The notes under the pieces are model-generated. The model saw only the letters and a list, made by a program, of their open reading frames with translations. It was not told where the DNA came from and did not search any database. A stretch of DNA of 64,000 nt from Candidatus Zhuqueibacterota bacterium (GTDB taxonomy: Bacteria; Zhuqueibacterota; Zhuqueibacteria; Oceanimicrobiales; Oceanimicrobiaceae), in NCBI GenBank assembly GCA_029262005.1, contig JAJDAG010000098.1, positions 1 to 64,000 on the forward strand, given 5' to 3'. The translations under genes were made by a program, and so were the position numbers. Below, piece by piece: positions 1-64,000 of the stretch (position 1 is the stretch's first letter; each line of letters begins with the position of its first letter).

Positions 1-541
1 TAGGTCTAGTTTCCAACTTTTTGTTGTGGGTGTAGAACTCGCATATTCACAAAAAGTCTCAATCCCATCTCTTGTTAGGTCTAGTTTCCATCAATCTCTG
101 GAGCTAGCACTTTCACAGCTCGATTTCTTTGTCTCAATCCCATCTCTTGTTAGGTCTAGTTTCCAACTTTTTAATAACATTCAATCCCATTATTGGGAAA
201 GAAAAGTCTCAATCCCATCTCTTGTTAGGTCTAGTTTCCAACGGTGTTGAAGATGCACGAGAAATACTCCAGAGCGGTCAGGTCTCAATCCCATCTCTTG
301 TTAGGTCTAGTTTCCAACGGGCGCCAACTTTAGGGGCGCCAATTTGGAGGGCGCCGTCTCAATCCCATCTCTTGTTAGGTCTAGTTTCCAACGCAGCCAA
401 AGAAGCTCATTACGAAACTGAAATAGAAGGTCTCAATCCCATCTCTTGTTAGGTCTAGTTTCCAACTGGGGCGGTCTTGATTTCGCAGCATTAGAAAAAA
501 AAAAGTCTCAATCCCATCTCTTGTTAGGTCTAGTTTCCAAC
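1..541. CRISPR. CRISPR array, left end outside the window; 37-nt repeat GTCTCAATCCCATCTCTTGTTAGGTCTAGTTTCCAAC, one partial plus seven full repeats, spacers 37-39 nt
   Basis: Repeats at 1-17 (partial), 56-92 (last two bases TC instead of AC), 131-167, 206-242, 282-318, 356-392, 430-466, 505-541, separated by unique spacers. Confidence 0.98.
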
Positions 542-906
542 AGCTACCCTTGCAGCCCCTTTAAAAACAATATCTTGCAAAGCCCATTGTTCTAACCTCA
601 ATTTTTGGGGCTCCTTTTTAAGCAATTTTACACACCTCCCTTCTTTTTTGCTTTGCTTAAGGTATTGATTTACAAAAACATAGGTCAATTGTTCTAACCT
701 CCCTGCTTTTGGCATTGAAAAAAGGGGTTTTTGCTAGTGTTTTCCGCCTTTTTCAGGCCTGAGTCAGGGGATAGTTACAATCTATTTATTCATGTTAACG
801 TTTTATTTTGCAAAATCAAGTAAAATCTTGGTTGCCGGTTGGGTCTTGCCTACCTTTTATTCACCGCAGTTATCGCAAACGGTGGGTGCAAGAGGCCGAA
901 TCCAGC

Positions 907-2199
907 CTATCTGGGCCTTGAGAGTAGCCTCAAGCAACGCCAAGATATCACCGCGACCACTGTACCAGGCATTAGTGATATCCAAGAGATGAAACCTGCT
1001 GGGGCCAACAAGACCAGCTTTAGAGATACAAACACCGGTAGTGGGCATATCGTAATGAGAGTGGAGGTTTGAGCCCAGAATCCTGGGTAGAGTCCAATCC
1101 AGGGGAAATACGAATTATTTAACTCTGGACCACTCTTACGGCCAAAAGCAATCAGATTTAGCCAGAGGTAGAATTGGGTCAGAAATATAGCAATAACTCC
1201 CCGTTTAGATAGTTTACTTGTTGGTATGGAGAGCCCTATGAATTGAATTTTCTCCTGGCTACCATCAATTTGCTTGTCAAGAAACTCTGCCACATTATCA
1301 ATTTGCATTGCTTCATCATATTCATCCGTCATTTTATGTAGCTCCGGAAAACTCTCGGCGAAAGTCTTACCGGTCGTTGAGAAACCAAACTCTTTTCCCA
1401 GCCATGTCTGGAGATTAGTTCGTATCCGATAATGGACATGTCGAATCTGATAAATCACCTTGAGATTATTGAAAGTTCCGCAGAGTGGGGTCACAAAATG
1501 CCCGAGCTTATTCTGTAGCAGTGGGTCGAAACTCTTACGATGTTCTTCAGTGCACTGACCATCGCTAATCTTACCGCCAAACTGTCCTTCCCACTTCGAC
1601 TCGTATTGATAGGGGATCTTGATGACAGTCCCATCTTCCGCAATCACTGATACACTATCTGCTAATTCTGTGATAAGCTGGAGCTGGGGTGCGTCTGCCT
1701 TCCTCCAAAACTCTCGAAAGCTTCCAAGAGTTCTTGGAAAAACTCCCGGAGAAACGTTTGGAACAAATTCAAGGCCATTGAAATGGGCCAGTATCAAAAG
1801 ATCACCTTCATTACCATTTTTATTGAACCGACCTTTCAGAAAAAAGAAGGGCAATGCGTCCGCAAACTGAAGCACCATCCCTTGATTCCTTTTTTTATAC
1901 TTGGGGGAAATAAAAGCCGGGTCGACAAAAAATTCTGGTTTCCACATATCCCAAGTCACCCCGCCAAGTCCAGGTTCGTATTCTAATAACCAGTATGTTT
2001 CCTGAGTAGCAAATTTCACACTCCACTTGGTCCAATCACGACAGATAGTTTGAATCTTGTCAATCTGCACAATAGCTTTTTGTCCAATAGAACCGGTGTT
2101 GCTTGTGGTTGACAACAATCCAAGTACGCACAGCGTCAGTAGTGCAAAATGCACCGTACGGATATGTCGAATTGGTTCAAGTGAACCAGAAACATTCAC
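907..2199 (-). CDS. Hypothetical protein with N-terminal and C-terminal hydrophobic segments, next to the CRISPR array
   Basis: 430-aa ORF; N-terminal hydrophobic stretch HFALLTLCVLGLLSTT and C-terminal IAIFLTQFYLWLNLIAF; no family recognised. Confidence 0.6.
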   Translation of the reverse strand: MNVSGSLEPIRHIRTVHFALLTLCVLGLLSTTSNTGSIGQKAIVQIDKIQTICRDWTKWSVKFATQETYWLLEYEPGLGGVTWDMWKPEFFVDPAFISPKYKKRNQGMVLQFADALPFFFLKGRFNKNGNEGDLLILAHFNGLEFVPNVSPGVFPRTLGSFREFWRKADAPQLQLITELADSVSVIAEDGTVIKIPYQYESKWEGQFGGKISDGQCTEEHRKSFDPLLQNKLGHFVTPLCGTFNNLKVIYQIRHVHYRIRTNLQTWLGKEFGFSTTGKTFAESFPELHKMTDEYDEAMQIDNVAEFLDKQIDGSQEKIQFIGLSIPTSKLSKRGVIAIFLTQFYLWLNLIAFGRKSGPELNNSYFPWIGLYPGFWAQTSTLITICPLPVFVSLKLVLLAPAGFISWISLMPGTVVAVISWRCLRLLSRPR

Positions 2200-2218
2200 C
2201 TTTTATTGACCTTTCTGA

Positions 2219-2479
2219 TTAGTTGTATCGACTGTCTTGGAACCCAACATTCCACTTATGCTTCTCCCTCAATTCTTCATGAACTTCTTTACAATCATGT
2301 ACTGTTAGTTTCCCGCTCTTATATTCACTATACTGTTTGTCCAATTCTTTTTTTTGCTATTCAGGTAAGGGCAACTCTGAATTGCTACGGGTTATTGAAT
2401 CCCAAATATCTTCAACGAGCAGCAGTTTTTCGGACAAAGCCAATTTATCGATTTCTTTGATGAGTTGAGCTGGCGTCAT
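2219..2479 (-). pseudogene. Addiction-module antitoxin (Unstab_antitox/PF09720-like) with an in-frame TAG
   Basis: Minus-strand reading from 2479: MTPAQLIKEIDKLALSEKLLLVEDIWDSITRSNSELPLPE*QKKELDKQYSEYKSGKLTVHDCKEVHEELREKHKWNVGFQDSRYN*. The LVEDIWDSI...LP.(T/P)..QKKELD.. pattern is typical of the family; stop at 2357-2359. Confidence 0.75.
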
Positions 2480-2800
2480 ATCATTACCCCTATCACATAC
2501 AGTTCTTTAGTTATTTCCTGTGACTTACAAGATTACAATCTCATGATTGACTTGCAACAAAAAAGTCACTGTTCTGGTTACTTCCTACAGGAAGGGAGAT
2601 GCGGCCGAGGCTAAACCTACCTCGTTTCTTTAGGTCATTGCGTTTATTGCAATAGAATCGGACTTTCTAATCGAATGGTTGTTGCGGCCAGAAAGTCAAA
2701 ATTGCAAAGCACTAACTGCCCTGCCACCCTATCCGTTATGGATATGAGGGCAGAGCACAGCAGCAGAATTATTGTAGTCGTATCCGGTTGGCACTGCTTC

Positions 2801-4129
2801 TTATTTGGTCAACACCATTAGCTTTGAGTATTTAACTGTGCTCCCGACTTCCAGGGAATACAAATAAGTCCCGCTTGAAACCAGGCTGCCGTCGTCTGTG
2901 CGGCCATCCCAGAACAGAGAAAACGCCCCGGGGCGCTGCTCTTGCGCCACCAAAGTCCGCACATTCTTCCCGAGAATATCAAAAACGGTAACCTTGACAA
3001 ACCCGGCCTGTTCCAAAGTATAGTTGATGTTCGTGGACGGATTAAACGGATTGGGATAGTTTTGCGACAGGCCAAACCTGCGCGGCCCACCCACTTGCAC
3101 GGAGATATTTTGTGAGAACTCAAAGCTGCCGTCTGTGTCGATTTGTTTAAGTCTGTAATCATAGTGGCCGTCACGCAACGCCTTGTCACTGAATTGATAG
3201 TGCTGCGAGCGCACCGTTGTGCCATGGCCCGGCATAAACCCTGCGCTTTGCCAATCGTCAGCATCCTCTCGCCGCTGCACTTCAAAGCCATAGTTGTTCG
3301 ACTCCGTGGCAGTGGACCATTGCAAAAGCACGTCACGGCCTGTTACTGAATAAGTAAAAGAGGTAAGCTCCACCGGCAGCGGTGCCCCCGGATCCCAGGC
3401 AAGCCCGACTCGCAAACCGTCAATGGTCAGGATGTTTGAAGCGCTGGCCTGCCGTAAAACAATCTGATCCAGATCGCCACTGCCAATTCCGGACGGGTCG
3501 GTATCATTGGATGAGACAGGGCCAACAGCGGCAGTTGCAGGCTCAGTTGCGGGCACCGGCGGTTCGGAAAAAACGAAAAGGCTGGCCTCATCGTTGTCAT
3601 CACCCGCAATAAAGGCATATTTCATGACGATAAGGTAAGTCGTGTTCAGAGTGTAGTTGAAGGCCGTAAGACTGGCACTCTCAGTGAACTGGCTGAGACC
3701 AAAGGCCAGACCGTCTTCCCCATCGTTGACCACATAAAAGCGACAGTACCGCGCCGAAATCGATGACGCGGATAAAACCACTGGCTCGGGAAAGTTGCTG
3801 GTGGTGGTCGGCGCGCCGGCAACGCTGATGAGAAAGGAAATATACAAGTCGCCGCTTGACTGCTGGGCGAAGGTTTTCTCCACCCATTGGCCGCTGGCAT
3901 CGAGCAAAGCCGCGTTGCCAATACCAGAGGACGGGTAGCCGGTGAAGGCCAAGCCACCGTTGGCAACCGTCACTTTATCTGTGCCGCTGGTCGATTCGCT
4001 CCAGCCGTGACTGGTAAGGTCGTTGCCTGCCGGGTAATCAAACTCGTCAGTCAGTATGGATTGGGCCCGGCTTTGAACTGTAAACAGCATAAGACACAGC
4101 ACCACAAGGAACATTCGCAAAAGGTTCAT
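2801..4129 (-). CDS. Secreted protein with FlgD/T9SS-type C-terminal sorting-like domain
   Basis: Signal peptide MNLLRMFLVVLCLMLFTVQSRAQ; C-terminus FGLSQNYPNPFNPSTNINYTL...GTYLYSLEVGSTVKYSKLMVLTK. Confidence 0.85.
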   Translation of the reverse strand: MNLLRMFLVVLCLMLFTVQSRAQSILTDEFDYPAGNDLTSHGWSESTSGTDKVTVANGGLAFTGYPSSGIGNAALLDASGQWVEKTFAQQSSGDLYISFLISVAGAPTTTSNFPEPVVLSASSISARYCRFYVVNDGEDGLAFGLSQFTESASLTAFNYTLNTTYLIVMKYAFIAGDDNDEASLFVFSEPPVPATEPATAAVGPVSSNDTDPSGIGSGDLDQIVLRQASASNILTIDGLRVGLAWDPGAPLPVELTSFTYSVTGRDVLLQWSTATESNNYGFEVQRREDADDWQSAGFMPGHGTTVRSQHYQFSDKALRDGHYDYRLKQIDTDGSFEFSQNISVQVGGPRRFGLSQNYPNPFNPSTNINYTLEQAGFVKVTVFDILGKNVRTLVAQEQRPGAFSLFWDGRTDDGSLVSSGTYLYSLEVGSTVKYSKLMVLTK

Positions 4130-4524
4130 TTATGCTTCTCCTGAATTTATCGCGCGACATATTATATGAGGACAATATTAGAAAATACCTGCAAAGGGTG
4201 CGAAATGGCCGTTTGGCGGGTTAATTCCGTGGGACTTAGCTGAAGTTTGCTGTGCGGTGGATAGCAAAAAAGCAGGTTCAATAAAAGGAACCCACCTTAT
4301 GCAATTCTCTTTCTTTAATCTGCAGGCGTTTAGCCGGCTACTTGGTCGTCTGCGCCTCTCTCACTTGCGGGGCTTTCATACAAGGTCATTTCGAAGCGGG
4401 CGTTGTTTAGCGGGTGTGAGAAATCTGCCAATCCTTGGTGCGGGAACCTTCTGCTAAAATGATGAAATTCCGGTAGAAAAAAACCGGAATGACAGAACTA
4501 TGTGTGTTTTCGGTCAGATACGAT

Positions 4525-6237
4525 TTACAAATACCCTAACTTTAAATAGAATTCTTGTTTTGCTTTATTGGATATTTGCCAAAAGCGCCCATTACTCCAA
4601 AGTGCATGACCAACATTTTCTATTGGATAAAAATTAATGTCATTGCCTGCTTTTTTCATTTTGTCTACAAAAATTCTACAGTAAAAATAGGGTGATGAAT
4701 TCACATCATCGGTTCCATGAAAAACCAGCATTGGCGGCAATCCTTTGTGTATGTTATGCGTTGGTGAAATATCTTGTATTCTTTTCTTGTCGTTTACAAG
4801 AGGCTCAAACCAAACGCCTTGTAAGTCATAAATAGCAGAATTCAAAATTAATGCATCCGGTTTTGAACTTACAAGTTTATTTTCAGTCGGTTCATCCAGT
4901 ATGTCTAGCATTGCCGCAGACAAAGCCAAATGCCCCCCCGCAGAATTGCCGTTGGCGATTATCTTATTTGCATCAATATGAAATTCATCGGCATTTTCAC
5001 GTAACCATCTTATAGCAGATTTTGCATCGGAGATTTGTTCGAAAGGCAGAGCGCCATGGCGGTCATAGAGTCTATTTTCAATACAAATATTAATAAATCC
5101 CAATTTAGAGTATCCGAATTGCCAATCCGGTTTGCCTTCGTTCCAACTGCCACCGTGGAAGTAGACGACAGCAGGTCGCTTTTCGTCTTTTTTAAGGCTG
5201 TCGGGAATAAAGATATGTGCATCTAATTCAAAACCATCGATTGTTTTATAGGTTTTAACCAGATGTCCCTGTCGCGTTGTTAACGCTTTGTTGTAGAGTG
5301 AATTAATTTTAGTTTTCAGTTCCTCTGTAAGGCAAGTTTTATTAAATGATTCAATTGCGGGTGCAATATTCTTAATCCCCAAATTTTCTATATGGTTATA
5401 CAAATATTGAAAGTACCAAAAATCTATTACAGCTCTATTTTTAATGTTTTGATTAATCTCATTAAAAGAAGCAACCAACCACTGGTTATCGGATTTTTTT
5501 AACGCCTTGTTTGTATTGAAATCTTGTCTCACTTTCGAATCCAATAGTTCTTTGCCAAATTCAGTATACCCATCAATATCGATTAAGTCAGGATTGTCCA
5601 AATTGATTGCAGACAGATAATCCCGGGTTTTCCGGCTGAAAATTACGCGTTCATCCGTGAAGTCCTTGTGAATGCGAGGGTAATCTAAAATCAACTTGTC
5701 AAATGAAAAAGTGATTCTGTTTTTAATTACGAATGCAAATTGTTCATTTATGTTATTGCTCAATAAATCATCTAATGGTTTTAGATAGATGCTTTTTAAA
5801 GAATCTATTACTCGTATAAAAGCATGTTCGTCTTTACTGAAGAGATTGTACCAATTCCTTTTGAAGTAATTGGTGACCTGTTCATTAATTAGATTTTGTT
5901 TAAATAGAAGAAGGTTGGATTCAGGAGAGATGCCTGTAAATACAATGCTGCTGTCAATATTAGCTGCATCAAAGAATATTTCTAAATGCTCATCGGGTTC
6001 GACAAATATTTCAAATTGCTTGTCTTGATAGTTGATAGCAAGAAATTGTGGTTTGATGGTTACTCTTTTAAAAAGAAAAGAACCTGTTTCTGTTATTTGG
6101 CAAAGGCTATCCCCAATGGATATCGATTTTGCAGCATTATTTGTTATTGTTCCTTTTATAGAAACGTCACTACTTTTGGGTTGATTGCATGCAATGAAAA
6201 AAATAACAGCTAAAAGTAGTAGTCTATTTTCTTTCAT
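4525..6237 (-). CDS. Lipoprotein with C-terminal alpha/beta hydrolase (esterase) domain
   Basis: Lipobox-like FFIAC; HGGSW oxyanion motif and GNSAGG nucleophile elbow. Confidence 0.85.
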   Translation of the reverse strand: MKENRLLLLAVIFFIACNQPKSSDVSIKGTITNNAAKSISIGDSLCQITETGSFLFKRVTIKPQFLAINYQDKQFEIFVEPDEHLEIFFDAANIDSSIVFTGISPESNLLLFKQNLINEQVTNYFKRNWYNLFSKDEHAFIRVIDSLKSIYLKPLDDLLSNNINEQFAFVIKNRITFSFDKLILDYPRIHKDFTDERVIFSRKTRDYLSAINLDNPDLIDIDGYTEFGKELLDSKVRQDFNTNKALKKSDNQWLVASFNEINQNIKNRAVIDFWYFQYLYNHIENLGIKNIAPAIESFNKTCLTEELKTKINSLYNKALTTRQGHLVKTYKTIDGFELDAHIFIPDSLKKDEKRPAVVYFHGGSWNEGKPDWQFGYSKLGFINICIENRLYDRHGALPFEQISDAKSAIRWLRENADEFHIDANKIIANGNSAGGHLALSAAMLDILDEPTENKLVSSKPDALILNSAIYDLQGVWFEPLVNDKKRIQDISPTHNIHKGLPPMLVFHGTDDVNSSPYFYCRIFVDKMKKAGNDINFYPIENVGHALWSNGRFWQISNKAKQEFYLKLGYL

Positions 6238-6305
6238 TTTGCGCCTGTCAAATTGTTGTAGTCAAATAGGTTGGATTCAAGCCTTGGGTGAAGAAAGACA
6301 CTTGC

Positions 6306-6390
6306 CCGGATTCGGTGTTAAGTAAAATAATGGCCTCAGAAGTGTTCAGCCAACAGGTGAACTCAAACCTGTTCTTAACACAGAATCCGG
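6306..6390. repeat. Long imperfect hairpin with a nested hairpin
   Basis: CCGGATTCGGTGTTAAG (6306-6322) pairs with CTTAACACAGAATCCGG (6374-6390), one mismatch; inner AACAGGT (6352-6358) pairs with ACCTGTT (6367-6373). Confidence 0.7.
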
Positions 6391-6749
6391 GATTTGGACG
6401 GGAATCGAACGTCATCAGGAATTGTGGCCCTCACTTATTCGAACCCTGCTTCCAGTTAGGGGGTTTTTTTCCGTTGCTTATCTAGCTTCTTTTTTGCCTT
6501 TTGTTCCTGTTCACTTTTCTTCTGTTTCTGACTTTTGTCCTTATCCTTCTTGCCGCCTTTGTCTCCCATTGTGCACATCCTTTTTGGTTATGAATCATTA
6601 TTTTGCCGTAAAGGGCCTTACCTCGTAAGCTATGGTTTATCGTATCTTCAAATAAATACACGCTAAAATAATGTTTTATAGAGTATTGCGTTTGAGTTGA
6701 ATGGCCGAAATTATGAGACCCGTTCAAGCGTTTTGTTGCGCAGATTAAA

Positions 6750-7346
6750 TCACATGCATCGCAAATCTTTCAACTGCTGTCTGCATTGTTGCGCATTTTT
6801 AAATCTGATTGGATGAATTCCCAACGCCTGGGCTGACTCTACATTAACTTGCATATCATCGATAAATACTGTTTCACTGGCTTCAAGTTGATGGTAATCA
6901 AGCAAATGCCGGAAGATCGAAGCTTCCGGCTTGACCATTTTTAACCGGCAAGAGAATATCGGCGGCTCAAATAAATTCCAGAAGTCAAGCTTCTTTTCAA
7001 TGTAATCGGCCACTTCAGAGTGCATGTTTGACAGAATGAAAAGTCTGTGACCAATCTCTTTGAGCTCCCTTACCAGGTTCAATGTCTCCGGGATCGGTAC
7101 AAGGATCGTCGGAACTAGAGCAAAGAAGCTTCGAATCAGCTCTGCGGAGATCCCGGTGCGTTGCGCTGCCTGAACCGTAGCGGTATTCCAGTCCAGAGTG
7201 CCGCGATCCAGTTCAACCCAATCCGGATGCCCGAGTACTTGAGTAGACATTTTTTCCCTGTCGGAATTCATTGGGAACATTCTCTCAATTAGAGGCTTTG
7301 GTTTCCAGTCAAGCACGACACCACCAAGATCGAATACGATATTCAT
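6750..7346 (-). CDS. HAD-superfamily hydrolase
   Basis: MNIVFDLGGVVLDWKP (DxG start), LFILSNMH, KPEASIFRHLL, VFIDDMQVNVE motifs. Confidence 0.9.
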   Translation of the reverse strand: MNIVFDLGGVVLDWKPKPLIERMFPMNSDREKMSTQVLGHPDWVELDRGTLDWNTATVQAAQRTGISAELIRSFFALVPTILVPIPETLNLVRELKEIGHRLFILSNMHSEVADYIEKKLDFWNLFEPPIFSCRLKMVKPEASIFRHLLDYHQLEASETVFIDDMQVNVESAQALGIHPIRFKNAQQCRQQLKDLRCM

Positions 7347-7590
7347 TCAGACTCCAACCGCGCACCACGATGGGGCAGGAGTGAAGCGATTGTCCCATCA
7401 AATAATCTCATAGTTTCTTCATCTCTTCCATAAGATTGTGATCTTATTATTGACTTGCAACAAAAAAGTGACGACGCGTGCGTACATGCTCGTGCCCCGT
7501 GTTATGCTTGCGGAATACCGGCAACCATGCCGTTGTCATCAACAATTCTGTATCGAGCCATCTGCGAGTAAATCTGCTTTGGCTGAAATT

Positions 7591-8769
7591 TTAAAAAATG
7601 TCCACATATTTTAATCCACTGCCAGTGATGAACAAAACTATCTGTTCATCCTCCCGGATTTGTCCACTGTCCCGAAGCATTGCCAGGGAAGCAACCGTTG
7701 CACCTGCTTCAGGTGCTGCAAAAATGCCTTCAGTTTTCCCCAGATGTTTAACGCCTGCCAGCAAAGCATCATCGCTGACAGCAAGCGCGCAACCATTGCT
7801 TTCTCGAATTGATTGCAAGATAAGAAAATCACCCACTGCACTTGGCACACGCAGCCCTGAAGCCAGCGTTTTCGCGTTTTCAAAAGGAGGGGCCTTGTCC
7901 AGCCCTTCATTAAATGCATGAATAATGGGGGCACAACCTTCCGCTTGAACTGATATCATTCGCGGACGCTTTGCACCAATCCAACCTAAGGCCTCCATCT
8001 CAGCAAAGGCTTTCCACATACCAATAATGCCGGTGCCGCCACCGGTGGGATAAATGATCACATCGGGCAACTGCCAGTTCAGTTGTTCAGCCAGTTCATA
8101 ACCCAGTGTTTTTTTACCTTCAACCCGATAAGGCTCTTTCAACGTTGCAACATCAAACCAACCTTCTTGTTCTTTGCGTTGAGCAACTATTTTGCCACAG
8201 TCACTGATTATACCATCAATCTTTTCTACGATTGCGCCATATTGTTCACACTCAACCTGGAAAGCAGCCGGTGTATCTCCAGGCATGAAAACATAAGCCT
8301 CCTGTCCGGCTTTTGCCGCATAAGCGGCTGCAGCGCCGCCGGCGTTCCCTGCCGTAGGAAGGGCTATTTTTTTCACACCTTTTTCTTTTGCTTGCGAGAT
8401 AGCAGCACTCATCCCCCGGGCTTTGAATGAACCGGTTGGATTAAGGGATTCGTCTTTAAGGTAAAGATTCGAGAAGCCGAGCAATGCCCCCAACCGTTTT
8501 GCTGTTACAAGCGGCGTCCAACCTTCTCCTAAAGAGACGATATTTTCTTCGTACTCGATTGGCATCATTTCGCGATACCGCCACATAGTTGACTCACGAT
8601 ACACCAACTGCTCTTTCTGGATGACTGATTTTGCCTTTTCAATATCATATCGGGCAAAGAGGGGCAGATGACATGAAGTACAAAGATTCAATAATTGTTC
8701 TTTAGGGAATATCTTGTTACAGCTTGTGCACTCAAGATGACTAAAAGCGGACATTGTGTGATTGGTCAT
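7591..8769 (-). CDS. thrC: Threonine synthase
   Basis: N-terminal zinc-ribbon-like CTSCNKIF...CTSCH, PLP lysine region LYLKDESLNPTGSFKARGM, and PTGGGTG loop. Confidence 0.85.
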   Translation of the reverse strand: MTNHTMSAFSHLECTSCNKIFPKEQLLNLCTSCHLPLFARYDIEKAKSVIQKEQLVYRESTMWRYREMMPIEYEENIVSLGEGWTPLVTAKRLGALLGFSNLYLKDESLNPTGSFKARGMSAAISQAKEKGVKKIALPTAGNAGGAAAAYAAKAGQEAYVFMPGDTPAAFQVECEQYGAIVEKIDGIISDCGKIVAQRKEQEGWFDVATLKEPYRVEGKKTLGYELAEQLNWQLPDVIIYPTGGGTGIIGMWKAFAEMEALGWIGAKRPRMISVQAEGCAPIIHAFNEGLDKAPPFENAKTLASGLRVPSAVGDFLILQSIRESNGCALAVSDDALLAGVKHLGKTEGIFAAPEAGATVASLAMLRDSGQIREDEQIVLFITGSGLKYVDIF

Positions 8770-9964
8770 ATCTTAATCCTATGCTGGATGTTTGTTAGTA
8801 TGCGGTAAATTTAATTTATGGTGCGCCTTCTATGCTGGAAAATCAAAAGTCGGTGTCAGCTGGGGCGCATCCCCAGTTCTCTTATTTCATATCAAGGGCA
8901 CCCGGCACCCATTTCTCATGTTTCATGTCAAGAGCACCCGATATCAATCTTGTAAATGTGAAAGATTCGCATTTGGTTTTGATTTATCCTGACTTCATAA
9001 ACCTTATTTTGTTTCTCATATCAGTAATAAATTTCTAATACAGTAATATCAAAGAAAATTCTTTTTTCGAGTGTACAAAAATGCCATCCATGCGCTTGCT
9101 CTGCTATTTTATAAAAATATATTGTCTGCTTTGCTCAAGCAGCTTGGATTTCGTCAGGTACTGCATTGCCAATTCCTGTTTGGTTCATCGACAATTTGCT
9201 TCTCCCCCCGTCATGGAAGTTTCGCGAACACTCGGAGTCAGAAGTGTGAGGGAGTGTGGAGTGTTTGCCGTTAATTTAAAACAACCCATTAACAATGTCA
9301 AAAGAAAAAGGGCGAATTCTACAAAAACCGACCTGTTTCATGGCACGTGCATAATAATTCCGTTGTTACTGCTGTGGAGCGCTGCAATCAGATCCATATC
9401 TTAACGTCATCAAACTGTTTTTATGGCAGATAAATGTTCTCGCCACAGATTCCTCACCCTGCACAACGGCTTCGCAATGACCATAAACTCCGATTTTTCT
9501 GTTAGACACTAAGTTGAGCCAAAAGCGGCTTGTGCAAAAGCATGTGTGAGTTTGTCAAAGTCAGTTCCGGGTTTGTCCAAGCCAAATGTATCTTTGTCGC
9601 AGCGTTATTCGTCTGCGTCGAGGCGTCCTGCGACTTATGCGGCGGTTATTTTTGTTAGTGTGAGCAGATGCACTGTTACTGTAAGTACTTGATTATTCAT
9701 GTTTTCCATAACTCCGACACGGTTTGGAATCCTGGCAGAGGTGAATTTGTTGTCATGCCTGAGTTTTATTTCTAACCTGAATAATTCGCAGCATCTTTGT
9801 CATTCAAGGGAATCCTGTTGCTTCACAGCAGTTACCTTCATTAAAAAGGCGCCTCCTGAGTGACAGCCGGATAAATCTTGTTCACTTATTTTAGAGCAAA
9901 GAGTTTGCATCAAAAATAATAACATTGTGCATGAGCCAATCATTACCATTAAATCTGAAGAAAC

Positions 9965-10132
9965 ATGGACACAGACGATTTATCAGAAGAAGCATATCAG
10001 GCGATAATGATTGCAGCAGAGCCGTCTAATCACGATTTGATTTTGCAATTTGGACTGCAAGATTTACAGGAAGAAGTGAGGGAAGCACGAGCAGAAGGAG
10101 GCGATATTGAATTTATAACAGAACCTGAATAG
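9965..10132 (+). CDS. Possible small acidic protein, 55 aa (below the ORF-track cutoff)
   Basis: ATG at 9965: MDTDDLSEEAYQAIMIAAEPSNHDLILQFGLQDLQEEVREARAEGGDIEFITEPE*. Confidence 0.4.
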   Translation: MDTDDLSEEAYQAIMIAAEPSNHDLILQFGLQDLQEEVREARAEGGDIEFITEPE

Positions 10133-10195
10133 GGAAAATGTGTGATTGATTTGCACTCTGACAGGGTTGCAAATCCTGTCAGAGTTTGTTTTCAC

Positions 10196-11218
10196 CTACA
10201 TGCCCAAAACTGATTTGGCAATGTGCATGGTCACCAGCACATGCGGCACATCCACGACTTCGGCAATGTGCAGATCACCGGCCAGGGAGCATAAGACATA
10301 AGCTTCCGTGCGATCGAGTCCGTGTTCCGCAACGAGATAATCTACGAGGTAACGCACGGCTTTCTTCGCTGCTTCGTCCAATGTTGTGGCAAAGGCGGTT
10401 ACAGCGTAATAATCGTCGGTTTCATACTGCGGTTCTTGAATCTTACGCCCTTTGATAACTTCCACCTGATAAACAATGCGCATGGGCGCTTCAATAGCGG
10501 TGCCGCAAACTTCGCCCAGTCCCTGTACGGCATGGGTATCGCCAACGGAAAAGAGGGCGCCTTTTACCAGCACAGGAAAGTACACCGTGGTGCCTTGCGT
10601 CATGTAAGGATTGTCCATATTGCCGCCATTGGCCCGCGGTGGAATGGTGGAGAGCATTTCATCCGTGTCCGGCGCCACACCCATAACGCCGGGAAATGGT
10701 TTCAGCGGCAAAGTGATTTTGTCGGAAAATTGTACGGTGTTGACGTCCTTGCCCAGGGCAAATGTTCTTAAGTACGGCTCCGTGAATTCATCCGCGAGAA
10801 AACCAAACTCCGGAAATACAGCAACCCAGCCCCAATCGCCTAATTCAATTTCGTGTAATGTCACTGCGAGAACATCACCGACTTCCGCGCCTTCAACATA
10901 AACCGGTCCGGTTAATGGATGAATAGGATCCATTTTTACATTGACCACATCGGATGAATTCGAGTTGAGATGCAATTGATTGTCAGAAGCTTCTTCGGTT
11001 AACACTTCTACCACTGCTCCGGAGGGCACGGTCAGCGCCGGTGGAATGGCCCGACTGAATTTATTATGCGTTTGCTCACGCGTCAATGTGAATTGTGCTT
11101 TGGGCGTGCTGACAACTTGCGCTTCTTCCTGGTCTAAACCGGGACAACCAAACCAGAAGATTGCTGATAAATATAATATTGTTAACCAGTTGCAACTAGC
11201 AATGTGAATTCGTTTCAT
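10196..11218 (-). CDS. Acetamidase/formamidase family protein, exported
   Basis: Family-like TGPVYVEGAEVGDVLAVTLHEIE, VGDTHAVQGLGEVCGTAIE and CSLAGDLHIAEVVD; N-terminal signal. Confidence 0.85.
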   Translation of the reverse strand: MKRIHIASCNWLTILYLSAIFWFGCPGLDQEEAQVVSTPKAQFTLTREQTHNKFSRAIPPALTVPSGAVVEVLTEEASDNQLHLNSNSSDVVNVKMDPIHPLTGPVYVEGAEVGDVLAVTLHEIELGDWGWVAVFPEFGFLADEFTEPYLRTFALGKDVNTVQFSDKITLPLKPFPGVMGVAPDTDEMLSTIPPRANGGNMDNPYMTQGTTVYFPVLVKGALFSVGDTHAVQGLGEVCGTAIEAPMRIVYQVEVIKGRKIQEPQYETDDYYAVTAFATTLDEAAKKAVRYLVDYLVAEHGLDRTEAYVLCSLAGDLHIAEVVDVPHVLVTMHIAKSVLGM

Positions 11219-11556
11219 TTTCCTCTGCTCCGTTTTTTGTTGTTTTTGTTTCGTATGAAAAATGTGGGTGGGATAAAATCCTCATCGCGGCTGTGTTGAT
11301 GCAGAAAACAGTCGCAAATGAGCAAATATTTGAGTGTGATTGAATTTTACATCAAAAAATTAACAAAGTCAACTGCCAATACCTGATATGCCGGTAGGCG
11401 CACCATCCTTTAATCTGCTTTATTAATAACTCTGTGGCGCATAAGTCATCCGGATTAAAATATATTCAAGGTTAGGGGTTGAAGTTTCACATCGGATCAT
11501 TTATATTTATATCCACACATTTGTGCAGATCCATTTAGACTTAAGGGAGGTCTCGT

Positions 11557-12195
11557 ATGGCTATGCTGAATCATTTCACATTTGTTCTGTTTCCGTATGC
11601 AGCAGGTTGGTTTATAATAATGATGCTCGTGCGCAGCGTCATTGTGCTCCGTCGCGGTTATAAATTTGAACTCGGTACGGCCAAGGGCAGTCCGCGCCGT
11701 GGTATTTTTTATTCGCTCACTTTTTCTATGTTACCGTGGAAGAAGGACAGTACGCGCAGGCATCCGTACACATATCTTGCCGGCATGGGCATGCACCTGG
11801 GTTTGTTTCTAACTTTCTGCTATGCAATTGGCGGCAAGTTCCTGCAATGGTCTGAAATGCTTTCAGTGTTTTTTGGAGTTTGGGCTGCTATTGGTTTTGT
11901 CAGCGCTTTTGGTTTGTACGTCAAACGCAACCGAATGGAATACATGAAGCCCATTAGCAATCTCGACGATTTTCTTGCCAATTTGTTTGTGCAGTTCTAT
12001 TTGCTCGCAGGTTTTCTCGCTGTGTTTTTTCCTGAATACAGCGGAATTTGGCGGCTCAGTGCAATTGTACTGCTCGTCTATGCGCCACTGGGAAAAATCT
12101 ATCACATGGTGCTATTTTTTATCTCGCGAACATTGTTTGGCTTGCAGTTTGGCCGCCGTGGCGTTCTCAAACATGATTTCCCAATTAGCTACTGA
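11557..12195 (+). CDS. Membrane cytochrome b-like subunit (NarI/DsrM-like)
   Basis: Several TM segments; 11 nt upstream of a CCG-domain Fe-S partner; 'GMGMHLGLFLTFCYAIGG'. Confidence 0.65.
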   Translation: MAMLNHFTFVLFPYAAGWFIIMMLVRSVIVLRRGYKFELGTAKGSPRRGIFYSLTFSMLPWKKDSTRRHPYTYLAGMGMHLGLFLTFCYAIGGKFLQWSEMLSVFFGVWAAIGFVSAFGLYVKRNRMEYMKPISNLDDFLANLFVQFYLLAGFLAVFFPEYSGIWRLSAIVLLVYAPLGKIYHMVLFFISRTLFGLQFGRRGVLKHDFPISY

Positions 12196-12206
12196 GGAGG
12201 AGGGCG

Positions 12207-13514
12207 ATGACGGAGAATTCAATCGTGACCGAAGCGCTGAACATTGTTGAAAACAAACTCAACTTGCCGGTCACCACTTATCTTGAAGCTTGCACCCATT
12301 GTGGCTTATGTGCAGACGCATGTCATCTTTATCGCGCCGATCCGGTGGCGAAGCATATTCCATGTCACAAAGCAGACACCGTTCGCAAGGTGTATCAACG
12401 CCACTTTACGCCGCTGGGTAAGGTCTTTCCCTGGCTGTTTGGTGTCAGCGATTTGTCTGAAGAAGATCTTGATGAGTGGGTTGAGCCGGTTTTTCAATGC
12501 ACCATGTGCAGGCGTTGTACAATCGAGTGCCCGGTGGGAATAGACAACGCGGCGCTTATCGCCACGGCCAGAACGGTTCTGACCAAAGCCGGCAAAGCAC
12601 CGGCAACTCTGGTTGAACATGGTCGAAATTCCTGCGCGGTCGGCAGCCCTCTGGCAGTTACACCTGAAGATTTTTTAGAACGCATCGAATGGATTGAGGA
12701 GGAACTGCAGGAAGAGCTTGAGGACGATGAATTCAAGGTGCCCATCGATCAGGTTGGTGCGGATTTCCTGTTTATACCTGCTTCAATCGAATTAATGAAA
12801 TTTCCCGGTACCGTGCAGGCGTGTCTTAAGATATTTCATTTCGCCGGCGCAAAATGGACCATGAGCAGCAGCAGGTACGATGTAACCAACTTTGGTGTTT
12901 TTCTCGGTGATCCGGATATTACCAAGACCATTGCCATGCGCGATATTGAAGAAGCCAAACGGCTGCAGGTGAAATCGTTGGTAACTTCAGAGTGTGGCCA
13001 TGCCTACCGCGCACTGCGCTGGGAAGCGCCGGACTGGTTTCAGGAAGAACTGCCATTCGCGGTGAAAAACATTGTCGAACTCGCTGACGAATGGGTTGCA
13101 ACCGGCAAATTGAAGCTGGATGCGAGCGTCAATTCTGCACCAGTGACTTATCACGATCCCTGCAATATTACTCGCAATGGCGGTATTATTGATGAGCCGC
13201 GCCGCTTGCTCGGTGCCTGCGTGCAGAAATTCAAAGAGATGACACCGAACCGGGAGCATAACTGGTGCTGCGGTGGTGGCGGTGGATTCCTGTCCATGCC
13301 CGAATATAATGATGTTCGTCTGCAAAGTGGCTTGATGAAATCGAATCAGATTAAGGAAAGTGAAGCAGCGGTCGTGGCAACGGCTTGTGCCAACTGTCAA
13401 CTGCAGTTAGGCGATTTGAACAGTCACTACGGCTTAGAGGTGAAATGTGTGAGCGTGACCGATCTGGTGGCAGATGCCCTGGTTGATGTCAGGGCGGGGG
13501 AGTCGAGCGGATGA
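12207..13514 (+). CDS. (Fe-S)-binding protein, heterodisulfide-reductase D/DsrK-like with CCG domains
   Basis: Two 4Fe-4S motifs (CTHCGLCADACH, CTMCRRCTIECP) and NWCCGGGGG / CANCQLQL. Confidence 0.88.
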   Translation: MTENSIVTEALNIVENKLNLPVTTYLEACTHCGLCADACHLYRADPVAKHIPCHKADTVRKVYQRHFTPLGKVFPWLFGVSDLSEEDLDEWVEPVFQCTMCRRCTIECPVGIDNAALIATARTVLTKAGKAPATLVEHGRNSCAVGSPLAVTPEDFLERIEWIEEELQEELEDDEFKVPIDQVGADFLFIPASIELMKFPGTVQACLKIFHFAGAKWTMSSSRYDVTNFGVFLGDPDITKTIAMRDIEEAKRLQVKSLVTSECGHAYRALRWEAPDWFQEELPFAVKNIVELADEWVATGKLKLDASVNSAPVTYHDPCNITRNGGIIDEPRRLLGACVQKFKEMTPNREHNWCCGGGGGFLSMPEYNDVRLQSGLMKSNQIKESEAAVVATACANCQLQLGDLNSHYGLEVKCVSVTDLVADALVDVRAGESSG

Positions 13515-13583
13515 ATCTGTGACGAATACCTGTCATGGTGCGTGATTGCTAACATTTGTACATGGGCAGGATCAACCAAAAGC

Positions 13584-13627
13584 AAAATCCCAAATCCCGA
13601 GCTGTGTCGAGATTTGGGATTTTTATT
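13584..13627 (+). terminator. Rho-independent terminator-like hairpin
   Basis: AAAATCCCAAATC ... GATTTGGGATTTTT followed by ATT, downstream of 12207-13514. Confidence 0.65.
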
Positions 13628-13644
13628 AGTGACTGAGTTCGTGT

Positions 13645-14907
13645 TTACAGCCCAAAACTTACATCAAATTCCCACTGCTTCATTTCTAAATCAATGGTCT
13701 GTTGGTTCGGGGCTTCCAGTGGATTCGCGCCGCTGACGCTTTTTGAAAAAGCATGCATGAATGCCAGGTGTATTTGCCGGCCGCTGTTCAATGTTTTGCT
13801 CAAACCAAAGGTTGCGTGTTGCTCCATAACGCCCGGAGCCAGAATGTTAAAAAGAACTTCAGTGTCGGGGATGGGTTGTTCGCCGAAGGAAAAACCGCCG
13901 CGCAAAGTCCATGCATCGTTGGCTTGCCACTGCGCCCCTATTTTAAAGATAGTCATATCTTTCCAACCAAAGCCAGCGCCGTTATCATTGCCAAGTTGTG
14001 CAGCCTGAATGTTCGGTAGAAACGGATTGTTAACAGATTCGATGTTGCTATAAAAAATTTGTTGCAGATCCACAGCCAGCGTCAGGGCCGAGGTCGCGTG
14101 GATAGCAATGCCGGCTGACCAGCTTGCCGGAACATCAAAATCACCCTGTCCCGCAAACAATCCGGCATAACCGCTGAATTCACTCATGCGCATTTTGGTT
14201 TGATAAGATGCGCCAACTGAGATGGTTTCACCAAAGTTGCCCAAATAACCAATTCTGGCACCAACGCCAAGTGAATTTTCATGGTCGTTGTCGGAAAGAT
14301 TGGCAGCGTCACTTGAGAAACCCATTTGTCCAAATACACCCAAACCTTCTGCTTGAAAGCGTTGATAAGCGAGTATAGGCGTAATGCCCACAGCATGCTC
14401 TTCTGTAATTTTTCTGGCGAGGGTTACTGCAACAAATGCCTGGGCGAGATCCACGCCTGTAGGTGTGGCGCCAAATGTAGTACTTTCATAGTTGGTATTC
14501 ATACCGCCATTGCCGTAAACCGAGACACCGAACGAGGTTTGGTCATTAAGCATCCAGTTTCCGCCGAGCGAAGGCATGAAAAAGGACTTTGAATCGCTGA
14601 CAACCGTGCCGGGCGCCAAACCAAATGTTCCGGGAGCGCCGGAAGGATTGCCAGTGACTGTATACTGCCGGTCCGGGCTGAAAAAAGCAATGCCGACATC
14701 ATATCTTTTACCAACAAAAACCATTGAGGCCGGATTGGTGGCGCCGGCCAGCGAACTCAAAGCCAGGGCCGTGCCTGCACCAGCCATGCCACGGTATTGC
14801 GTGCCGTAACCATGCCGGAAATAGCCGTTCGTTGCAAAAACACTGCTCACTGTGCACCCGAAAAGCACGAGCGCTGCTAGTGTTCCGATAATTTGTTTTT
14901 TGTTCAT
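13645..14907 (-). CDS. OmpP1/FadL/TodX-family outer membrane transport protein
   Basis: Signal peptide; NGYFRHGYGTQYRGMAGAGTALA...TNPASM motif typical of FadL family. Confidence 0.88.
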   Translation of the reverse strand: MNKKQIIGTLAALVLFGCTVSSVFATNGYFRHGYGTQYRGMAGAGTALALSSLAGATNPASMVFVGKRYDVGIAFFSPDRQYTVTGNPSGAPGTFGLAPGTVVSDSKSFFMPSLGGNWMLNDQTSFGVSVYGNGGMNTNYESTTFGATPTGVDLAQAFVAVTLARKITEEHAVGITPILAYQRFQAEGLGVFGQMGFSSDAANLSDNDHENSLGVGARIGYLGNFGETISVGASYQTKMRMSEFSGYAGLFAGQGDFDVPASWSAGIAIHATSALTLAVDLQQIFYSNIESVNNPFLPNIQAAQLGNDNGAGFGWKDMTIFKIGAQWQANDAWTLRGGFSFGEQPIPDTEVLFNILAPGVMEQHATFGLSKTLNSGRQIHLAFMHAFSKSVSGANPLEAPNQQTIDLEMKQWEFDVSFGL

Positions 14908-14964
14908 CTTGTCCTCCTTAAAGGGTGTTAGAACAGGGTGACTACTTGTTGTGAAAACTGCTTT

Positions 14965-15186
14965 TCATTGAATTGTGATTTTAATAATGCCGTGGGTTTT
15001 GGATTGGGATGTATGTGTTTTGAGGGCAGATTGCGCTGCCGGCCACGCCGGTTTCAAAGGCGCTGCTGCGTTCGTTAAATCGGCATATCCGTAAGAGCTG
15101 ATTTTATTTTCGTCATTCACCGGAGATGGCAGTGAAAAAAACGAATGTGTTTTGGCCTGAGGTGCGACACTCACAATATGTTTCAC
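14965..15186 (-). CDS. Small hypothetical protein, 73 aa
   Basis: Upstream AGGAGGGAAAGACGTG ribosome-binding site just before ATG on the minus strand; ahead of the fadL-like gene. Confidence 0.5.
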   Translation of the reverse strand: MKHIVSVAPQAKTHSFFSLPSPVNDENKISSYGYADLTNAAAPLKPAWPAAQSALKTHTSQSKTHGIIKITIQ

Positions 15187-15570
15187 GTCTTTCCCTCCTG
15201 AGTTTGCAGAATCGCTTTGAAAACGTTACCCTGCTGTTACTTTTTTTAAAACAAGCAAAACAAATGCCAATGATTTAGCGCTTTTGTAAAGCACATAACT
15301 CTTGTATAATCAATAAAACGTAGTGAGACTGCATCAGGTTCTTTTTCTTACGAACGAGAATATTTGGGTACATTTTTTAAAAAGAGGTATGGATACCATG
15401 AAAGGGCAACGCTTGCTGTGGCGCCGTTCAATTAAAGGTGTTCTTTTGTTCGTTTTTTATTGCTTATGTGATCCGCTCAGCTTATTTTTACCTTATTCAT
15501 CTGCAGGGCTACGCCAACGGCCAATAGACGAATAATAATCATCACCACCACTTATTTTGAGCTTTCTATC

Positions 15571-16287
15571 ATGTCCTTTTTTTCAGGATTTTCAGAGCAT
15601 TACCAAGCAATTTTTCCTTTCAGAAATCCAACATTTGAGTTTTTGCAAAGTTTGCAAACAGGCGAAGCAGCAAGTGTTTTAGATCTTGGCTGCGGCACAG
15701 GTCACTACATCGGTAAATTCGCCGAAGCTGGTGTTAAAGCCGTCGGGCTTGATCTTGATAGTGAAATGATAAACTATGCCGGGTCTCAGCACAAAAGTGT
15801 CACATTTCACACCATGAATATGCTTGATATTGAACAACTAAACCAGAAATTTGGTCTGGTGTTTTCAACTGGAAATGTGCTGGCGCATTTTTCTGAGAGG
15901 CAACTGCCGGCGTTTCTCAAAAGCGTTCATAAGGTTTTGGCGCATGAAGGTACCTGGGCTTTTCAGGTGGTTAATTGGGATTTTATTTTGCAGCACAAAG
16001 CATATGATTTCCCGGTGATTAACCTTGAGGAACCAGGTGTGTCTTTTTACCGGAAATACATCGATATTTCAACTTCCGGCGTCACGTTTAAAACGGTTCT
16101 CAGGTCTAATGAAAAAGTGTTATTCAGTCAGGAGACAAGGCTTTTTCCCATAAAAGCCGCAACGTTTATTGCGCTGCATGAACAGGCGGGTCTTAAACTC
16201 ACCGGACATTTTTCTGATTTTAACCAGACGCCTTTTCGAGCTGATTTAAACAAAGCCAATATTATGGTTTTCAAGAAAAAGTCATGA
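15571..16287 (+). CDS. Class I SAM-dependent methyltransferase
   Basis: VLDLGCGTGHYIGKFAEAG motif I. Confidence 0.9.
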   Translation: MSFFSGFSEHYQAIFPFRNPTFEFLQSLQTGEAASVLDLGCGTGHYIGKFAEAGVKAVGLDLDSEMINYAGSQHKSVTFHTMNMLDIEQLNQKFGLVFSTGNVLAHFSERQLPAFLKSVHKVLAHEGTWAFQVVNWDFILQHKAYDFPVINLEEPGVSFYRKYIDISTSGVTFKTVLRSNEKVLFSQETRLFPIKAATFIALHEQAGLKLTGHFSDFNQTPFRADLNKANIMVFKKKS

Positions 16288-16499
16288 ACAAATTTCTACG
16301 GTTGGTTGGCCTGTTGCGTCCTTAAATGGTGTTTGAACGAAAACATCTCCGCACAGTCAATCCCGCGCTCATTGGTGCGGGCATCCTCTGCTCAAATCAT
16401 GAGGTTTCGACATAAAAGAAAGACGAAATGACAGAACTATCGGAGTTTTCGGTCAACCACTAATCAGAGCAAACAGTGCATTGTTGCGAGCCAAAAACG

Positions 16500-17933
16500 A
16501 TGAAGCCATTTTTACAGATCATTCTTGTGAGTTTAATTAGTGCCACATACGCCATGAGCCAATCAATTTATCCTGAAATTAACAGTGAGATTGCCGCAGG
16601 TAATTTTGCAGAGGCCCAGGTTCTCATTCAAAAACGAATTGCAGACGCGGGTCTCCCGGCAAATGAGATTTACGAGCTTTCGTTTCAGTTTGAGTTGTTG
16701 GATAGAATCCGTTTGGATTTTTCCCGCGATGAAACTTATGTGCGCAATGCACTGGCAAAATACTATCCAGCGCTGAATGACGCGCAAGTTCAAGCGTGGG
16801 AAGCTTCGAACGAATTGGAAATGAAAGTAATCGAAGGCCGGAAAAGATATTTCAGAAATGCAGTGCCAAATCTTTTTCGAGTCAACGCAGCAGCCAAAAA
16901 GCGAAAGCTGGAAATTGACGGAGTCAGTAAAAGTAAAGTGGCTCTGTTTCTGCAATCACATTTGCCGCAAGTGGTGGAAGCTGTTGAGTCTCAAGGCAAG
17001 GCCAGAGTGCTGCCGGTCAAATTTCGGCTTACGTACACGTTGCGCGTGGAGGCGAACGCCGTGCCCGCCGGAGAAATCATCAGAGCCTGGCTGCCGTTTC
17101 CGCGTTCAGATCGCAAGCGGCTTGGCGAGGTCAAGCTGCTGAGCGCCAGTGAAAAGGATTTTATTATTGCGCCGGAGACCTTTGCCCACAAGTCAATTTA
17201 CATGGAAAAAACAGCAGAGAAAAACAAGCCAACCATTTTTAAAATGAGTGTTGCATATACGGCCTTTAACGAGTGGCATAAAATCAAACCGGAAGCGATT
17301 AAGCCGTACGACCAAAATAGCGAGATTTTTAAAACATTTACGGCTGAACGAGGGCCGCATATTTTGCTAACGCCCGAAATTAAAGCGCTGGCCCGGAAAA
17401 TTGTCGGCACGGAAACCAGTCCGCTCATCCGCGCCCGGCGAATTTTTGCCTGGATGGGTGCAAACATTCCCTGGGCGAGCGCCCTGGAATATTCGACCAT
17501 TGCCAGTCTTCCGCAGTATTGTGTGGACAACAAGCGCGGCGATTGTGGCATTAAATCGCTGTTGTTTATTTCATTGTGTCGGGCAAGCGGCATTCCGGCC
17601 AAGTGGCAGAGTGGTTGGTACCTTTACCCGGTTGGCATCAATTTGCATGATTGGTCGGAAGTGTATTTTGCCGGCCTGGGCTGGATTCCCGTGGACTCTG
17701 ATTTTAACCGGCAGGACATTGCAGACAGGCGGGTCGGGGATTTCTTTTTCAGTGGCGCTGATGCTTATCGCTTGATTGTGAATGATGATTTTTCACAGAA
17801 TTTTTTCCCGGCAAAAATACATCCGCGCAGTGAAACTGTTGACTTTCAACGCGGTGAAGTCGAGTGGCGCGGCGGTAATTTGTATTTTGACACCTGGGAC
17901 TATAATATGGATGTGGAATATCTTGCGCGCTGA
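16500..17933 (+). CDS. Exported transglutaminase-like protein
   Basis: Signal peptide from 16500 (MKPFLQIILVSLISATYAMSQ); GDCGIKSLLFISLCRASGIPAKWQSGW...HDWSEVYFAGLGWIPVD (Cys-His-Asp core). Confidence 0.88.
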   Translation: MKPFLQIILVSLISATYAMSQSIYPEINSEIAAGNFAEAQVLIQKRIADAGLPANEIYELSFQFELLDRIRLDFSRDETYVRNALAKYYPALNDAQVQAWEASNELEMKVIEGRKRYFRNAVPNLFRVNAAAKKRKLEIDGVSKSKVALFLQSHLPQVVEAVESQGKARVLPVKFRLTYTLRVEANAVPAGEIIRAWLPFPRSDRKRLGEVKLLSASEKDFIIAPETFAHKSIYMEKTAEKNKPTIFKMSVAYTAFNEWHKIKPEAIKPYDQNSEIFKTFTAERGPHILLTPEIKALARKIVGTETSPLIRARRIFAWMGANIPWASALEYSTIASLPQYCVDNKRGDCGIKSLLFISLCRASGIPAKWQSGWYLYPVGINLHDWSEVYFAGLGWIPVDSDFNRQDIADRRVGDFFFSGADAYRLIVNDDFSQNFFPAKIHPRSETVDFQRGEVEWRGGNLYFDTWDYNMDVEYLAR

Positions 17934-18322
17934 GTTTTACTGCCTCCCAGGCTGAGTAGTTACGCCCGGACAAAAGAGTTTGGCCTTGCCCAATGCGTAA
18001 CACATTTTAGTTGACTCTATTAAACCTTTGTTGTATTTTTATTTCGACCACCTGAACTTCCACATTTCTCTTCGACTTCTGATTTTTCCCCGACTCCGAG
18101 AACACGCCCGGGAAGGTGGTTTATAGATTGTCATTGACCATTGTGCGAACATGGAAATGAACGATGCTTTTCCTGTCTCAATCTTTTGCAAATATTCTCT
18201 GCAAAACGAACCGTCTTAATGTCCGGTTTTGTCACGTCCATTATAATGATTTTGGGCGAATCGAAATGTTGATTTTCTAAACTGATTTTTGTCGAAATAG
18301 TCGAAAAGAAAAGGAGTTCAGG

Positions 18323-18718
18323 ATGGAGGTTTTTGATTCGATTTCAGATCAGGTATTTAGATATGGGGTGCGTATTCCTTTTGCAATTCTGTTTATTCTT
18401 TGGTTGATTGTTTTAGTCTGGCCGAAAGCTTGCGTAAAATTGGCAAGGGTTGCAATGGTGGTATGTTTGGGTTTGATGGCGGTTAATTTCTATCTTACGG
18501 AACGTCCTCCCGACTTGCGTAGTGATAATCCACAACATGAACTGGGCCAAAGTATGCTCGCGAGTAACATCGGGTTGGGTTTTGATTCGGTAGCGCATCA
18601 TGAGGGTGGTTATGCAAAAGGATTTGGCAAAGGAGAGTGGGTCACTATACTGGCAGTAGCGGTACTACTTGCCGCTATTCTGGAATTTTTGAAAGGGAAC
18701 AGGCCGTTCATAGACTAA
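18323..18718 (+). CDS. Hypothetical small membrane protein
   Basis: 131 aa with two N-terminal TM segments and a C-terminal TM; AAGGAG upstream. Confidence 0.55.
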   Translation: MEVFDSISDQVFRYGVRIPFAILFILWLIVLVWPKACVKLARVAMVVCLGLMAVNFYLTERPPDLRSDNPQHELGQSMLASNIGLGFDSVAHHEGGYAKGFGKGEWVTILAVAVLLAAILEFLKGNRPFID

Positions 18719-18819
18719 ACTCATCACAAGTCACCATTTCAAGCTGCGCTCTCAGTTAATTTACAATCCCCCGTTTTTTTTACTATAAAATCTTCAACCG
18801 AACTGACAGTGCGCAACTA

Positions 18820-18907
18820 CATTTATTTTTATCGATTCGAAGCGAAAACGGCCGGGGACGGAAAAGCCGCTTTCGCGAAAATTGGTAAGATGACTTTGTT
18901 GCGGTAA
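18820..18907 (+). pseudogene. Remnant of a T9SS-type C-terminal tail
   Basis: CATTTATTTTTATCGATTCGAAGCG...ATTGGTAAGATGACTTTGTTGCGGTAA is nearly the same as the 3' ends of the genes at 22378 and 26553, with no upstream ORF. Confidence 0.8.
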
Positions 18908-19069
18908 GGCTGAAAATATATGCTTTTAGCAGGAGGTTCAGATGATATGGAGAGAAGTTCAGGAAAAATAAATGAGGACAAAATTTTCTTATTCGCGAAA
19001 AAATGTGTTTTATCTGGCTTTCTTGTTGTTTTTGCACTTTTTGCTTCTTATGTTCTGTGTGTGTTTTCC

Positions 19070-19174
19070 AGTGGGTTGTAATAAAACAACGACTATTCTA
19101 CTCTACTCTACTCTATTCTACTCTACTCTATTCTACTCTATTCTACTCTATTCTACTCGCGGACACAACCCACT
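19070..19174. repeat. Pentanucleotide microsatellite (CTACT/CTATT, 13 units at 19093-19157) within a 10-bp inverted repeat
   Basis: AGTGGGTTGT (19070-19079) and ACAACCCACT (19165-19174) flank the tandem array. Confidence 0.92.
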
Positions 19175-19221
19175 CGCATCGTTTACATTTTTCTCAAGCT
19201 TTCAAAAGGAGGTGATGACTA

Positions 19222-20280
19222 ATGCTGGTTATTTTGATAATGCTGGTATTATTTTCCGCTTGTAGCAATCCAGCGGCTTACACTGAAGATCGTGCTGCTT
19301 TCCTGTCGCCGGATTCAACCATTGAAAATCTGGTAAAATCATACAATGAGAAAGACCTTAAGGCGTATATCAGTAGCTTTTGCGATACCAGCCATTTCTA
19401 TGACGAAGATATTTACTTGTGGGATATCAGGCAGGAACGACGGTTACATAAGACGATGTTTGCATGGGCTAGTGATATCAATTTGGCGATGCAGCCAATA
19501 TCGAGGAGATTTGTGGAGGACGACAGCGCGCAGGCAGCCTATCGTTATCAGCTTAGGCTGCAAATTCCAGGTGAGCAGACACTGATAGGGGAAGGTGAAG
19601 CTGAATTGGGTTTCTTGAAGACGAAAAAGAATACTTGGAAAATAAAGTCCTTTCGTGAAACAAAAATAGGGCTTAGTAAAAATGTCTCTATAGAGACACT
19701 GCCTGATGACAGCGTTGATTACTTCCCATTAAGCGTCGGAAATTCATGGACGTACGAAGAGCAATTTGCTCCCGGTATCGAGGATCAGGAAGTTCTCATT
19801 ACGGACTCTGTCATGATCAATGAGAATCTTTATTATCAAGCTGCCGGACACGGATATTTTTTTATTGTATCTGCGAGTTTTGCACGTAGAGATTCTCTGA
19901 ATCAATTGCGACTCTACGTAGAGGATGACTCTACAGAATACATCATTTTCAACCTAGCGGCAGAGGTCGGTGACAGCCTAATTTTTATACCACCCTTTTC
20001 TACTGAAGTAATCGTTGTAGAACTTATTAGCCATAAAGATTCTCTGACAGTCCCTGCAGGAACTTTCGCAGACGTTTTAGAATTTCTTATCACAGATTTC
20101 AACTCCGGCTCGCGCCAAGTATATGAATTTGCTGCAAATATTGGACTTATTCGACAGAGAGGGACTAATCAAGTAATGGCTTTGAAAAGTGCTTTTGTAA
20201 ACGGTAATAAATTCCCTGTGATAACTAGTGTAGAAAACAGAAATGTCTCATGGACACAACTCAAGAGTGGGTTTCGTTAA
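19222..20280 (+). CDS. Lipoprotein of unknown function
   Basis: MLVILIMLVLFSACSNPA lipobox; AAGGAGGTG ribosome-binding site upstream; 352 aa. Confidence 0.75.
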   Translation: MLVILIMLVLFSACSNPAAYTEDRAAFLSPDSTIENLVKSYNEKDLKAYISSFCDTSHFYDEDIYLWDIRQERRLHKTMFAWASDINLAMQPISRRFVEDDSAQAAYRYQLRLQIPGEQTLIGEGEAELGFLKTKKNTWKIKSFRETKIGLSKNVSIETLPDDSVDYFPLSVGNSWTYEEQFAPGIEDQEVLITDSVMINENLYYQAAGHGYFFIVSASFARRDSLNQLRLYVEDDSTEYIIFNLAAEVGDSLIFIPPFSTEVIVVELISHKDSLTVPAGTFADVLEFLITDFNSGSRQVYEFAANIGLIRQRGTNQVMALKSAFVNGNKFPVITSVENRNVSWTQLKSGFR

Positions 20281-20455
20281 GTTGATTTCTGCTCAACAAT
20301 AAAAAAATCTTCATTATGTTACGATTATCAATACGTTAAACTCATTTGAAGGAGGTGATAAAGATGAGATGGCCCAATCTGTTATAAATAGGTCCAAAAT
20401 CAAATCGCAAAATATAATAATTGATTTCACTTGGGAGCCAACAAGGAGAATAACA

Positions 20456-22378
20456 ATGAAACAAAAAGTGGAATGGTTGATAAAATTCATTTTTCTATTT
20501 GTAATAGTTACAATTCCCGTTCGCCTTCAAGCTCAGGTATGCGGCGGTTCTGGCGGCTCGGCATTTATCACCCCGAGTACATCCAATGTGGACATTCTTG
20601 TTCTATACGCTTACTTCCCCAGCGGTGGTACATCCGGAACTGAAAATATTCCTTCATTTGCCAACACAGTTACACTACACCAGGAAGATTATTATGATGA
20701 AATGTCATATAACACACATCATGTCGAGGTGGAGGTGTTCGATCCTAACGCCGGTGATGCTTTTGAAACTGATAATTCACGCAGCTATTATTATGGACAC
20801 TCTTCTTCAAGTGGGATAAATGAACTAAATACGGAAATATTGGATAAAGCCTGGGCGGAGGATAACACAGTTTTTAATAATGTTGACGCCGTCTACATCT
20901 TTTATGGAGGCAATGTGTTCAGCGGTGGTACAGCCGTCGCGAGATTGAGTCATAACTCATCACACTTTTCGGGGTGTGGTGCTCTTATTGAGTGGGGAAG
21001 TTGGGGCAATGATGAAGAGAAAGTGCATAAATGGCACATGGCGCATGAATATGGTCACTTGCTTTCGCCAGATGGCACCTCTGGTAAGCGCGTTTACGAC
21101 CAATACAACAATCAACCAAGCGGTATCTATAACATCATGCATTACCAGCACTTTAATGTCACGCAACCCATGGCCGCCTTCAATCTGATGTACCTCGGCT
21201 GGATTCAAAGTTCCTGGATATTGGAAATTGATCCCGACGATAGTGGAGACCAATCTCAGACTGTGACGATTAAGGATACCAGGCTTAATCCGGGTTCGGG
21301 TTATAACGTCGCAAGAATCCAATTACCGGGAAGCACCAACGAGCACTTTATCATTGAGAACCGGCAAGGCACCGGCTCTGATGCTTATTTGAGTAGCGGT
21401 GGCGAAGGACTCATCATCTGGCATATGAGCAAGAGTTACTCATCTTATAATTTCAACGGTAACATGGATGTAGAGATTGCTACAGCAATAGGTGCAAACG
21501 GGGAAGACTGGCTTGATAATGGCGTCGGCTCCGGTGAAGCTCGAGGTTTTATAACCGATTTTTTTAACGACTATAGGTCCGACTTTGCCCCATGGACAAA
21601 TCCGAGCACAGAATCGGGAAGGCGTTATTCGGGCTCACATTCGTTTACGGATCTTGGCATACTAAACATTGATGTTTCAAGCTCAAACGTCATATTTGAT
21701 TTTGCTGAAAACGCGCCTCCGGGTCCACCCCAAAATTTCACCATTCTAAACCGTACCAGCGACGGCCAGCACCCGATCCTGCAATGGGATGCCAACACAG
21801 AACCGGATTTGGACCACTACGCCATCTACCGTGGCGAGCAGGAAACCAAGGCCGACCCCATCAATTGGTTTTCCTCACCGGCGGCCACGACCGCCAACAC
21901 CACCTGGACCGACCCGATTGTCACCATTAACAGCAGTTTCACAAATCGCATTCATTATCGCATCACAGCAGTTGACGACGCCAACAATGAGTCTGCGTAC
22001 TCTAATTCCAGCTATGTTAATAGTTTCCCATTTTCCAAGCCAAATAATAAAGATACCGATATCACCGAATCGCTGCCAACACAAATCAGGCTGCATCCCA
22101 ATTACCCCAATCCGTTTAACCCGGAAACACAAATTCGGCTTGAGCTGCCACAAGCGGGGGAGGTGAAACTAACGGTTTTCAATATTACCGGTGTTGAGAT
22201 TCGCAGACTGCACTCCGGCACACTTGCCGCAGGCTATCACACATTTAGCTGGGATGGCAGGGACGATCGCGGCTTACAGGTCACAAGCGGCATTTATTTT
22301 TATCGATTCGAAGCGAAAGCGGCCTGGGACAGAGAAGCCGCTTTTGCGAAAATTGGTAAGATGACTTTGATGCGGTAA
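20456..22378 (+). CDS. Secreted M6-like metalloprotease with Fn3/Ig-like region and T9SS-type C-terminal domain
   Basis: Signal peptide; HEYGH zinc motif in KWHMAHEYGHLLSPDG; C-terminal NYPNPFNPETQIRLELPQ...FAKIGKMTLMR. Confidence 0.85.
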   Translation: MKQKVEWLIKFIFLFVIVTIPVRLQAQVCGGSGGSAFITPSTSNVDILVLYAYFPSGGTSGTENIPSFANTVTLHQEDYYDEMSYNTHHVEVEVFDPNAGDAFETDNSRSYYYGHSSSSGINELNTEILDKAWAEDNTVFNNVDAVYIFYGGNVFSGGTAVARLSHNSSHFSGCGALIEWGSWGNDEEKVHKWHMAHEYGHLLSPDGTSGKRVYDQYNNQPSGIYNIMHYQHFNVTQPMAAFNLMYLGWIQSSWILEIDPDDSGDQSQTVTIKDTRLNPGSGYNVARIQLPGSTNEHFIIENRQGTGSDAYLSSGGEGLIIWHMSKSYSSYNFNGNMDVEIATAIGANGEDWLDNGVGSGEARGFITDFFNDYRSDFAPWTNPSTESGRRYSGSHSFTDLGILNIDVSSSNVIFDFAENAPPGPPQNFTILNRTSDGQHPILQWDANTEPDLDHYAIYRGEQETKADPINWFSSPAATTANTTWTDPIVTINSSFTNRIHYRITAVDDANNESAYSNSSYVNSFPFSKPNNKDTDITESLPTQIRLHPNYPNPFNPETQIRLELPQAGEVKLTVFNITGVEIRRLHSGTLAAGYHTFSWDGRDDRGLQVTSGIYFYRFEAKAAWDREAAFAKIGKMTLMR

Positions 22379-22537
22379 AACTGAAAGTACACGTCTCTCC
22401 TGAGAGTTGGTAGATAATTGGCACCGAAGCAAAGGAAGAATAAACGGAAAAATGTTTCCAATATTCGCAAAAAATGTGTTTTATTGCATTTTTTGTTGCT
22501 TTTGTACATCTTGTTTCTTATGTTGCGTGTATATTAC

Positions 22538-22637
22538 AGTGGGTTGTAATATGACAACGACTACTCTACTCTACTCTACTCTACTCTACTCTACTCTACT
22601 CTACTCTACTCTACTCTACTAGCGGACACAACCCACT
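22538..22637. repeat. Pentanucleotide microsatellite (CTACT)12 at 22561-22620 within a 10-bp inverted repeat
   Basis: AGTGGGTTGT (22538-22547) and ACAACCCACT (22628-22637) flank the array; same flanks as 19070-19174. Confidence 0.95.
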
Positions 22638-22819
22638 CGCATCGTTCTAATGCGACCATTTTTCTCACTATTGCATCGACATCGCTCATAGTTTTTTCAT
22701 AACCGACTGGAGGGGATGATGAAAAGGATTCTTATCGCAGTTGTTTTTTGTATATTGTCGAGAATTTTCCTGGATTATGGCAGTAAATCGGCTACAATAA
22801 CTCTAATAGGAATAAATCA

Positions 22820-24592
22820 ATGAGTTCAATATCCGGCAAGGATAGCTTGTTCATACTTTCCCATTCTCTAATTCTTCTTGTCTTCGTTGAGTTTGGTCAT
22901 GCCCAATGGAGTAACGAGCTGGATGAGAATACCCAGGTTTCCCTTTTCACCGGCCAGCCAACTCTTGTCAGCGACGGAGAGAATGGTGTGATTGTTTTTA
23001 GCCAGTCCCGTGACGTAAATTCACTGCTACGTGCGCAACGAATTGATGTGAAGGGGAATTTGCGTTGGCCTGGCGTTCAGGGCGTTCGAGTGTCGAGTGC
23101 AGTTGATGCGCAATGGATACGGGACCCTTTTGGGGAAGAACGCTTTGTCTTGCCTGACGGAGAAGGCGGTTCTTACGTTGCTTATCAGGTAGGAAAAATT
23201 ATTGGACACATGGAAGAACCACCGGAACCGATTTTCTCAAGTAGCGTTTTTTTGCAACGTGTTGACAACTCGGGCAACCGCTTATTCGGCTTGGATGGCC
23301 TGCGTTTGATGCCCATTCTACCGGACACTGCCGAATTCTACCAAAGCAACATAAACATGATTCCAGATGGCACACAAGGGGTATATCTGTTGTGGGAGAT
23401 GTCTATTGCTGACTCTTTAGAATCATCTGGGGTCTATCTTGCTCGAATCAAAGCGAACGGTGAGTTATATTGGGGGCTAACCAAGTTAACGGGCAAAAGC
23501 TATGAATACATCCCTTATCTTGACAACAATCTAAACCTAAATCTTTATGAGTATCCTGGCGAAACACTCCCCCCAGGCCAACGGCCGGACAGATTTCTAA
23601 AAATAGCTAAAAACACGGGTGAAATAATAAGCGAACACGAAATAGAGATAGGAACAGGAGAATTTGGTTTTAATTCGTTTTATGATTATGTGGAATCGGA
23701 CGATGGTAGCGCTATTTTTTCCTTCCACGATTTTAGAGATGATACCTTGCGTGTACAAAAGCTGGATGGCGACGGAAACAAGCTTTGGGGCGAATATCCT
23801 GTTGTGATTGCCCATAATCTGAAAGGAACCACGTTATTCGAAATCGATTCTGATAAGTTAGGTGGCGCTTATTTGTGGTATCACACAGTGGATACGACAC
23901 TTGTCCTGCTACATCTTGGAGGCGTTGGAAATGTTGGCTGGAGAAAAGAGTTTAATCTTAAACGCGGCGAAGGACTGCCCCAATTACAACCTCAACGTAC
24001 TTTTAACCGGCCTATGGCAATTGCGCCTGACGGCAATAATATTTTTATCTTGACGGATGGCTTTCAAGTCGTGACAAAGATTGGCCCGCGCGACGATCTG
24101 CTTTACGATACACTTTGGCAGACCCGTATTTCTAATCGAACTGACATCGCCGCCAATATCTTCGACTATGCTGCCTTTGCAGATGCCGACGGCGGCTGCA
24201 CGGTGGTCTGGGAGGAAGTTGGCCAATTCGTCGGTATCCGCGCTCAACGGGTAGACCGGCATGGAAACCTGGGCGGAACAACCCCGGTCGAGGAACAAAA
24301 ACGCGCGATTCCAACTGATTTCATTCTTGAAAACCCAAGGCCAAATCCGTTCACTGACAGCATCAATATTGGCTTTTCAGTCCCTCGAACATCTGAGGTG
24401 TCAGTGAAGATTTACAATATACTTGGAAGGGAGGTGATAGCGCTATATCGACAAAAAGTATTCACAGGGCGCCAGGTCATTCAATGGCATGGCAAAAATC
24501 ACAGGGGTGAGAGATTACCTTCGGGAGTTTACATCGTGGTCTTACGCAGCAGCACGGTTTCGGTACCCCGCAAAGTTTTATTGCTTAAATAA
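22820..24592 (+). CDS. Secreted protein with T9SS-type C-terminal domain
   Basis: Signal peptide; C-terminus FILENPRPNPFTDSINIGFSVPRTSEVSVKIYNILGREV...VYIVVLRSSTVSVPRKVLLLK. Confidence 0.75.
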   Translation: MSSISGKDSLFILSHSLILLVFVEFGHAQWSNELDENTQVSLFTGQPTLVSDGENGVIVFSQSRDVNSLLRAQRIDVKGNLRWPGVQGVRVSSAVDAQWIRDPFGEERFVLPDGEGGSYVAYQVGKIIGHMEEPPEPIFSSSVFLQRVDNSGNRLFGLDGLRLMPILPDTAEFYQSNINMIPDGTQGVYLLWEMSIADSLESSGVYLARIKANGELYWGLTKLTGKSYEYIPYLDNNLNLNLYEYPGETLPPGQRPDRFLKIAKNTGEIISEHEIEIGTGEFGFNSFYDYVESDDGSAIFSFHDFRDDTLRVQKLDGDGNKLWGEYPVVIAHNLKGTTLFEIDSDKLGGAYLWYHTVDTTLVLLHLGGVGNVGWRKEFNLKRGEGLPQLQPQRTFNRPMAIAPDGNNIFILTDGFQVVTKIGPRDDLLYDTLWQTRISNRTDIAANIFDYAAFADADGGCTVVWEEVGQFVGIRAQRVDRHGNLGGTTPVEEQKRAIPTDFILENPRPNPFTDSINIGFSVPRTSEVSVKIYNILGREVIALYRQKVFTGRQVIQWHGKNHRGERLPSGVYIVVLRSSTVSVPRKVLLLK

Positions 24593-24606
24593 ATAGGAGA
24601 TTTAAG

Positions 24607-26553
24607 ATGAAAAGGAACTTCAAAAAGCAGCATTCTCCCGTTTGCGTTAGACTCGGTTTATTTTTTTTGTTTGGATTGATTTTGATGTTGTTTCCAACTA
24701 AAGGTTCTCCCGATGTTTTACAAAGCAGCAGTTCAAGTAGCGTTGTGTGTCCCACGACAATTAAAGTGATTTTTGTTCAATTTAACGATGTTAAGGGAGA
24801 TTAATACTGGGATGGCTCATCGTGGCAGCTTTATGACAATCGTTATAAAATGTCGGATTTTGAAGATTTACTAACCAGCCTGGGAACGTATACTGGCAAC
24901 CGTAGTACGGATAATCAACCGGTCTTCGGCAGTTTTCGGGATTATTTCTATGAGAATTCCCGTCACAACTTCTCTCTTTCGGTTAACATTCTCAACAACA
25001 CTGATAGCAACGGCTATCCTGTTTGGCTCAATGTGCCAGGAGACAAGTCAAGTTACGGCAGCTTTGGCTTTATGTCCGCAGCAGGTACGGCCGCAATAAA
25101 CGCAGGTTTTGATATCTCGACCAGCACCTCAACCAGGCTGTGTTATATTTATGCCGGTAACTGGGTGAGCAACATCGGTGTTTTTGCCAGAGGTTTAAAC
25201 GGCACAACCATGGTCGTGCCGGAAAGATTTGATCGTGGTCATCCTTCGACAGATGAAGACCCAGAAGACCTCATGACCCATCTCGGCTATTATGCCCACG
25301 AGTTCGGCCATCTGATGGGAGCCCACCATCCCGTCACGTCGCACCATCACGCGCTCATGCACAGCGGCCACAAAGCAGGCACCAGATTGGCCAATCAGCC
25401 TGCTTCCATGAATCCCTGGTTTCTTTACAAGTCAGGCTGGGCCAGCCTGAGCTTCATAAGCAGCGACATGACTGACGTTGATCTCACTTACAACACATCA
25501 GCGACAACACAAAGTGCTTTTTATATTCGCAACGTACCCAGTTCAAGTGAATGCTTTTTGGTAGAGAATCGTCAGTATAGTAACACTTATGACCAATCGC
25601 TCCCTGGGGCTGTAGCTGGCTTGAGTGGTGGTCTTTTGATATGGAACATCGATGGTGATGGCTTAAACCTTGGAAAAACTGACCTTGTGGAAGCCGATAA
25701 TAATGCCAGTGAAGCAAATCAAACTGAAATGGCTAAAGACATGTTCAGACCTTCTATCTACACCAGTGGCAAAATCAACGATACCACAACACCAGCTGAT
25801 CTCAATCTTAGAAATGGGAATTTCAGTAGATTTGCAATCAATAACTTCAACGGGACTGGTAATCCAATTACAGTTGACTTCTATATTTATTTTGTAGCGC
25901 CGGCAACAAATCTACAGATTACCAATCCAGGCGCTGACAACCAGCATCCGATACTACAGTGGACAACAAGTGTTGACCCTGACCTCGACCATTACGCCAT
26001 CTACCGTGGCGAGCAGGAAAGCAAGGCCGACCCCATCAATTGGTTTTCCTCACCGGCGGCCACGACCTCCAACACCACCTGGACCGACCCGATTGTCACC
26101 ATTAACAGCAGTTTCACAAATCGCATGCATTATCGCATCACAGCAGTTGACGACGCCAACAATGAGTCTGCATACTCTAATTCCAGCTATGTTAATAGTT
26201 TCCCATTTTCCAAGCCAAATAATAAAGATACCGATATGACCGAATCGCTGCCAACACAAATCAGACTGCACCCCAATTACCCCAATCCGTTTAACCCGGA
26301 AACACAAATCCGGCTTGAGTTGCCACAAGCGGGGGAGGTGAAACTAACGATTTTTAATATTACCGGTGTTGAAATTCGCAGGCTGCACTCCGGGACACTT
26401 GCCGCAGGCTATCACACATTTAGCTGGGATGGCAGGGACGCGCGCGGCTTACAGGTCACAAGCGGCATTTATTTCTATCGATTCGAAGCGAAAACGGCCT
26501 GGGACAGAGAAGCCGCTTTTGCGAAAATTGGTAAGATGACTTTGTTGCGCTGA
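24607..26553 (+). pseudogene. M6-like metalloprotease with T9SS-type tail, interrupted by an in-frame TAA at 24802-24804
   Basis: ORFs 24607-24804 (signal peptide, FVQFNDVKGD) and 24850-26553 (HEFGHLMGAHH, NYPNPFNPETQ) are in one frame; the reading continues YWDGSSWQLYDNRYKMSDFEDLL straight after the stop. Confidence 0.8.
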
Positions 26554-26579
26554 GATCGGCCTAACCATTCAATCAGCCA

Positions 26580-26612
26580 GGCCCGCGCCGATTCGGTGCG
26601 GGCATTTTTTTG
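26580..26612 (+). terminator. Rho-independent terminator
   Basis: GCCCGCGCCGATTCGGTGCGGGCATTTTTTT. Confidence 0.8.
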
Positions 26613-26725
26613 CTGTTCATGTTTGTTCGAAAACTTGCCCATTTGTCATTTCGACCGAATGGGTGAAATGTGGCAACACACTGACATCTCATGCGAAAAA
26701 ATTATAGCTTTCGTTTAGCCACAAA

Positions 26726-27856
26726 TTATCTCCGATGCCTTTTGCCTTTCCAGGTAAAACCCGCAAATTGCCCACCCAAAACAGCAAGGACAATGTAGCA
26801 CGGATGCAGCAAAGCCGTCAGCAGATAAATATGCAAAGCGAATTTCTGTCTGAATATTGCGCCTGCTTTTTTCAGGAAGTAAAACTCTGCGGCTGATTTG
26901 AGCAGGAAAACGCTGAAGACCCCGAGCCGTATTTCCGGCAGAAAAAGACAAAGCAGCATGCCAACCGTAAGCCCGGCACTCAGCAAATAAACCGCCAGCA
27001 GGCCTGCCACAACTTTTGGCGCGTAATATCTGCCTTTGGAGGCGTAGCGGAAGCGTTGATGAAAGAATTCGAACAGACTTTCAGGTGGCAAAGTTGGCAC
27101 AAATGTTTCGGGCGTCACGCTGTAACGGATTTGCCAATTTGTTTCATCCCGCACACGCTCTAAAAACAGATCGTCATCACCGGAAATCATGGAAGCTGTG
27201 TTGGCAAATCCCCCCAGAGCCTCGTAGAGTTTTTTCCGGTAAGCCAGATTGCCGCCGGAACAACTGAGCGGAAAATTCAAACCAGCGCCGGCAGCGGCAA
27301 CGGCTGCCATGGCAAAATAGTCCAGTGCCAGAATTTTCCGGAATGTCTGCGCGGGTCCCTTTTTGACGATGTACGGATTGTAGCCAGCCACCAAACCAAC
27401 CTCCGGCGCAAACTGCTGCATGAGTTGGTTGAGCCATTGCGGACCCGGAAAACAATCCGCGTCCGTGGTTACAATAATTTCTCCCCGGCTGTTCTGAATG
27501 CCCATTTGCAGCGCCCGCTTTTTGGGTGAAATGCCCGCAGTTTCATCTTCAATTTTCAGGAGCCGGAGGTTGTTGTGCTGTTTAGTCAATCGTCTAACAA
27601 TGCTCGCGGTTTCATCTTCCGAGCGATCGTCAATGACAATGACTTCGTAATTCTGCGGCGGCTCTTCCTGCCTGAGCACACAGTTTAAACAGGCTTTGAT
27701 GTTGGCCGCTTCATCGCGCGCGGCGATAATGACAGAGGCGGACAGCTCATTCCGGTTGTGTTCATATTTCAAATTAGAGAGTCCCTGCCGCAGGTAAAGC
27801 AGAGCAGCAGAGTATGCCAGAGAAAGTAAAAGCAAGATTGAAAACAGGCTCAGCAT
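26726..27856 (-). CDS. Family 2 glycosyltransferase, membrane
   Basis: SVIIAARDEAANIKACL, EVIVIDDRSEDETASI, EIIVTTDADCFPGPQWL; C-terminal TMs. Confidence 0.9.
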   Translation of the reverse strand: MLSLFSILLLLSLAYSAALLYLRQGLSNLKYEHNRNELSASVIIAARDEAANIKACLNCVLRQEEPPQNYEVIVIDDRSEDETASIVRRLTKQHNNLRLLKIEDETAGISPKKRALQMGIQNSRGEIIVTTDADCFPGPQWLNQLMQQFAPEVGLVAGYNPYIVKKGPAQTFRKILALDYFAMAAVAAAGAGLNFPLSCSGGNLAYRKKLYEALGGFANTASMISGDDDLFLERVRDETNWQIRYSVTPETFVPTLPPESLFEFFHQRFRYASKGRYYAPKVVAGLLAVYLLSAGLTVGMLLCLFLPEIRLGVFSVFLLKSAAEFYFLKKAGAIFRQKFALHIYLLTALLHPCYIVLAVLGGQFAGFTWKGKRHRR

Positions 27857-28452
27857 GACGTTTCCGGCAGCGCTGCGAACGTTATTTTCGGCAATTTGCA
27901 GCTGTCTAGAAATTGGCCCAGCCCGGTGAGCATGGTCCGGCTGTTCGGGTGACCATCGTGCAGCAAAATGATTTTGCCTTTTCCTGCCACGCTTTGCAGG
28001 CGCCGTTGAATGACCGCGGCTGTACTGCTTTTTTTATAATCCCGGGTCGAGGCGTTCCACAGCGCCAGTTTGTAGTGCGCGGCTTTTATCTCTGCTAAAG
28101 CGTTCATTCCGAAGCGGCCAAAAGGCGGCCTGAAATAAGTCGGTGACCGGCCGGTGATTTGCCGAATGATCGCATCTGTCTGCTGCAATTGTTTTTGAAT
28201 GGTCTGCCTGTGCCTGCAAATGAGTTGCAAATGGTCAAAAGTGTGGTTGCCGATGCTGTGACCGGCTGCTTGCATCCTCGCGATGATTTCAGGATGATTT
28301 TCCGCCTTGCGGCCAATGACAAAAAATGTTGCTTTGATTTGGTGGCGGTCCAGTAAGTCAAGCAGGGCAGGGGTGATTTCTGCATCCGGGCCATCATCAA
28401 AAGTGAGATAGACTTGGTTGCCCGGCATGTGCCAAAGAACTTCAGGAATCAT
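27850..28452 (-). CDS. Polysaccharide deacetylase (NodB-like)
   Basis: VYLTFDDGPDAEITPALLDLL, IGNHTFDHL, FRPPFGRFG, ILLHDG. Confidence 0.93.
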   Translation of the reverse strand: MIPEVLWHMPGNQVYLTFDDGPDAEITPALLDLLDRHQIKATFFVIGRKAENHPEIIARMQAAGHSIGNHTFDHLQLICRHRQTIQKQLQQTDAIIRQITGRSPTYFRPPFGRFGMNALAEIKAAHYKLALWNASTRDYKKSSTAAVIQRRLQSVAGKGKIILLHDGHPNSRTMLTGLGQFLDSCKLPKITFAALPETSC

Positions 28453-29423
28453 CGCGGCTGCTCCGCCCTGGTTTTCAGCAGCATGGGCAAACCGAGCAAT
28501 GCCGGAATGCCGACGTTAATCAAAAAAAGCAGGAATGACGCCTGGAATGCATGGGCAGCGCTCACACCATTTCTTTCAAAAAAAAATACCGCTGCGCCCT
28601 CACGGATGCCGAGGTCGCCAAAGGCCACCGGTAATACTGTTTTCAATAAAAAGACAGACGCCGCTGCCTGAGTAGAAGTCATGAAACCCACGGTTGCGTC
28701 AAAAGCACGAACGAGCAAGACGAATTGAATGACAAATGTGATGTAGAAAAATCCAGACAGAACCAGTGCAATGGCCAAATGTTTCTGCTTGAATTGGGGA
28801 CTTTTTGTAAAACGCCTGCACACCTGAGAAATGCGTGGGGATACCAGTGAGAAAGTCAAAAAACATAAGAAGAGACAAAGGCAAATTATCAGGCCGGATT
28901 GCAGTTTGGGGCTGAGTCCTGTGTTCGGCAGCCCGAGAAGTCCGACCAGGCCCAGAGTTAGAACCACCAGCACAGTTGTTATTTTATCAATGACCACCAG
29001 CGAAAATGTTCTGGTCTGGCTTAATTCTTTTACGTAGAATGCGCGGCCTATTTCGCCGAGCCTGCCCGGGGTCACAAAGCCCAGCGGAAAGCCGATCAGC
29101 AAAGAACGCCAGGCCGTTATCAGCGTAACCTTGGCATTGGCTATTCTGAGCAGATACCACCATTTTAGCATCTGAATAAAAATGTTAAAAATGAGCAGAA
29201 ACAGAGCTGCAAGAAGATAGTTGCTATCTGCCAGGGCCGTGACCTCGAAAAGTGTTGACAGGGATATGCTTTGCACCAGCGCAACAAGTATGGCTGCCGC
29301 CAGCAACAGCTTGGCGAAGAAAATGACTCTTGATTTAAATATAAAGCCGGAGTCCCTGGGAGCAATTCGCGCAGATATCGATGGTGCTGCGGTTTGTGAG
29401 CATTTTTTTTCTGAAGGCGGCAT
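28449..29423 (-). CDS. Lysylphosphatidylglycerol synthase TM/UPF0104-type membrane protein
   Basis: Multi-TM; GFPLGFVTPGRLGEIGRAFYVK motif. The longer ORF start (29762) overlaps the radical SAM gene, so 29423 is preferred. Confidence 0.8.
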   Translation of the reverse strand: MPPSEKKCSQTAAPSISARIAPRDSGFIFKSRVIFFAKLLLAAAILVALVQSISLSTLFEVTALADSNYLLAALFLLIFNIFIQMLKWWYLLRIANAKVTLITAWRSLLIGFPLGFVTPGRLGEIGRAFYVKELSQTRTFSLVVIDKITTVLVVLTLGLVGLLGLPNTGLSPKLQSGLIICLCLFLCFLTFSLVSPRISQVCRRFTKSPQFKQKHLAIALVLSGFFYITFVIQFVLLVRAFDATVGFMTSTQAAASVFLLKTVLPVAFGDLGIREGAAVFFFERNGVSAAHAFQASFLLFLINVGIPALLGLPMLLKTRAEQPR

Positions 29424-30351
29424 ATTTTTTTGAATTCCAAATTCTGGATATTGTCTTGCTATTGTTAATGTTGCCGGTAGCATGGTCTGCGTTTTTGTCA
29501 AAGCAGCAAGGAACGACTGAGCCGTCCCAATTGACCAGAGCGCTCGTCCACGGCCGTGAACATGGCCCGGTGCCGAGACGTTTTGGTTGCAACCTGGTTT
29601 CGTCAACTGAATAGCGCCGATATTTTTCACTCCTGGGAAGCCATTCAGCAGCACTGTTGACAGAGTCGATCTGCACGGTTTTAATAAGCAATTTGTCCGC
29701 ACCCAACTCTTTGGTGAGTTTTTCCATTTGGGCGATTTCATGTTCATTGTGTCGCATAACAATGAATTGCAAAAAAATAACCGGTGTGGTTCGTTGCTGC
29801 TGCTGCCGCTCTGTCACAAGGTTGCGAATTCCCTGTTTGACCTTTTCCAACTCACCCTTGACGCGATATTTTTCGTAGCTCGTTTGTGTGGTGCCGTCAA
29901 CAGAAATAATCAGTGAGTCCAGTCCGGATGCCACGGTTTCCCGAGCACTGCTTGAACCGAGATAATGGCCATTTGTGCTGCTCGTAACAAAGATGCGTTT
30001 TTGTTTCGCGTAGCGCACAAAATTTAAAAACTCGGGATTCAAATAGGGTTCGCCCTGCTGGTAAAGCAGTAAATAAAACAGATATTGGCCAACTTCATCA
30101 ATGGTTTTTTTAAAGGTGTCTAAGGTCATCATGCCGGTCTGCCGTGTCATTTGTCCGTTGCCTGTTACACACAACGGACATTTTAAATTGCAAATATTAG
30201 TCGGCTCGACTGTAAGAATAAAAGGCCGGCCCCAGACAAAACTGCGTTTGCTAAGTGCCGAGAGTTGCAGCCCGATCAATCCCCTGGCCGCGTTGAGCAA
30301 TCGTCGCCAGGAAATTGTTTTATAAATGAGTTTAATGGGTATTTCTTGCAT
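29335..30351 (-). CDS. Radical SAM protein with SPASM-like C-terminal cluster
   Basis: CNLKCPLC motif; C-terminal CSRPWTSALVNWDGSVVPCCFD...ICANCSQG. Confidence 0.9.
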   Translation of the reverse strand: MQEIPIKLIYKTISWRRLLNAARGLIGLQLSALSKRSFVWGRPFILTVEPTNICNLKCPLCVTGNGQMTRQTGMMTLDTFKKTIDEVGQYLFYLLLYQQGEPYLNPEFLNFVRYAKQKRIFVTSSTNGHYLGSSSARETVASGLDSLIISVDGTTQTSYEKYRVKGELEKVKQGIRNLVTERQQQQRTTPVIFLQFIVMRHNEHEIAQMEKLTKELGADKLLIKTVQIDSVNSAAEWLPRSEKYRRYSVDETRLQPKRLGTGPCSRPWTSALVNWDGSVVPCCFDKNADHATGNINNSKTISRIWNSKKYAAFRKKMLTNRSTIDICANCSQGLRLYI

Positions 30352-30404
30352 TTCGCCCTTTTGCCTTTTTCTTGGAATGCTTGTTTGATGTCACAATTGC
30401 CGGG

Positions 30405-31268
30405 TCAGAGTTTTTGCCCAACAAAATACCAGGTTGGATTCAACGCATAATTGAAAAATCCAAACTTGTCATTGACGATTTTGTAAACGACTTTGTCCAG
30501 GCCAATCGCCTGCATCCGTTTGATGGCGGTCAGGTGAAAGTCGCTGTTAACCACCGAGGTTGGCCGCTGAAAAAGCGCGTGTGCTACTTTGGTGTTTACG
30601 AAAGCCAATTTAATTCCAGCCTGCAAGAAAATGTTTTTTAACCGGCTCAGCGAAAGCAGGGCAGCAAAGTCCTCTCTTGCAATTTGTTCGCGCCGAACAA
30701 TTTGGGTTATAAAAAACGCCACCGCAGATTTTGACAGGATTGAGACCAACGGCAGATTCCAGTGCGGATCGGAAATGAAATTGAGCGGCGACCAGCGACT
30801 GGGTGTCGATAGATAAATCAGACCACCTGGTTTCAGAACTCGCGAAATTTCTCTTGCGGTTTTCAGGGGAAACCGCAGGTGTTCTATGACATCTTGCAGG
30901 ATAACGCAGTCAAAAGTTTCCGTTGATAAATTCATGGCCCGGGCATCGCCAGGCAGCACCTCAATATTCAGCTTTGTTTGAGCAAGCATTTGCTGAAGTT
31001 GGTTAACTCTGGCCGCGTTGAAATCGAGCGCGGTAACACAGGCGCCTGCCTCAGCCAAAGCGATGCTGCTGCCGCCTGCACCGCAGCCGACATCGAGAAC
31101 TTTCATCCCGGATGTAGCAGCAAAGTCTGAGATAATTTTTGCCACCAATTGTCCACGATCCCGGGCAAAGCGAGCGTAGTTTGCCCAGAGACGGTAGTTG
31201 GGGTGGTTTGCCGGCGGCAATAGGGTTGCAGTCAACCCGGTCTGATTATTGTGAGTTAAGCCTTCCAC
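30405..31268 (-). CDS. Class I SAM methyltransferase (UbiG/Methyltransf_11-like)
   Basis: KVLDVGCGAGGSSIALAEAGACVTALDF; DCVILQDVIEHL. Confidence 0.9.
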   Translation of the reverse strand: MEGLTHNNQTGLTATLLPPANHPNYRLWANYARFARDRGQLVAKIISDFAATSGMKVLDVGCGAGGSSIALAEAGACVTALDFNAARVNQLQQMLAQTKLNIEVLPGDARAMNLSTETFDCVILQDVIEHLRFPLKTAREISRVLKPGGLIYLSTPSRWSPLNFISDPHWNLPLVSILSKSAVAFFITQIVRREQIAREDFAALLSLSRLKNIFLQAGIKLAFVNTKVAHALFQRPTSVVNSDFHLTAIKRMQAIGLDKVVYKIVNDKFGFFNYALNPTWYFVGQKL

Positions 31269-32368
31269 TTAATTTTTCCAATAAATCCAAGCGGCGAAAT
31301 CAGAGTTTGATTTATTAAATTAAAAATTTCCCAAAGCGGGAAATAGAACAAATATTTGTAGCGTTTCAAGTCAGAGACAACGCAGAAGAGCGCACTAAAG
31401 TCTGCCAGCAGCTTAATTGAAAAAAGCAAAGCAACCGGTAAAAGACCTGTTTTGAAATAACCGGCGTACGCAAGACAGAGAAACAACGACAGGTTGGCAA
31501 TATTAAACAGGAGATAGGCAAATTGCAACGATTTTGAGTAATATTTTCCGGCAGAAACATGACGGCGACGCTGCCGGATAAAATCGGCCAAAGTTCTGGC
31601 TGCCGGACTGCAAACGGCTGCACCAGCATCTTTGCAGAACGCAATTTGCCAATTGGTTTTTCGGGTAACCAGTTGCAGGAATAAGTCGTCATCGCCGGAC
31701 AGGCTGCCGGCGATTGCCGCGAAGCCATTTACTTCTGTAAAGACGGATTTACGATAAGCAAAATTGCGTCCGGTGCAAGTGATAGCGACTTGCTGACCTG
31801 CGCCACCTGCCGCAACAAATGCATTCACCAGATTGTCTACCTGGAGCAATTTTGAAAGTAAACCGGATTCATTGTGAAACGGGGCAAAGCCGATGACCAC
31901 CCCTATATTTTTTGTAAACAAAGGCACGGTTTGTGATAACCAGGATACGGGTGGGCGGCAATCGGCATCGGTTGTGAAAATTAATTCACCCTTTGCCGCT
32001 AGAATTGCCTGGCTTAAGGCATGTTTTTTCGGGCTGACACCTTCGGGCGTTGCTGTAACCGCAATGCTCTTGAGCCGCTTATGTTTTGCCGCTTGTTCGG
32101 TGAGTATCCGGCTGGTTTTGTCCGTGCTGCGGTCATTAACCAGGATTACTTCCGTGTACTCCTCCGGGTAATCCTGGTTGAGTAGTGACTGCAGAAGGGG
32201 CGCTAAATTATTTGCTTCATTGCGAGCAGCCACGACCATTGTCACCGTCTTGATGGCCGTTTCCCGTGTTCGGGAACGCTTTAAATATCCGTGCAGGAGA
32301 AGGCCAATAATGGTTCCGTAGATGAAGGTTGCGCCGGCGGCAATTGAAAGTAGGGCATTCGTGAACAC
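31256..32368 (-). CDS. Family 2 glycosyltransferase, membrane
   Basis: VVAARNEANNLAPLL, EVILVNDRSTDKTS, ELIFTTDADCRPPVSW. Confidence 0.9.
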   Translation of the reverse strand: MFTNALLSIAAGATFIYGTIIGLLLHGYLKRSRTRETAIKTVTMVVAARNEANNLAPLLQSLLNQDYPEEYTEVILVNDRSTDKTSRILTEQAAKHKRLKSIAVTATPEGVSPKKHALSQAILAAKGELIFTTDADCRPPVSWLSQTVPLFTKNIGVVIGFAPFHNESGLLSKLLQVDNLVNAFVAAGGAGQQVAITCTGRNFAYRKSVFTEVNGFAAIAGSLSGDDDLFLQLVTRKTNWQIAFCKDAGAAVCSPAARTLADFIRQRRRHVSAGKYYSKSLQFAYLLFNIANLSLFLCLAYAGYFKTGLLPVALLFSIKLLADFSALFCVVSDLKRYKYLFYFPLWEIFNLINQTLISPLGFIGKIKWKA

Positions 32369-32487
32369 GGGCTAATCTAACCATAACTCAGTTAAGGTTC
32401 AAGCAGTAAAAACTCGTTGACTTTTGATAGGTATTTCAATATGTTAATCATTGAAAAAATGACCTCTAGTTTACTGTAATCAAGCAT

Positions 32488-33765
32488 TTGACGAAGTACA
32501 AATTTGCATACGGGCACGATTCCATCATTCTGGAATTGCCGTTTGAGAATTTCCAGGAAGAACTTAAGTCCGAGTCAGGTCCAGCGGCCTTACCGGCTGT
32601 GCAGATTGTTGCCGATGCCTTGAAAAGTCCAATTGGTTTTGCGGGCTCGCAGCAGCATTTACTTGAACCGTTCAGCACTACTATTGTGTTGCCGGATAAA
32701 ACTCGAAACTGCGGTGCGCCACTGTTTCTATTCGATCTGCTTAATTATTTGAATGATGCGGGAATTCCGGACTCTGAAATAACCATCTTGCTGGCTAATG
32801 GCTCACACTTTGAAAATAATGCCGATGAAATAAACCATATTTTGGGAAAGGCTGCGGTTTCCAGAGTCGGGGTGAAGCAACATGATAGTAAGGACAAACA
32901 AGCGCTTGTTTTTTTGGGTACAACAAAATTTGGAACCCCGGTCAATATTAATTCTCACATCACAGGGGCGGAGCAGGTGATTGCCGTCGGCACTGCGGTA
33001 CATCATTATTTTGCCGGATTTGGCGGTGGTGCGAAAATGATAAATCCGGGCTGTGCCGGATATGAAACAATTAGAATAAACCATGCGTTAACCATTGATT
33101 CGGAATCCGGTGGGCTGCATCCTCAATGTCGCCCGGGAAATGTTGAAGGCAATCCAGTACAAGAAGACATCAGTGATGCCATGCGGTTTCTCAAGCCACC
33201 GCTGTTGCTTGAAACTGTTCTCGATGCCCAAAGTCAGCTTGTTGCGGCATTTTGGGGTGAGATCCGGCAGACGCATAAACGCGCTTGTGATTTGGTTGAT
33301 GCGATTCATAAAGTGCATATTGATGAAAGAGCCGATCTGGTTGTGGCAAGCTGCGGCGGCTTTCCCAAAGACATCAATTTGATTCAAGCTCACAAAGCGC
33401 TATGCAATGCTTTTCAAGCGGTGAAGCCGGGGGGCGTGGTCATGTTGCTGGCAGAATGTTCGCAGGGACTTGGCTCACTCACCTTGTCAGACTGTTTCGC
33501 TTGTGCCGATATTTCTAAGTTGGTTGAACAATTGGCGAAGAAGTTTACATTGAATGGGACCACGGCGCTTTCGTTACATTCAAAGGCGAGAGACGCCACC
33601 ATCATTTTGGTAACTTCACTTGCACCCGAGTTGTTAGGAAAACTGAACATTCATGTGACACAGTCGCCTGAAGAGGGATGGCGCCTGGCTTCAACATTTT
33701 TACCAGATGCCTTTCGTTGTTATGTGATGCCAAACGCTTCATTAACGCTACCTGAGGGGAAATAG
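32488..33765 (+). CDS. larA: Nickel-dependent lactate racemase (LarA) family protein
   Basis: LLANGSH, NSHITGAEQVIAVGTAVHHYFAGFGGGAKMINPGCAG. Confidence 0.8.
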   Translation: MTKYKFAYGHDSIILELPFENFQEELKSESGPAALPAVQIVADALKSPIGFAGSQQHLLEPFSTTIVLPDKTRNCGAPLFLFDLLNYLNDAGIPDSEITILLANGSHFENNADEINHILGKAAVSRVGVKQHDSKDKQALVFLGTTKFGTPVNINSHITGAEQVIAVGTAVHHYFAGFGGGAKMINPGCAGYETIRINHALTIDSESGGLHPQCRPGNVEGNPVQEDISDAMRFLKPPLLLETVLDAQSQLVAAFWGEIRQTHKRACDLVDAIHKVHIDERADLVVASCGGFPKDINLIQAHKALCNAFQAVKPGGVVMLLAECSQGLGSLTLSDCFACADISKLVEQLAKKFTLNGTTALSLHSKARDATIILVTSLAPELLGKLNIHVTQSPEEGWRLASTFLPDAFRCYVMPNASLTLPEGK

Positions 33766-33766
33766 T

Positions 33767-34396
33767 ATGAGAAAAATACTTGCTTTTATAACGCTGTTAG
33801 TCTTGCTTCTCGCTAGTTTGTCGTTTGTAGGATGCTACGGTCTTACAGCGAATCCGCGCTACACATCTTCTGACGATGAGGAAGATAGTGATGAAGAAAA
33901 CGGCGATGAAGATGCAAGATGGAACAGAGAAAGGCGTGCGCGCCGTCCATTCGAACGGCCGGAAAGAGAAGAACAACAGGCGGCGCGAAGTGATAACAAG
34001 CGCTTTGTCATTCTTTTGCAAAATCAAATAAACGCCTATATGGGCGTGCCATATCGATTGGGCGGAACAAGCAAATCTGGAATGGACTGTTCGGGTTTTG
34101 TCAGTGTTGTTTTCAGGAAAGCAGTTGATTTCAGTCTGCCGCACAGTGCAAAAAAAATGTTCAGTTTGGGGACGGTCACACCCAGGCAAAATTTGATTTA
34201 TGGCGATCTTGTATTTTTTGAAAACATTGCTAATAGAGGGATTTCTCACGTTGGGATCTATATTGGTGAAGGCAAATTCGCCCATGCCAGCACTCGCAGG
34301 GGTGTCACTGTGTCCAGATTGGCAGAATCTTATTATAAACAACGCTACATGGGCGCAAAACGTGTTTTTACAATTAAGTCCACAGTTAAACTCTAA
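33767..34396 (+). CDS. NlpC/P60-family peptidase lipoprotein
   Basis: Lipobox LSFVGC; MDCSGFVSVVFRK, GDLVFFENI...ISHVGIYIGEGKFAHAS. Confidence 0.92.
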   Translation: MRKILAFITLLVLLLASLSFVGCYGLTANPRYTSSDDEEDSDEENGDEDARWNRERRARRPFERPEREEQQAARSDNKRFVILLQNQINAYMGVPYRLGGTSKSGMDCSGFVSVVFRKAVDFSLPHSAKKMFSLGTVTPRQNLIYGDLVFFENIANRGISHVGIYIGEGKFAHASTRRGVTVSRLAESYYKQRYMGAKRVFTIKSTVKL

Positions 34397-34408
34397 ACGA
34401 AAGCAGGA

Positions 34409-35839
34409 ATGGCAGAAATTTCTCTTGTAAAAAAAGGCGCTCAGTTAGAATTGGAGATTGAAAGATTGGTGTTCGGTGGCCGAGGTCTCGCGCATCATGA
34501 CGGCTTTGTAGTCTTTGTCGACGGTACTTTGCCTGGTCAAAAAGTGAGTGCACGCGTTGTAAAAAAGCGTAAGGGATACGCTGAGGCCAGAGTGGAGAGT
34601 ATCTTGCGACGAAGTGCCAGGCAAGTTGAACCCCAATGCGTGCATTTTGGTGAATGTGGTGGCTGCAGGTTTCAACACTATGCTTACGAGGCTCAGCTTG
34701 CGGCCAAACTTGGCCAAGTCGTAGAAAGCCTGGAGCATATCGGTGGATTTTCAAACCCGCCGGTTTTACCTGTTCTGGGCTCACCAGAGCCATTTTACTA
34801 CCGCAATAAAATGGAATATTCATTTGGCCGCCAGCGTTGGCTATGCCGTGAAGAAATTGAGAATGACCAACTTGCAAAACCAAAAGATTTTGCGCTTGGT
34901 TTGCATGTTCGCGGACGATTTGATAAGATACTTGATCTCGACACCTGCTACTTACAGTCACAGCTTAGTGTCGATATTCTTAACTTTGTTCGCGATTTTG
35001 CCAAAGAGAGTGGTGAACATCCTTACACAACAGTTGACCACACCGGGTATTGGCGACATCTGGTCGTGCGGGATGCAAAGCAAACCGGCGATCTGTTGGT
35101 TAATGTCGTTACGGCTGATCACAAAGATCATGATTTGCTGGTCGGCGTTTTGGCAAAAAAACTTTTACAAGCATTTCCTCAGATTACGACGCTTGTACAT
35201 AATATAAATCGTAGAAAGGCACAGGTGGCTATCGGCGATTCGGAGCGGATTATTTACGGCCCGGGAACAATCACTGAGAAAATCGGTGACTGCACATATC
35301 AGATTTCTGCAAATTCATTTTTTCAAACGAACTCTTTAGGCGCCAAGATACTATATGACAAGGTACTTGACTTTGCCGGCTTTGGTGAGAATGATCTGGT
35401 ATTTGACTTGTATGCCGGTGCCGGCACGATTTCCATATATGCTGCCAGACGCGTCAGGCAGGTTGTCGGTTTTGAGATAGTCACCGACGCGATCAAAGAC
35501 GCGCAAATGAATTGCGGGCTCAATGAGGTTACCAATTGCTCTTTTGTAGCTGGCGACCTGAAATCGTCATTGGTCGCAAAAGAGGCTGTTGCAGCCTATG
35601 GTACCCCGGATGTCCTGCTCATCGATCCACCAAGAGCGGGTATGCATCCCGATGTTTTAAATCAGGTGCAAATTTTGGCACCAGGACGCATTGTCTATAT
35701 CTCTTGTAATCCGACGACATTTGCCCGTGATGTGCAAATATTGTGCGACACAAAATACGAGTTGGCTCAAGTGCAACCGGTGGATATGTTTCCAATGACC
35801 CCGCATATTGAGTTAGTTAGCCTGTTAAACCGGTGTTAG
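34409..35839 (+). CDS. 23S rRNA (uracil-5)-methyltransferase, RlmD/RumA family
   Basis: TRAM domain start; CGGCRFQH; DLYAGAGTISIYAA; LLIDPPRAGMHPDVL; ISCNPTTFARD. Confidence 0.93.
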   Translation: MAEISLVKKGAQLELEIERLVFGGRGLAHHDGFVVFVDGTLPGQKVSARVVKKRKGYAEARVESILRRSARQVEPQCVHFGECGGCRFQHYAYEAQLAAKLGQVVESLEHIGGFSNPPVLPVLGSPEPFYYRNKMEYSFGRQRWLCREEIENDQLAKPKDFALGLHVRGRFDKILDLDTCYLQSQLSVDILNFVRDFAKESGEHPYTTVDHTGYWRHLVVRDAKQTGDLLVNVVTADHKDHDLLVGVLAKKLLQAFPQITTLVHNINRRKAQVAIGDSERIIYGPGTITEKIGDCTYQISANSFFQTNSLGAKILYDKVLDFAGFGENDLVFDLYAGAGTISIYAARRVRQVVGFEIVTDAIKDAQMNCGLNEVTNCSFVAGDLKSSLVAKEAVAAYGTPDVLLIDPPRAGMHPDVLNQVQILAPGRIVYISCNPTTFARDVQILCDTKYELAQVQPVDMFPMTPHIELVSLLNRC

Positions 35840-35897
35840 TATCCTGTGGCAACTTAGACCTTGGTGGTTAAAATTATTGATAAGAAAAAATACAATT

Positions 35898-36081
35898 GCT
35901 AACCTGAATTATGCATCAGCCACAGAGACACAGAGTAAAAAAAATGAGGTTAGAGTTTAAGAAAAATGAGAATGGCCAGTTTCTCTTAAAAGCTATCTTT
36001 AATGATAGCAGTTATTGTAAGTTCTGTATTCTCAACGTGCTCTGTATCTCTGTGGCAAAATTCATGAATAACGCAGGCTAA
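35898..36081. mobile_element. MITE-like non-coding element with terminal inverted repeats
   Basis: GCCACAGAGACACAGAG (35919-35935) versus CTCTGTATCTCTGTGGC (36040-36056), one mismatch, with partially matching outer sequence TAACCTGAATTAT.../...ATTCATGAATAACGCAGGCTA. Confidence 0.5.
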
Positions 36082-36157
36082 TTTAAGTTTATTATTCTGG
36101 ACTTTTTTTGTAAACGCGGAGGCCAATCTGCAAAAGTGGATTACACTTATGTAATTG

Positions 36158-36186
36158 TTGACTTTTATATACTAGTATAGTAATAT
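36158..36186 (+). promoter_or_regulatory. Predicted sigma70-type promoter of the repeat-peptide gene
   Basis: TTGACT - 17 nt - TAATAT. Confidence 0.55.
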
Positions 36187-36191
36187 AACAG

Positions 36192-36527
36192 TGACCCGAA
36201 CAGTTTTTTTCTTGCCTTACTTAATTACTTTAGGAGAATGTAAGATGAAGAACAAACTGTTCGCCGCCGCTGTTGCAATTGTAGTATATAGTCTTTTTGC
36301 TGTGGGCTTCACAATGGCTGACAACTCAGGTCAGATTTCCCGAGGATTAACCAGGATGGGCTTGACAAGCGTAGAGGGTGAGTTTCAAGGCGCTGCCGGT
36401 AAATTAATCGATCCAATGCCTTTGCCGAGAAAACCCAAGCTAATCGATCCAATGCCGCTGCCGAGAAAGCCCAAGTGAAGAAACCATTTTTAACGAGTAT
36501 TAAATCACATTAAAGCTGTTCGGGTCA
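36192..36527. repeat. Perfect 12-bp inverted repeat bracketing the peptide gene
   Basis: TGACCCGAACAG at 36192-36203 and CTGTTCGGGTCA at 36516-36527. Confidence 0.9.
36245..36478 (+). CDS. Small secreted peptide precursor with duplicated C-terminal LIDPMPLPRKPK unit
   Basis: TAGGAGAATGTAAG-ATG; MKNKLFAAAVAIVVYSLFAVGFTMADNSGQ...GKLIDPMPLPRKPKLIDPMPLPRKPK*. Confidence 0.8.
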   Translation: MKNKLFAAAVAIVVYSLFAVGFTMADNSGQISRGLTRMGLTSVEGEFQGAAGKLIDPMPLPRKPKLIDPMPLPRKPK

Positions 36528-36529
36528 AT

Positions 36530-37609
36530 ATGTATCCAAGTATTCATTTCAAAATTCTTAATCTCACTTTATTGTTTGTTTTTTTCCTGAGTGTCATTGC
36601 ATACCTGCCTCACCAGAAGGTGCCTGTTTTGTCCTGGACCAACAATTGCCTGTACTTCCTTATGTTCTTGCAGTGTGTTTTTATATATCGTAAAGAAACC
36701 AATAACCGGGATATCTTTTTTAACATTGGTTTGCTGTGTTTTTTCTATTCGTTCAGCTTCGTCAACGTGTTCATAGGCGATGGTTACTTGCTTGGCAACG
36801 ATTTTTTGAGCTTTTACCTTTGTCAATATAGGACAATTTTGTTGAGTTTTCTTCTTGGGTTGTCTGTTCTTTACATCTGCGTAAAGTATATGGTTGCTAC
36901 TCTAAGCAAGCGGTATGTTTACTTGATTACGTTTGCCTGTATTGTTCCAGCACTGATTTGGTCTTTTTATCCGTTTTTTGTTGACAAAGATTACTTGCTG
37001 ACTTTGCCAGATTACACGGAACTATTCAAAAGTGTTTTTGTTTTTACCTTACTTTCATTTGTCGCAACCTGTGTTTATGGGATTTATTTGTATAAGAAGC
37101 AGAAGTCTCTGGGTGAACACATTAATTCTCTCATGGTCTGTTTTTTTATCATGACACTTCTCGATCTCACGGACTCGTTTGGGTACGTTTACAAAATTAA
37201 ATTATTTTCAATCAGCCAGTATGTTCTTTTGGCGATACTTAGCTTTTTTATAATAACTCTTTTTCGCAAACTCAATTATGTTTATTCTGAGTTTGGCCAA
37301 TTCTATGAAAGCCTCGTCGTTTCCGGAAACAAATATGGTGTGCCGATCAAGCGTAAAAAAGATATTGTTATTAGTCCGTTCCTGAGATTTTTCGAGACTT
37401 ACTTTCACCATCGCAGGAACATTCTTGGGCTAATCGCCTTGATTTTGGTTGTGTGGATAAATTTTTTGCATGTTTCCACTTTTCTCAAACTGAACCTTGT
37501 TGTTGCTTTTACTGCTTTCTTAATTCTATCTGGTTATATGCTCGCTTTGCTACACAAGAGAATGAGCAAGGACAACCTCTTGAGCCTGAAGCAGCACACA
37601 GATTACTAA
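36530..37609 (+). CDS. Multi-TM receptor/sensor-like membrane protein without a recognisable output domain
   Basis: 359 aa with many hydrophobic segments (about 7 N-terminal plus 2 near the C-terminus). Confidence 0.75.
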   Translation: MYPSIHFKILNLTLLFVFFLSVIAYLPHQKVPVLSWTNNCLYFLMFLQCVFIYRKETNNRDIFFNIGLLCFFYSFSFVNVFIGDGYLLGNDFLSFYLCQYRTILLSFLLGLSVLYICVKYMVATLSKRYVYLITFACIVPALIWSFYPFFVDKDYLLTLPDYTELFKSVFVFTLLSFVATCVYGIYLYKKQKSLGEHINSLMVCFFIMTLLDLTDSFGYVYKIKLFSISQYVLLAILSFFIITLFRKLNYVYSEFGQFYESLVVSGNKYGVPIKRKKDIVISPFLRFFETYFHHRRNILGLIALILVVWINFLHVSTFLKLNLVVAFTAFLILSGYMLALLHKRMSKDNLLSLKQHTDY

Positions 37610-37638
37610 ACATATTCTGGATTTCTAAGAGCACTTTA

Positions 37639-38610
37639 ATGTCCATGGAACGGTCTACGAGTCACCCCCTGACAACCTTTAAAATTACTGGTTCCAGCCA
37701 AGAAACAAAACGTATTCAACGCGCAGTCCGTAAGTTTGCCAAAGATGAAAAAAATATTCTTCTTGTAGGCGATGTTGGAACCGGAAAAAAACATGTTGCC
37801 CGGACGATACATCACCTGAGTAATCGACAGGACAAAGCATTTGTTGTTTTGAACTGTTCGGCCCTGGGATATACGATCGATAGAATCGCATTGCTGGGAG
37901 AGGAGCAGGAAACAGGCGGGGGAATCAAAAAAAAACTCGGGTTGCTGGAAAAAGCAAATGGAGGTGTTCTTTTTCTTGATAATCTGCTCGAAACCCCTGC
38001 TGCTTTTCAAGTTTTACTCTTGCAAATATTACAGAAACTTACGTTCAGACGGGAAGGTGGACGTCAAAACGTTGCGTTGGACATTCGCGTGATTTCCTCT
38101 GCGGTACAAAAATTGGATACTAATGCTGGGGAAGAGCGATTCAGAAAAGAGCTGTATTTTTTACTCAATCCGCTTTCCATTATGATTCCGACTCTGAAGG
38201 AGCGAGTGCAGGATACCCCTGAGCTACTGCTTTTCTTTTTGAGATCATACTGTTTTAAGAATCAGCTCGAAATACCGGCAGTGCCCGCAGAAATTTTTGG
38301 CTCTATGATGGAACATGAGTGGAAAGGTAACATCCGAGAACTGAAGGATTGCGTTGAGCATTTAACCATGATGTCACCGCCGGCTGAGCTTTCAATAAAA
38401 TACCTGCCTTTTGAAATCAAGCGCCACCCTCTGGACAGTCTCGATATTAAAGATTTGAATACAGTTGTGGCTGAAGTTGAGACATATATGCTCAATAAAG
38501 CACTTACCAAGTTTACCGGGAATCAAGTCAAAGCAGCAAAATTGCTTGGCATTCCCGAGGCGACTTTGCGCTTTAAGATTCGAAAATACTCAATCCCGAA
38601 ACACCGCTAA
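37639..38610 (+). CDS. NtrC-family AAA+ regulator, degenerate, with Fis-type HTH
   Basis: Walker A GDVGTGKK, Walker B-like GGVLFLDNL, WKGNIRELKDCVEHL, HTH NQVKAAKLLGIPEATLRFKIRKY; no GAFTGA motif; likely start 37639 rather than 37453. Confidence 0.8.
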   Translation: MSMERSTSHPLTTFKITGSSQETKRIQRAVRKFAKDEKNILLVGDVGTGKKHVARTIHHLSNRQDKAFVVLNCSALGYTIDRIALLGEEQETGGGIKKKLGLLEKANGGVLFLDNLLETPAAFQVLLLQILQKLTFRREGGRQNVALDIRVISSAVQKLDTNAGEERFRKELYFLLNPLSIMIPTLKERVQDTPELLLFFLRSYCFKNQLEIPAVPAEIFGSMMEHEWKGNIRELKDCVEHLTMMSPPAELSIKYLPFEIKRHPLDSLDIKDLNTVVAEVETYMLNKALTKFTGNQVKAAKLLGIPEATLRFKIRKYSIPKHR

Positions 38611-38857
38611 GCTGCAACCATCCTATTTTGCTTGGCTTCTCAACGCCCTCCATTTCACTATCAGGAAAACTTTTTCTTCTCCGGACCACAAAAACAAACT
38701 CACGGAATCTTTATTCTCTCAGGTACGAACGCGCAAAGCATCAACAACAGCCGTTCGCGTTTCGCATGTCTTTGGCGCCTCAAGTGAACATTATTGACAA
38801 CCGATAATGAGTTGGACGATACAAATCCAAAATTTAATTTCACTTGAGGATAAGTTT

Positions 38858-39328
38858 ATGCAAAATGTTATGATTGTTGATGACGAAGAAGATATTGTTA
38901 GCCTGATGTCCGAAACACTTAGCCTGTGGGGCTACAATCCTGTATGTGCAAAGGACGGTGAGGAGGCTTTGGATAGATTTCAGGAAACACCCATTGATCT
39001 TGTTATAACCGATCTCAAGCTTCCGAAGATGGACGGGGTTGAGTTGTTATATAGAATCAAGGATATTGATGAAGAAGCTGAGGTGATCGTCTTTACCGGA
39101 TACCCGGAAGTGAATTCAGCAATCGGCGCAATGAAAAACGGTGCATTTGACTACCTTACCAAACCCGTAGATCTTTCAGAATTGAAGCTAAAGGTGGAAC
39201 GTGGGTTGGAAAAAAAGAACTTAGGTAAAAGTGTCAAGACTTTGAAAGGCCTGAATTGGGCAATGGTTGTCTCGATACCGCTTTGGCTGGGGTTAGGAAT
39301 CCTGCTCGCCTATGTGCTCAAAATGTAA
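38858..39328 (+). CDS. Response-regulator receiver domain with C-terminal TM helix
   Basis: MIVDDEEDIVSLM, DLVITDLKLPKMDG, FTGYPEVNSAI, KPVDLSELK; tail WAMVVSIPLWLGLGILLAYVLKM. Confidence 0.88.
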   Translation: MQNVMIVDDEEDIVSLMSETLSLWGYNPVCAKDGEEALDRFQETPIDLVITDLKLPKMDGVELLYRIKDIDEEAEVIVFTGYPEVNSAIGAMKNGAFDYLTKPVDLSELKLKVERGLEKKNLGKSVKTLKGLNWAMVVSIPLWLGLGILLAYVLKM

Positions 39329-39345
39329 ATAAAAGCGACCATCTG

Positions 39346-39990
39346 TCAATAACTTGACGCCGTTTTTTGGGGGAAAACAAAAATTAGAATTGAGCCGGCA
39401 AGAAAGCCACCGATGTGGGCCCAGAATGCCACTCCGCCTCCTTCCATACCAATTGAGTCCAATCCAGCAAACAACTGCATGACAAACCAGAATCCAAGGA
39501 CGATGAGTGCCGGAATTGGACGTATGGTAAAGAAAAAGAAAATCGGAATGACGACGATGACCCGTGCCCGCGGGTATTTTACTAAATAAGCTCCCAGAAC
39601 ACCAGCGATTGCTCCGCTTGCCCCCACCATCGGCACGTCCACGGCACCGCCAAGCAAGATGTGTCCCAACACGGCGACCAAACCGCAGAGAAAATAGAAG
39701 GCGACAAATTGGATGTGGCCGAGGTAGTGTTCAATATTGTCTCCAAAAATCCAGAGGTAGAGCATGTTGCCAATAATATGCATGAAGCCGCCATGCAAAA
39801 ACATGGAGGTGAAGAGTGTTTCCAATCGTTGTCCATGCAAAATTGATGATGGAACTGCTCCAAATCGACTGATTACATGCGCGAATCCATATTTCAGTTC
39901 GAGACCGAAGACAATAATATTGATGGCAATGAATACGATTGTGAAAATCGGTGTAGAAGTTCGAGGATTGTCATCTTTTAGCGGAATCAT
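39346..39990 (-). CDS. Rhomboid-family intramembrane serine protease
   Basis: HGGFMHIIGNMLYLWIFG, GASGAIAGVLGAY, HIGGFLAG. Confidence 0.93.
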   Translation of the reverse strand: MIPLKDDNPRTSTPIFTIVFIAINIIVFGLELKYGFAHVISRFGAVPSSILHGQRLETLFTSMFLHGGFMHIIGNMLYLWIFGDNIEHYLGHIQFVAFYFLCGLVAVLGHILLGGAVDVPMVGASGAIAGVLGAYLVKYPRARVIVVIPIFFFFTIRPIPALIVLGFWFVMQLFAGLDSIGMEGGGVAFWAHIGGFLAGSILIFVFPQKTASSY

Positions 39991-42404
39991 TCGATCCCGA
40001 ATGTAGATTTTTTGATTGAGACATTCCCGGATTTGTCTGCAACCATTACGGTCAATTCATGTTGCCCTTTTTTTAGAGGATTTTCTACTTGATAGGTCAA
40101 CGTATAGCGCTCAGGGTCGTATTCGGCGATGAGTTTTTTCCCATCTAGCCGCATTTCTATTTCGTTTTCGTTGCTAATGCCAGACAGTCTATCTACAATT
40201 TTCATGGAAAGCAATGGCATCGCATCGCGCAATCGCGTCTGATTTGCAGGTCGAATTCTCGTAATTTCTGGAGCTACATCATCGCGGATTAAGACAAATT
40301 TTTCAAAACTGAGCACCTTTGCTGAAATAGAATTGTTGCCGACATCCCTCTTATTGTCGATAAAAACCCATTTCCCGCGACGTGTTTTATAATAGATACC
40401 CAGTTTATCCGGATTTGTTGTAGAGTCGGGATATTGGAGATGAACAAAAGCCCCTTTTTTCAACAACACGTCGGAAGGCTCTACTTCATATATATTGCCG
40501 GTCAAATCGTAGTCTTTAAGCGTTGTCACACTGTCGATGGCAATGCGTGTGTAAATGGGATTGTAAAGCGAATTTGACCAGAAGTTTACCCAAAATTTTT
40601 GATCAGCCGAAAAAATGCGGCTGCTTACTTTGGGGGCAATGGCCTCAGCACTGAATTGCTCCATTACTGAAAACTGCTCCTGGTTAAGGTTCTCAAATGT
40701 GAGGCGCAAGGGGTGCTCAGTACCGGTTAGGCGACTCAGTTCCAGGCGACCTACATAGGTTTTCAGCGCTGTTTGGTGTAGAGCAACCGGCCTGGCATCC
40801 CTGCGCTCGGGATACAACGTTACTACCGGCGTGCTTTTCAGGATGTTGTTGGAGGTTATTTCTATTCGAACATAATCGTTGTAGAAGTCATAATTTACAT
40901 CAACTTCAGGTGCAACAGAGCTTTCAGCGGTATCGGCTTGTATGTAATAATAAGGATACGAAGCGACACCGAATTGATCCCGTCCTTCAAAACGAAGAAT
41001 CAAAGGGCTTGGGTTGGTTTGCGCAGGCATGAGGATATTGCTAGCAGTTTCAAAGGCATCATCTGCAACGCTTTCGCCGCCTTTTTCTTCCGCCAGTGAG
41101 GTTGAGGTTGTCCAGTCAAAAGGCAATTGTTCCCACCTACGATTTCTGAAAACAAAAGTACCTAACTCTTCAACTCTGTTAATGTCGTAGGTCATTATGT
41201 CTGTTAATGTCAACGCTCCACTCGAATCAGTCTGAATGATCGGGCGAATATCGAAAGTTCCGCCAACGTTGAGTTTGCCGGAAATGGTACTTACATTATT
41301 AAAAAAATCGCTAACCTCAATGCGGAGATCATGTAAGCCGGGGAGCAACGTTCCTGTGTTGAAATACGCCTTTTCATCCGTTGCCCGGGACCGCTCCGCA
41401 ATGCTCGGTATGGCGTTTAAAGAAGCGCTTGTCAGAACACCCGCCCATGTTTTGTTTGGTGAATAATGCTGTAAAACATTGTGTCTGTCTTTGTACAATT
41501 TGTAAAAACGCCCTTGATTTCGTCTACTCAGGCGATAGTCTCGTTCCAATTCAACCATGGGGTTGTCCTGGAAAGCAATTCGATCATAACTATAGTGGAA
41601 TCGCTGCACATCATCAACGAATAGTGTGAGACTGTAGACACCGAAGCGGCTGGATGAGCCGCTGCTTTTATCGTAAGAAGAAACTGCAACACCCACGTTG
41701 CCCCAGATTGTGACGGGTTCTGGCATATAATACTGACCTGCTTTCACCCATTGCGGCATAATTACAACCGGCCTGTAGTCACCATTTGCTTCAGATTGTG
41801 CATTGAGTGGCGTGAAACTGACTTTTCTCACAATGGGGTTCACTCTATCCGGGAGTTCGTAACCCTTGAGCAGCGGGTTTGTTGGTCTGTTGGATGCATC
41901 TCTGATTTCAAAATGCAAATGGGGTGCTCCGATGCCTGTTTGGCCGGTGTAGCCAATTACCTGACCTTGTTTGACGGGTAAGTTTGTTGGTTTTAAGAAT
42001 AGGTTGATTCGATATTTCCCTCTTCGTTTCTGTTCCGCTTTTACATATTTTTCCAGTTCGTCCATGAATTTGGACAGGTGCGCGTAGACTGCGATTTCAC
42101 CGGTGTCGAGTTTCAAATAGATGGCTTTGCCGTATCCACTGGGCGAAACCGAAACTCTCCAGATGTAACCGGAGCGTACAGCGAAGCACTTGAATCCGGT
42201 TTTTCCTCTGGTACGAACGTCAAAACCGGCATGGTAACGTCTTGCTCTGTACTCTCCAAACGAAGATGTGAGGGATTTGCTTGCGTCAGTAGGCCAAAGG
42301 TAGGTTTTGTCTTCGGGCTGTTCTTGCGCGTTTAATGAGCCAAATAAAATGGAAATTAGCGTGGTGAAAACTGTAAGCAGCGCTTTGAAGTTAGTCATGT
42401 GCAT
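39987..42404 (-). CDS. M23-family metallopeptidase, exported
   Basis: RRYHAGFDVRTRGKTG, YAHLSKFMDELE, GYTGQTGIGAPHLHFEIRD. Confidence 0.9.
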   Translation of the reverse strand: MHMTNFKALLTVFTTLISILFGSLNAQEQPEDKTYLWPTDASKSLTSSFGEYRARRYHAGFDVRTRGKTGFKCFAVRSGYIWRVSVSPSGYGKAIYLKLDTGEIAVYAHLSKFMDELEKYVKAEQKRRGKYRINLFLKPTNLPVKQGQVIGYTGQTGIGAPHLHFEIRDASNRPTNPLLKGYELPDRVNPIVRKVSFTPLNAQSEANGDYRPVVIMPQWVKAGQYYMPEPVTIWGNVGVAVSSYDKSSGSSSRFGVYSLTLFVDDVQRFHYSYDRIAFQDNPMVELERDYRLSRRNQGRFYKLYKDRHNVLQHYSPNKTWAGVLTSASLNAIPSIAERSRATDEKAYFNTGTLLPGLHDLRIEVSDFFNNVSTISGKLNVGGTFDIRPIIQTDSSGALTLTDIMTYDINRVEELGTFVFRNRRWEQLPFDWTTSTSLAEEKGGESVADDAFETASNILMPAQTNPSPLILRFEGRDQFGVASYPYYYIQADTAESSVAPEVDVNYDFYNDYVRIEITSNNILKSTPVVTLYPERRDARPVALHQTALKTYVGRLELSRLTGTEHPLRLTFENLNQEQFSVMEQFSAEAIAPKVSSRIFSADQKFWVNFWSNSLYNPIYTRIAIDSVTTLKDYDLTGNIYEVEPSDVLLKKGAFVHLQYPDSTTNPDKLGIYYKTRRGKWVFIDNKRDVGNNSISAKVLSFEKFVLIRDDVAPEITRIRPANQTRLRDAMPLLSMKIVDRLSGISNENEIEMRLDGKKLIAEYDPERYTLTYQVENPLKKGQHELTVMVADKSGNVSIKKSTFGIE

Positions 42405-43266
42405 TGTCTCGGGTGATATTCAGTAAAGCGTCTGGTTGATCTGTGATGATGCCTGTTACGCCCCAATCCAGAAATTTTTCCATCATGTCAGCTTGGTTAA
42501 CAGTCCAAACAAGGCAATGCATCGCCATGCTTTGTATCTTCTCAAACAATGATTTTGTCAATAACTGCGCATTCATGTGAACCGCTTTGGCCTTGAGAAT
42601 TCGGGCAAAGAAAAGTCCGGTGTTGCCAATATTGAATGTCTTGTCTATTAAGAGACCGGCTATTGCTTCCGGATCGACTTTGTGCAAACGCCGCATAACG
42701 ATTGGGTTGAAAGAGGAAATAATGGTGGTGTCGAACACGCCAAATTGCTTCAACGCCGCAATGACTTTTTTCTCGATATTGTGACCCGGTGGCAAACCAT
42801 CAGTTTTGATTTCGACATTCAGTTTGAGTTTGCCGTCAACAAGCTCAAGCACCTGTTCCAGTGTGGGGATGAATTCATCTGTGTTCCCACCATTGTGCAG
42901 AAATCGAAATTTTTGCAGTTGCTCAAGCGGTAGCCCCTTTACAAGGCCGGTCGCGCCGGTCATTCGACTCAGTCCGGGGTCGTGAAACGCAACCACTTCG
43001 CCCGAGGCACAAACCCGGACATCAAATTCAATGCCATCTACACCAAGCTCAATGGCAGCCTGGAATGCGGCGAGACTGTTTTCCGGCGCAGATGCAGTGA
43101 ACCCGCGGTGCGCGAAGTTTTGTGTCTGCGGTGAATTTTTTGTTTTGGGAATCTGCATAGAACAGGTTTGTAAAAGGACAGAAGTTAATAAATTGTCATG
43201 ACATTCACAAACACTAATCTTATGGATTTTTGAAAATAGTTGTTTTGTTTTCACTGAAAGTGTCAA
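42391..43266 (-). CDS. Glycerophosphodiester phosphodiesterase
   Basis: AHRGFTASAPENSLAAFQAAIELGVDGIEFDVRV...VVAFHDPGLSRMTG; likely true start internal. Confidence 0.92.
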   Translation of the reverse strand: MTLSVKTKQLFSKIHKISVCECHDNLLTSVLLQTCSMQIPKTKNSPQTQNFAHRGFTASAPENSLAAFQAAIELGVDGIEFDVRVCASGEVVAFHDPGLSRMTGATGLVKGLPLEQLQKFRFLHNGGNTDEFIPTLEQVLELVDGKLKLNVEIKTDGLPPGHNIEKKVIAALKQFGVFDTTIISSFNPIVMRRLHKVDPEAIAGLLIDKTFNIGNTGLFFARILKAKAVHMNAQLLTKSLFEKIQSMAMHCLVWTVNQADMMEKFLDWGVTGIITDQPDALLNITRDNAHD

Positions 43267-44608
43267 GAATTTGAGAAAGCTGTTTAGTCAGCTGCCTCCG
43301 TTCAAAGCGCAGTACGTTTCGACTTGTAAGGTCAGTGGAAGTAACCACTGTGCCTTCCTGAAAGAACCTGAGTAACGCGTCCTCAATTGCCGGAATATCT
43401 TCATGAGGCAGAGTGTTGAGCGCCCGGTGCTGTTCAAGGATGCGGATGCCTTCTACACGCGGGCCAATTGCTAAAATTCGTTTCCCGGATGCCAGGTATT
43501 CAAATGTTTTGCCCGGGACAAAATCGTGGCTCGCATCCTGCGCCACCGGATATAATAAAAGGTCGGCTGACATAACGATTTCTAAAGCATGCAAATGTGA
43601 CAAATAACCAGTAAAGTGAACGCAGTCAGACAGTTCCAGTCTGTTAACCAATTCCAGTAAATTCGACTGCAAATTGCAACCCACCAGCAGCAGGAGAATT
43701 CGCTTTCGCATGTGGGGGTTCTTGCACAGCAAACTGGAAAGCGCTACCAGAAAGGAGTTCACCGGGGCGATGTTGGTCAGCGCTCCGCTGAATACGATTT
43801 CGAAGCGCCTGGCCGGTGGCCTGGGGTGAAGCGTAGCAAAGTCTTCTGCATCAAATCCGTTGGTAATGACCGTGAATTTAATCGGGTGCGCTTCGGACTT
43901 CTGTATAAGGATATTTCGTAATCCAGATGAAACAGTCACAAGCTGATCCGCGGCGCGCACAACGCGTTTCTGAAGTAATTGATTAAGATACGCATGAAAC
44001 CGGGTTGGCTCAGATTGAAAGTTTCCACCGGACCAACCATCGCGAAAATCTGCAATCCATTTAAGTTTTTTGCAACGTTTGAGAAAAAGGCCGGCAAAAT
44101 GAATTGAATGCGGGGGCGAAGTCGTTAGGACAAATTCGATGTTTTCTTTCTTAATAAGCCGCCACGAGCGGAAAAGCGCGAAAGGCAACCAGAGTATTTT
44201 ACTGTCAGGAATAAAGAAGAAGGAAAGCAGTTTGTTGAGAAAGTGCCCTCGGCTGTTGTTCGCTGCCGTTTGTTTAGTTTGGCCCGTTGGGGCTGAAAGC
44301 AGATAAAAAAGACGTTGCGGATCGAGGGAACCTGTCCGATAAATTTTTGTATCGGTCAGCTCGGTTAACAGTGTTGAGTCTTTGGCGTAATAAACAATAT
44401 CTTTAACCGAAACGACAATCGGCTCCCAATCAAAGTCAGGTAGATATTTGGCAAATTTTGCCGCCCGTTGCGTGCCGCCCATGCCCAGCGGTGGGAAATA
44501 ATATGCCAGAATGAGTACTTTTTTCAATGCCTTGACCAGAGTTTTTCGAACATCTTTTTTGTAAACCACCTGCCGCGACAAATGAGGCTTTGCCGGTAGC
44601 CAAGCCAT
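43220..44608 (-). CDS. Glycosyltransferase (GT4-like)
   Basis: LILAYYFPPLGMGGTQRAAKFAKYL; VPGKTFEYLASGKRILAIGP. Confidence 0.85.
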   Translation of the reverse strand: MAWLPAKPHLSRQVVYKKDVRKTLVKALKKVLILAYYFPPLGMGGTQRAAKFAKYLPDFDWEPIVVSVKDIVYYAKDSTLLTELTDTKIYRTGSLDPQRLFYLLSAPTGQTKQTAANNSRGHFLNKLLSFFFIPDSKILWLPFALFRSWRLIKKENIEFVLTTSPPHSIHFAGLFLKRCKKLKWIADFRDGWSGGNFQSEPTRFHAYLNQLLQKRVVRAADQLVTVSSGLRNILIQKSEAHPIKFTVITNGFDAEDFATLHPRPPARRFEIVFSGALTNIAPVNSFLVALSSLLCKNPHMRKRILLLLVGCNLQSNLLELVNRLELSDCVHFTGYLSHLHALEIVMSADLLLYPVAQDASHDFVPGKTFEYLASGKRILAIGPRVEGIRILEQHRALNTLPHEDIPAIEDALLRFFQEGTVVTSTDLTSRNVLRFERRQLTKQLSQILDTFSENKTTIFKNP

Positions 44609-45426
44609 TTGTCGGCCAAGGCACTGAATTCACTTTGGCCGGTTAAGCCGGCAAGAATTCGCAGCAGCCTGATATGAACGATCATGTACATCGGCGAAGC
44701 CAACCTGCGGCTTGAGTGTAAGTCATACAGGTTCCAGTAGCCGGTATCGTAGAGTTGCAGGTTTTGTGTTAGTCCCGCTGTTGCGGAGTCGAACAAGCTC
44801 TGCGCGGCCGCATCGTTCCAAAAATTGGCGTAATCATAAATGCCAAGCAAGGCAAAAATATGTCCATTCAACACACGTGATGGTGGCGTTGTGGTAAATT
44901 CCTCAAAAATCGGTGTTCCATCGGCGAAATGTTCAAGAACGCCGCCATCTTCCACTGCAAACAGAAATGCCTGAAAAGCACGCCGTGTGATTTCCGGAAT
45001 GCGCTCATCCTGTTTTTGTTGATGTACGCGCAACAGCAAAGAAATGCCCTGGCCCTGGGCCATTCCTGAAATCCAGGGCGCTTTCGGACCGTAATAATCT
45101 AAGTCAAATGGATAAACCCAGGCGCCGATATCCCTGCGCCAATTTTTGAAATTACCAATTAGCCAGTTGGCGCAAGCCAATGCCTGTTGCAGGGTGTCAC
45201 GTTTTCCTGTTATGGCGTATTTCTGCAAACAGAACAAACCAAATTGTGAGATTGTAATTGGGTTGTATTGCAGACCATAGTTTTTGCCCATGTCAACTTT
45301 GGGCACGCCTGCCTGGTCCTGCGGGTAAGAAAAATCTTCGAGACCGCTCCAGTCAAATGGGTAATTGCCCAGCGTCTTTACTGAATTGGTTTCTTTATGG
45401 GTGGTCATGGTGATTGTTGGACGCAC
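44524..45426 (-). CDS. D-glucuronyl C5-epimerase C-terminal-like protein
   Basis: YGLQYNPITISQFGL, WISGMAQGQGISLLLR, VLNGHIFALLGIYDY, YDTGYWNLYDL are characteristic of the family. Confidence 0.75.
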   Translation of the reverse strand: MRPTITMTTHKETNSVKTLGNYPFDWSGLEDFSYPQDQAGVPKVDMGKNYGLQYNPITISQFGLFCLQKYAITGKRDTLQQALACANWLIGNFKNWRRDIGAWVYPFDLDYYGPKAPWISGMAQGQGISLLLRVHQQKQDERIPEITRRAFQAFLFAVEDGGVLEHFADGTPIFEEFTTTPPSRVLNGHIFALLGIYDYANFWNDAAAQSLFDSATAGLTQNLQLYDTGYWNLYDLHSSRRLASPMYMIVHIRLLRILAGLTGQSEFSALADKWLGYRQSLICRGRWFTKKMFEKLWSRH

Positions 45427-45435
45427 TTATTTTGT

Positions 45436-47139
45436 CTATGGCGCTGTCATGTAAAGTCGAATGACTGGTCCAAGATTCCACCTGCCCGACTTGAATTCTT
45501 TAATGAGCTTTAGGGTTTGATTTTTAAAAACGCTTTCGTAGAAATGGCGCCCGTTCTGATAGTTGAGCCAAACGGCTGTATTTTTGGGCGGCGCATTGCC
45601 GAGAAAATAGCGCGCATAATTGTCGCTTGAAGTCAAAATGTAAGGCACCCCCGCTTTTAATACCGAGGAAAGTTTGGGAAGCCGGGTGCTGAGCAGTTGC
45701 CGCACGTAACTGTCTTTAGCTGTGATCTCACCGCTTCCGGGTTGCCGCAAGGCCTTCAATTTGAAATCTTTACGTAGATTGACTAACCGATACGAAGCCC
45801 GCCTGAAGCTTTCCTCCACGAGTTTCTCGCGTATTTCAAGTGGTACAACCTGGCTTTCAGAATCGTTTCGCATGAACCTGCCCGGATCAAACAGGTTTGG
45901 GCCGTAAACATAGTTTTCATAGGCAATTGCCGTGTGAGCGGGCAAGTTGGCCTCTATCCATTGTTTGGCTTGTGTTCGGGAATCGGGTTGTGTCAGGCGA
46001 AAATCGGTGTAGCTTATTTTGATGAGCGGTATAAGAAAAAGTACGGCGAATAAACTGTTTCGGGCGATTGCAGGCAAGTTAGGTTGCGCAATTTTTCCGA
46101 GAAATATTGCACCGAGGATGACCAGCGCCGGAAAAATCGGGGCGATGTATTGTACGCCGGTCCGACTCCAAAGCCCAAGAACAAGCAGCGTTGGCAATGC
46201 AAAAGATAAAAGAATGTAGTGCCTGCGTTCACCGCCAAAGAGCACGGAAATGACACCTGCAACACAGAGCAAACCAATGGTGAGGTCGTTGAAGATAAGT
46301 TCCCAAAGCGGCCACACAAGCGGCATGCTGCTGATATGCCCGGCCATTCCCCTGCTGACATGCGAAACAGTGTATTTCAAATCGTGAATGTACTTGCCCG
46401 GAGCAATCAGCCAGTACGGTGAACCGAGAATAAAACCGGTGACCACAGTTGCTGTAGCCATGAATGCTTTTTGAATCAAACTCTGAACTTTGTTTCGTGA
46501 GGAATAGATGATGGTCAGCCACAGTGGCAGCAGCAGAAATCCGGCATTGTATTTTGTTGAAATGGCGAGGCCGCAAACCAGGCTAGCCAACAGCAGGTGT
46601 TTATTTGACCCGCTTTCATGGTATACAAAAATAAAAAAAAGCGTCAAAGTGCACATAAAGGTGAGTGTAGCTTCCAGCAGAATCCAGTGTGACCAATCGA
46701 CATGCAAGGAACTGAGCGTTAAAAGCAGAGCTGCGAACAACCCGGTGCGCTCACTAAAAAAACGCCTGCCGACCTGGTAAATCAACCAGACAGTTGCCAC
46801 TCCGAGCACAACACTTAAGAATCTGCCCCAGAAAAAAATGAGAGTAGGATCGATGAAGTAGCTGGCGCCAAAATCGAGCACACTGCCGAAAGCACTGGTT
46901 AATCGACCAATTAAAAAACAGAGGCCTTGCGCTGCGGCAAGCAAATAAGAATAAAAGGCCGGATAAACGAAGTAGGTCGGCTCCAGACTTTTCTTTGCGC
47001 CGAAGGCCAGCGCGTTAACCACGTTAAACGGTTCGTCCGAGTTGTAGAGAGAAGGCAAGCCATACCAAATTCCGGTGAAACGGGCGGCAAAAGCGAGCAG
47101 CAAAATGAGTAGAAGTTTGTGTTTGGCGATGAATTTCAT
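45436..47139 (-). CDS. ArnT/PMT-like membrane glycosyltransferase (GT39-like)
   Basis: LAFAARFTGIWYGLPSLYNSDEPFNVVNA; multi-TM. Confidence 0.8.
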   Translation of the reverse strand: MKFIAKHKLLLILLLAFAARFTGIWYGLPSLYNSDEPFNVVNALAFGAKKSLEPTYFVYPAFYSYLLAAAQGLCFLIGRLTSAFGSVLDFGASYFIDPTLIFFWGRFLSVVLGVATVWLIYQVGRRFFSERTGLFAALLLTLSSLHVDWSHWILLEATLTFMCTLTLFFIFVYHESGSNKHLLLASLVCGLAISTKYNAGFLLLPLWLTIIYSSRNKVQSLIQKAFMATATVVTGFILGSPYWLIAPGKYIHDLKYTVSHVSRGMAGHISSMPLVWPLWELIFNDLTIGLLCVAGVISVLFGGERRHYILLSFALPTLLVLGLWSRTGVQYIAPIFPALVILGAIFLGKIAQPNLPAIARNSLFAVLFLIPLIKISYTDFRLTQPDSRTQAKQWIEANLPAHTAIAYENYVYGPNLFDPGRFMRNDSESQVVPLEIREKLVEESFRRASYRLVNLRKDFKLKALRQPGSGEITAKDSYVRQLLSTRLPKLSSVLKAGVPYILTSSDNYARYFLGNAPPKNTAVWLNYQNGRHFYESVFKNQTLKLIKEFKSGRWNLGPVIRLYMTAP

Positions 47140-47144
47140 TTTTT

Positions 47145-48611
47145 TTAGCTTTCACGGTTGCGAGAATTCAAGATGCCTCGTAAACTGTTTAACTCCTGTT
47201 TCTCAAAAAAACCAGTCAGAAAGAGTAGCAAAGGTAGTAACAGCAATAGACCGATTTTATATAGAAGTTCCCAAGCCTGCAGATGCAGTTGACCGGCATA
47301 AAGGACAATGGAAACACAAAGGGCAATTTTCAGTAACCTGCCGAATTCGTAACGAATGGTGTAAAACCGCTTTGCAAACAAATACAGCATAACGCACATG
47401 ATAACATGTCCGGCCAGTCTGGCATAGGCCGCGCCCATGATACCAATTCTCGGTACAAATATCAAGTTGATTACCACGGTCACAATGACGCCGGCAAAAG
47501 TGATGATGGGCAAATACTTCGTTTTTTCCTTCAAATAGACGCCAACCATGAAGTTGACATACATACCATAGAAAATGTAGGACAATAGAATTGGTGGCAC
47601 AACCGGCAACCCACTCCAGTATTGCTGACCAAGCAGGGTGAAGCCGGGAAACTGAAACTGAACAATATCATCGATAAAAAGTGTTAAGATCAAAAAAGCA
47701 GCCGCAAGGATAAGTGTAAAATAGGTGAGCACTCGGGAAAAAATTGCTTTCGCATTTTCCTGTTTTGAGGTGGTTAGAAAAAACGGATGCCAGGCAAAGC
47801 GAAAGGCTGTTACCAACAGCGCCATAAACATCCCGAGCTTGGCGTTGGCGCTGTAAATACCCGTTGCTTCCAATCCGGCCATGCGTTCAAGCAGGGGGCG
47901 GTCGATTAAATCAAGCAGCACAACCGAAAGCGTTGAAGGCAGAAAGGGTAGGCCAAATTTTAGTAGCGTCACAAGTTCTTTGGCATTAAACAAGAACGAA
48001 ATTTGTTTAATGAGAATGAAGAAGGTCATGAGGAATGTCAGGCCGGATGCCCAGAGGTTGGCCAGGAGCATGCCTTCAATGCCCATGTCAAGGTACACGA
48101 TAAAATAAATATTTAAACCGACATTGATGAGGACATTGGTAAATTTTATTGCGATGTAAATATGAGATTTTTCTTCTGCGCGCAGAAACAAAAATGGTAA
48201 AAATGCCAGGGCGTCAAAAGCCAGAATGAAGGCGGAAATTCGAATCAAATGCGCGTATTCGCCTTCAGTGATCAGAAAAGTGTCAATGGCGGATGCAAAA
48301 AAGTAAGTCACTGCTGTGAAGGCTGAGACGGTGGCAAGAACTGACCAGAATGCCGTGCTGAAAACATGGCGGCGTTTTTCAGGATCTTCACTCATGATAA
48401 AATAGCGCAGAAATGCTGAATCAATTCCGACAGTGTAGAGAACGGTCATCACCGCAATAAATGAGTAAACAACTTGTGTTGCACCAAAGTCACCAATGGG
48501 CAAATAGTTGGTGTAAAGTGGAAGGAGTAGAAAGTTTACCACACGAGTGATGATGTGACCCAGGCCGTAGACTGCGGAATGTTTTGTTAGACGTTTGAGG
48601 CTCGCTAGCAT
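47145..48611 (-). CDS. Polysaccharide biosynthesis flippase (Wzx/MATE-like)
   Basis: SAVYGLGHIITRVVNFLLLPLYTNYLPIGDFGATQVVYS; multi-TM. Confidence 0.9.
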   Translation of the reverse strand: MLASLKRLTKHSAVYGLGHIITRVVNFLLLPLYTNYLPIGDFGATQVVYSFIAVMTVLYTVGIDSAFLRYFIMSEDPEKRRHVFSTAFWSVLATVSAFTAVTYFFASAIDTFLITEGEYAHLIRISAFILAFDALAFLPFLFLRAEEKSHIYIAIKFTNVLINVGLNIYFIVYLDMGIEGMLLANLWASGLTFLMTFFILIKQISFLFNAKELVTLLKFGLPFLPSTLSVVLLDLIDRPLLERMAGLEATGIYSANAKLGMFMALLVTAFRFAWHPFFLTTSKQENAKAIFSRVLTYFTLILAAAFLILTLFIDDIVQFQFPGFTLLGQQYWSGLPVVPPILLSYIFYGMYVNFMVGVYLKEKTKYLPIITFAGVIVTVVINLIFVPRIGIMGAAYARLAGHVIMCVMLYLFAKRFYTIRYEFGRLLKIALCVSIVLYAGQLHLQAWELLYKIGLLLLLPLLLFLTGFFEKQELNSLRGILNSRNRES

Positions 48612-48977
48612 GTGTGACGGTTTTTTCCTGAAATGTAGAGAGAGAGAATTTTTAGTCTGTTCATCCTGCGTGGACCTGAATTTTTCCCAATGCGATTTGA
48701 GGCGGGTTTGTTTTCAACAATTGTATAAATATATGAAGCATGGCGTGAAAAGGCAAGGTAATTTGTTTGTGACCGACAGGCATAGAAATGATTAGCTTGA
48801 ACGGCCGTGAGCTGCTCAGGGATGGCTCATTATCCGGCACTTTTCGTCATCAGACACCTTTTGAGATTAAGTATTCATAAGGTGACACAGCAACATGACG
48901 ATACTAGTATTGCTACTATTCGCTCCCAGGGAGAGGGTTTAGCTTTTGAAATTCAATCTCGTTAGGTGGTGATTTGA

Positions 48978-49727
48978 ATGATTCAAGCCAATTGTCGTGA
49001 CCGTTTTACTGCTGAGGATTTCCGGTTTATTTCGGAGGTTCTTTCTCACAACACGGAAACAAAGCGTGCCGCTCTCATTCGCCTACTTTCACACCCTCAG
49101 ACGCGCGATGTTATCCTGGATGACAGAAGTCTGTTTGCCGGCATCACGGGTCATGCGAGTTTCCAACAGGTCTCGCCTTTCCTCTATTTCTATTTGCTCA
49201 CCCGGCACGTGTTTCTGCAATATGAAATTATGGACAGAATGTCGGCCGATTACGTGGCCTGCATGTTGGCTCAGTTTTGTAGCGCTAAACGCACCTGGAC
49301 GATTTCTCACGCGCACGACAGACGCTACGAATATTTCGTTGATATGATGAGCGATTCTTTGCAAGCTAGTTCGTTTGAAGCATTTTTGCTTCGCAGCCAC
49401 ATCGGCAATTATGCGTTGTTTATGACCGGCATTTTCCCGGACCGTATTTACTGCAAATCGACTTACGGCCGTCGCGCACCGGGATTTGACTATTACGAGA
49501 AGATGGGCCGTAGCAGTTTCCGTTGGGCTTCTCAACACAAACTGGCTGTAAGGTTCAGTCTGGAAGGAATTTTAGCAGGACTTGCCGAGCGCTTTAGCAC
49601 GATTCGAATGGCCTTAAATCAGATTGCTGATGAGTACATGCACATTGATGAACGGACGCCCGGTATGGACAAAGTCATGCGGCAGATTTTATTCGGGCGC
49701 GGCAACAATCCGGAAACCGGAGCATGA
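48978..49727 (+). CDS. Conserved-looking hypothetical protein (first of a tight pair)
   Basis: 249-aa ORF, no frame conflict, 3-nt gap to next ORF. Confidence 0.6.
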   Translation: MIQANCRDRFTAEDFRFISEVLSHNTETKRAALIRLLSHPQTRDVILDDRSLFAGITGHASFQQVSPFLYFYLLTRHVFLQYEIMDRMSADYVACMLAQFCSAKRTWTISHAHDRRYEYFVDMMSDSLQASSFEAFLLRSHIGNYALFMTGIFPDRIYCKSTYGRRAPGFDYYEKMGRSSFRWASQHKLAVRFSLEGILAGLAERFSTIRMALNQIADEYMHIDERTPGMDKVMRQILFGRGNNPETGA

Positions 49728-49730
49728 ATC

Positions 49731-50408
49731 ATGTCTCTGCTAAGAGAATTACAACAGATTACGGAGCGAACCTACCGGCAGTACAGCGGCATTAATCTCG
49801 AGCACTTCGTTATCGGCAATCAACGGTTTGCAGACTTGAGTCGACAATGCAGGCGGGATGTTTTTGAGTTGCCGGATGTGGCACGCGTATTTTTTCGTTG
49901 TTCGGGCGATTTTCTATACCTGGCCATATATTTCTCCGAAACGCTCATATCTCAGCTTGAGCTCAATGACCCCAGGAGAAGCTTGAACGAGCGCAACATC
50001 ATTCCGTTTTTGGTTTTTATTGAAGAAATTAATCACGGTGTGCATGGCGCCATCAAATTCTTGCGGGGTGAAAGAGGAATCGAAAAAGAGGAATTTGCTC
50101 GCGACCTTGAATTGATGTCCAAAATTGATACCTACCAGACAGTCAAATTCTTTCTGGCCTATTTCAATCCCTCCAACCGGCTTGAAAAGTTTGACAGGCT
50201 GTGGATTAAGCACCACCTGTTCGAGCGTGCTCGGTTGGATTATGTTTCCCAGGCTTTGAACCGGCGGTACAGTGAAGCGAACCACCTTGGAGAAAAATAC
50301 ACCCGGTTTTTGGATGGTTTAAAACCGCAGGACCGGCTGCAGGAAATGCGACAGTTTCAGCAGTTGCGTTATTTGGCCAAAGCAGCTTACATTCGGATGT
50401 TGCCCTAA
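49731..50408 (+). CDS. Conserved-looking hypothetical protein (second of a tight pair)
   Basis: 225-aa ORF; motifs IEEINHGVHG and IKHHLFERARLDY. Confidence 0.6.
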   Translation: MSLLRELQQITERTYRQYSGINLEHFVIGNQRFADLSRQCRRDVFELPDVARVFFRCSGDFLYLAIYFSETLISQLELNDPRRSLNERNIIPFLVFIEEINHGVHGAIKFLRGERGIEKEEFARDLELMSKIDTYQTVKFFLAYFNPSNRLEKFDRLWIKHHLFERARLDYVSQALNRRYSEANHLGEKYTRFLDGLKPQDRLQEMRQFQQLRYLAKAAYIRMLP

Positions 50409-50447
50409 GTAAGATGATTTGATTCAGGCATTACAAACGATGAATTC

Positions 50448-50915
50448 CTACCTCTTCAACTGTAGATTTACCCGAATATTGTTGGTTACTACGGCGCTGT
50501 AGAAAAGATCTAAAATGACTAGTGTAATGGTTGCTGCGCGCTTGTCGTGTTTTCTCGCTTGCCTAAGGGCAGCCAACACGCCCAGGGTAAGGCCGGTTTT
50601 CGCAACGATTGCCACGGGCTTGTTATTTATGAAGAGGCGGGCGATTGGATTTATTTCTCTGGCGCCACGATCGAGCCCTTGAAATGTGGTCACAAGGTCG
50701 GCGGCATTGAGCAAAATGTAATTTAGTTCGAGGCCGCGATAAAACCAATCCGTTTTCGGTTGTTTTTTTAATTGAGCGACTTTTTTATGTTGCGGTTTTT
50801 TGGGTGCTGCGATCGCAAGATTCGGCATCACTAGGATTAAAATGAGGGAGGTGTTACAAATCCATTTGTTCAAGCAGGACAACCTTGCCATAGTATGCTC
50901 TCTCAATAAGTTCAA
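50448..50915 (-). CDS. Hypothetical membrane protein (DUF5658-like)
   Basis: NAADLVTTFQGLDRGAREINPIARLF pattern; TM segments. Confidence 0.55.
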   Translation of the reverse strand: MNLLREHTMARLSCLNKWICNTSLILILVMPNLAIAAPKKPQHKKVAQLKKQPKTDWFYRGLELNYILLNAADLVTTFQGLDRGAREINPIARLFINNKPVAIVAKTGLTLGVLAALRQARKHDKRAATITLVILDLFYSAVVTNNIRVNLQLKR

Positions 50916-51109
50916 TTACTGTAATTCTTATCGGAACACTTGCAGGAACTGTTAAGGATTTGCCAAACGTTTTCATGGTTCCTGCTCAATGAAGTTGACA
51001 AGTAAGCGAGGAAGGCGAGTAGTTGGGGGCGCTGTATTGCTGCTTGCAATTTATTGGTGAAATGGTTAGTTTTGCGGGTTCATACAAACCCACAACGCCA
51101 GGTAAGTCG

Positions 51110-52732
51110 ATGCAATATTGTTTCAAAACCCTCCTGAGGGTGTTGTTTGCACTTTTTCTCTTTGCTGTCACTGATTTTCTGGCCGCACAGGATTCCCCTA
51201 AACATATTGAAAGCGCACCCGCCCGATCTGAAGGCGATGGTCCGTTTGGACGGTTGCTTATTCGCGGTGGAACGCTGATCGATGGTACCGGTGCGCCGGC
51301 CATTGGCCCGGTTGATATCATCATCGAAAAGAACCGCATTGTGGATATTCAAAGTGTCGGTTTTCCGGGCGTGACCATCGATGCCGGCCAGCGGCCCGAG
51401 GCCGGGCCGGGCGACAAAGAGTTGGATATTTCAGGTATGTACATTCTACCGGGTTTTGTCGATATGCACGGCCATATTGGCGGCGTGAGTCAAGGCACGC
51501 CATCTGAGTATGTGTTCAAACTCTGGATGGGGCACGGTATTACAACCATTCGCGATCCAGCCTGTGGCAATGGTCTTGACTGGGTTCTGCAACACAAAAA
51601 GAAAAGCGCTGGAAATGAAATTACCGCGCCCCGCATCCTGGCTTATCCTTATTTTGGCCAGGGGCACGATGGCCCAATCTCAACAACTGAGCAAGCACGA
51701 AAGTGGGTGGCGAAAATCGCCAGACAAGGTGCTGACGGCCTTAAAATATTTTCAATTCGCCCGGATGTTATGGCCGCAACCCTGGATGAAGCGCGAAAGC
51801 AAGGGTTGCGCTCGGCGTCGCATCATCCGCAGATGAGTGTTGCCCGGCAAAATGCCTTACAATCGGCACAACTGGGTTTAACTACTTTGGAGCATTGGTA
51901 CGGGCTGCCGGAGGCACTTTTTGCGGACCGAACCGTGCAGGATTTTCCAGCTGACTTTAATTATAACAACGAGCAACACCGTTTCGCGCAGGCGGGTCGA
52001 TTGTGGCAGCAGGCCGCGCCGCCGTTCAGCGAACACTGGAACAATGTGATGGCTGCGCTACTGGAACTCGATTTTACATTAGATCCGACTTTGACAATTT
52101 ATGAGGCCAGCCGCGATCTTATGCGTGTGCGCCGGGCAGAATGGCATGAGGAATATACCCTGCCGGCGCTTTGGGATTTTTTTAAACCAAGCCGTAAGGC
52201 CCACGGTTCATACTGGTTTTTCTGGTCTACAGAAGACGAAGTGGCGTGGAAAAACAACTATCGCCTCTGGATGACTTTTTTGAATGAATACAAAAACAGA
52301 GGCGGGCGCGTAACCTGTGGCTCGGATGCCGGTTACATTTATAAAATTTATGGCTTTGCTTACATTCGTGAACTGGAGTTGTTGCGCGAAGCGGGTTTCC
52401 ATCCTCTTGAAGTCATTCGTTCGGCAACACTTTATGGGGCAGAGGCTCTGGGTCTTGAGAAGCTAATTGGCAGCGTTGAGGTGGGCAAGTTGGCTGATTT
52501 GGTTGTGGTTGAGGAAAACCCGTTGCAGAATTTGAAAGTACTCTACGGCACCGGCGCCATTAAGGTTGATGAAAATAACGCGGCGGTTCGGGTTGGCGGT
52601 GTAAAATACACAATTAAAGACGGCATCATTTTCGATGCAAAAGCGCTGCTCAAGGACGTTCGCGAACTGGTTTCTGCGGCAAAAAAACGATCGGGCAAAG
52701 AAATTGTTCAACCCGGGTTGAAAGGGAATTAA
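51110..52732 (+). CDS. Exported amidohydrolase
   Basis: LIRGGTLIDGTGAPAIGPVDIIIEKNRI; GFVDMHGHIGG; ADLVVVEENPLQNLK; signal peptide from 51110. Confidence 0.9.
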   Translation: MQYCFKTLLRVLFALFLFAVTDFLAAQDSPKHIESAPARSEGDGPFGRLLIRGGTLIDGTGAPAIGPVDIIIEKNRIVDIQSVGFPGVTIDAGQRPEAGPGDKELDISGMYILPGFVDMHGHIGGVSQGTPSEYVFKLWMGHGITTIRDPACGNGLDWVLQHKKKSAGNEITAPRILAYPYFGQGHDGPISTTEQARKWVAKIARQGADGLKIFSIRPDVMAATLDEARKQGLRSASHHPQMSVARQNALQSAQLGLTTLEHWYGLPEALFADRTVQDFPADFNYNNEQHRFAQAGRLWQQAAPPFSEHWNNVMAALLELDFTLDPTLTIYEASRDLMRVRRAEWHEEYTLPALWDFFKPSRKAHGSYWFFWSTEDEVAWKNNYRLWMTFLNEYKNRGGRVTCGSDAGYIYKIYGFAYIRELELLREAGFHPLEVIRSATLYGAEALGLEKLIGSVEVGKLADLVVVEENPLQNLKVLYGTGAIKVDENNAAVRVGGVKYTIKDGIIFDAKALLKDVRELVSAAKKRSGKEIVQPGLKGN

Positions 52733-52779
52733 TTTTTGTTAAGGATAGCGTTGGTTTAATCGCACAAAAGGAGGCTCTT

Positions 52780-53550
52780 ATGTCTGGAAAAGGTTGTTTG
52801 ATTGGAGTCGTAGTGGTTGGAATTGTCGCAGCCGTGAGTGTCAATTATATGTATAAGGCTGGAAAAGGGGCGCTCGAAGATATTGCTTCAGGTATTGGCG
52901 TGTCACCAGATCTGGTTGAGGAGGCTCAGGATCTAAATAGGAAATATGCGTTTTCTAAACCAAATGACGATGGCATTTCAGAAGACCAAATCAAAAAATT
53001 TATTGCAATCAAGCAGGACTTTGCTGGAAAATTTAACCGGCATCGGTCTGAGCTGGAGGCGTTGGGTGAGCGAGCAGATGGCGAAACCGGTTTTGGTGAG
53101 GCGCGTGAAGCATATAAAATATTGGGCGAAATTAGGCGTGATTTTCTAAAGTCTTTGCGCGAGAATGAAATGTCCCCCCGGGAATATGCGTTTTTGACCG
53201 GGCAAATTTATGGTACATATCTCGCTGATGCAGCAAAAAAGAGCTATGAACAAGTGTCATCCGCTCTGCCGACTGCCCGGGAAAACATGAAGCAGCAACT
53301 GGCGGCCCTGCGAGAACGAATTGCTGATCCGGCAACAAGCGCCGAAATGCGTAAGTCGCTGGAACAGGCCATGGAGAGTTTGCAAGGCGCCATGCAAGAC
53401 GTCAGCGCCGGACAACAAGAACTAAAAGAAGAATACAAAAAGTTGCCGGAGAAAAATATTGAGCTGGTAAACAAGTACCGTGCGGAACTCGAAAATTTAA
53501 ACACACTCGGAATTGAATATTGGGGTCTGGCCATGGCTGGACTTGAATAA
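52780..53550 (+). CDS. Hypothetical protein, N-terminal TM and coiled-coil-like helical region
   Basis: 256 aa; AAAAGGAGG upstream. Confidence 0.65.
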   Translation: MSGKGCLIGVVVVGIVAAVSVNYMYKAGKGALEDIASGIGVSPDLVEEAQDLNRKYAFSKPNDDGISEDQIKKFIAIKQDFAGKFNRHRSELEALGERADGETGFGEAREAYKILGEIRRDFLKSLRENEMSPREYAFLTGQIYGTYLADAAKKSYEQVSSALPTARENMKQQLAALRERIADPATSAEMRKSLEQAMESLQGAMQDVSAGQQELKEEYKKLPEKNIELVNKYRAELENLNTLGIEYWGLAMAGLE

Positions 53551-53664
53551 ACGAAAAACAGCATTCGTGTGGATTGAGAACACAGCCTCGGTTTGTGCGG
53601 CAAGAGCAAAATAGTGAAAATGCTAACGACCCAACCCGCGGTTATATTTTGGAATTGAGAGTAA

Positions 53665-54303
53665 ATGGCAAAAAAACAAAACAAGTACTACGTCGTTTGG
53701 AGGGGACACCAAACAGGCATTTTTAATTCGTGGCCGGAATGTCAAAAGCAAGTGTCCGGATTTCCAGGTGCAAAATACAAGAGTTTTTTGTCAAGACAAG
53801 AGGCTGAAGCAGCTTTTTCGGGAAGCAGTGTCGATTACATTCCCAAGCAGGGGACACAAGGTGAACGCGTCGAAACGGGTCGCTCTTCAGTCGGAAAACC
53901 CATTCTGGCCAGCATCAGTGTGGATGCCGCCTGTGAGGGAAATCCCGGCAGAATGGAGTATCGCGGCGTCGAAACAGACACCGGAAAAATTCTTTTTGAA
54001 AAAGGGCCTTTTGCTGTCGGCACAAATAATATAGGCGAGTTTTTGGCGATTGTTCATGCCGCTGCCATGCTAAAAAAAATGGCTAGTCCAAAACCTATTT
54101 ACAGTGATAGCAGAACAGCGCTGAGTTGGGTTCGTAAGAAACGGGCCAACACCACGCTGAAGAGAACCGCTAGAAATCAAGAACTTTTTGACTTGATAGA
54201 ACAGGCAGAGCGCTGGCTTGCCGACAACGAAATCGCCAACAAAATCCTCAAATGGGAAACCGCAGCCTGGGGCGAAGTCAAAGCGGATTATGGTCGCAAG
54301 TAA
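53665..54303 (+). CDS. rnhA: Ribonuclease H with N-terminal viroplasmin/caulimovirus-type domain
   Basis: KYYVVWRGHQTGIFNSWPECQKQVSGFPGAKYKSFLSRQEAEAAF; ISVDAACEGNPG...; IYSDSRTALSWVRKK. Confidence 0.92.
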   Translation: MAKKQNKYYVVWRGHQTGIFNSWPECQKQVSGFPGAKYKSFLSRQEAEAAFSGSSVDYIPKQGTQGERVETGRSSVGKPILASISVDAACEGNPGRMEYRGVETDTGKILFEKGPFAVGTNNIGEFLAIVHAAAMLKKMASPKPIYSDSRTALSWVRKKRANTTLKRTARNQELFDLIEQAERWLADNEIANKILKWETAAWGEVKADYGRK

Positions 54304-54442
54304 GGCAGGGGACCAGGTTGTTTTCATTGCTCATCGCTATGGGTGAAAAATTGCTACAGCCCGGAATGACTGCACTGAGGGATTTTCGCTCAGACATTAT
54401 TTATGAAAAGCTGTACATTGCTTTGATGAGGAATCTTTTTGA

Positions 54443-54811
54443 ATGAGGCGGATGAATCGTGTCTGTTTTGTTGTGGGTTTGCTGGTTGTAATTTTCATTC
54501 AGGCATGCGGGAGTGGTCCGCCGGCAGACATGACTGATCCCGGTCAGTTGCTGTATTTTGGATATACCAAAAAGGCCGTGAACTGCGCTCGTTGCCACGG
54601 CCCGGAAGGGCAGGGCGGTATGCAAGCCCCTGATATTCGAGCCAGTTTTTCAAAATATGGCGAGGATAGAATCATGGACTTCATTGTGGAAGGAAAGGGT
54701 GACGGCAAAGATGGCATGCCGCCGATGGAGATTGAACTTTCAGAAGCAGAGATGCACGAGATAATAAAGTTTGTGAAAACACTGCAGGTAGATCGCATTC
54801 CCGCATTTTAG
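54443..54811 (+). CDS. c-type cytochrome lipoprotein
   Basis: FIQACGSG lipobox, CARCH heme motif, C-terminal GMPPM. Confidence 0.88.
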   Translation: MRRMNRVCFVVGLLVVIFIQACGSGPPADMTDPGQLLYFGYTKKAVNCARCHGPEGQGGMQAPDIRASFSKYGEDRIMDFIVEGKGDGKDGMPPMEIELSEAEMHEIIKFVKTLQVDRIPAF

Positions 54812-54834
54812 TATTTCGGTACTGGCGCAATAAT

Positions 54835-56088
54835 TTATCGCTCAAAACGCCTTAGAACAATACTCGCGTTTGTTCCACCAAAACCAAACGAATTAGATAA
54901 ACAAATATCCACTTTCGACTCTCTGGGTTGGTTGGGAACATAGTCCAGGTCGCATTCCGGGTCCGGCGTGTCATAATTTATTGTGGGCGGAAGAATTTGA
55001 TTTTCAATTGCTTTAATGCAGTAAATTGATTCGATGGCGCCGGTCGCACCCAGAAGGTGGCCGGTCATTGACTTTGTCGAACTTATTGCCAGCCTTTTCG
55101 CGTGCTCGCCAAAAACGTCTTTTACAGCTTTGGTTTCGGTTATGTCATTCAGCGGGGTCGAAGTTCCATGCGCGTTAATGTAGTCAACTTCATCCGGTTC
55201 AATTCCTGAATTTTTCAGTGCCTTATTCATGCAGATACGCGGTCCCCGGCCTTGTGGATCCGGCGCAGTAATATGATAAGCATCCGTACTCATACCAAAG
55301 CCGATCACTTCGGCGTGGATTTCAGCGTTTCGGGCCTGGGCAAACTTAAGGGATTCTAAAATCAGGATGCCGGCTCCTTCGCTCTGAACAAAACCATCAC
55401 GGTTCACGTCGAAAGGCCGACTGGCTTTTTCCGGCTCTTCATTGCGGTAGGAAAGCGCCCTTGCGTTGGAAAATCCAGCAATGGATGCAGGAACAAGGGC
55501 TGCCTCGGAACCACCAACCACCATTGCTGCGGCATCGCCACGCTGGATTGCAAAGTAGCCATCGGCAATGGCATGTAAACCGGTTGTACATGCGGAAACA
55601 ACACCATAGCTTAAACCGCGGAGGCCGTATTTTATGGCTACCTGCCCGGATGCCAAATTGATGATAACCGAGGGAATGAAGAAGGGAGAAATCCGGTTTG
55701 AATCCCCGGCATTGGCTTTAAGTGTGTTCTCTGTAATTGATATGATTCCTCCTTGTCCGGAGCCAATTATCACGCCAATGTCTTCAGTGTTGCTTTCATC
55801 CACCTGCAATTTGGCATGGCGCATCGCCTCAGCGGTCGCTGCCATGGCAAATTGGATAAACCGGTCCATCTTTTTGACTTCTTTTTTTTCAATATAGTCA
55901 GTTGGGTTAAAATTTTTTACCTCACCGGCAATACGTACTGGAAATTCGGACGCGTCAAACGCCGTGATTGGCCCGACACCTGAGCGACAATTCATTAAGC
56001 TATCCCAGTTTTCAGCGACTGTCAAGCCGATGGGAGTGACCATGCCTATTCCTGTAATAACAACACGACGATTGCTTTCAATCATCAA
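54835..56088 (-). CDS. fabF: 3-oxoacyl-ACP synthase II
   Basis: RRVVITGIGMVTPIG; SACTTGLHAI; NAHGTSTPLND; KSMTGHLLGATGA; NSFGFGGTNASIVL. Confidence 0.95.
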   Translation of the reverse strand: MMIESNRRVVITGIGMVTPIGLTVAENWDSLMNCRSGVGPITAFDASEFPVRIAGEVKNFNPTDYIEKKEVKKMDRFIQFAMAATAEAMRHAKLQVDESNTEDIGVIIGSGQGGIISITENTLKANAGDSNRISPFFIPSVIINLASGQVAIKYGLRGLSYGVVSACTTGLHAIADGYFAIQRGDAAAMVVGGSEAALVPASIAGFSNARALSYRNEEPEKASRPFDVNRDGFVQSEGAGILILESLKFAQARNAEIHAEVIGFGMSTDAYHITAPDPQGRGPRICMNKALKNSGIEPDEVDYINAHGTSTPLNDITETKAVKDVFGEHAKRLAISSTKSMTGHLLGATGAIESIYCIKAIENQILPPTINYDTPDPECDLDYVPNQPRESKVDICLSNSFGFGGTNASIVLRRFER

Positions 56089-56482
56089 TATTTATCTCTC
56101 TCCTGTTTACTTGGTAAAAACATTCGTGAAGAAGTAACTAATCCATGTTTCATGCCGAACTAACTGTGTCAAATGGGTTGCGCACTTGTAGAAAATCGAT
56201 TGCGTATCCGACACCGGGGAGACTTCTTATCACCCTCTATAGCCTGTTCTTTGTTACATATTAGTTGTGATGAAAAATCTGTGAATAATGCAGGTCTTTT
56301 CACTGCAACCAAAGTTTGAGATTCATTTGTTCAAAACAGAGCCGCAGCTCAGAAGTCTCTTTTCCGTACTTTTTTTGTCCGGGTTCGGATCGAGCTGTTC
56401 TTGCTGCTCGATAAAAATGAAGTTAAGTTAAGTGGACTGGTCTTAAAAGTCAAGTCATAAGGAATCAGGCCGGCATTTTTTC

Positions 56483-58324
56483 TTGCTTTTGTCACGACAG
56501 AAGGCTATTTTTTTTGTTAGTCACGCCATGCATGGAGGATTTATGACCGTCACCACTTTGAGCCAACTCTTTGAGTTTTGTACGACCAAGTATAATAAAC
56601 GCAATTTGCTGATATACCGCGGAAAGGATGACAAGTTTCATAATATATCGACAAATGAACTGCGTGACCGCGTTAGCTATTTTGCCCTGGGCCTGCGTGA
56701 ACTTGGTGTTAAGGCCGAAACCAAGCTCCTCATTATTTCCGAGAATCGTCCGGAGTGGCACATTGCAGATTTTGCCATGAGCTTGCTTGGGGCAGTAACG
56801 GTGCCGGTCTTTCCCACTCTTATTCCCGGTCAGATTGAGTATATTATAAACAACAGTCAGACGGAGTTTATTCTTGTTTCAAATACTGAACAACGCGAAA
56901 AAATATTTCAGATTCGCGAAAAAATTCCAAACGTAAAACGGGTCGTGGTCATGGATGAGGAGGGCGCCCGCGACGAGGACATCGCTTTTGACCAGGTTAT
57001 AAAAACTGGGCGGGAGAAAGATGCTGTCACTTTTTATGAATCGGCCCTGGAAACGGCTTCTCCGGATTCCCTTGCAACCATTATTTACACATCAGGCACG
57101 ACGGGCGTTCCCAAAGGGGTCATGCTGACACATAAAAATTTTGTATCCAATCTCCTTGATTGCGCTGCAGTCATCAGTCTTTCCACGATTGACCGGAGCC
57201 TGTCTTTTCTTCCTCTCTCACATGCCTTCGAGCGCACGGTTGACTATATTTATTTTTACCGGGGCTTAAGCATTATTTACTCGAGCAGCCTTGAGAATTT
57301 GTCTCGAGATATTAAAGAGTCGGCACCGACGATCATGGCAAATGTTCCGCGGTTTTATCAAAAAATGAAAGCTACAATTGAGGCCCGGGCGGATGAAGCG
57401 GGCGGGCTGAAGAAAGCGCTTTTTTATTGGGCTGTTGCGGTTGGTGGCAAGGTGGCGGAAACTGAGTTGAATGCCCGGCCTGTTGGTGCTTTCTTAAAAG
57501 TGCGTCACTCTCTGGCGAGGCGTTTGGTGCTCAGGAAAATTCAGGCTGCCGTTGGCGGCAACATCCGCTTTTTTATTTCGGGCGGTGCGCCTTTATCGGC
57601 TGAAGTTGCCCGCTTTTTCAGCGCTGCCGGGTTGCGAATTCTGGAGGGATATGGTTTGACCGAAACAGCGCCTGTGCTCTCTATTAATCCATTTGAGAAA
57701 CCGAAGTTTGGAACGGTTGGTAAAGTTCTGCCAAGTGTTGAAATCCGAATTGCCGAGGATGGGGAAATTCTGGCAAAAGGGCCGAATATCATGCAGGGTT
57801 ATTACTTGCTTGAAGAAGAAACCGCCGAGGTTCTTAAGGACGATTGGTTTCACACCGGTGATATTGGTACGGTCGATGTCGATGGCTATCTCACAATCAC
57901 GGATCGAAAAAAGCAGATCATGGTTACTTCGGTGGGAAAAAAGATTGCTCCGCAGGCCATTGAAAAGGCCGTTGAGAACAGCAAATACATTGAACAGATC
58001 GTGCTGGTGGGCGAGCAAAGGCGATTTGTCGCCGCGCTGATTGTGCCGGACTTTGAACAGCTCGGTTTGTTTGCCAGGAAGGCAGGACTCAAAAATGTTT
58101 CTGCGGCAGAGCTGGTCAAAGAAGAATCTGTTGTGGAACTCATTCGCCTGGAAATCGAAAAACAGCAGGCGATTTTTTCCGACTATGAGAGGATTCGTAA
58201 ATTTGAACTGCTTGCCGAGCCATTTACCATAGAAAACGGCAAATTGACGCCGACAATGAAAGTGAAGCGCAAGGTGGTTTTGCAGGAATATGCGGATTTG
58301 ATTGATAGTATTTATGCCGGCTAA
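56483..58324 (+). CDS. Long-chain fatty acid-CoA ligase (AMP-forming)
   Basis: IIYTSGTTGVPKGVMLTH; GYGLTETAPVL; DWFHTGDIG; DRKKQIMVTSVGKKIAPQ. Confidence 0.95.
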   Translation: MLLSRQKAIFFVSHAMHGGFMTVTTLSQLFEFCTTKYNKRNLLIYRGKDDKFHNISTNELRDRVSYFALGLRELGVKAETKLLIISENRPEWHIADFAMSLLGAVTVPVFPTLIPGQIEYIINNSQTEFILVSNTEQREKIFQIREKIPNVKRVVVMDEEGARDEDIAFDQVIKTGREKDAVTFYESALETASPDSLATIIYTSGTTGVPKGVMLTHKNFVSNLLDCAAVISLSTIDRSLSFLPLSHAFERTVDYIYFYRGLSIIYSSSLENLSRDIKESAPTIMANVPRFYQKMKATIEARADEAGGLKKALFYWAVAVGGKVAETELNARPVGAFLKVRHSLARRLVLRKIQAAVGGNIRFFISGGAPLSAEVARFFSAAGLRILEGYGLTETAPVLSINPFEKPKFGTVGKVLPSVEIRIAEDGEILAKGPNIMQGYYLLEEETAEVLKDDWFHTGDIGTVDVDGYLTITDRKKQIMVTSVGKKIAPQAIEKAVENSKYIEQIVLVGEQRRFVAALIVPDFEQLGLFARKAGLKNVSAAELVKEESVVELIRLEIEKQQAIFSDYERIRKFELLAEPFTIENGKLTPTMKVKRKVVLQEYADLIDSIYAG

Positions 58325-58680
58325 ACCACCTCTCATCCATTGTGGTCATTCGGGCTGATTTTTTGAAGCGCCACGATCTTTCATTGTATGCTTTGTAATA
58401 GCCGGCAATGTGGCCGTTACTTGGTTTTTGCATAATTCTGAAGTACAGCACGGCACAATTGCGCTACAGAAAAGCGCTTTTTTGCTACGACTCCGAAGAA
58501 TGGAGAGTTAATCAGTCTGAATTTTGCTAATAAAGCTGTTCAAAATCGGCAGGGGATTGCTAGTAAATCATGGGTGGTGACTTTTTTGTTGCAAGTCAAT
58601 AAAATTATTGTAATTTTGGAGCAGTCGCAAGGGCTGTAGAAAACATATTTTGCACAACAAACAAAAGGAAAATTAAATCA

Positions 58681-59106
58681 ATGGAAAAACAAACGCTTAT
58701 TGACCATCTAAATGCAGATCTTTCAGGAGAGTTAGGTGCGATAATTCAATATCTAACTTATGCTGCCAAGGCTACGGGCCCTTATCGGCCTCAACTATCG
58801 CAGTTTTTCCTTGCAGAAGTAACTGACGAACAACTTCATGCGCAGTTTTTAGCCAATAAAATTGTTGCATTAGGAGGAGAACCAACTACCCAGCCACAAC
58901 CAGTTCCCAAGGCAGCTACGAACCAGGAGATGCTTAAAGCTGTTTTGGTCGCGGAACGGCAGGCTACCGTAGATTACACTCAACGTGCGCAAGAGGCTGA
59001 ACAATTCGGTGACAAAGGGTTGGCTGTTCAGCTTGAAGACATGGTTCGAGATGAAAGCGGTCATGCTGAAGAGACAGAACGTATTTTGCGCGATTGGCCC
59101 TTATAA
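58681..59106 (+). CDS. Ferritin-like/bacterioferritin-type protein
   Basis: LSGELGAIIQYLTYAAK; FFLAEVTDEQLHAQFLANKIVALGGEP; DESGHAEETERIL. Confidence 0.88.
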   Translation: MEKQTLIDHLNADLSGELGAIIQYLTYAAKATGPYRPQLSQFFLAEVTDEQLHAQFLANKIVALGGEPTTQPQPVPKAATNQEMLKAVLVAERQATVDYTQRAQEAEQFGDKGLAVQLEDMVRDESGHAEETERILRDWPL

Positions 59107-59313
59107 TTTGTTTGGAAAAATAAGCGGTGGCGTCTAATTTGCAGGCTGCACCGCTTAGATATTCAGTATAAAAGCAGATACCTTAAATGTGCCTTCGCTC
59201 ATGGTAAGTGACTTTATCGAAGGTGCATCTGCATTTTATTCGTTTGCTAATATCGCTTGCAGCCTCGTCGAATGGCATCTCACGCAGCAAATGCATAATA
59301 CGCTAAACCAAAG

Positions 59314-59350
59314 GCCCGCGCACTTTCTCAGAACGCGGGCTTTATTTTTT
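59314..59350 (+). terminator. Rho-independent terminator-like hairpin
   Basis: GCCCGCG ... CGCGGGC TTTATTTTTT. Confidence 0.7.
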
Positions 59351-59576
59351 CTCACGGTTTTCTTATTTTTAAGCATTGGTACGAAAAGAGCAGTTTTGTT
59401 TAAAACTGTAGATAATAGATGAGCAATCATGGCCGGCTCCATTAGGAGGTGGATGCTATCTACTTGCCTGCGGATCATCTGCATTTGATAAAAGTAAAAA
59501 GCAGTGGCTTGCGACTTCACTTCCTGGACTCTTGCTTACAAAATGCTTGCACATGAATCTATAAAGGACATAATCA

Positions 59577-60836
59577 ATGCGTATTTTTAAACTAGCCATC
59601 TATTTGTTCGTATTGGCAGTACCGAAAATGATTTATCCGCAGGTAACAGCTATTAAGGCCGGGATTCTCATTGACCCTGCATCCGGCCTGTCTTCCAAGT
59701 CGCAAATTGTCCTTGTTGAAGGACAGTTGATAAAAACGGTTGCGTCCGAGGTTAATATTCCTGAAGGTGCGGAAGTAATTGATCTTTCCGGGTTTAGTGT
59801 TTTGCCGGGGCTTTTTGATGCGCATACTCATCTCTGTACGGATGTTGCGATTGATGCAAGTTGGAAAGGTCGGATTACGGAGCGCCTCACCTCGTATATC
59901 CTGCAAACCAGTACGGCCTATCGCGCTTTAACGGGTGGTGCCAAGAGTGCGTCCATGTTGCAGTCCGGTTTTACAACGGTCAGAGACGTGGGCAACGCCG
60001 GCAATTATGCCGACACCGACCTGCGCCGGGCCGTGGAGAACGGTCTTATCAAAGGACCGACCATCATCAACGCAGGCCGTATCATCGCCCCGTTCGGTGG
60101 ACAACTTCATCTGCATGCAGAGCGGCCTGAGCTTGGCGTGCCGGAGTATTTGCACGCCGATACCAGGGATGAACTACAGAATGCGATTCGGGAAAATATT
60201 CATTTTGGCGCTAAGGTTATCAAGGTGGTGGTTGATTCTCAACCCTACATCTACTCTGAGGATGATTTGAGATTCATTGTTGAGGAAGCAGGTCGCGCCG
60301 GTATCAAAGTAGCGGCTCACTGTCATACCGCACAAGCAGCCATGAATGCAATCAAGGCCGGCGTTGCTTCGATAGAACACGGCACTAAAATGTCCGATGA
60401 TATTCTTGTGCTGGCGAAAAATAACGGCGTGGTTTTGGTCGGAACGGAAATGCCAATTTGGCTGTTGGAGCTGTTCGGCTCCGAGGCGAGGTACCCGATT
60501 CTCATCGACCGTCTCCGTCGGGCTCACCGCCTGGGTGTGACACTGGTGTATGGCAGCGATGCTCTCTACGAAGTCGGGAATCGCAGCCGTGGGGAGATGG
60601 CGCTCGCCAATTTAGAAAGCTGGCAGGAAGCCGGCATACCGCCGCTGGCAACGCTTCGGGCAATGACAACCAATGCCGCAAAATTACTTGGGGTCGAAAA
60701 AGAAAGGGGCGCAATCAAATCCGGGTTAGCAGCCGATTTGATAGCCGTACGCGGTAACCCATTAGAAGATGCTTATTCTTTAAGGGAAGTTGTATTTGTA
60801 ATGAAAAACGGCAAAATAGTTAAAGAGCCGCAATAG
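59577..60836 (+). CDS. Exported amidohydrolase
   Basis: GFSVLPGLFDAHTHLCTD; AAHCHTAQAAMNAIKAGVASIEHGTKM; GLAADLIAVRGNPLEDA. Confidence 0.92.
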   Translation: MRIFKLAIYLFVLAVPKMIYPQVTAIKAGILIDPASGLSSKSQIVLVEGQLIKTVASEVNIPEGAEVIDLSGFSVLPGLFDAHTHLCTDVAIDASWKGRITERLTSYILQTSTAYRALTGGAKSASMLQSGFTTVRDVGNAGNYADTDLRRAVENGLIKGPTIINAGRIIAPFGGQLHLHAERPELGVPEYLHADTRDELQNAIRENIHFGAKVIKVVVDSQPYIYSEDDLRFIVEEAGRAGIKVAAHCHTAQAAMNAIKAGVASIEHGTKMSDDILVLAKNNGVVLVGTEMPIWLLELFGSEARYPILIDRLRRAHRLGVTLVYGSDALYEVGNRSRGEMALANLESWQEAGIPPLATLRAMTTNAAKLLGVEKERGAIKSGLAADLIAVRGNPLEDAYSLREVVFVMKNGKIVKEPQ

Positions 60837-60873
60837 ACACCCAAAGGTTTTCAAACTTAAGAGAGAAATCATT

Positions 60874-61584
60874 TTGGCAAAAGAAGAGCAAAAACAAACG
60901 CGAAGAGTATTCCTGAAACAAAGTGCGATAATGGCACTTATGGGCGGTTATGCGATAACTGGTAATTCTGCAATGCTTTTTGCGGGAAAAGAGTCAAAAA
61001 AGAGAAAAACACTTTCCGAGCCCAGTCCCATGCTTCCACCCGTTCCGGCCATACTTTTGACTGTGAATGGTAACGGCGATATCAAGGATGAGATCACAGT
61101 TGTCTGGACATTTGTGGTCAACAGCAAACCCGCGCAAATTGGCATCAGCGTTCATGATGAGCATATTGCTTTAGGCTTGATCAAAACGCATGGACAGTTT
61201 GTCCTCAATGTCCCAACCGCTGAAATGGCACAGCCGTTTGATGTTGCAGATATGAATTCAAAAAAAATCATCGATAAATATTCTCTGACCGGGCTGACGC
61301 GCGGCAGAGCGCTAAAAGTAGATGCACCTACAATTGAAGAAGCGCCCATACATGTTGAATGCAAAGTCTTTAATACGATCAAGCTTCCGCCGGTCAGAAC
61401 AATCTTCCTGGCAAGTGTTGAAGCGACAACTGTACAGGAACATGTTTGCGATAAGGATGAACGACTGATTGTTTCTTCAGTGCCGTTTTTTGGCATGACT
61501 GTAGGAAGTGGTGAGTTTTATACAATGGGAAAACGGGTTGGTCACATCGGCCAAAGTGTGGGCAATGAGGGTATAAAATATTAA
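60874..61584 (+). CDS. Flavin reductase-like protein with Tat-type signal
   Basis: TRRVFLKQSAIMALMGGYAIT; NSKPAQIGISVHDEHIALGLIKTHGQFVLNVPT. Confidence 0.75.
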   Translation: MAKEEQKQTRRVFLKQSAIMALMGGYAITGNSAMLFAGKESKKRKTLSEPSPMLPPVPAILLTVNGNGDIKDEITVVWTFVVNSKPAQIGISVHDEHIALGLIKTHGQFVLNVPTAEMAQPFDVADMNSKKIIDKYSLTGLTRGRALKVDAPTIEEAPIHVECKVFNTIKLPPVRTIFLASVEATTVQEHVCDKDERLIVSSVPFFGMTVGSGEFYTMGKRVGHIGQSVGNEGIKY

Positions 61585-61586
61585 CA

Positions 61587-61961
61587 TTGGCGAGTAGAGA
61601 ATTATCTAACCTGAACAATTCACAAATAGTCATTTCAGGCAGCAAGTGCCTTGAGCGAGTTTTCAAAGATATAGAGAAAGAAAATTTTGAAATAAAAAAT
61701 TTGGCGGTTTTGGCAGGCTATCAGGGAAAAGGCATTGCCAAATTGCTAATTGCAGAACTGAAGCTATTGGCAAAAAGTATGGGAGCAAGTATCTTAGAAG
61801 TGGGAACCGGAAATGCCAGCCTTTCTCAATTGGCATTATATCAAAAATGCGGGTTTAGAATGTATTGTATCGAACCCAATTTCTTTGAGTCTTATCCAAA
61901 GCCCATTTTTGAGAATGGTATTCGCTGTATTGATCTCGTACGGTTGCGTGTTGCGTTATAG
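61587..61961 (+). CDS. GNAT acetyltransferase, apparently N-terminally truncated
   Basis: FEIKNLAVLAGYQGKGIAKLLI acetyl-CoA motif; ORF starts at TTG with little of the usual N-terminal half. Confidence 0.7.
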   Translation: MASRELSNLNNSQIVISGSKCLERVFKDIEKENFEIKNLAVLAGYQGKGIAKLLIAELKLLAKSMGASILEVGTGNASLSQLALYQKCGFRMYCIEPNFFESYPKPIFENGIRCIDLVRLRVAL

Positions 61962-62041
61962 CAAGGCACTGCGCTATAAAATTATCCTCGGTGCGCGCTT
62001 GATTTTCCTTTGAATGCGATGTTAAAGGCGGGAGAGAGTAA

Positions 62042-63997
62042 ATGAAATTTTACAAGATGAATAATCTGTTGTTTTTAATTACTTTTGGTGTTATTGCATC
62101 TATTTGCAGCGCGCAACCAACAAGCCGCATTGGCATTCGTTCAGTGGGTGGTATTGCAGAATTCTATGAGCGTGGCAACGGTCAAACTTTTGTGGTGCGG
62201 GGTAGCAATTTTCTGATACTTGCTGCCGGAGAAGACCGGCTCTTCTCTCCTCAGTTCTACGATTCAGACCAGGTGAAATCCTCATTACTGGGAATGCTTG
62301 ACCTTGGTTACAATACGGTCCGAGTTTTTGCAGATAACTGTGGCAGCGACTGCATCGGTGATCCAGCGGGCGGTCTTTCGGCAGCATTTTTGGACAATCT
62401 CGCTGATTTCCTTCGCCTGGCAAAAGAGCAAGAAATCTATGTGATATTGACATCCAATGATCTACCAAAGCCCGGAGGCTACGTTCCCCAGGTTGAAGCG
62501 CAATGCTGTACCATTTTTGATGGCTATATGAACGCACATTATCTCTCACCCGTAGGCTTCAGCGTTTACAAGAATTACTGGACTGAAATCGTTGCGGGTC
62601 TGATTGAGCGCAATGCGCCATTGGAAATAATTTTGGCTTATGCATTAAGAAATGAGCAATTCTTTTTTAGCGATAAGCCGCCATTATCGCTGAACTCCGG
62701 CATGGTAACAACCGCCAACGGCAAGACCTACGATATGAGCATGCCAGATAAAAAGCAGAAAATGCTTGTTGAGGGCCTGGACTTTTGGATTGATGAAATC
62801 AGTCAGTCCATCCGGAATCTCGACCCTGAAGCCTTATTCACCATCGGATTTTTTGCACCAGATGCGCCGCATGTCTGGCGCAATGATGGGCGTTTTGTAG
62901 ATATAAGCAGTGTTTTGACAAACGCCTCGATAGATTTTTTGGACCTCCATTTGTATCCCGGACCGGGTGGTATTTCGATGGCGCAATATATTGAAAATTT
63001 CGGCATCTCCGGGTTTGAGGCAAAACCGCTTGTTCTTGGAGAATTCGGTGGATTCAAATTTGTGTTCCGCTCACCTGAAGCCGCCGCACAGGGGGTACAA
63101 GACTGGCAAATCGAATCTTGTGATTACAACTTCGATGGCTGGCTGCATTGGCACTGGCAGGGCACAGATGACGCGGAAGTGTGGACGGGCACTGAGGCCG
63201 GAAGCGCAATCAATAAAGTGCTTTCTGTTTCAGAGCGGCCGAACCCCTGTAAAGCCGGCTCCTTCGATTTTTTTGAAAATAACCTGGCTTTGGACAAACC
63301 TGTCGCTGTCTCGGCTTCATTGCCGGATCAGCCCGCTGAACATGCATTAGATGGCTGGATGAATACGAACTGGGGAGCAGGGGCACATCCACTCCAATGG
63401 CTCGAAATTGATCTTGAGTCTCCGGTTAATATTGTCACCCTGCGGCTTGGTGTGGAACAATTCCCTGATGGCAATACCCGGCATCTCATTTTGGGGAAGA
63501 CAAATGCCGGTGATGAATATGGGCTTCTGCATGAATTTGCAGGCTTCACCAGGGCCGGTGAAATTTTGGAACAGATAACCGAAAATCCATGGCCTAATGT
63601 ACGCTTCCTTAGGGTAGAAACAGTTGCAAGCCCATCATGGGTTTCATGGAGTGAGATAGAAGTTCTAAATGATATACCAACAAGTGTCAATTTCCCTGAA
63701 ATGAAACCCGCGGTCGAGCGCTTTGACTTATCACAAAACTACCCCAACCCGTTTAATCCGAGCACAACGATTGTTTTTAAATTACAAAGGCCATCCCATG
63801 TCAAGCTCGCAATATACGATCTGTTGGGGCGCACCGTAACAAACCTGGTAGACAACAGATTACTGAATGCCGGCTCTCATAGCGTTATCTGGAATGGGAG
63901 AAATGGTAAAGGAAAGCACGCGGGAAGTGGTGTGTATCTTTACAAAGTGACCATAGAAGGTCAAACGAAGACAAAGAAACTTTTGTTGGTTCGTTAA
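62042..63997 (+). CDS. Secreted cellulase-like (TIM-barrel) protein with discoidin-like domain and T9SS-type C-terminal tail
   Basis: SLLGMLDLGYNTVRVFADNC, VLGEFGGF; AEHALDGWMNTNWGAGAHPLQWLEIDLE; FDLSQNYPNPFNPSTTIVFKL...YKVTIEGQTKTKKLLLVR. Confidence 0.8.
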   Translation: MKFYKMNNLLFLITFGVIASICSAQPTSRIGIRSVGGIAEFYERGNGQTFVVRGSNFLILAAGEDRLFSPQFYDSDQVKSSLLGMLDLGYNTVRVFADNCGSDCIGDPAGGLSAAFLDNLADFLRLAKEQEIYVILTSNDLPKPGGYVPQVEAQCCTIFDGYMNAHYLSPVGFSVYKNYWTEIVAGLIERNAPLEIILAYALRNEQFFFSDKPPLSLNSGMVTTANGKTYDMSMPDKKQKMLVEGLDFWIDEISQSIRNLDPEALFTIGFFAPDAPHVWRNDGRFVDISSVLTNASIDFLDLHLYPGPGGISMAQYIENFGISGFEAKPLVLGEFGGFKFVFRSPEAAAQGVQDWQIESCDYNFDGWLHWHWQGTDDAEVWTGTEAGSAINKVLSVSERPNPCKAGSFDFFENNLALDKPVAVSASLPDQPAEHALDGWMNTNWGAGAHPLQWLEIDLESPVNIVTLRLGVEQFPDGNTRHLILGKTNAGDEYGLLHEFAGFTRAGEILEQITENPWPNVRFLRVETVASPSWVSWSEIEVLNDIPTSVNFPEMKPAVERFDLSQNYPNPFNPSTTIVFKLQRPSHVKLAIYDLLGRTVTNLVDNRLLNAGSHSVIWNGRNGKGKHAGSGVYLYKVTIEGQTKTKKLLLVR

Positions 63998-64000
63998 AAA

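Follow-up and report, generated by a model that had tools for sequence, protein, structure and literature searches.

The window analysed here, a 64,000 nt stretch of a Candidatus Zhuqueibacterota genome (contig JAJDAG010000098.1, positions 1–64,000), carries a cassette of three genes in fixed order: a small precursor, a multi-spanning transmembrane (TM) protein of about 360 aa, and an NtrC-like AAA+/Fis-HTH regulator. Three short sites, which can pair with each other at the RNA level, lie around the first gene. The features are as follows.

36158–36186, + strand: sigma70-like promoter, TTGACT-17-TAATAT, recognised from sequence; putative transcription start downstream
36192–36207, + strand: site 1, TGACCCGAACAGTTTT, putative mRNA 5' end; 16-bp complement of site 3, with covariation across relatives
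36232–36236, + strand: Shine-Dalgarno (SD) sequence AGGAG of the peptide gene, recognised from sequence; AGGAG-like in relatives too
36245–36478, + strand: peptide precursor, 77 aa, predicted to be secreted; open reading frame with homologues in relatives
36245–36319, + strand: signal-peptide-like segment, by inspection (KNK n-region, hydrophobic core, T-M-A/D); predicted cleavage after TMA
36254–36263, + strand: site 2, AAACTGTTCG, starting at codon 4 and able to pair with site 1 in place of site 3; marked by codon constraint and a hairpin z of -3.24
36404–36439, + strand: peptide unit 1, LIDPMPLPRKPK, from sequence, Tandem Repeats Finder and pN/pS comparison
36440–36475, + strand: peptide unit 2, LIDPMPLPRKPK, on the same evidence
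36512–36527, + strand: site 3, AAAGCTGTTCGGGTCA, ending 2 nt short of the TM start codon, the usual SD position; from pairing and covariation
36530–37609, + strand: 359-aa multi-TM protein, the proposed receptor, from homology searches and an AF2 model; family without a database name
37639–38610, + strand: AAA+ protein (NtrC/PspF-like, no receiver, no GAFTGA) with a Fis-type HTH; putative start 37639 from alignment

The likeliest precursor start is the ATG at 36245, behind the SD sequence, rather than the GTG at 36191 obtained by a mechanical call. The original prediction for this locus was of a signal-peptide-like N-terminus followed by two 12-codon units that encode one and the same peptide. 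Both parts hold: the N-terminus reads MKNKLFAAAVAIVVYSLFAVGFTMA followed by DNSG and is signal-peptide-like by inspection, and the two units differ at four nucleotides (TTA/CTA, CCT/CCG, TTG/CTG, AAA/AAG), all four of them silent, with the TGA stop codon (36476–36478) directly after unit 2. Tandem Repeats Finder called the same array independently. If four substitutions fell at random in this 36-mer, the chance of all being silent would be 0.0016 under a uniform model and 0.005 under a transition-biased one.

Precursors and cassettes in relatives

Searches with the 359-aa TM protein returned close matches from Caldithrix sp. and candidate division KSB1, and a profile search of genome contigs with the family alignment returned six loci, all KSB1/Caldithrix. 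Within the phylum (candidate division KSB1/Caldithrix relatives), the TM gene is present in 28–29 of 82 genomes; no plasmid or phage match was found for it. Clustering of neighbouring genes shows that the TM and AAA+/HTH genes co-occur in about 30 loci, the regulator nearly always next and the precursor in front, while the other flanking genes differ from locus to locus. Stop codons or frameshifts break the TM genes of loci L054, L074, L069 and L068 in several assemblies; errors of assembly, gene decay or phase change may account for them.

Homologues of the precursor occur in genomes of the same family. From the DNA preceding each TM gene, 29 precursors were read, so that the open reading frame, whose possible absence from relatives had been a concern, has homologues at the same position. 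No recognised precursor was found by the TM gene in four loci of family f10 (L060, L062, L064—truncated at its contig end—and L065), nor in L063 and L069; in two of the f10 loci, L062 and L065, an rRNA boxA-like sequence, GTTCTTTGAAAA, lies upstream of the TM gene. All 29 precursors combine a hydrophobic, by inspection signal-like N-terminus with a proline-rich C-terminal core, of which IDPTPRPP, DPVPEPKRP, RDPMPPPxKKPKPRR, MPGPxGxPPDT, INPNPLPxPPDTLN and NIPVPPPPYPEP are examples. In most comparisons of close relatives, conservation is higher in the core than in the linker (0.90 versus 0.30 for L050/L052).

Tandem arrays occur in five of the 29 precursors: two copies in the window, five in L048, eight in L049, four in L051, and five full copies (six if a partial one is counted) in L068. 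Because the repeat unit differs from locus to locus, these arrays suggest separate expansions. Across all five, pS is 0.31–0.75; pN of the cores is 0 in four arrays and 0.018 in L048, and in L049 an 8-aa core is repeated identically eight times between variable 9-aa spacers. The units of the homologues are thus not diverging freely at the protein level, and five separate arrays with near-invariant cores and (nearly) silent-only variation support the predicted selection for several copies of one short peptide product.

Three genomes (G003, G004 and G005) each hold two paralogous cassettes with different, clade-specific peptides. In the TM protein tree, one cassette from each forms a clade (support 100/98) whose peptides share RDPMPPPxKKPKPRR and are unlike those of the second cassette in the same three genomes; peptide type thus tracks the clade of the proposed receptor, not the genome.

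The original prediction placed the precursor among multi-copy signalling or RiPP-like peptides. Its signalling half agrees with the constant presence of a membrane protein and a regulator beside the precursor; its RiPP half is not supported, in that neighbour clustering found no conserved modification enzyme there, only the TM and AAA+/HTH genes being kept. Neither is a dedicated exporter or protease conserved with the cassette. The short, cationic, proline-rich units of family f1 are similar to the proline-rich antimicrobial peptides of insects, a class whose members derive in some cases from multi-copy precursors. An antimicrobial role, in which the TM protein would confer immunity, is nevertheless highly improbable: many precursors are neutral or acidic (L056, L076, L079), nearly every complete cassette includes a DNA-binding regulator, and exporter or toxin neighbours are absent.

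A second alternative concerns the fate of the precursor. It may stay anchored by its N-terminal helix, the periplasmic proline-rich tail acting as a tethered subunit or inhibitor of the TM protein and the repeats, which look like multivalent P-x-x-P ligands, adding avidity. The hydrophobic N-terminus is conserved, and the cleavage site is weak in L050, L052 and L070; in many precursors, however, a signal-peptidase site is plausible (T-M-A, T-V-A or S-W-A), and the basic residues between units resemble processing sites. Cleavage is itself a prediction; we consider permanent tethering rather improbable.

The membrane protein and the regulator

The TM protein has no significant relative in Pfam, NCBIfam, PADLOC or the PDB, by sequence or by fold, and 21 TM homologues carry no Pfam or NCBIfam domain, hence no recognisable histidine kinase domain. 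Its AF2 model (pLDDT 84, pTM 0.83) has about 10 TM helices; Foldseek against the PDB gave nothing significant, the best matches being peptide GPCRs (E 0.06, TM-score 0.36). Loop charges suggest that both termini are cytoplasmic, as is, probably, a segment near residues 253–295. From operon position only, we infer that the protein is a receptor. An exosortase was also considered and rejected: a single match to TIGR04178 is sub-threshold (16.6 versus 23 bits) and comes without the conserved Cys or catalytic residues. The 29 precursors, likewise, do not qualify as exosortase/PEP-CTERM substrates, for they have no C-terminal TM segment of the PEP-TM-basic tripartite signal.

The regulator matches Sigma54_activat and HTH_8. 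It is like the PspF/NtrC enhancer-binding proteins in pairing an AAA+ domain with a Fis-type HTH, and like PspF in its size and missing receiver. It departs from them in its motifs: (i) GAFTG, the sigma54 contact, is found in none of 30 copies, (ii) the Walker-B DE is found in none either, and (iii) the Walker-A GK is kept in 16 and missing from 14. Because of these losses, activation of sigma54 in the usual way is unlikely. The genome does contain rpoN; no sigma54 promoter was seen by eye near the cassette. Within the regulator, conservation is highest in the HTH, with a majority identity of 0.78 versus 0.46 for the AAA+ domain.

Predicted pairing of the leader with two start regions

Sites 1 and 3 form an inverted repeat that flanks the precursor. 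Across loci, site 1 lies some 20–70 nt upstream of the peptide start. In most f1 loci it follows sigma70-type -35/-10 boxes by 5–7 nt, and because of this spacing it is likely to be the mRNA 5' end in that family. Tandem promoters seem common within f1; in L052 (genome G005), for one, site 1 has a further look-alike, GGGCCGAACAGTTTTGTTG, some 130 nt ahead of the precursor and with a promoter-like sequence of its own. Site 3 ends 1–11 nt upstream of the TM start codon (overlapping it in two f7 loci), and the TM gene has no clear SD sequence.

Compared with 200 dinucleotide shuffles, the helix score is significant (p <= 0.02) in 18 of 29 loci. L054 shows the same 11-bp helix once its TM start is corrected, bringing the total to 19 of 29, with helices of 11–26 bp; the other 10 loci have the peptide and lack the long-range helix. 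Site sequences vary among groups (GACCCGAACAG; TGGGCTGGTC; GCCGGGCCCGG; AAAGATCATGTCAATTT). In the 13 alignable loci, covariation is 0.284 versus 0.166 ± 0.024 in shuffles (0 of 500), a figure to be read as support rather than as a P value, since the shuffles keep relatedness; 84.6% of cells are paired, versus at most 48% when the sites are slid against each other. When partners are swapped, a locus's own partner beats every partner from another family in 11 loci, the exceptions being mostly groups with a common GACCCGA core. No known RNA family in Rfam matched.

Concerted change in a pair of DNA operators would mimic such covariation. Sites 1 and 3 might be inverted operators of the Fis-HTH regulator, whose HTH is its best-conserved part, instead of strands of an RNA helix. 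This bears on the RNA element alone and is compatible with a ligand and receptor encoded by the cassette. We consider it rather improbable: the sites themselves are non-palindromic, always inverted and always abut the TM start codon; the 11-pair core contains seven G-U cells versus only three true mismatches; past the core, stretches that differ in length between loci still pair within each locus; and site 2 resembles site 3. As a genome-wide operator, site 1 was discarded, GACCCGAACAG occurring only three times in the genome, twice at this cassette.

An RNA helix over the TM start also recalls leader peptides that monitor export, of the SecM/MifM/VemP/ApdA or CutF type. Rhodobacter capsulatus CutF has a Sec signal, a proline-rich C-terminus and an RNA structure that shields the downstream SD sequence (PMC9973294), and the cassette shares this anatomy: a small protein with an export signal, a proline-rich C-terminus, and RNA structure (site 3) at the start of a downstream gene that has no clear SD of its own. 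The ribosome would slow at the proline-rich C-terminus during export and free the TM start from the structure, the peptide itself being waste. This is the strongest alternative, and still an unlikely one. Arrays of up to eight identical cores are unexpected for a C-terminal arrest motif; no RAPP, RAPG or RGPP motif occurs among the 29 precursors, and in the window unit no two prolines are adjacent, so any arrest motif would have to be of a new kind. In most loci a stalled ribosome would reach neither strand of the helix, site 3 lying tens of nucleotides downstream of the stop codon and site 1 at the 5' extremity. Ten loci, moreover, have the peptide and no helix. CutF-CutO and SecM use a local stem-loop, the cassette a long-range leader helix; the cassette also has tandem units, and the downstream genes differ: SecM-type arrest peptides precede sec/yidC, the cassette precursor an unnamed TM family that is not Sec/YidC.

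Site 1 has a second potential partner. Its pairing with site 2 encloses the SD sequence and AUG of the peptide gene. Every one of the nine f1 precursors has CTG TTC as codons 5–6 (P = 1.7e-11 given the codon usage of these loci, taken as independent); the hexamer duplicates a portion of site 3 and is able to pair with site 1. Against shuffled sequence, the start region has a more stable fold in two sets of loci, f1 (z -2.2 to -6.1) and f5/f8 (z -1.6 to -3.4); the remaining loci show no such excess, which limits the start-codon hairpin to 13 loci. For f1, folding of the full transcript prefers site 1:site 3 (probability 0.86–1.00), and folding of the 5' part alone prefers site 1:site 2; in f5/f8 the two pairings compete, with site 1:site 3 mostly ahead. 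Since site 1 has this alternative pairing over the peptide start, a reciprocal translation switch between peptide and receptor is plausible in these 13 loci, although not universal.

A putative peptide ligand, receptor and regulator

The interpretation we rank first, and hold to be slightly on the probable side, is that the cassette encodes an extracytoplasmic peptide ligand, a TM receptor and a cytoplasmic regulator. What the genomes carry directly is the silent-only variation of the repeats, the fixed trio, the clade-specific peptides, the site 1:site 3 covariation, the site 2 codon constraint and the loss of GAFTGA; export, processing, receptor binding, signal transfer and the RNA switch are predicted steps. 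The precursor would be exported through its N-terminal signal, and its C-terminal proline-rich units (in the window, two copies of LIDPMPLPRKPK) released or displayed outside the cytoplasm. There, the 359-aa membrane protein may sense the peptide and, through the cytoplasmic segment at about residues 253–295, relay the signal to the AAA+/Fis-HTH protein, which would regulate transcription without the usual sigma54 contact. The mRNA 5' end (site 1) would choose between two partners, one at the peptide start (site 2) and one in the pre-receptor sequence (site 3), and so balance translation of ligand against that of receptor.

More doubtful, though possible, is the further step that these cassettes form an undescribed peptide signalling family in which the leader is the switch strand, pairing with the start of the ligand or with the start region of the receptor. 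If true, a single RNA would determine whether a cell acts chiefly as sender of the signal or chiefly as receiver.

Peptide signalling via membrane receptors is familiar in Gram-positive bacteria; we found no description of it for phyla like KSB1, and a literature search returned nothing relevant on multi-copy bacterial pheromone precursors or KSB1 quorum sensing. The Gram-positive pheromone systems (Com, Agr, RRNPP) place a small secreted precursor beside a dedicated receptor and regulator, a layout that the cassette would share; in the cassette the peptide core is conserved, and secretion and maturation are predicted from the N-terminus of the precursor. The KSB1 cassette differs from them in that its proposed receptor has no recognisable histidine kinase, its regulator has no receiver, its precursor is sometimes multi-copy, and its phylum is another. 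The yeast alpha-factor precursor consists of a signal peptide and then tandem copies of a short peptide, a similar layout; that system is eukaryotic, however, the cassette TM protein is unrelated by sequence, and its GPCR fold match is not significant. The proposal would connect a precursor, a membrane protein and a degenerate NtrC-like regulator, each without a known role; accompanying them is a conserved RNA helix of long range that could set the ratio of ligand to receptor. The unit peptides can be read directly from genomes, and the idea is therefore testable with synthetic peptides and reporters.

Several other features of the window were observed in passing. At 19083–19181 and 22540–22644, intergenic (CTACT)12–13 arrays occupy the loop of an inverted repeat (AGTGGGTTGT...ACAACCCACTCGCATCG); they precede genes for secreted-looking proteins, occur at these two places only in the genome, and may vary in length, as a phase-variable element would. 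A MITE-like element (35919–36056) closely precedes the cassette; it has 17-bp inverted arms (GCCACAGAGACACAGAG), of which the genome contains five exact copies. On the other side, 38807–39328 encodes a response regulator receiver with a C-terminal TM-like helix in place of an output domain; it adjoins the cassette and is not conserved with it. Rhomboids release signals in some bacteria, and a rhomboid protease gene is found near the cassette on the opposite strand (39346–39990), with a clustered homologue directly upstream of the cassette in L059.
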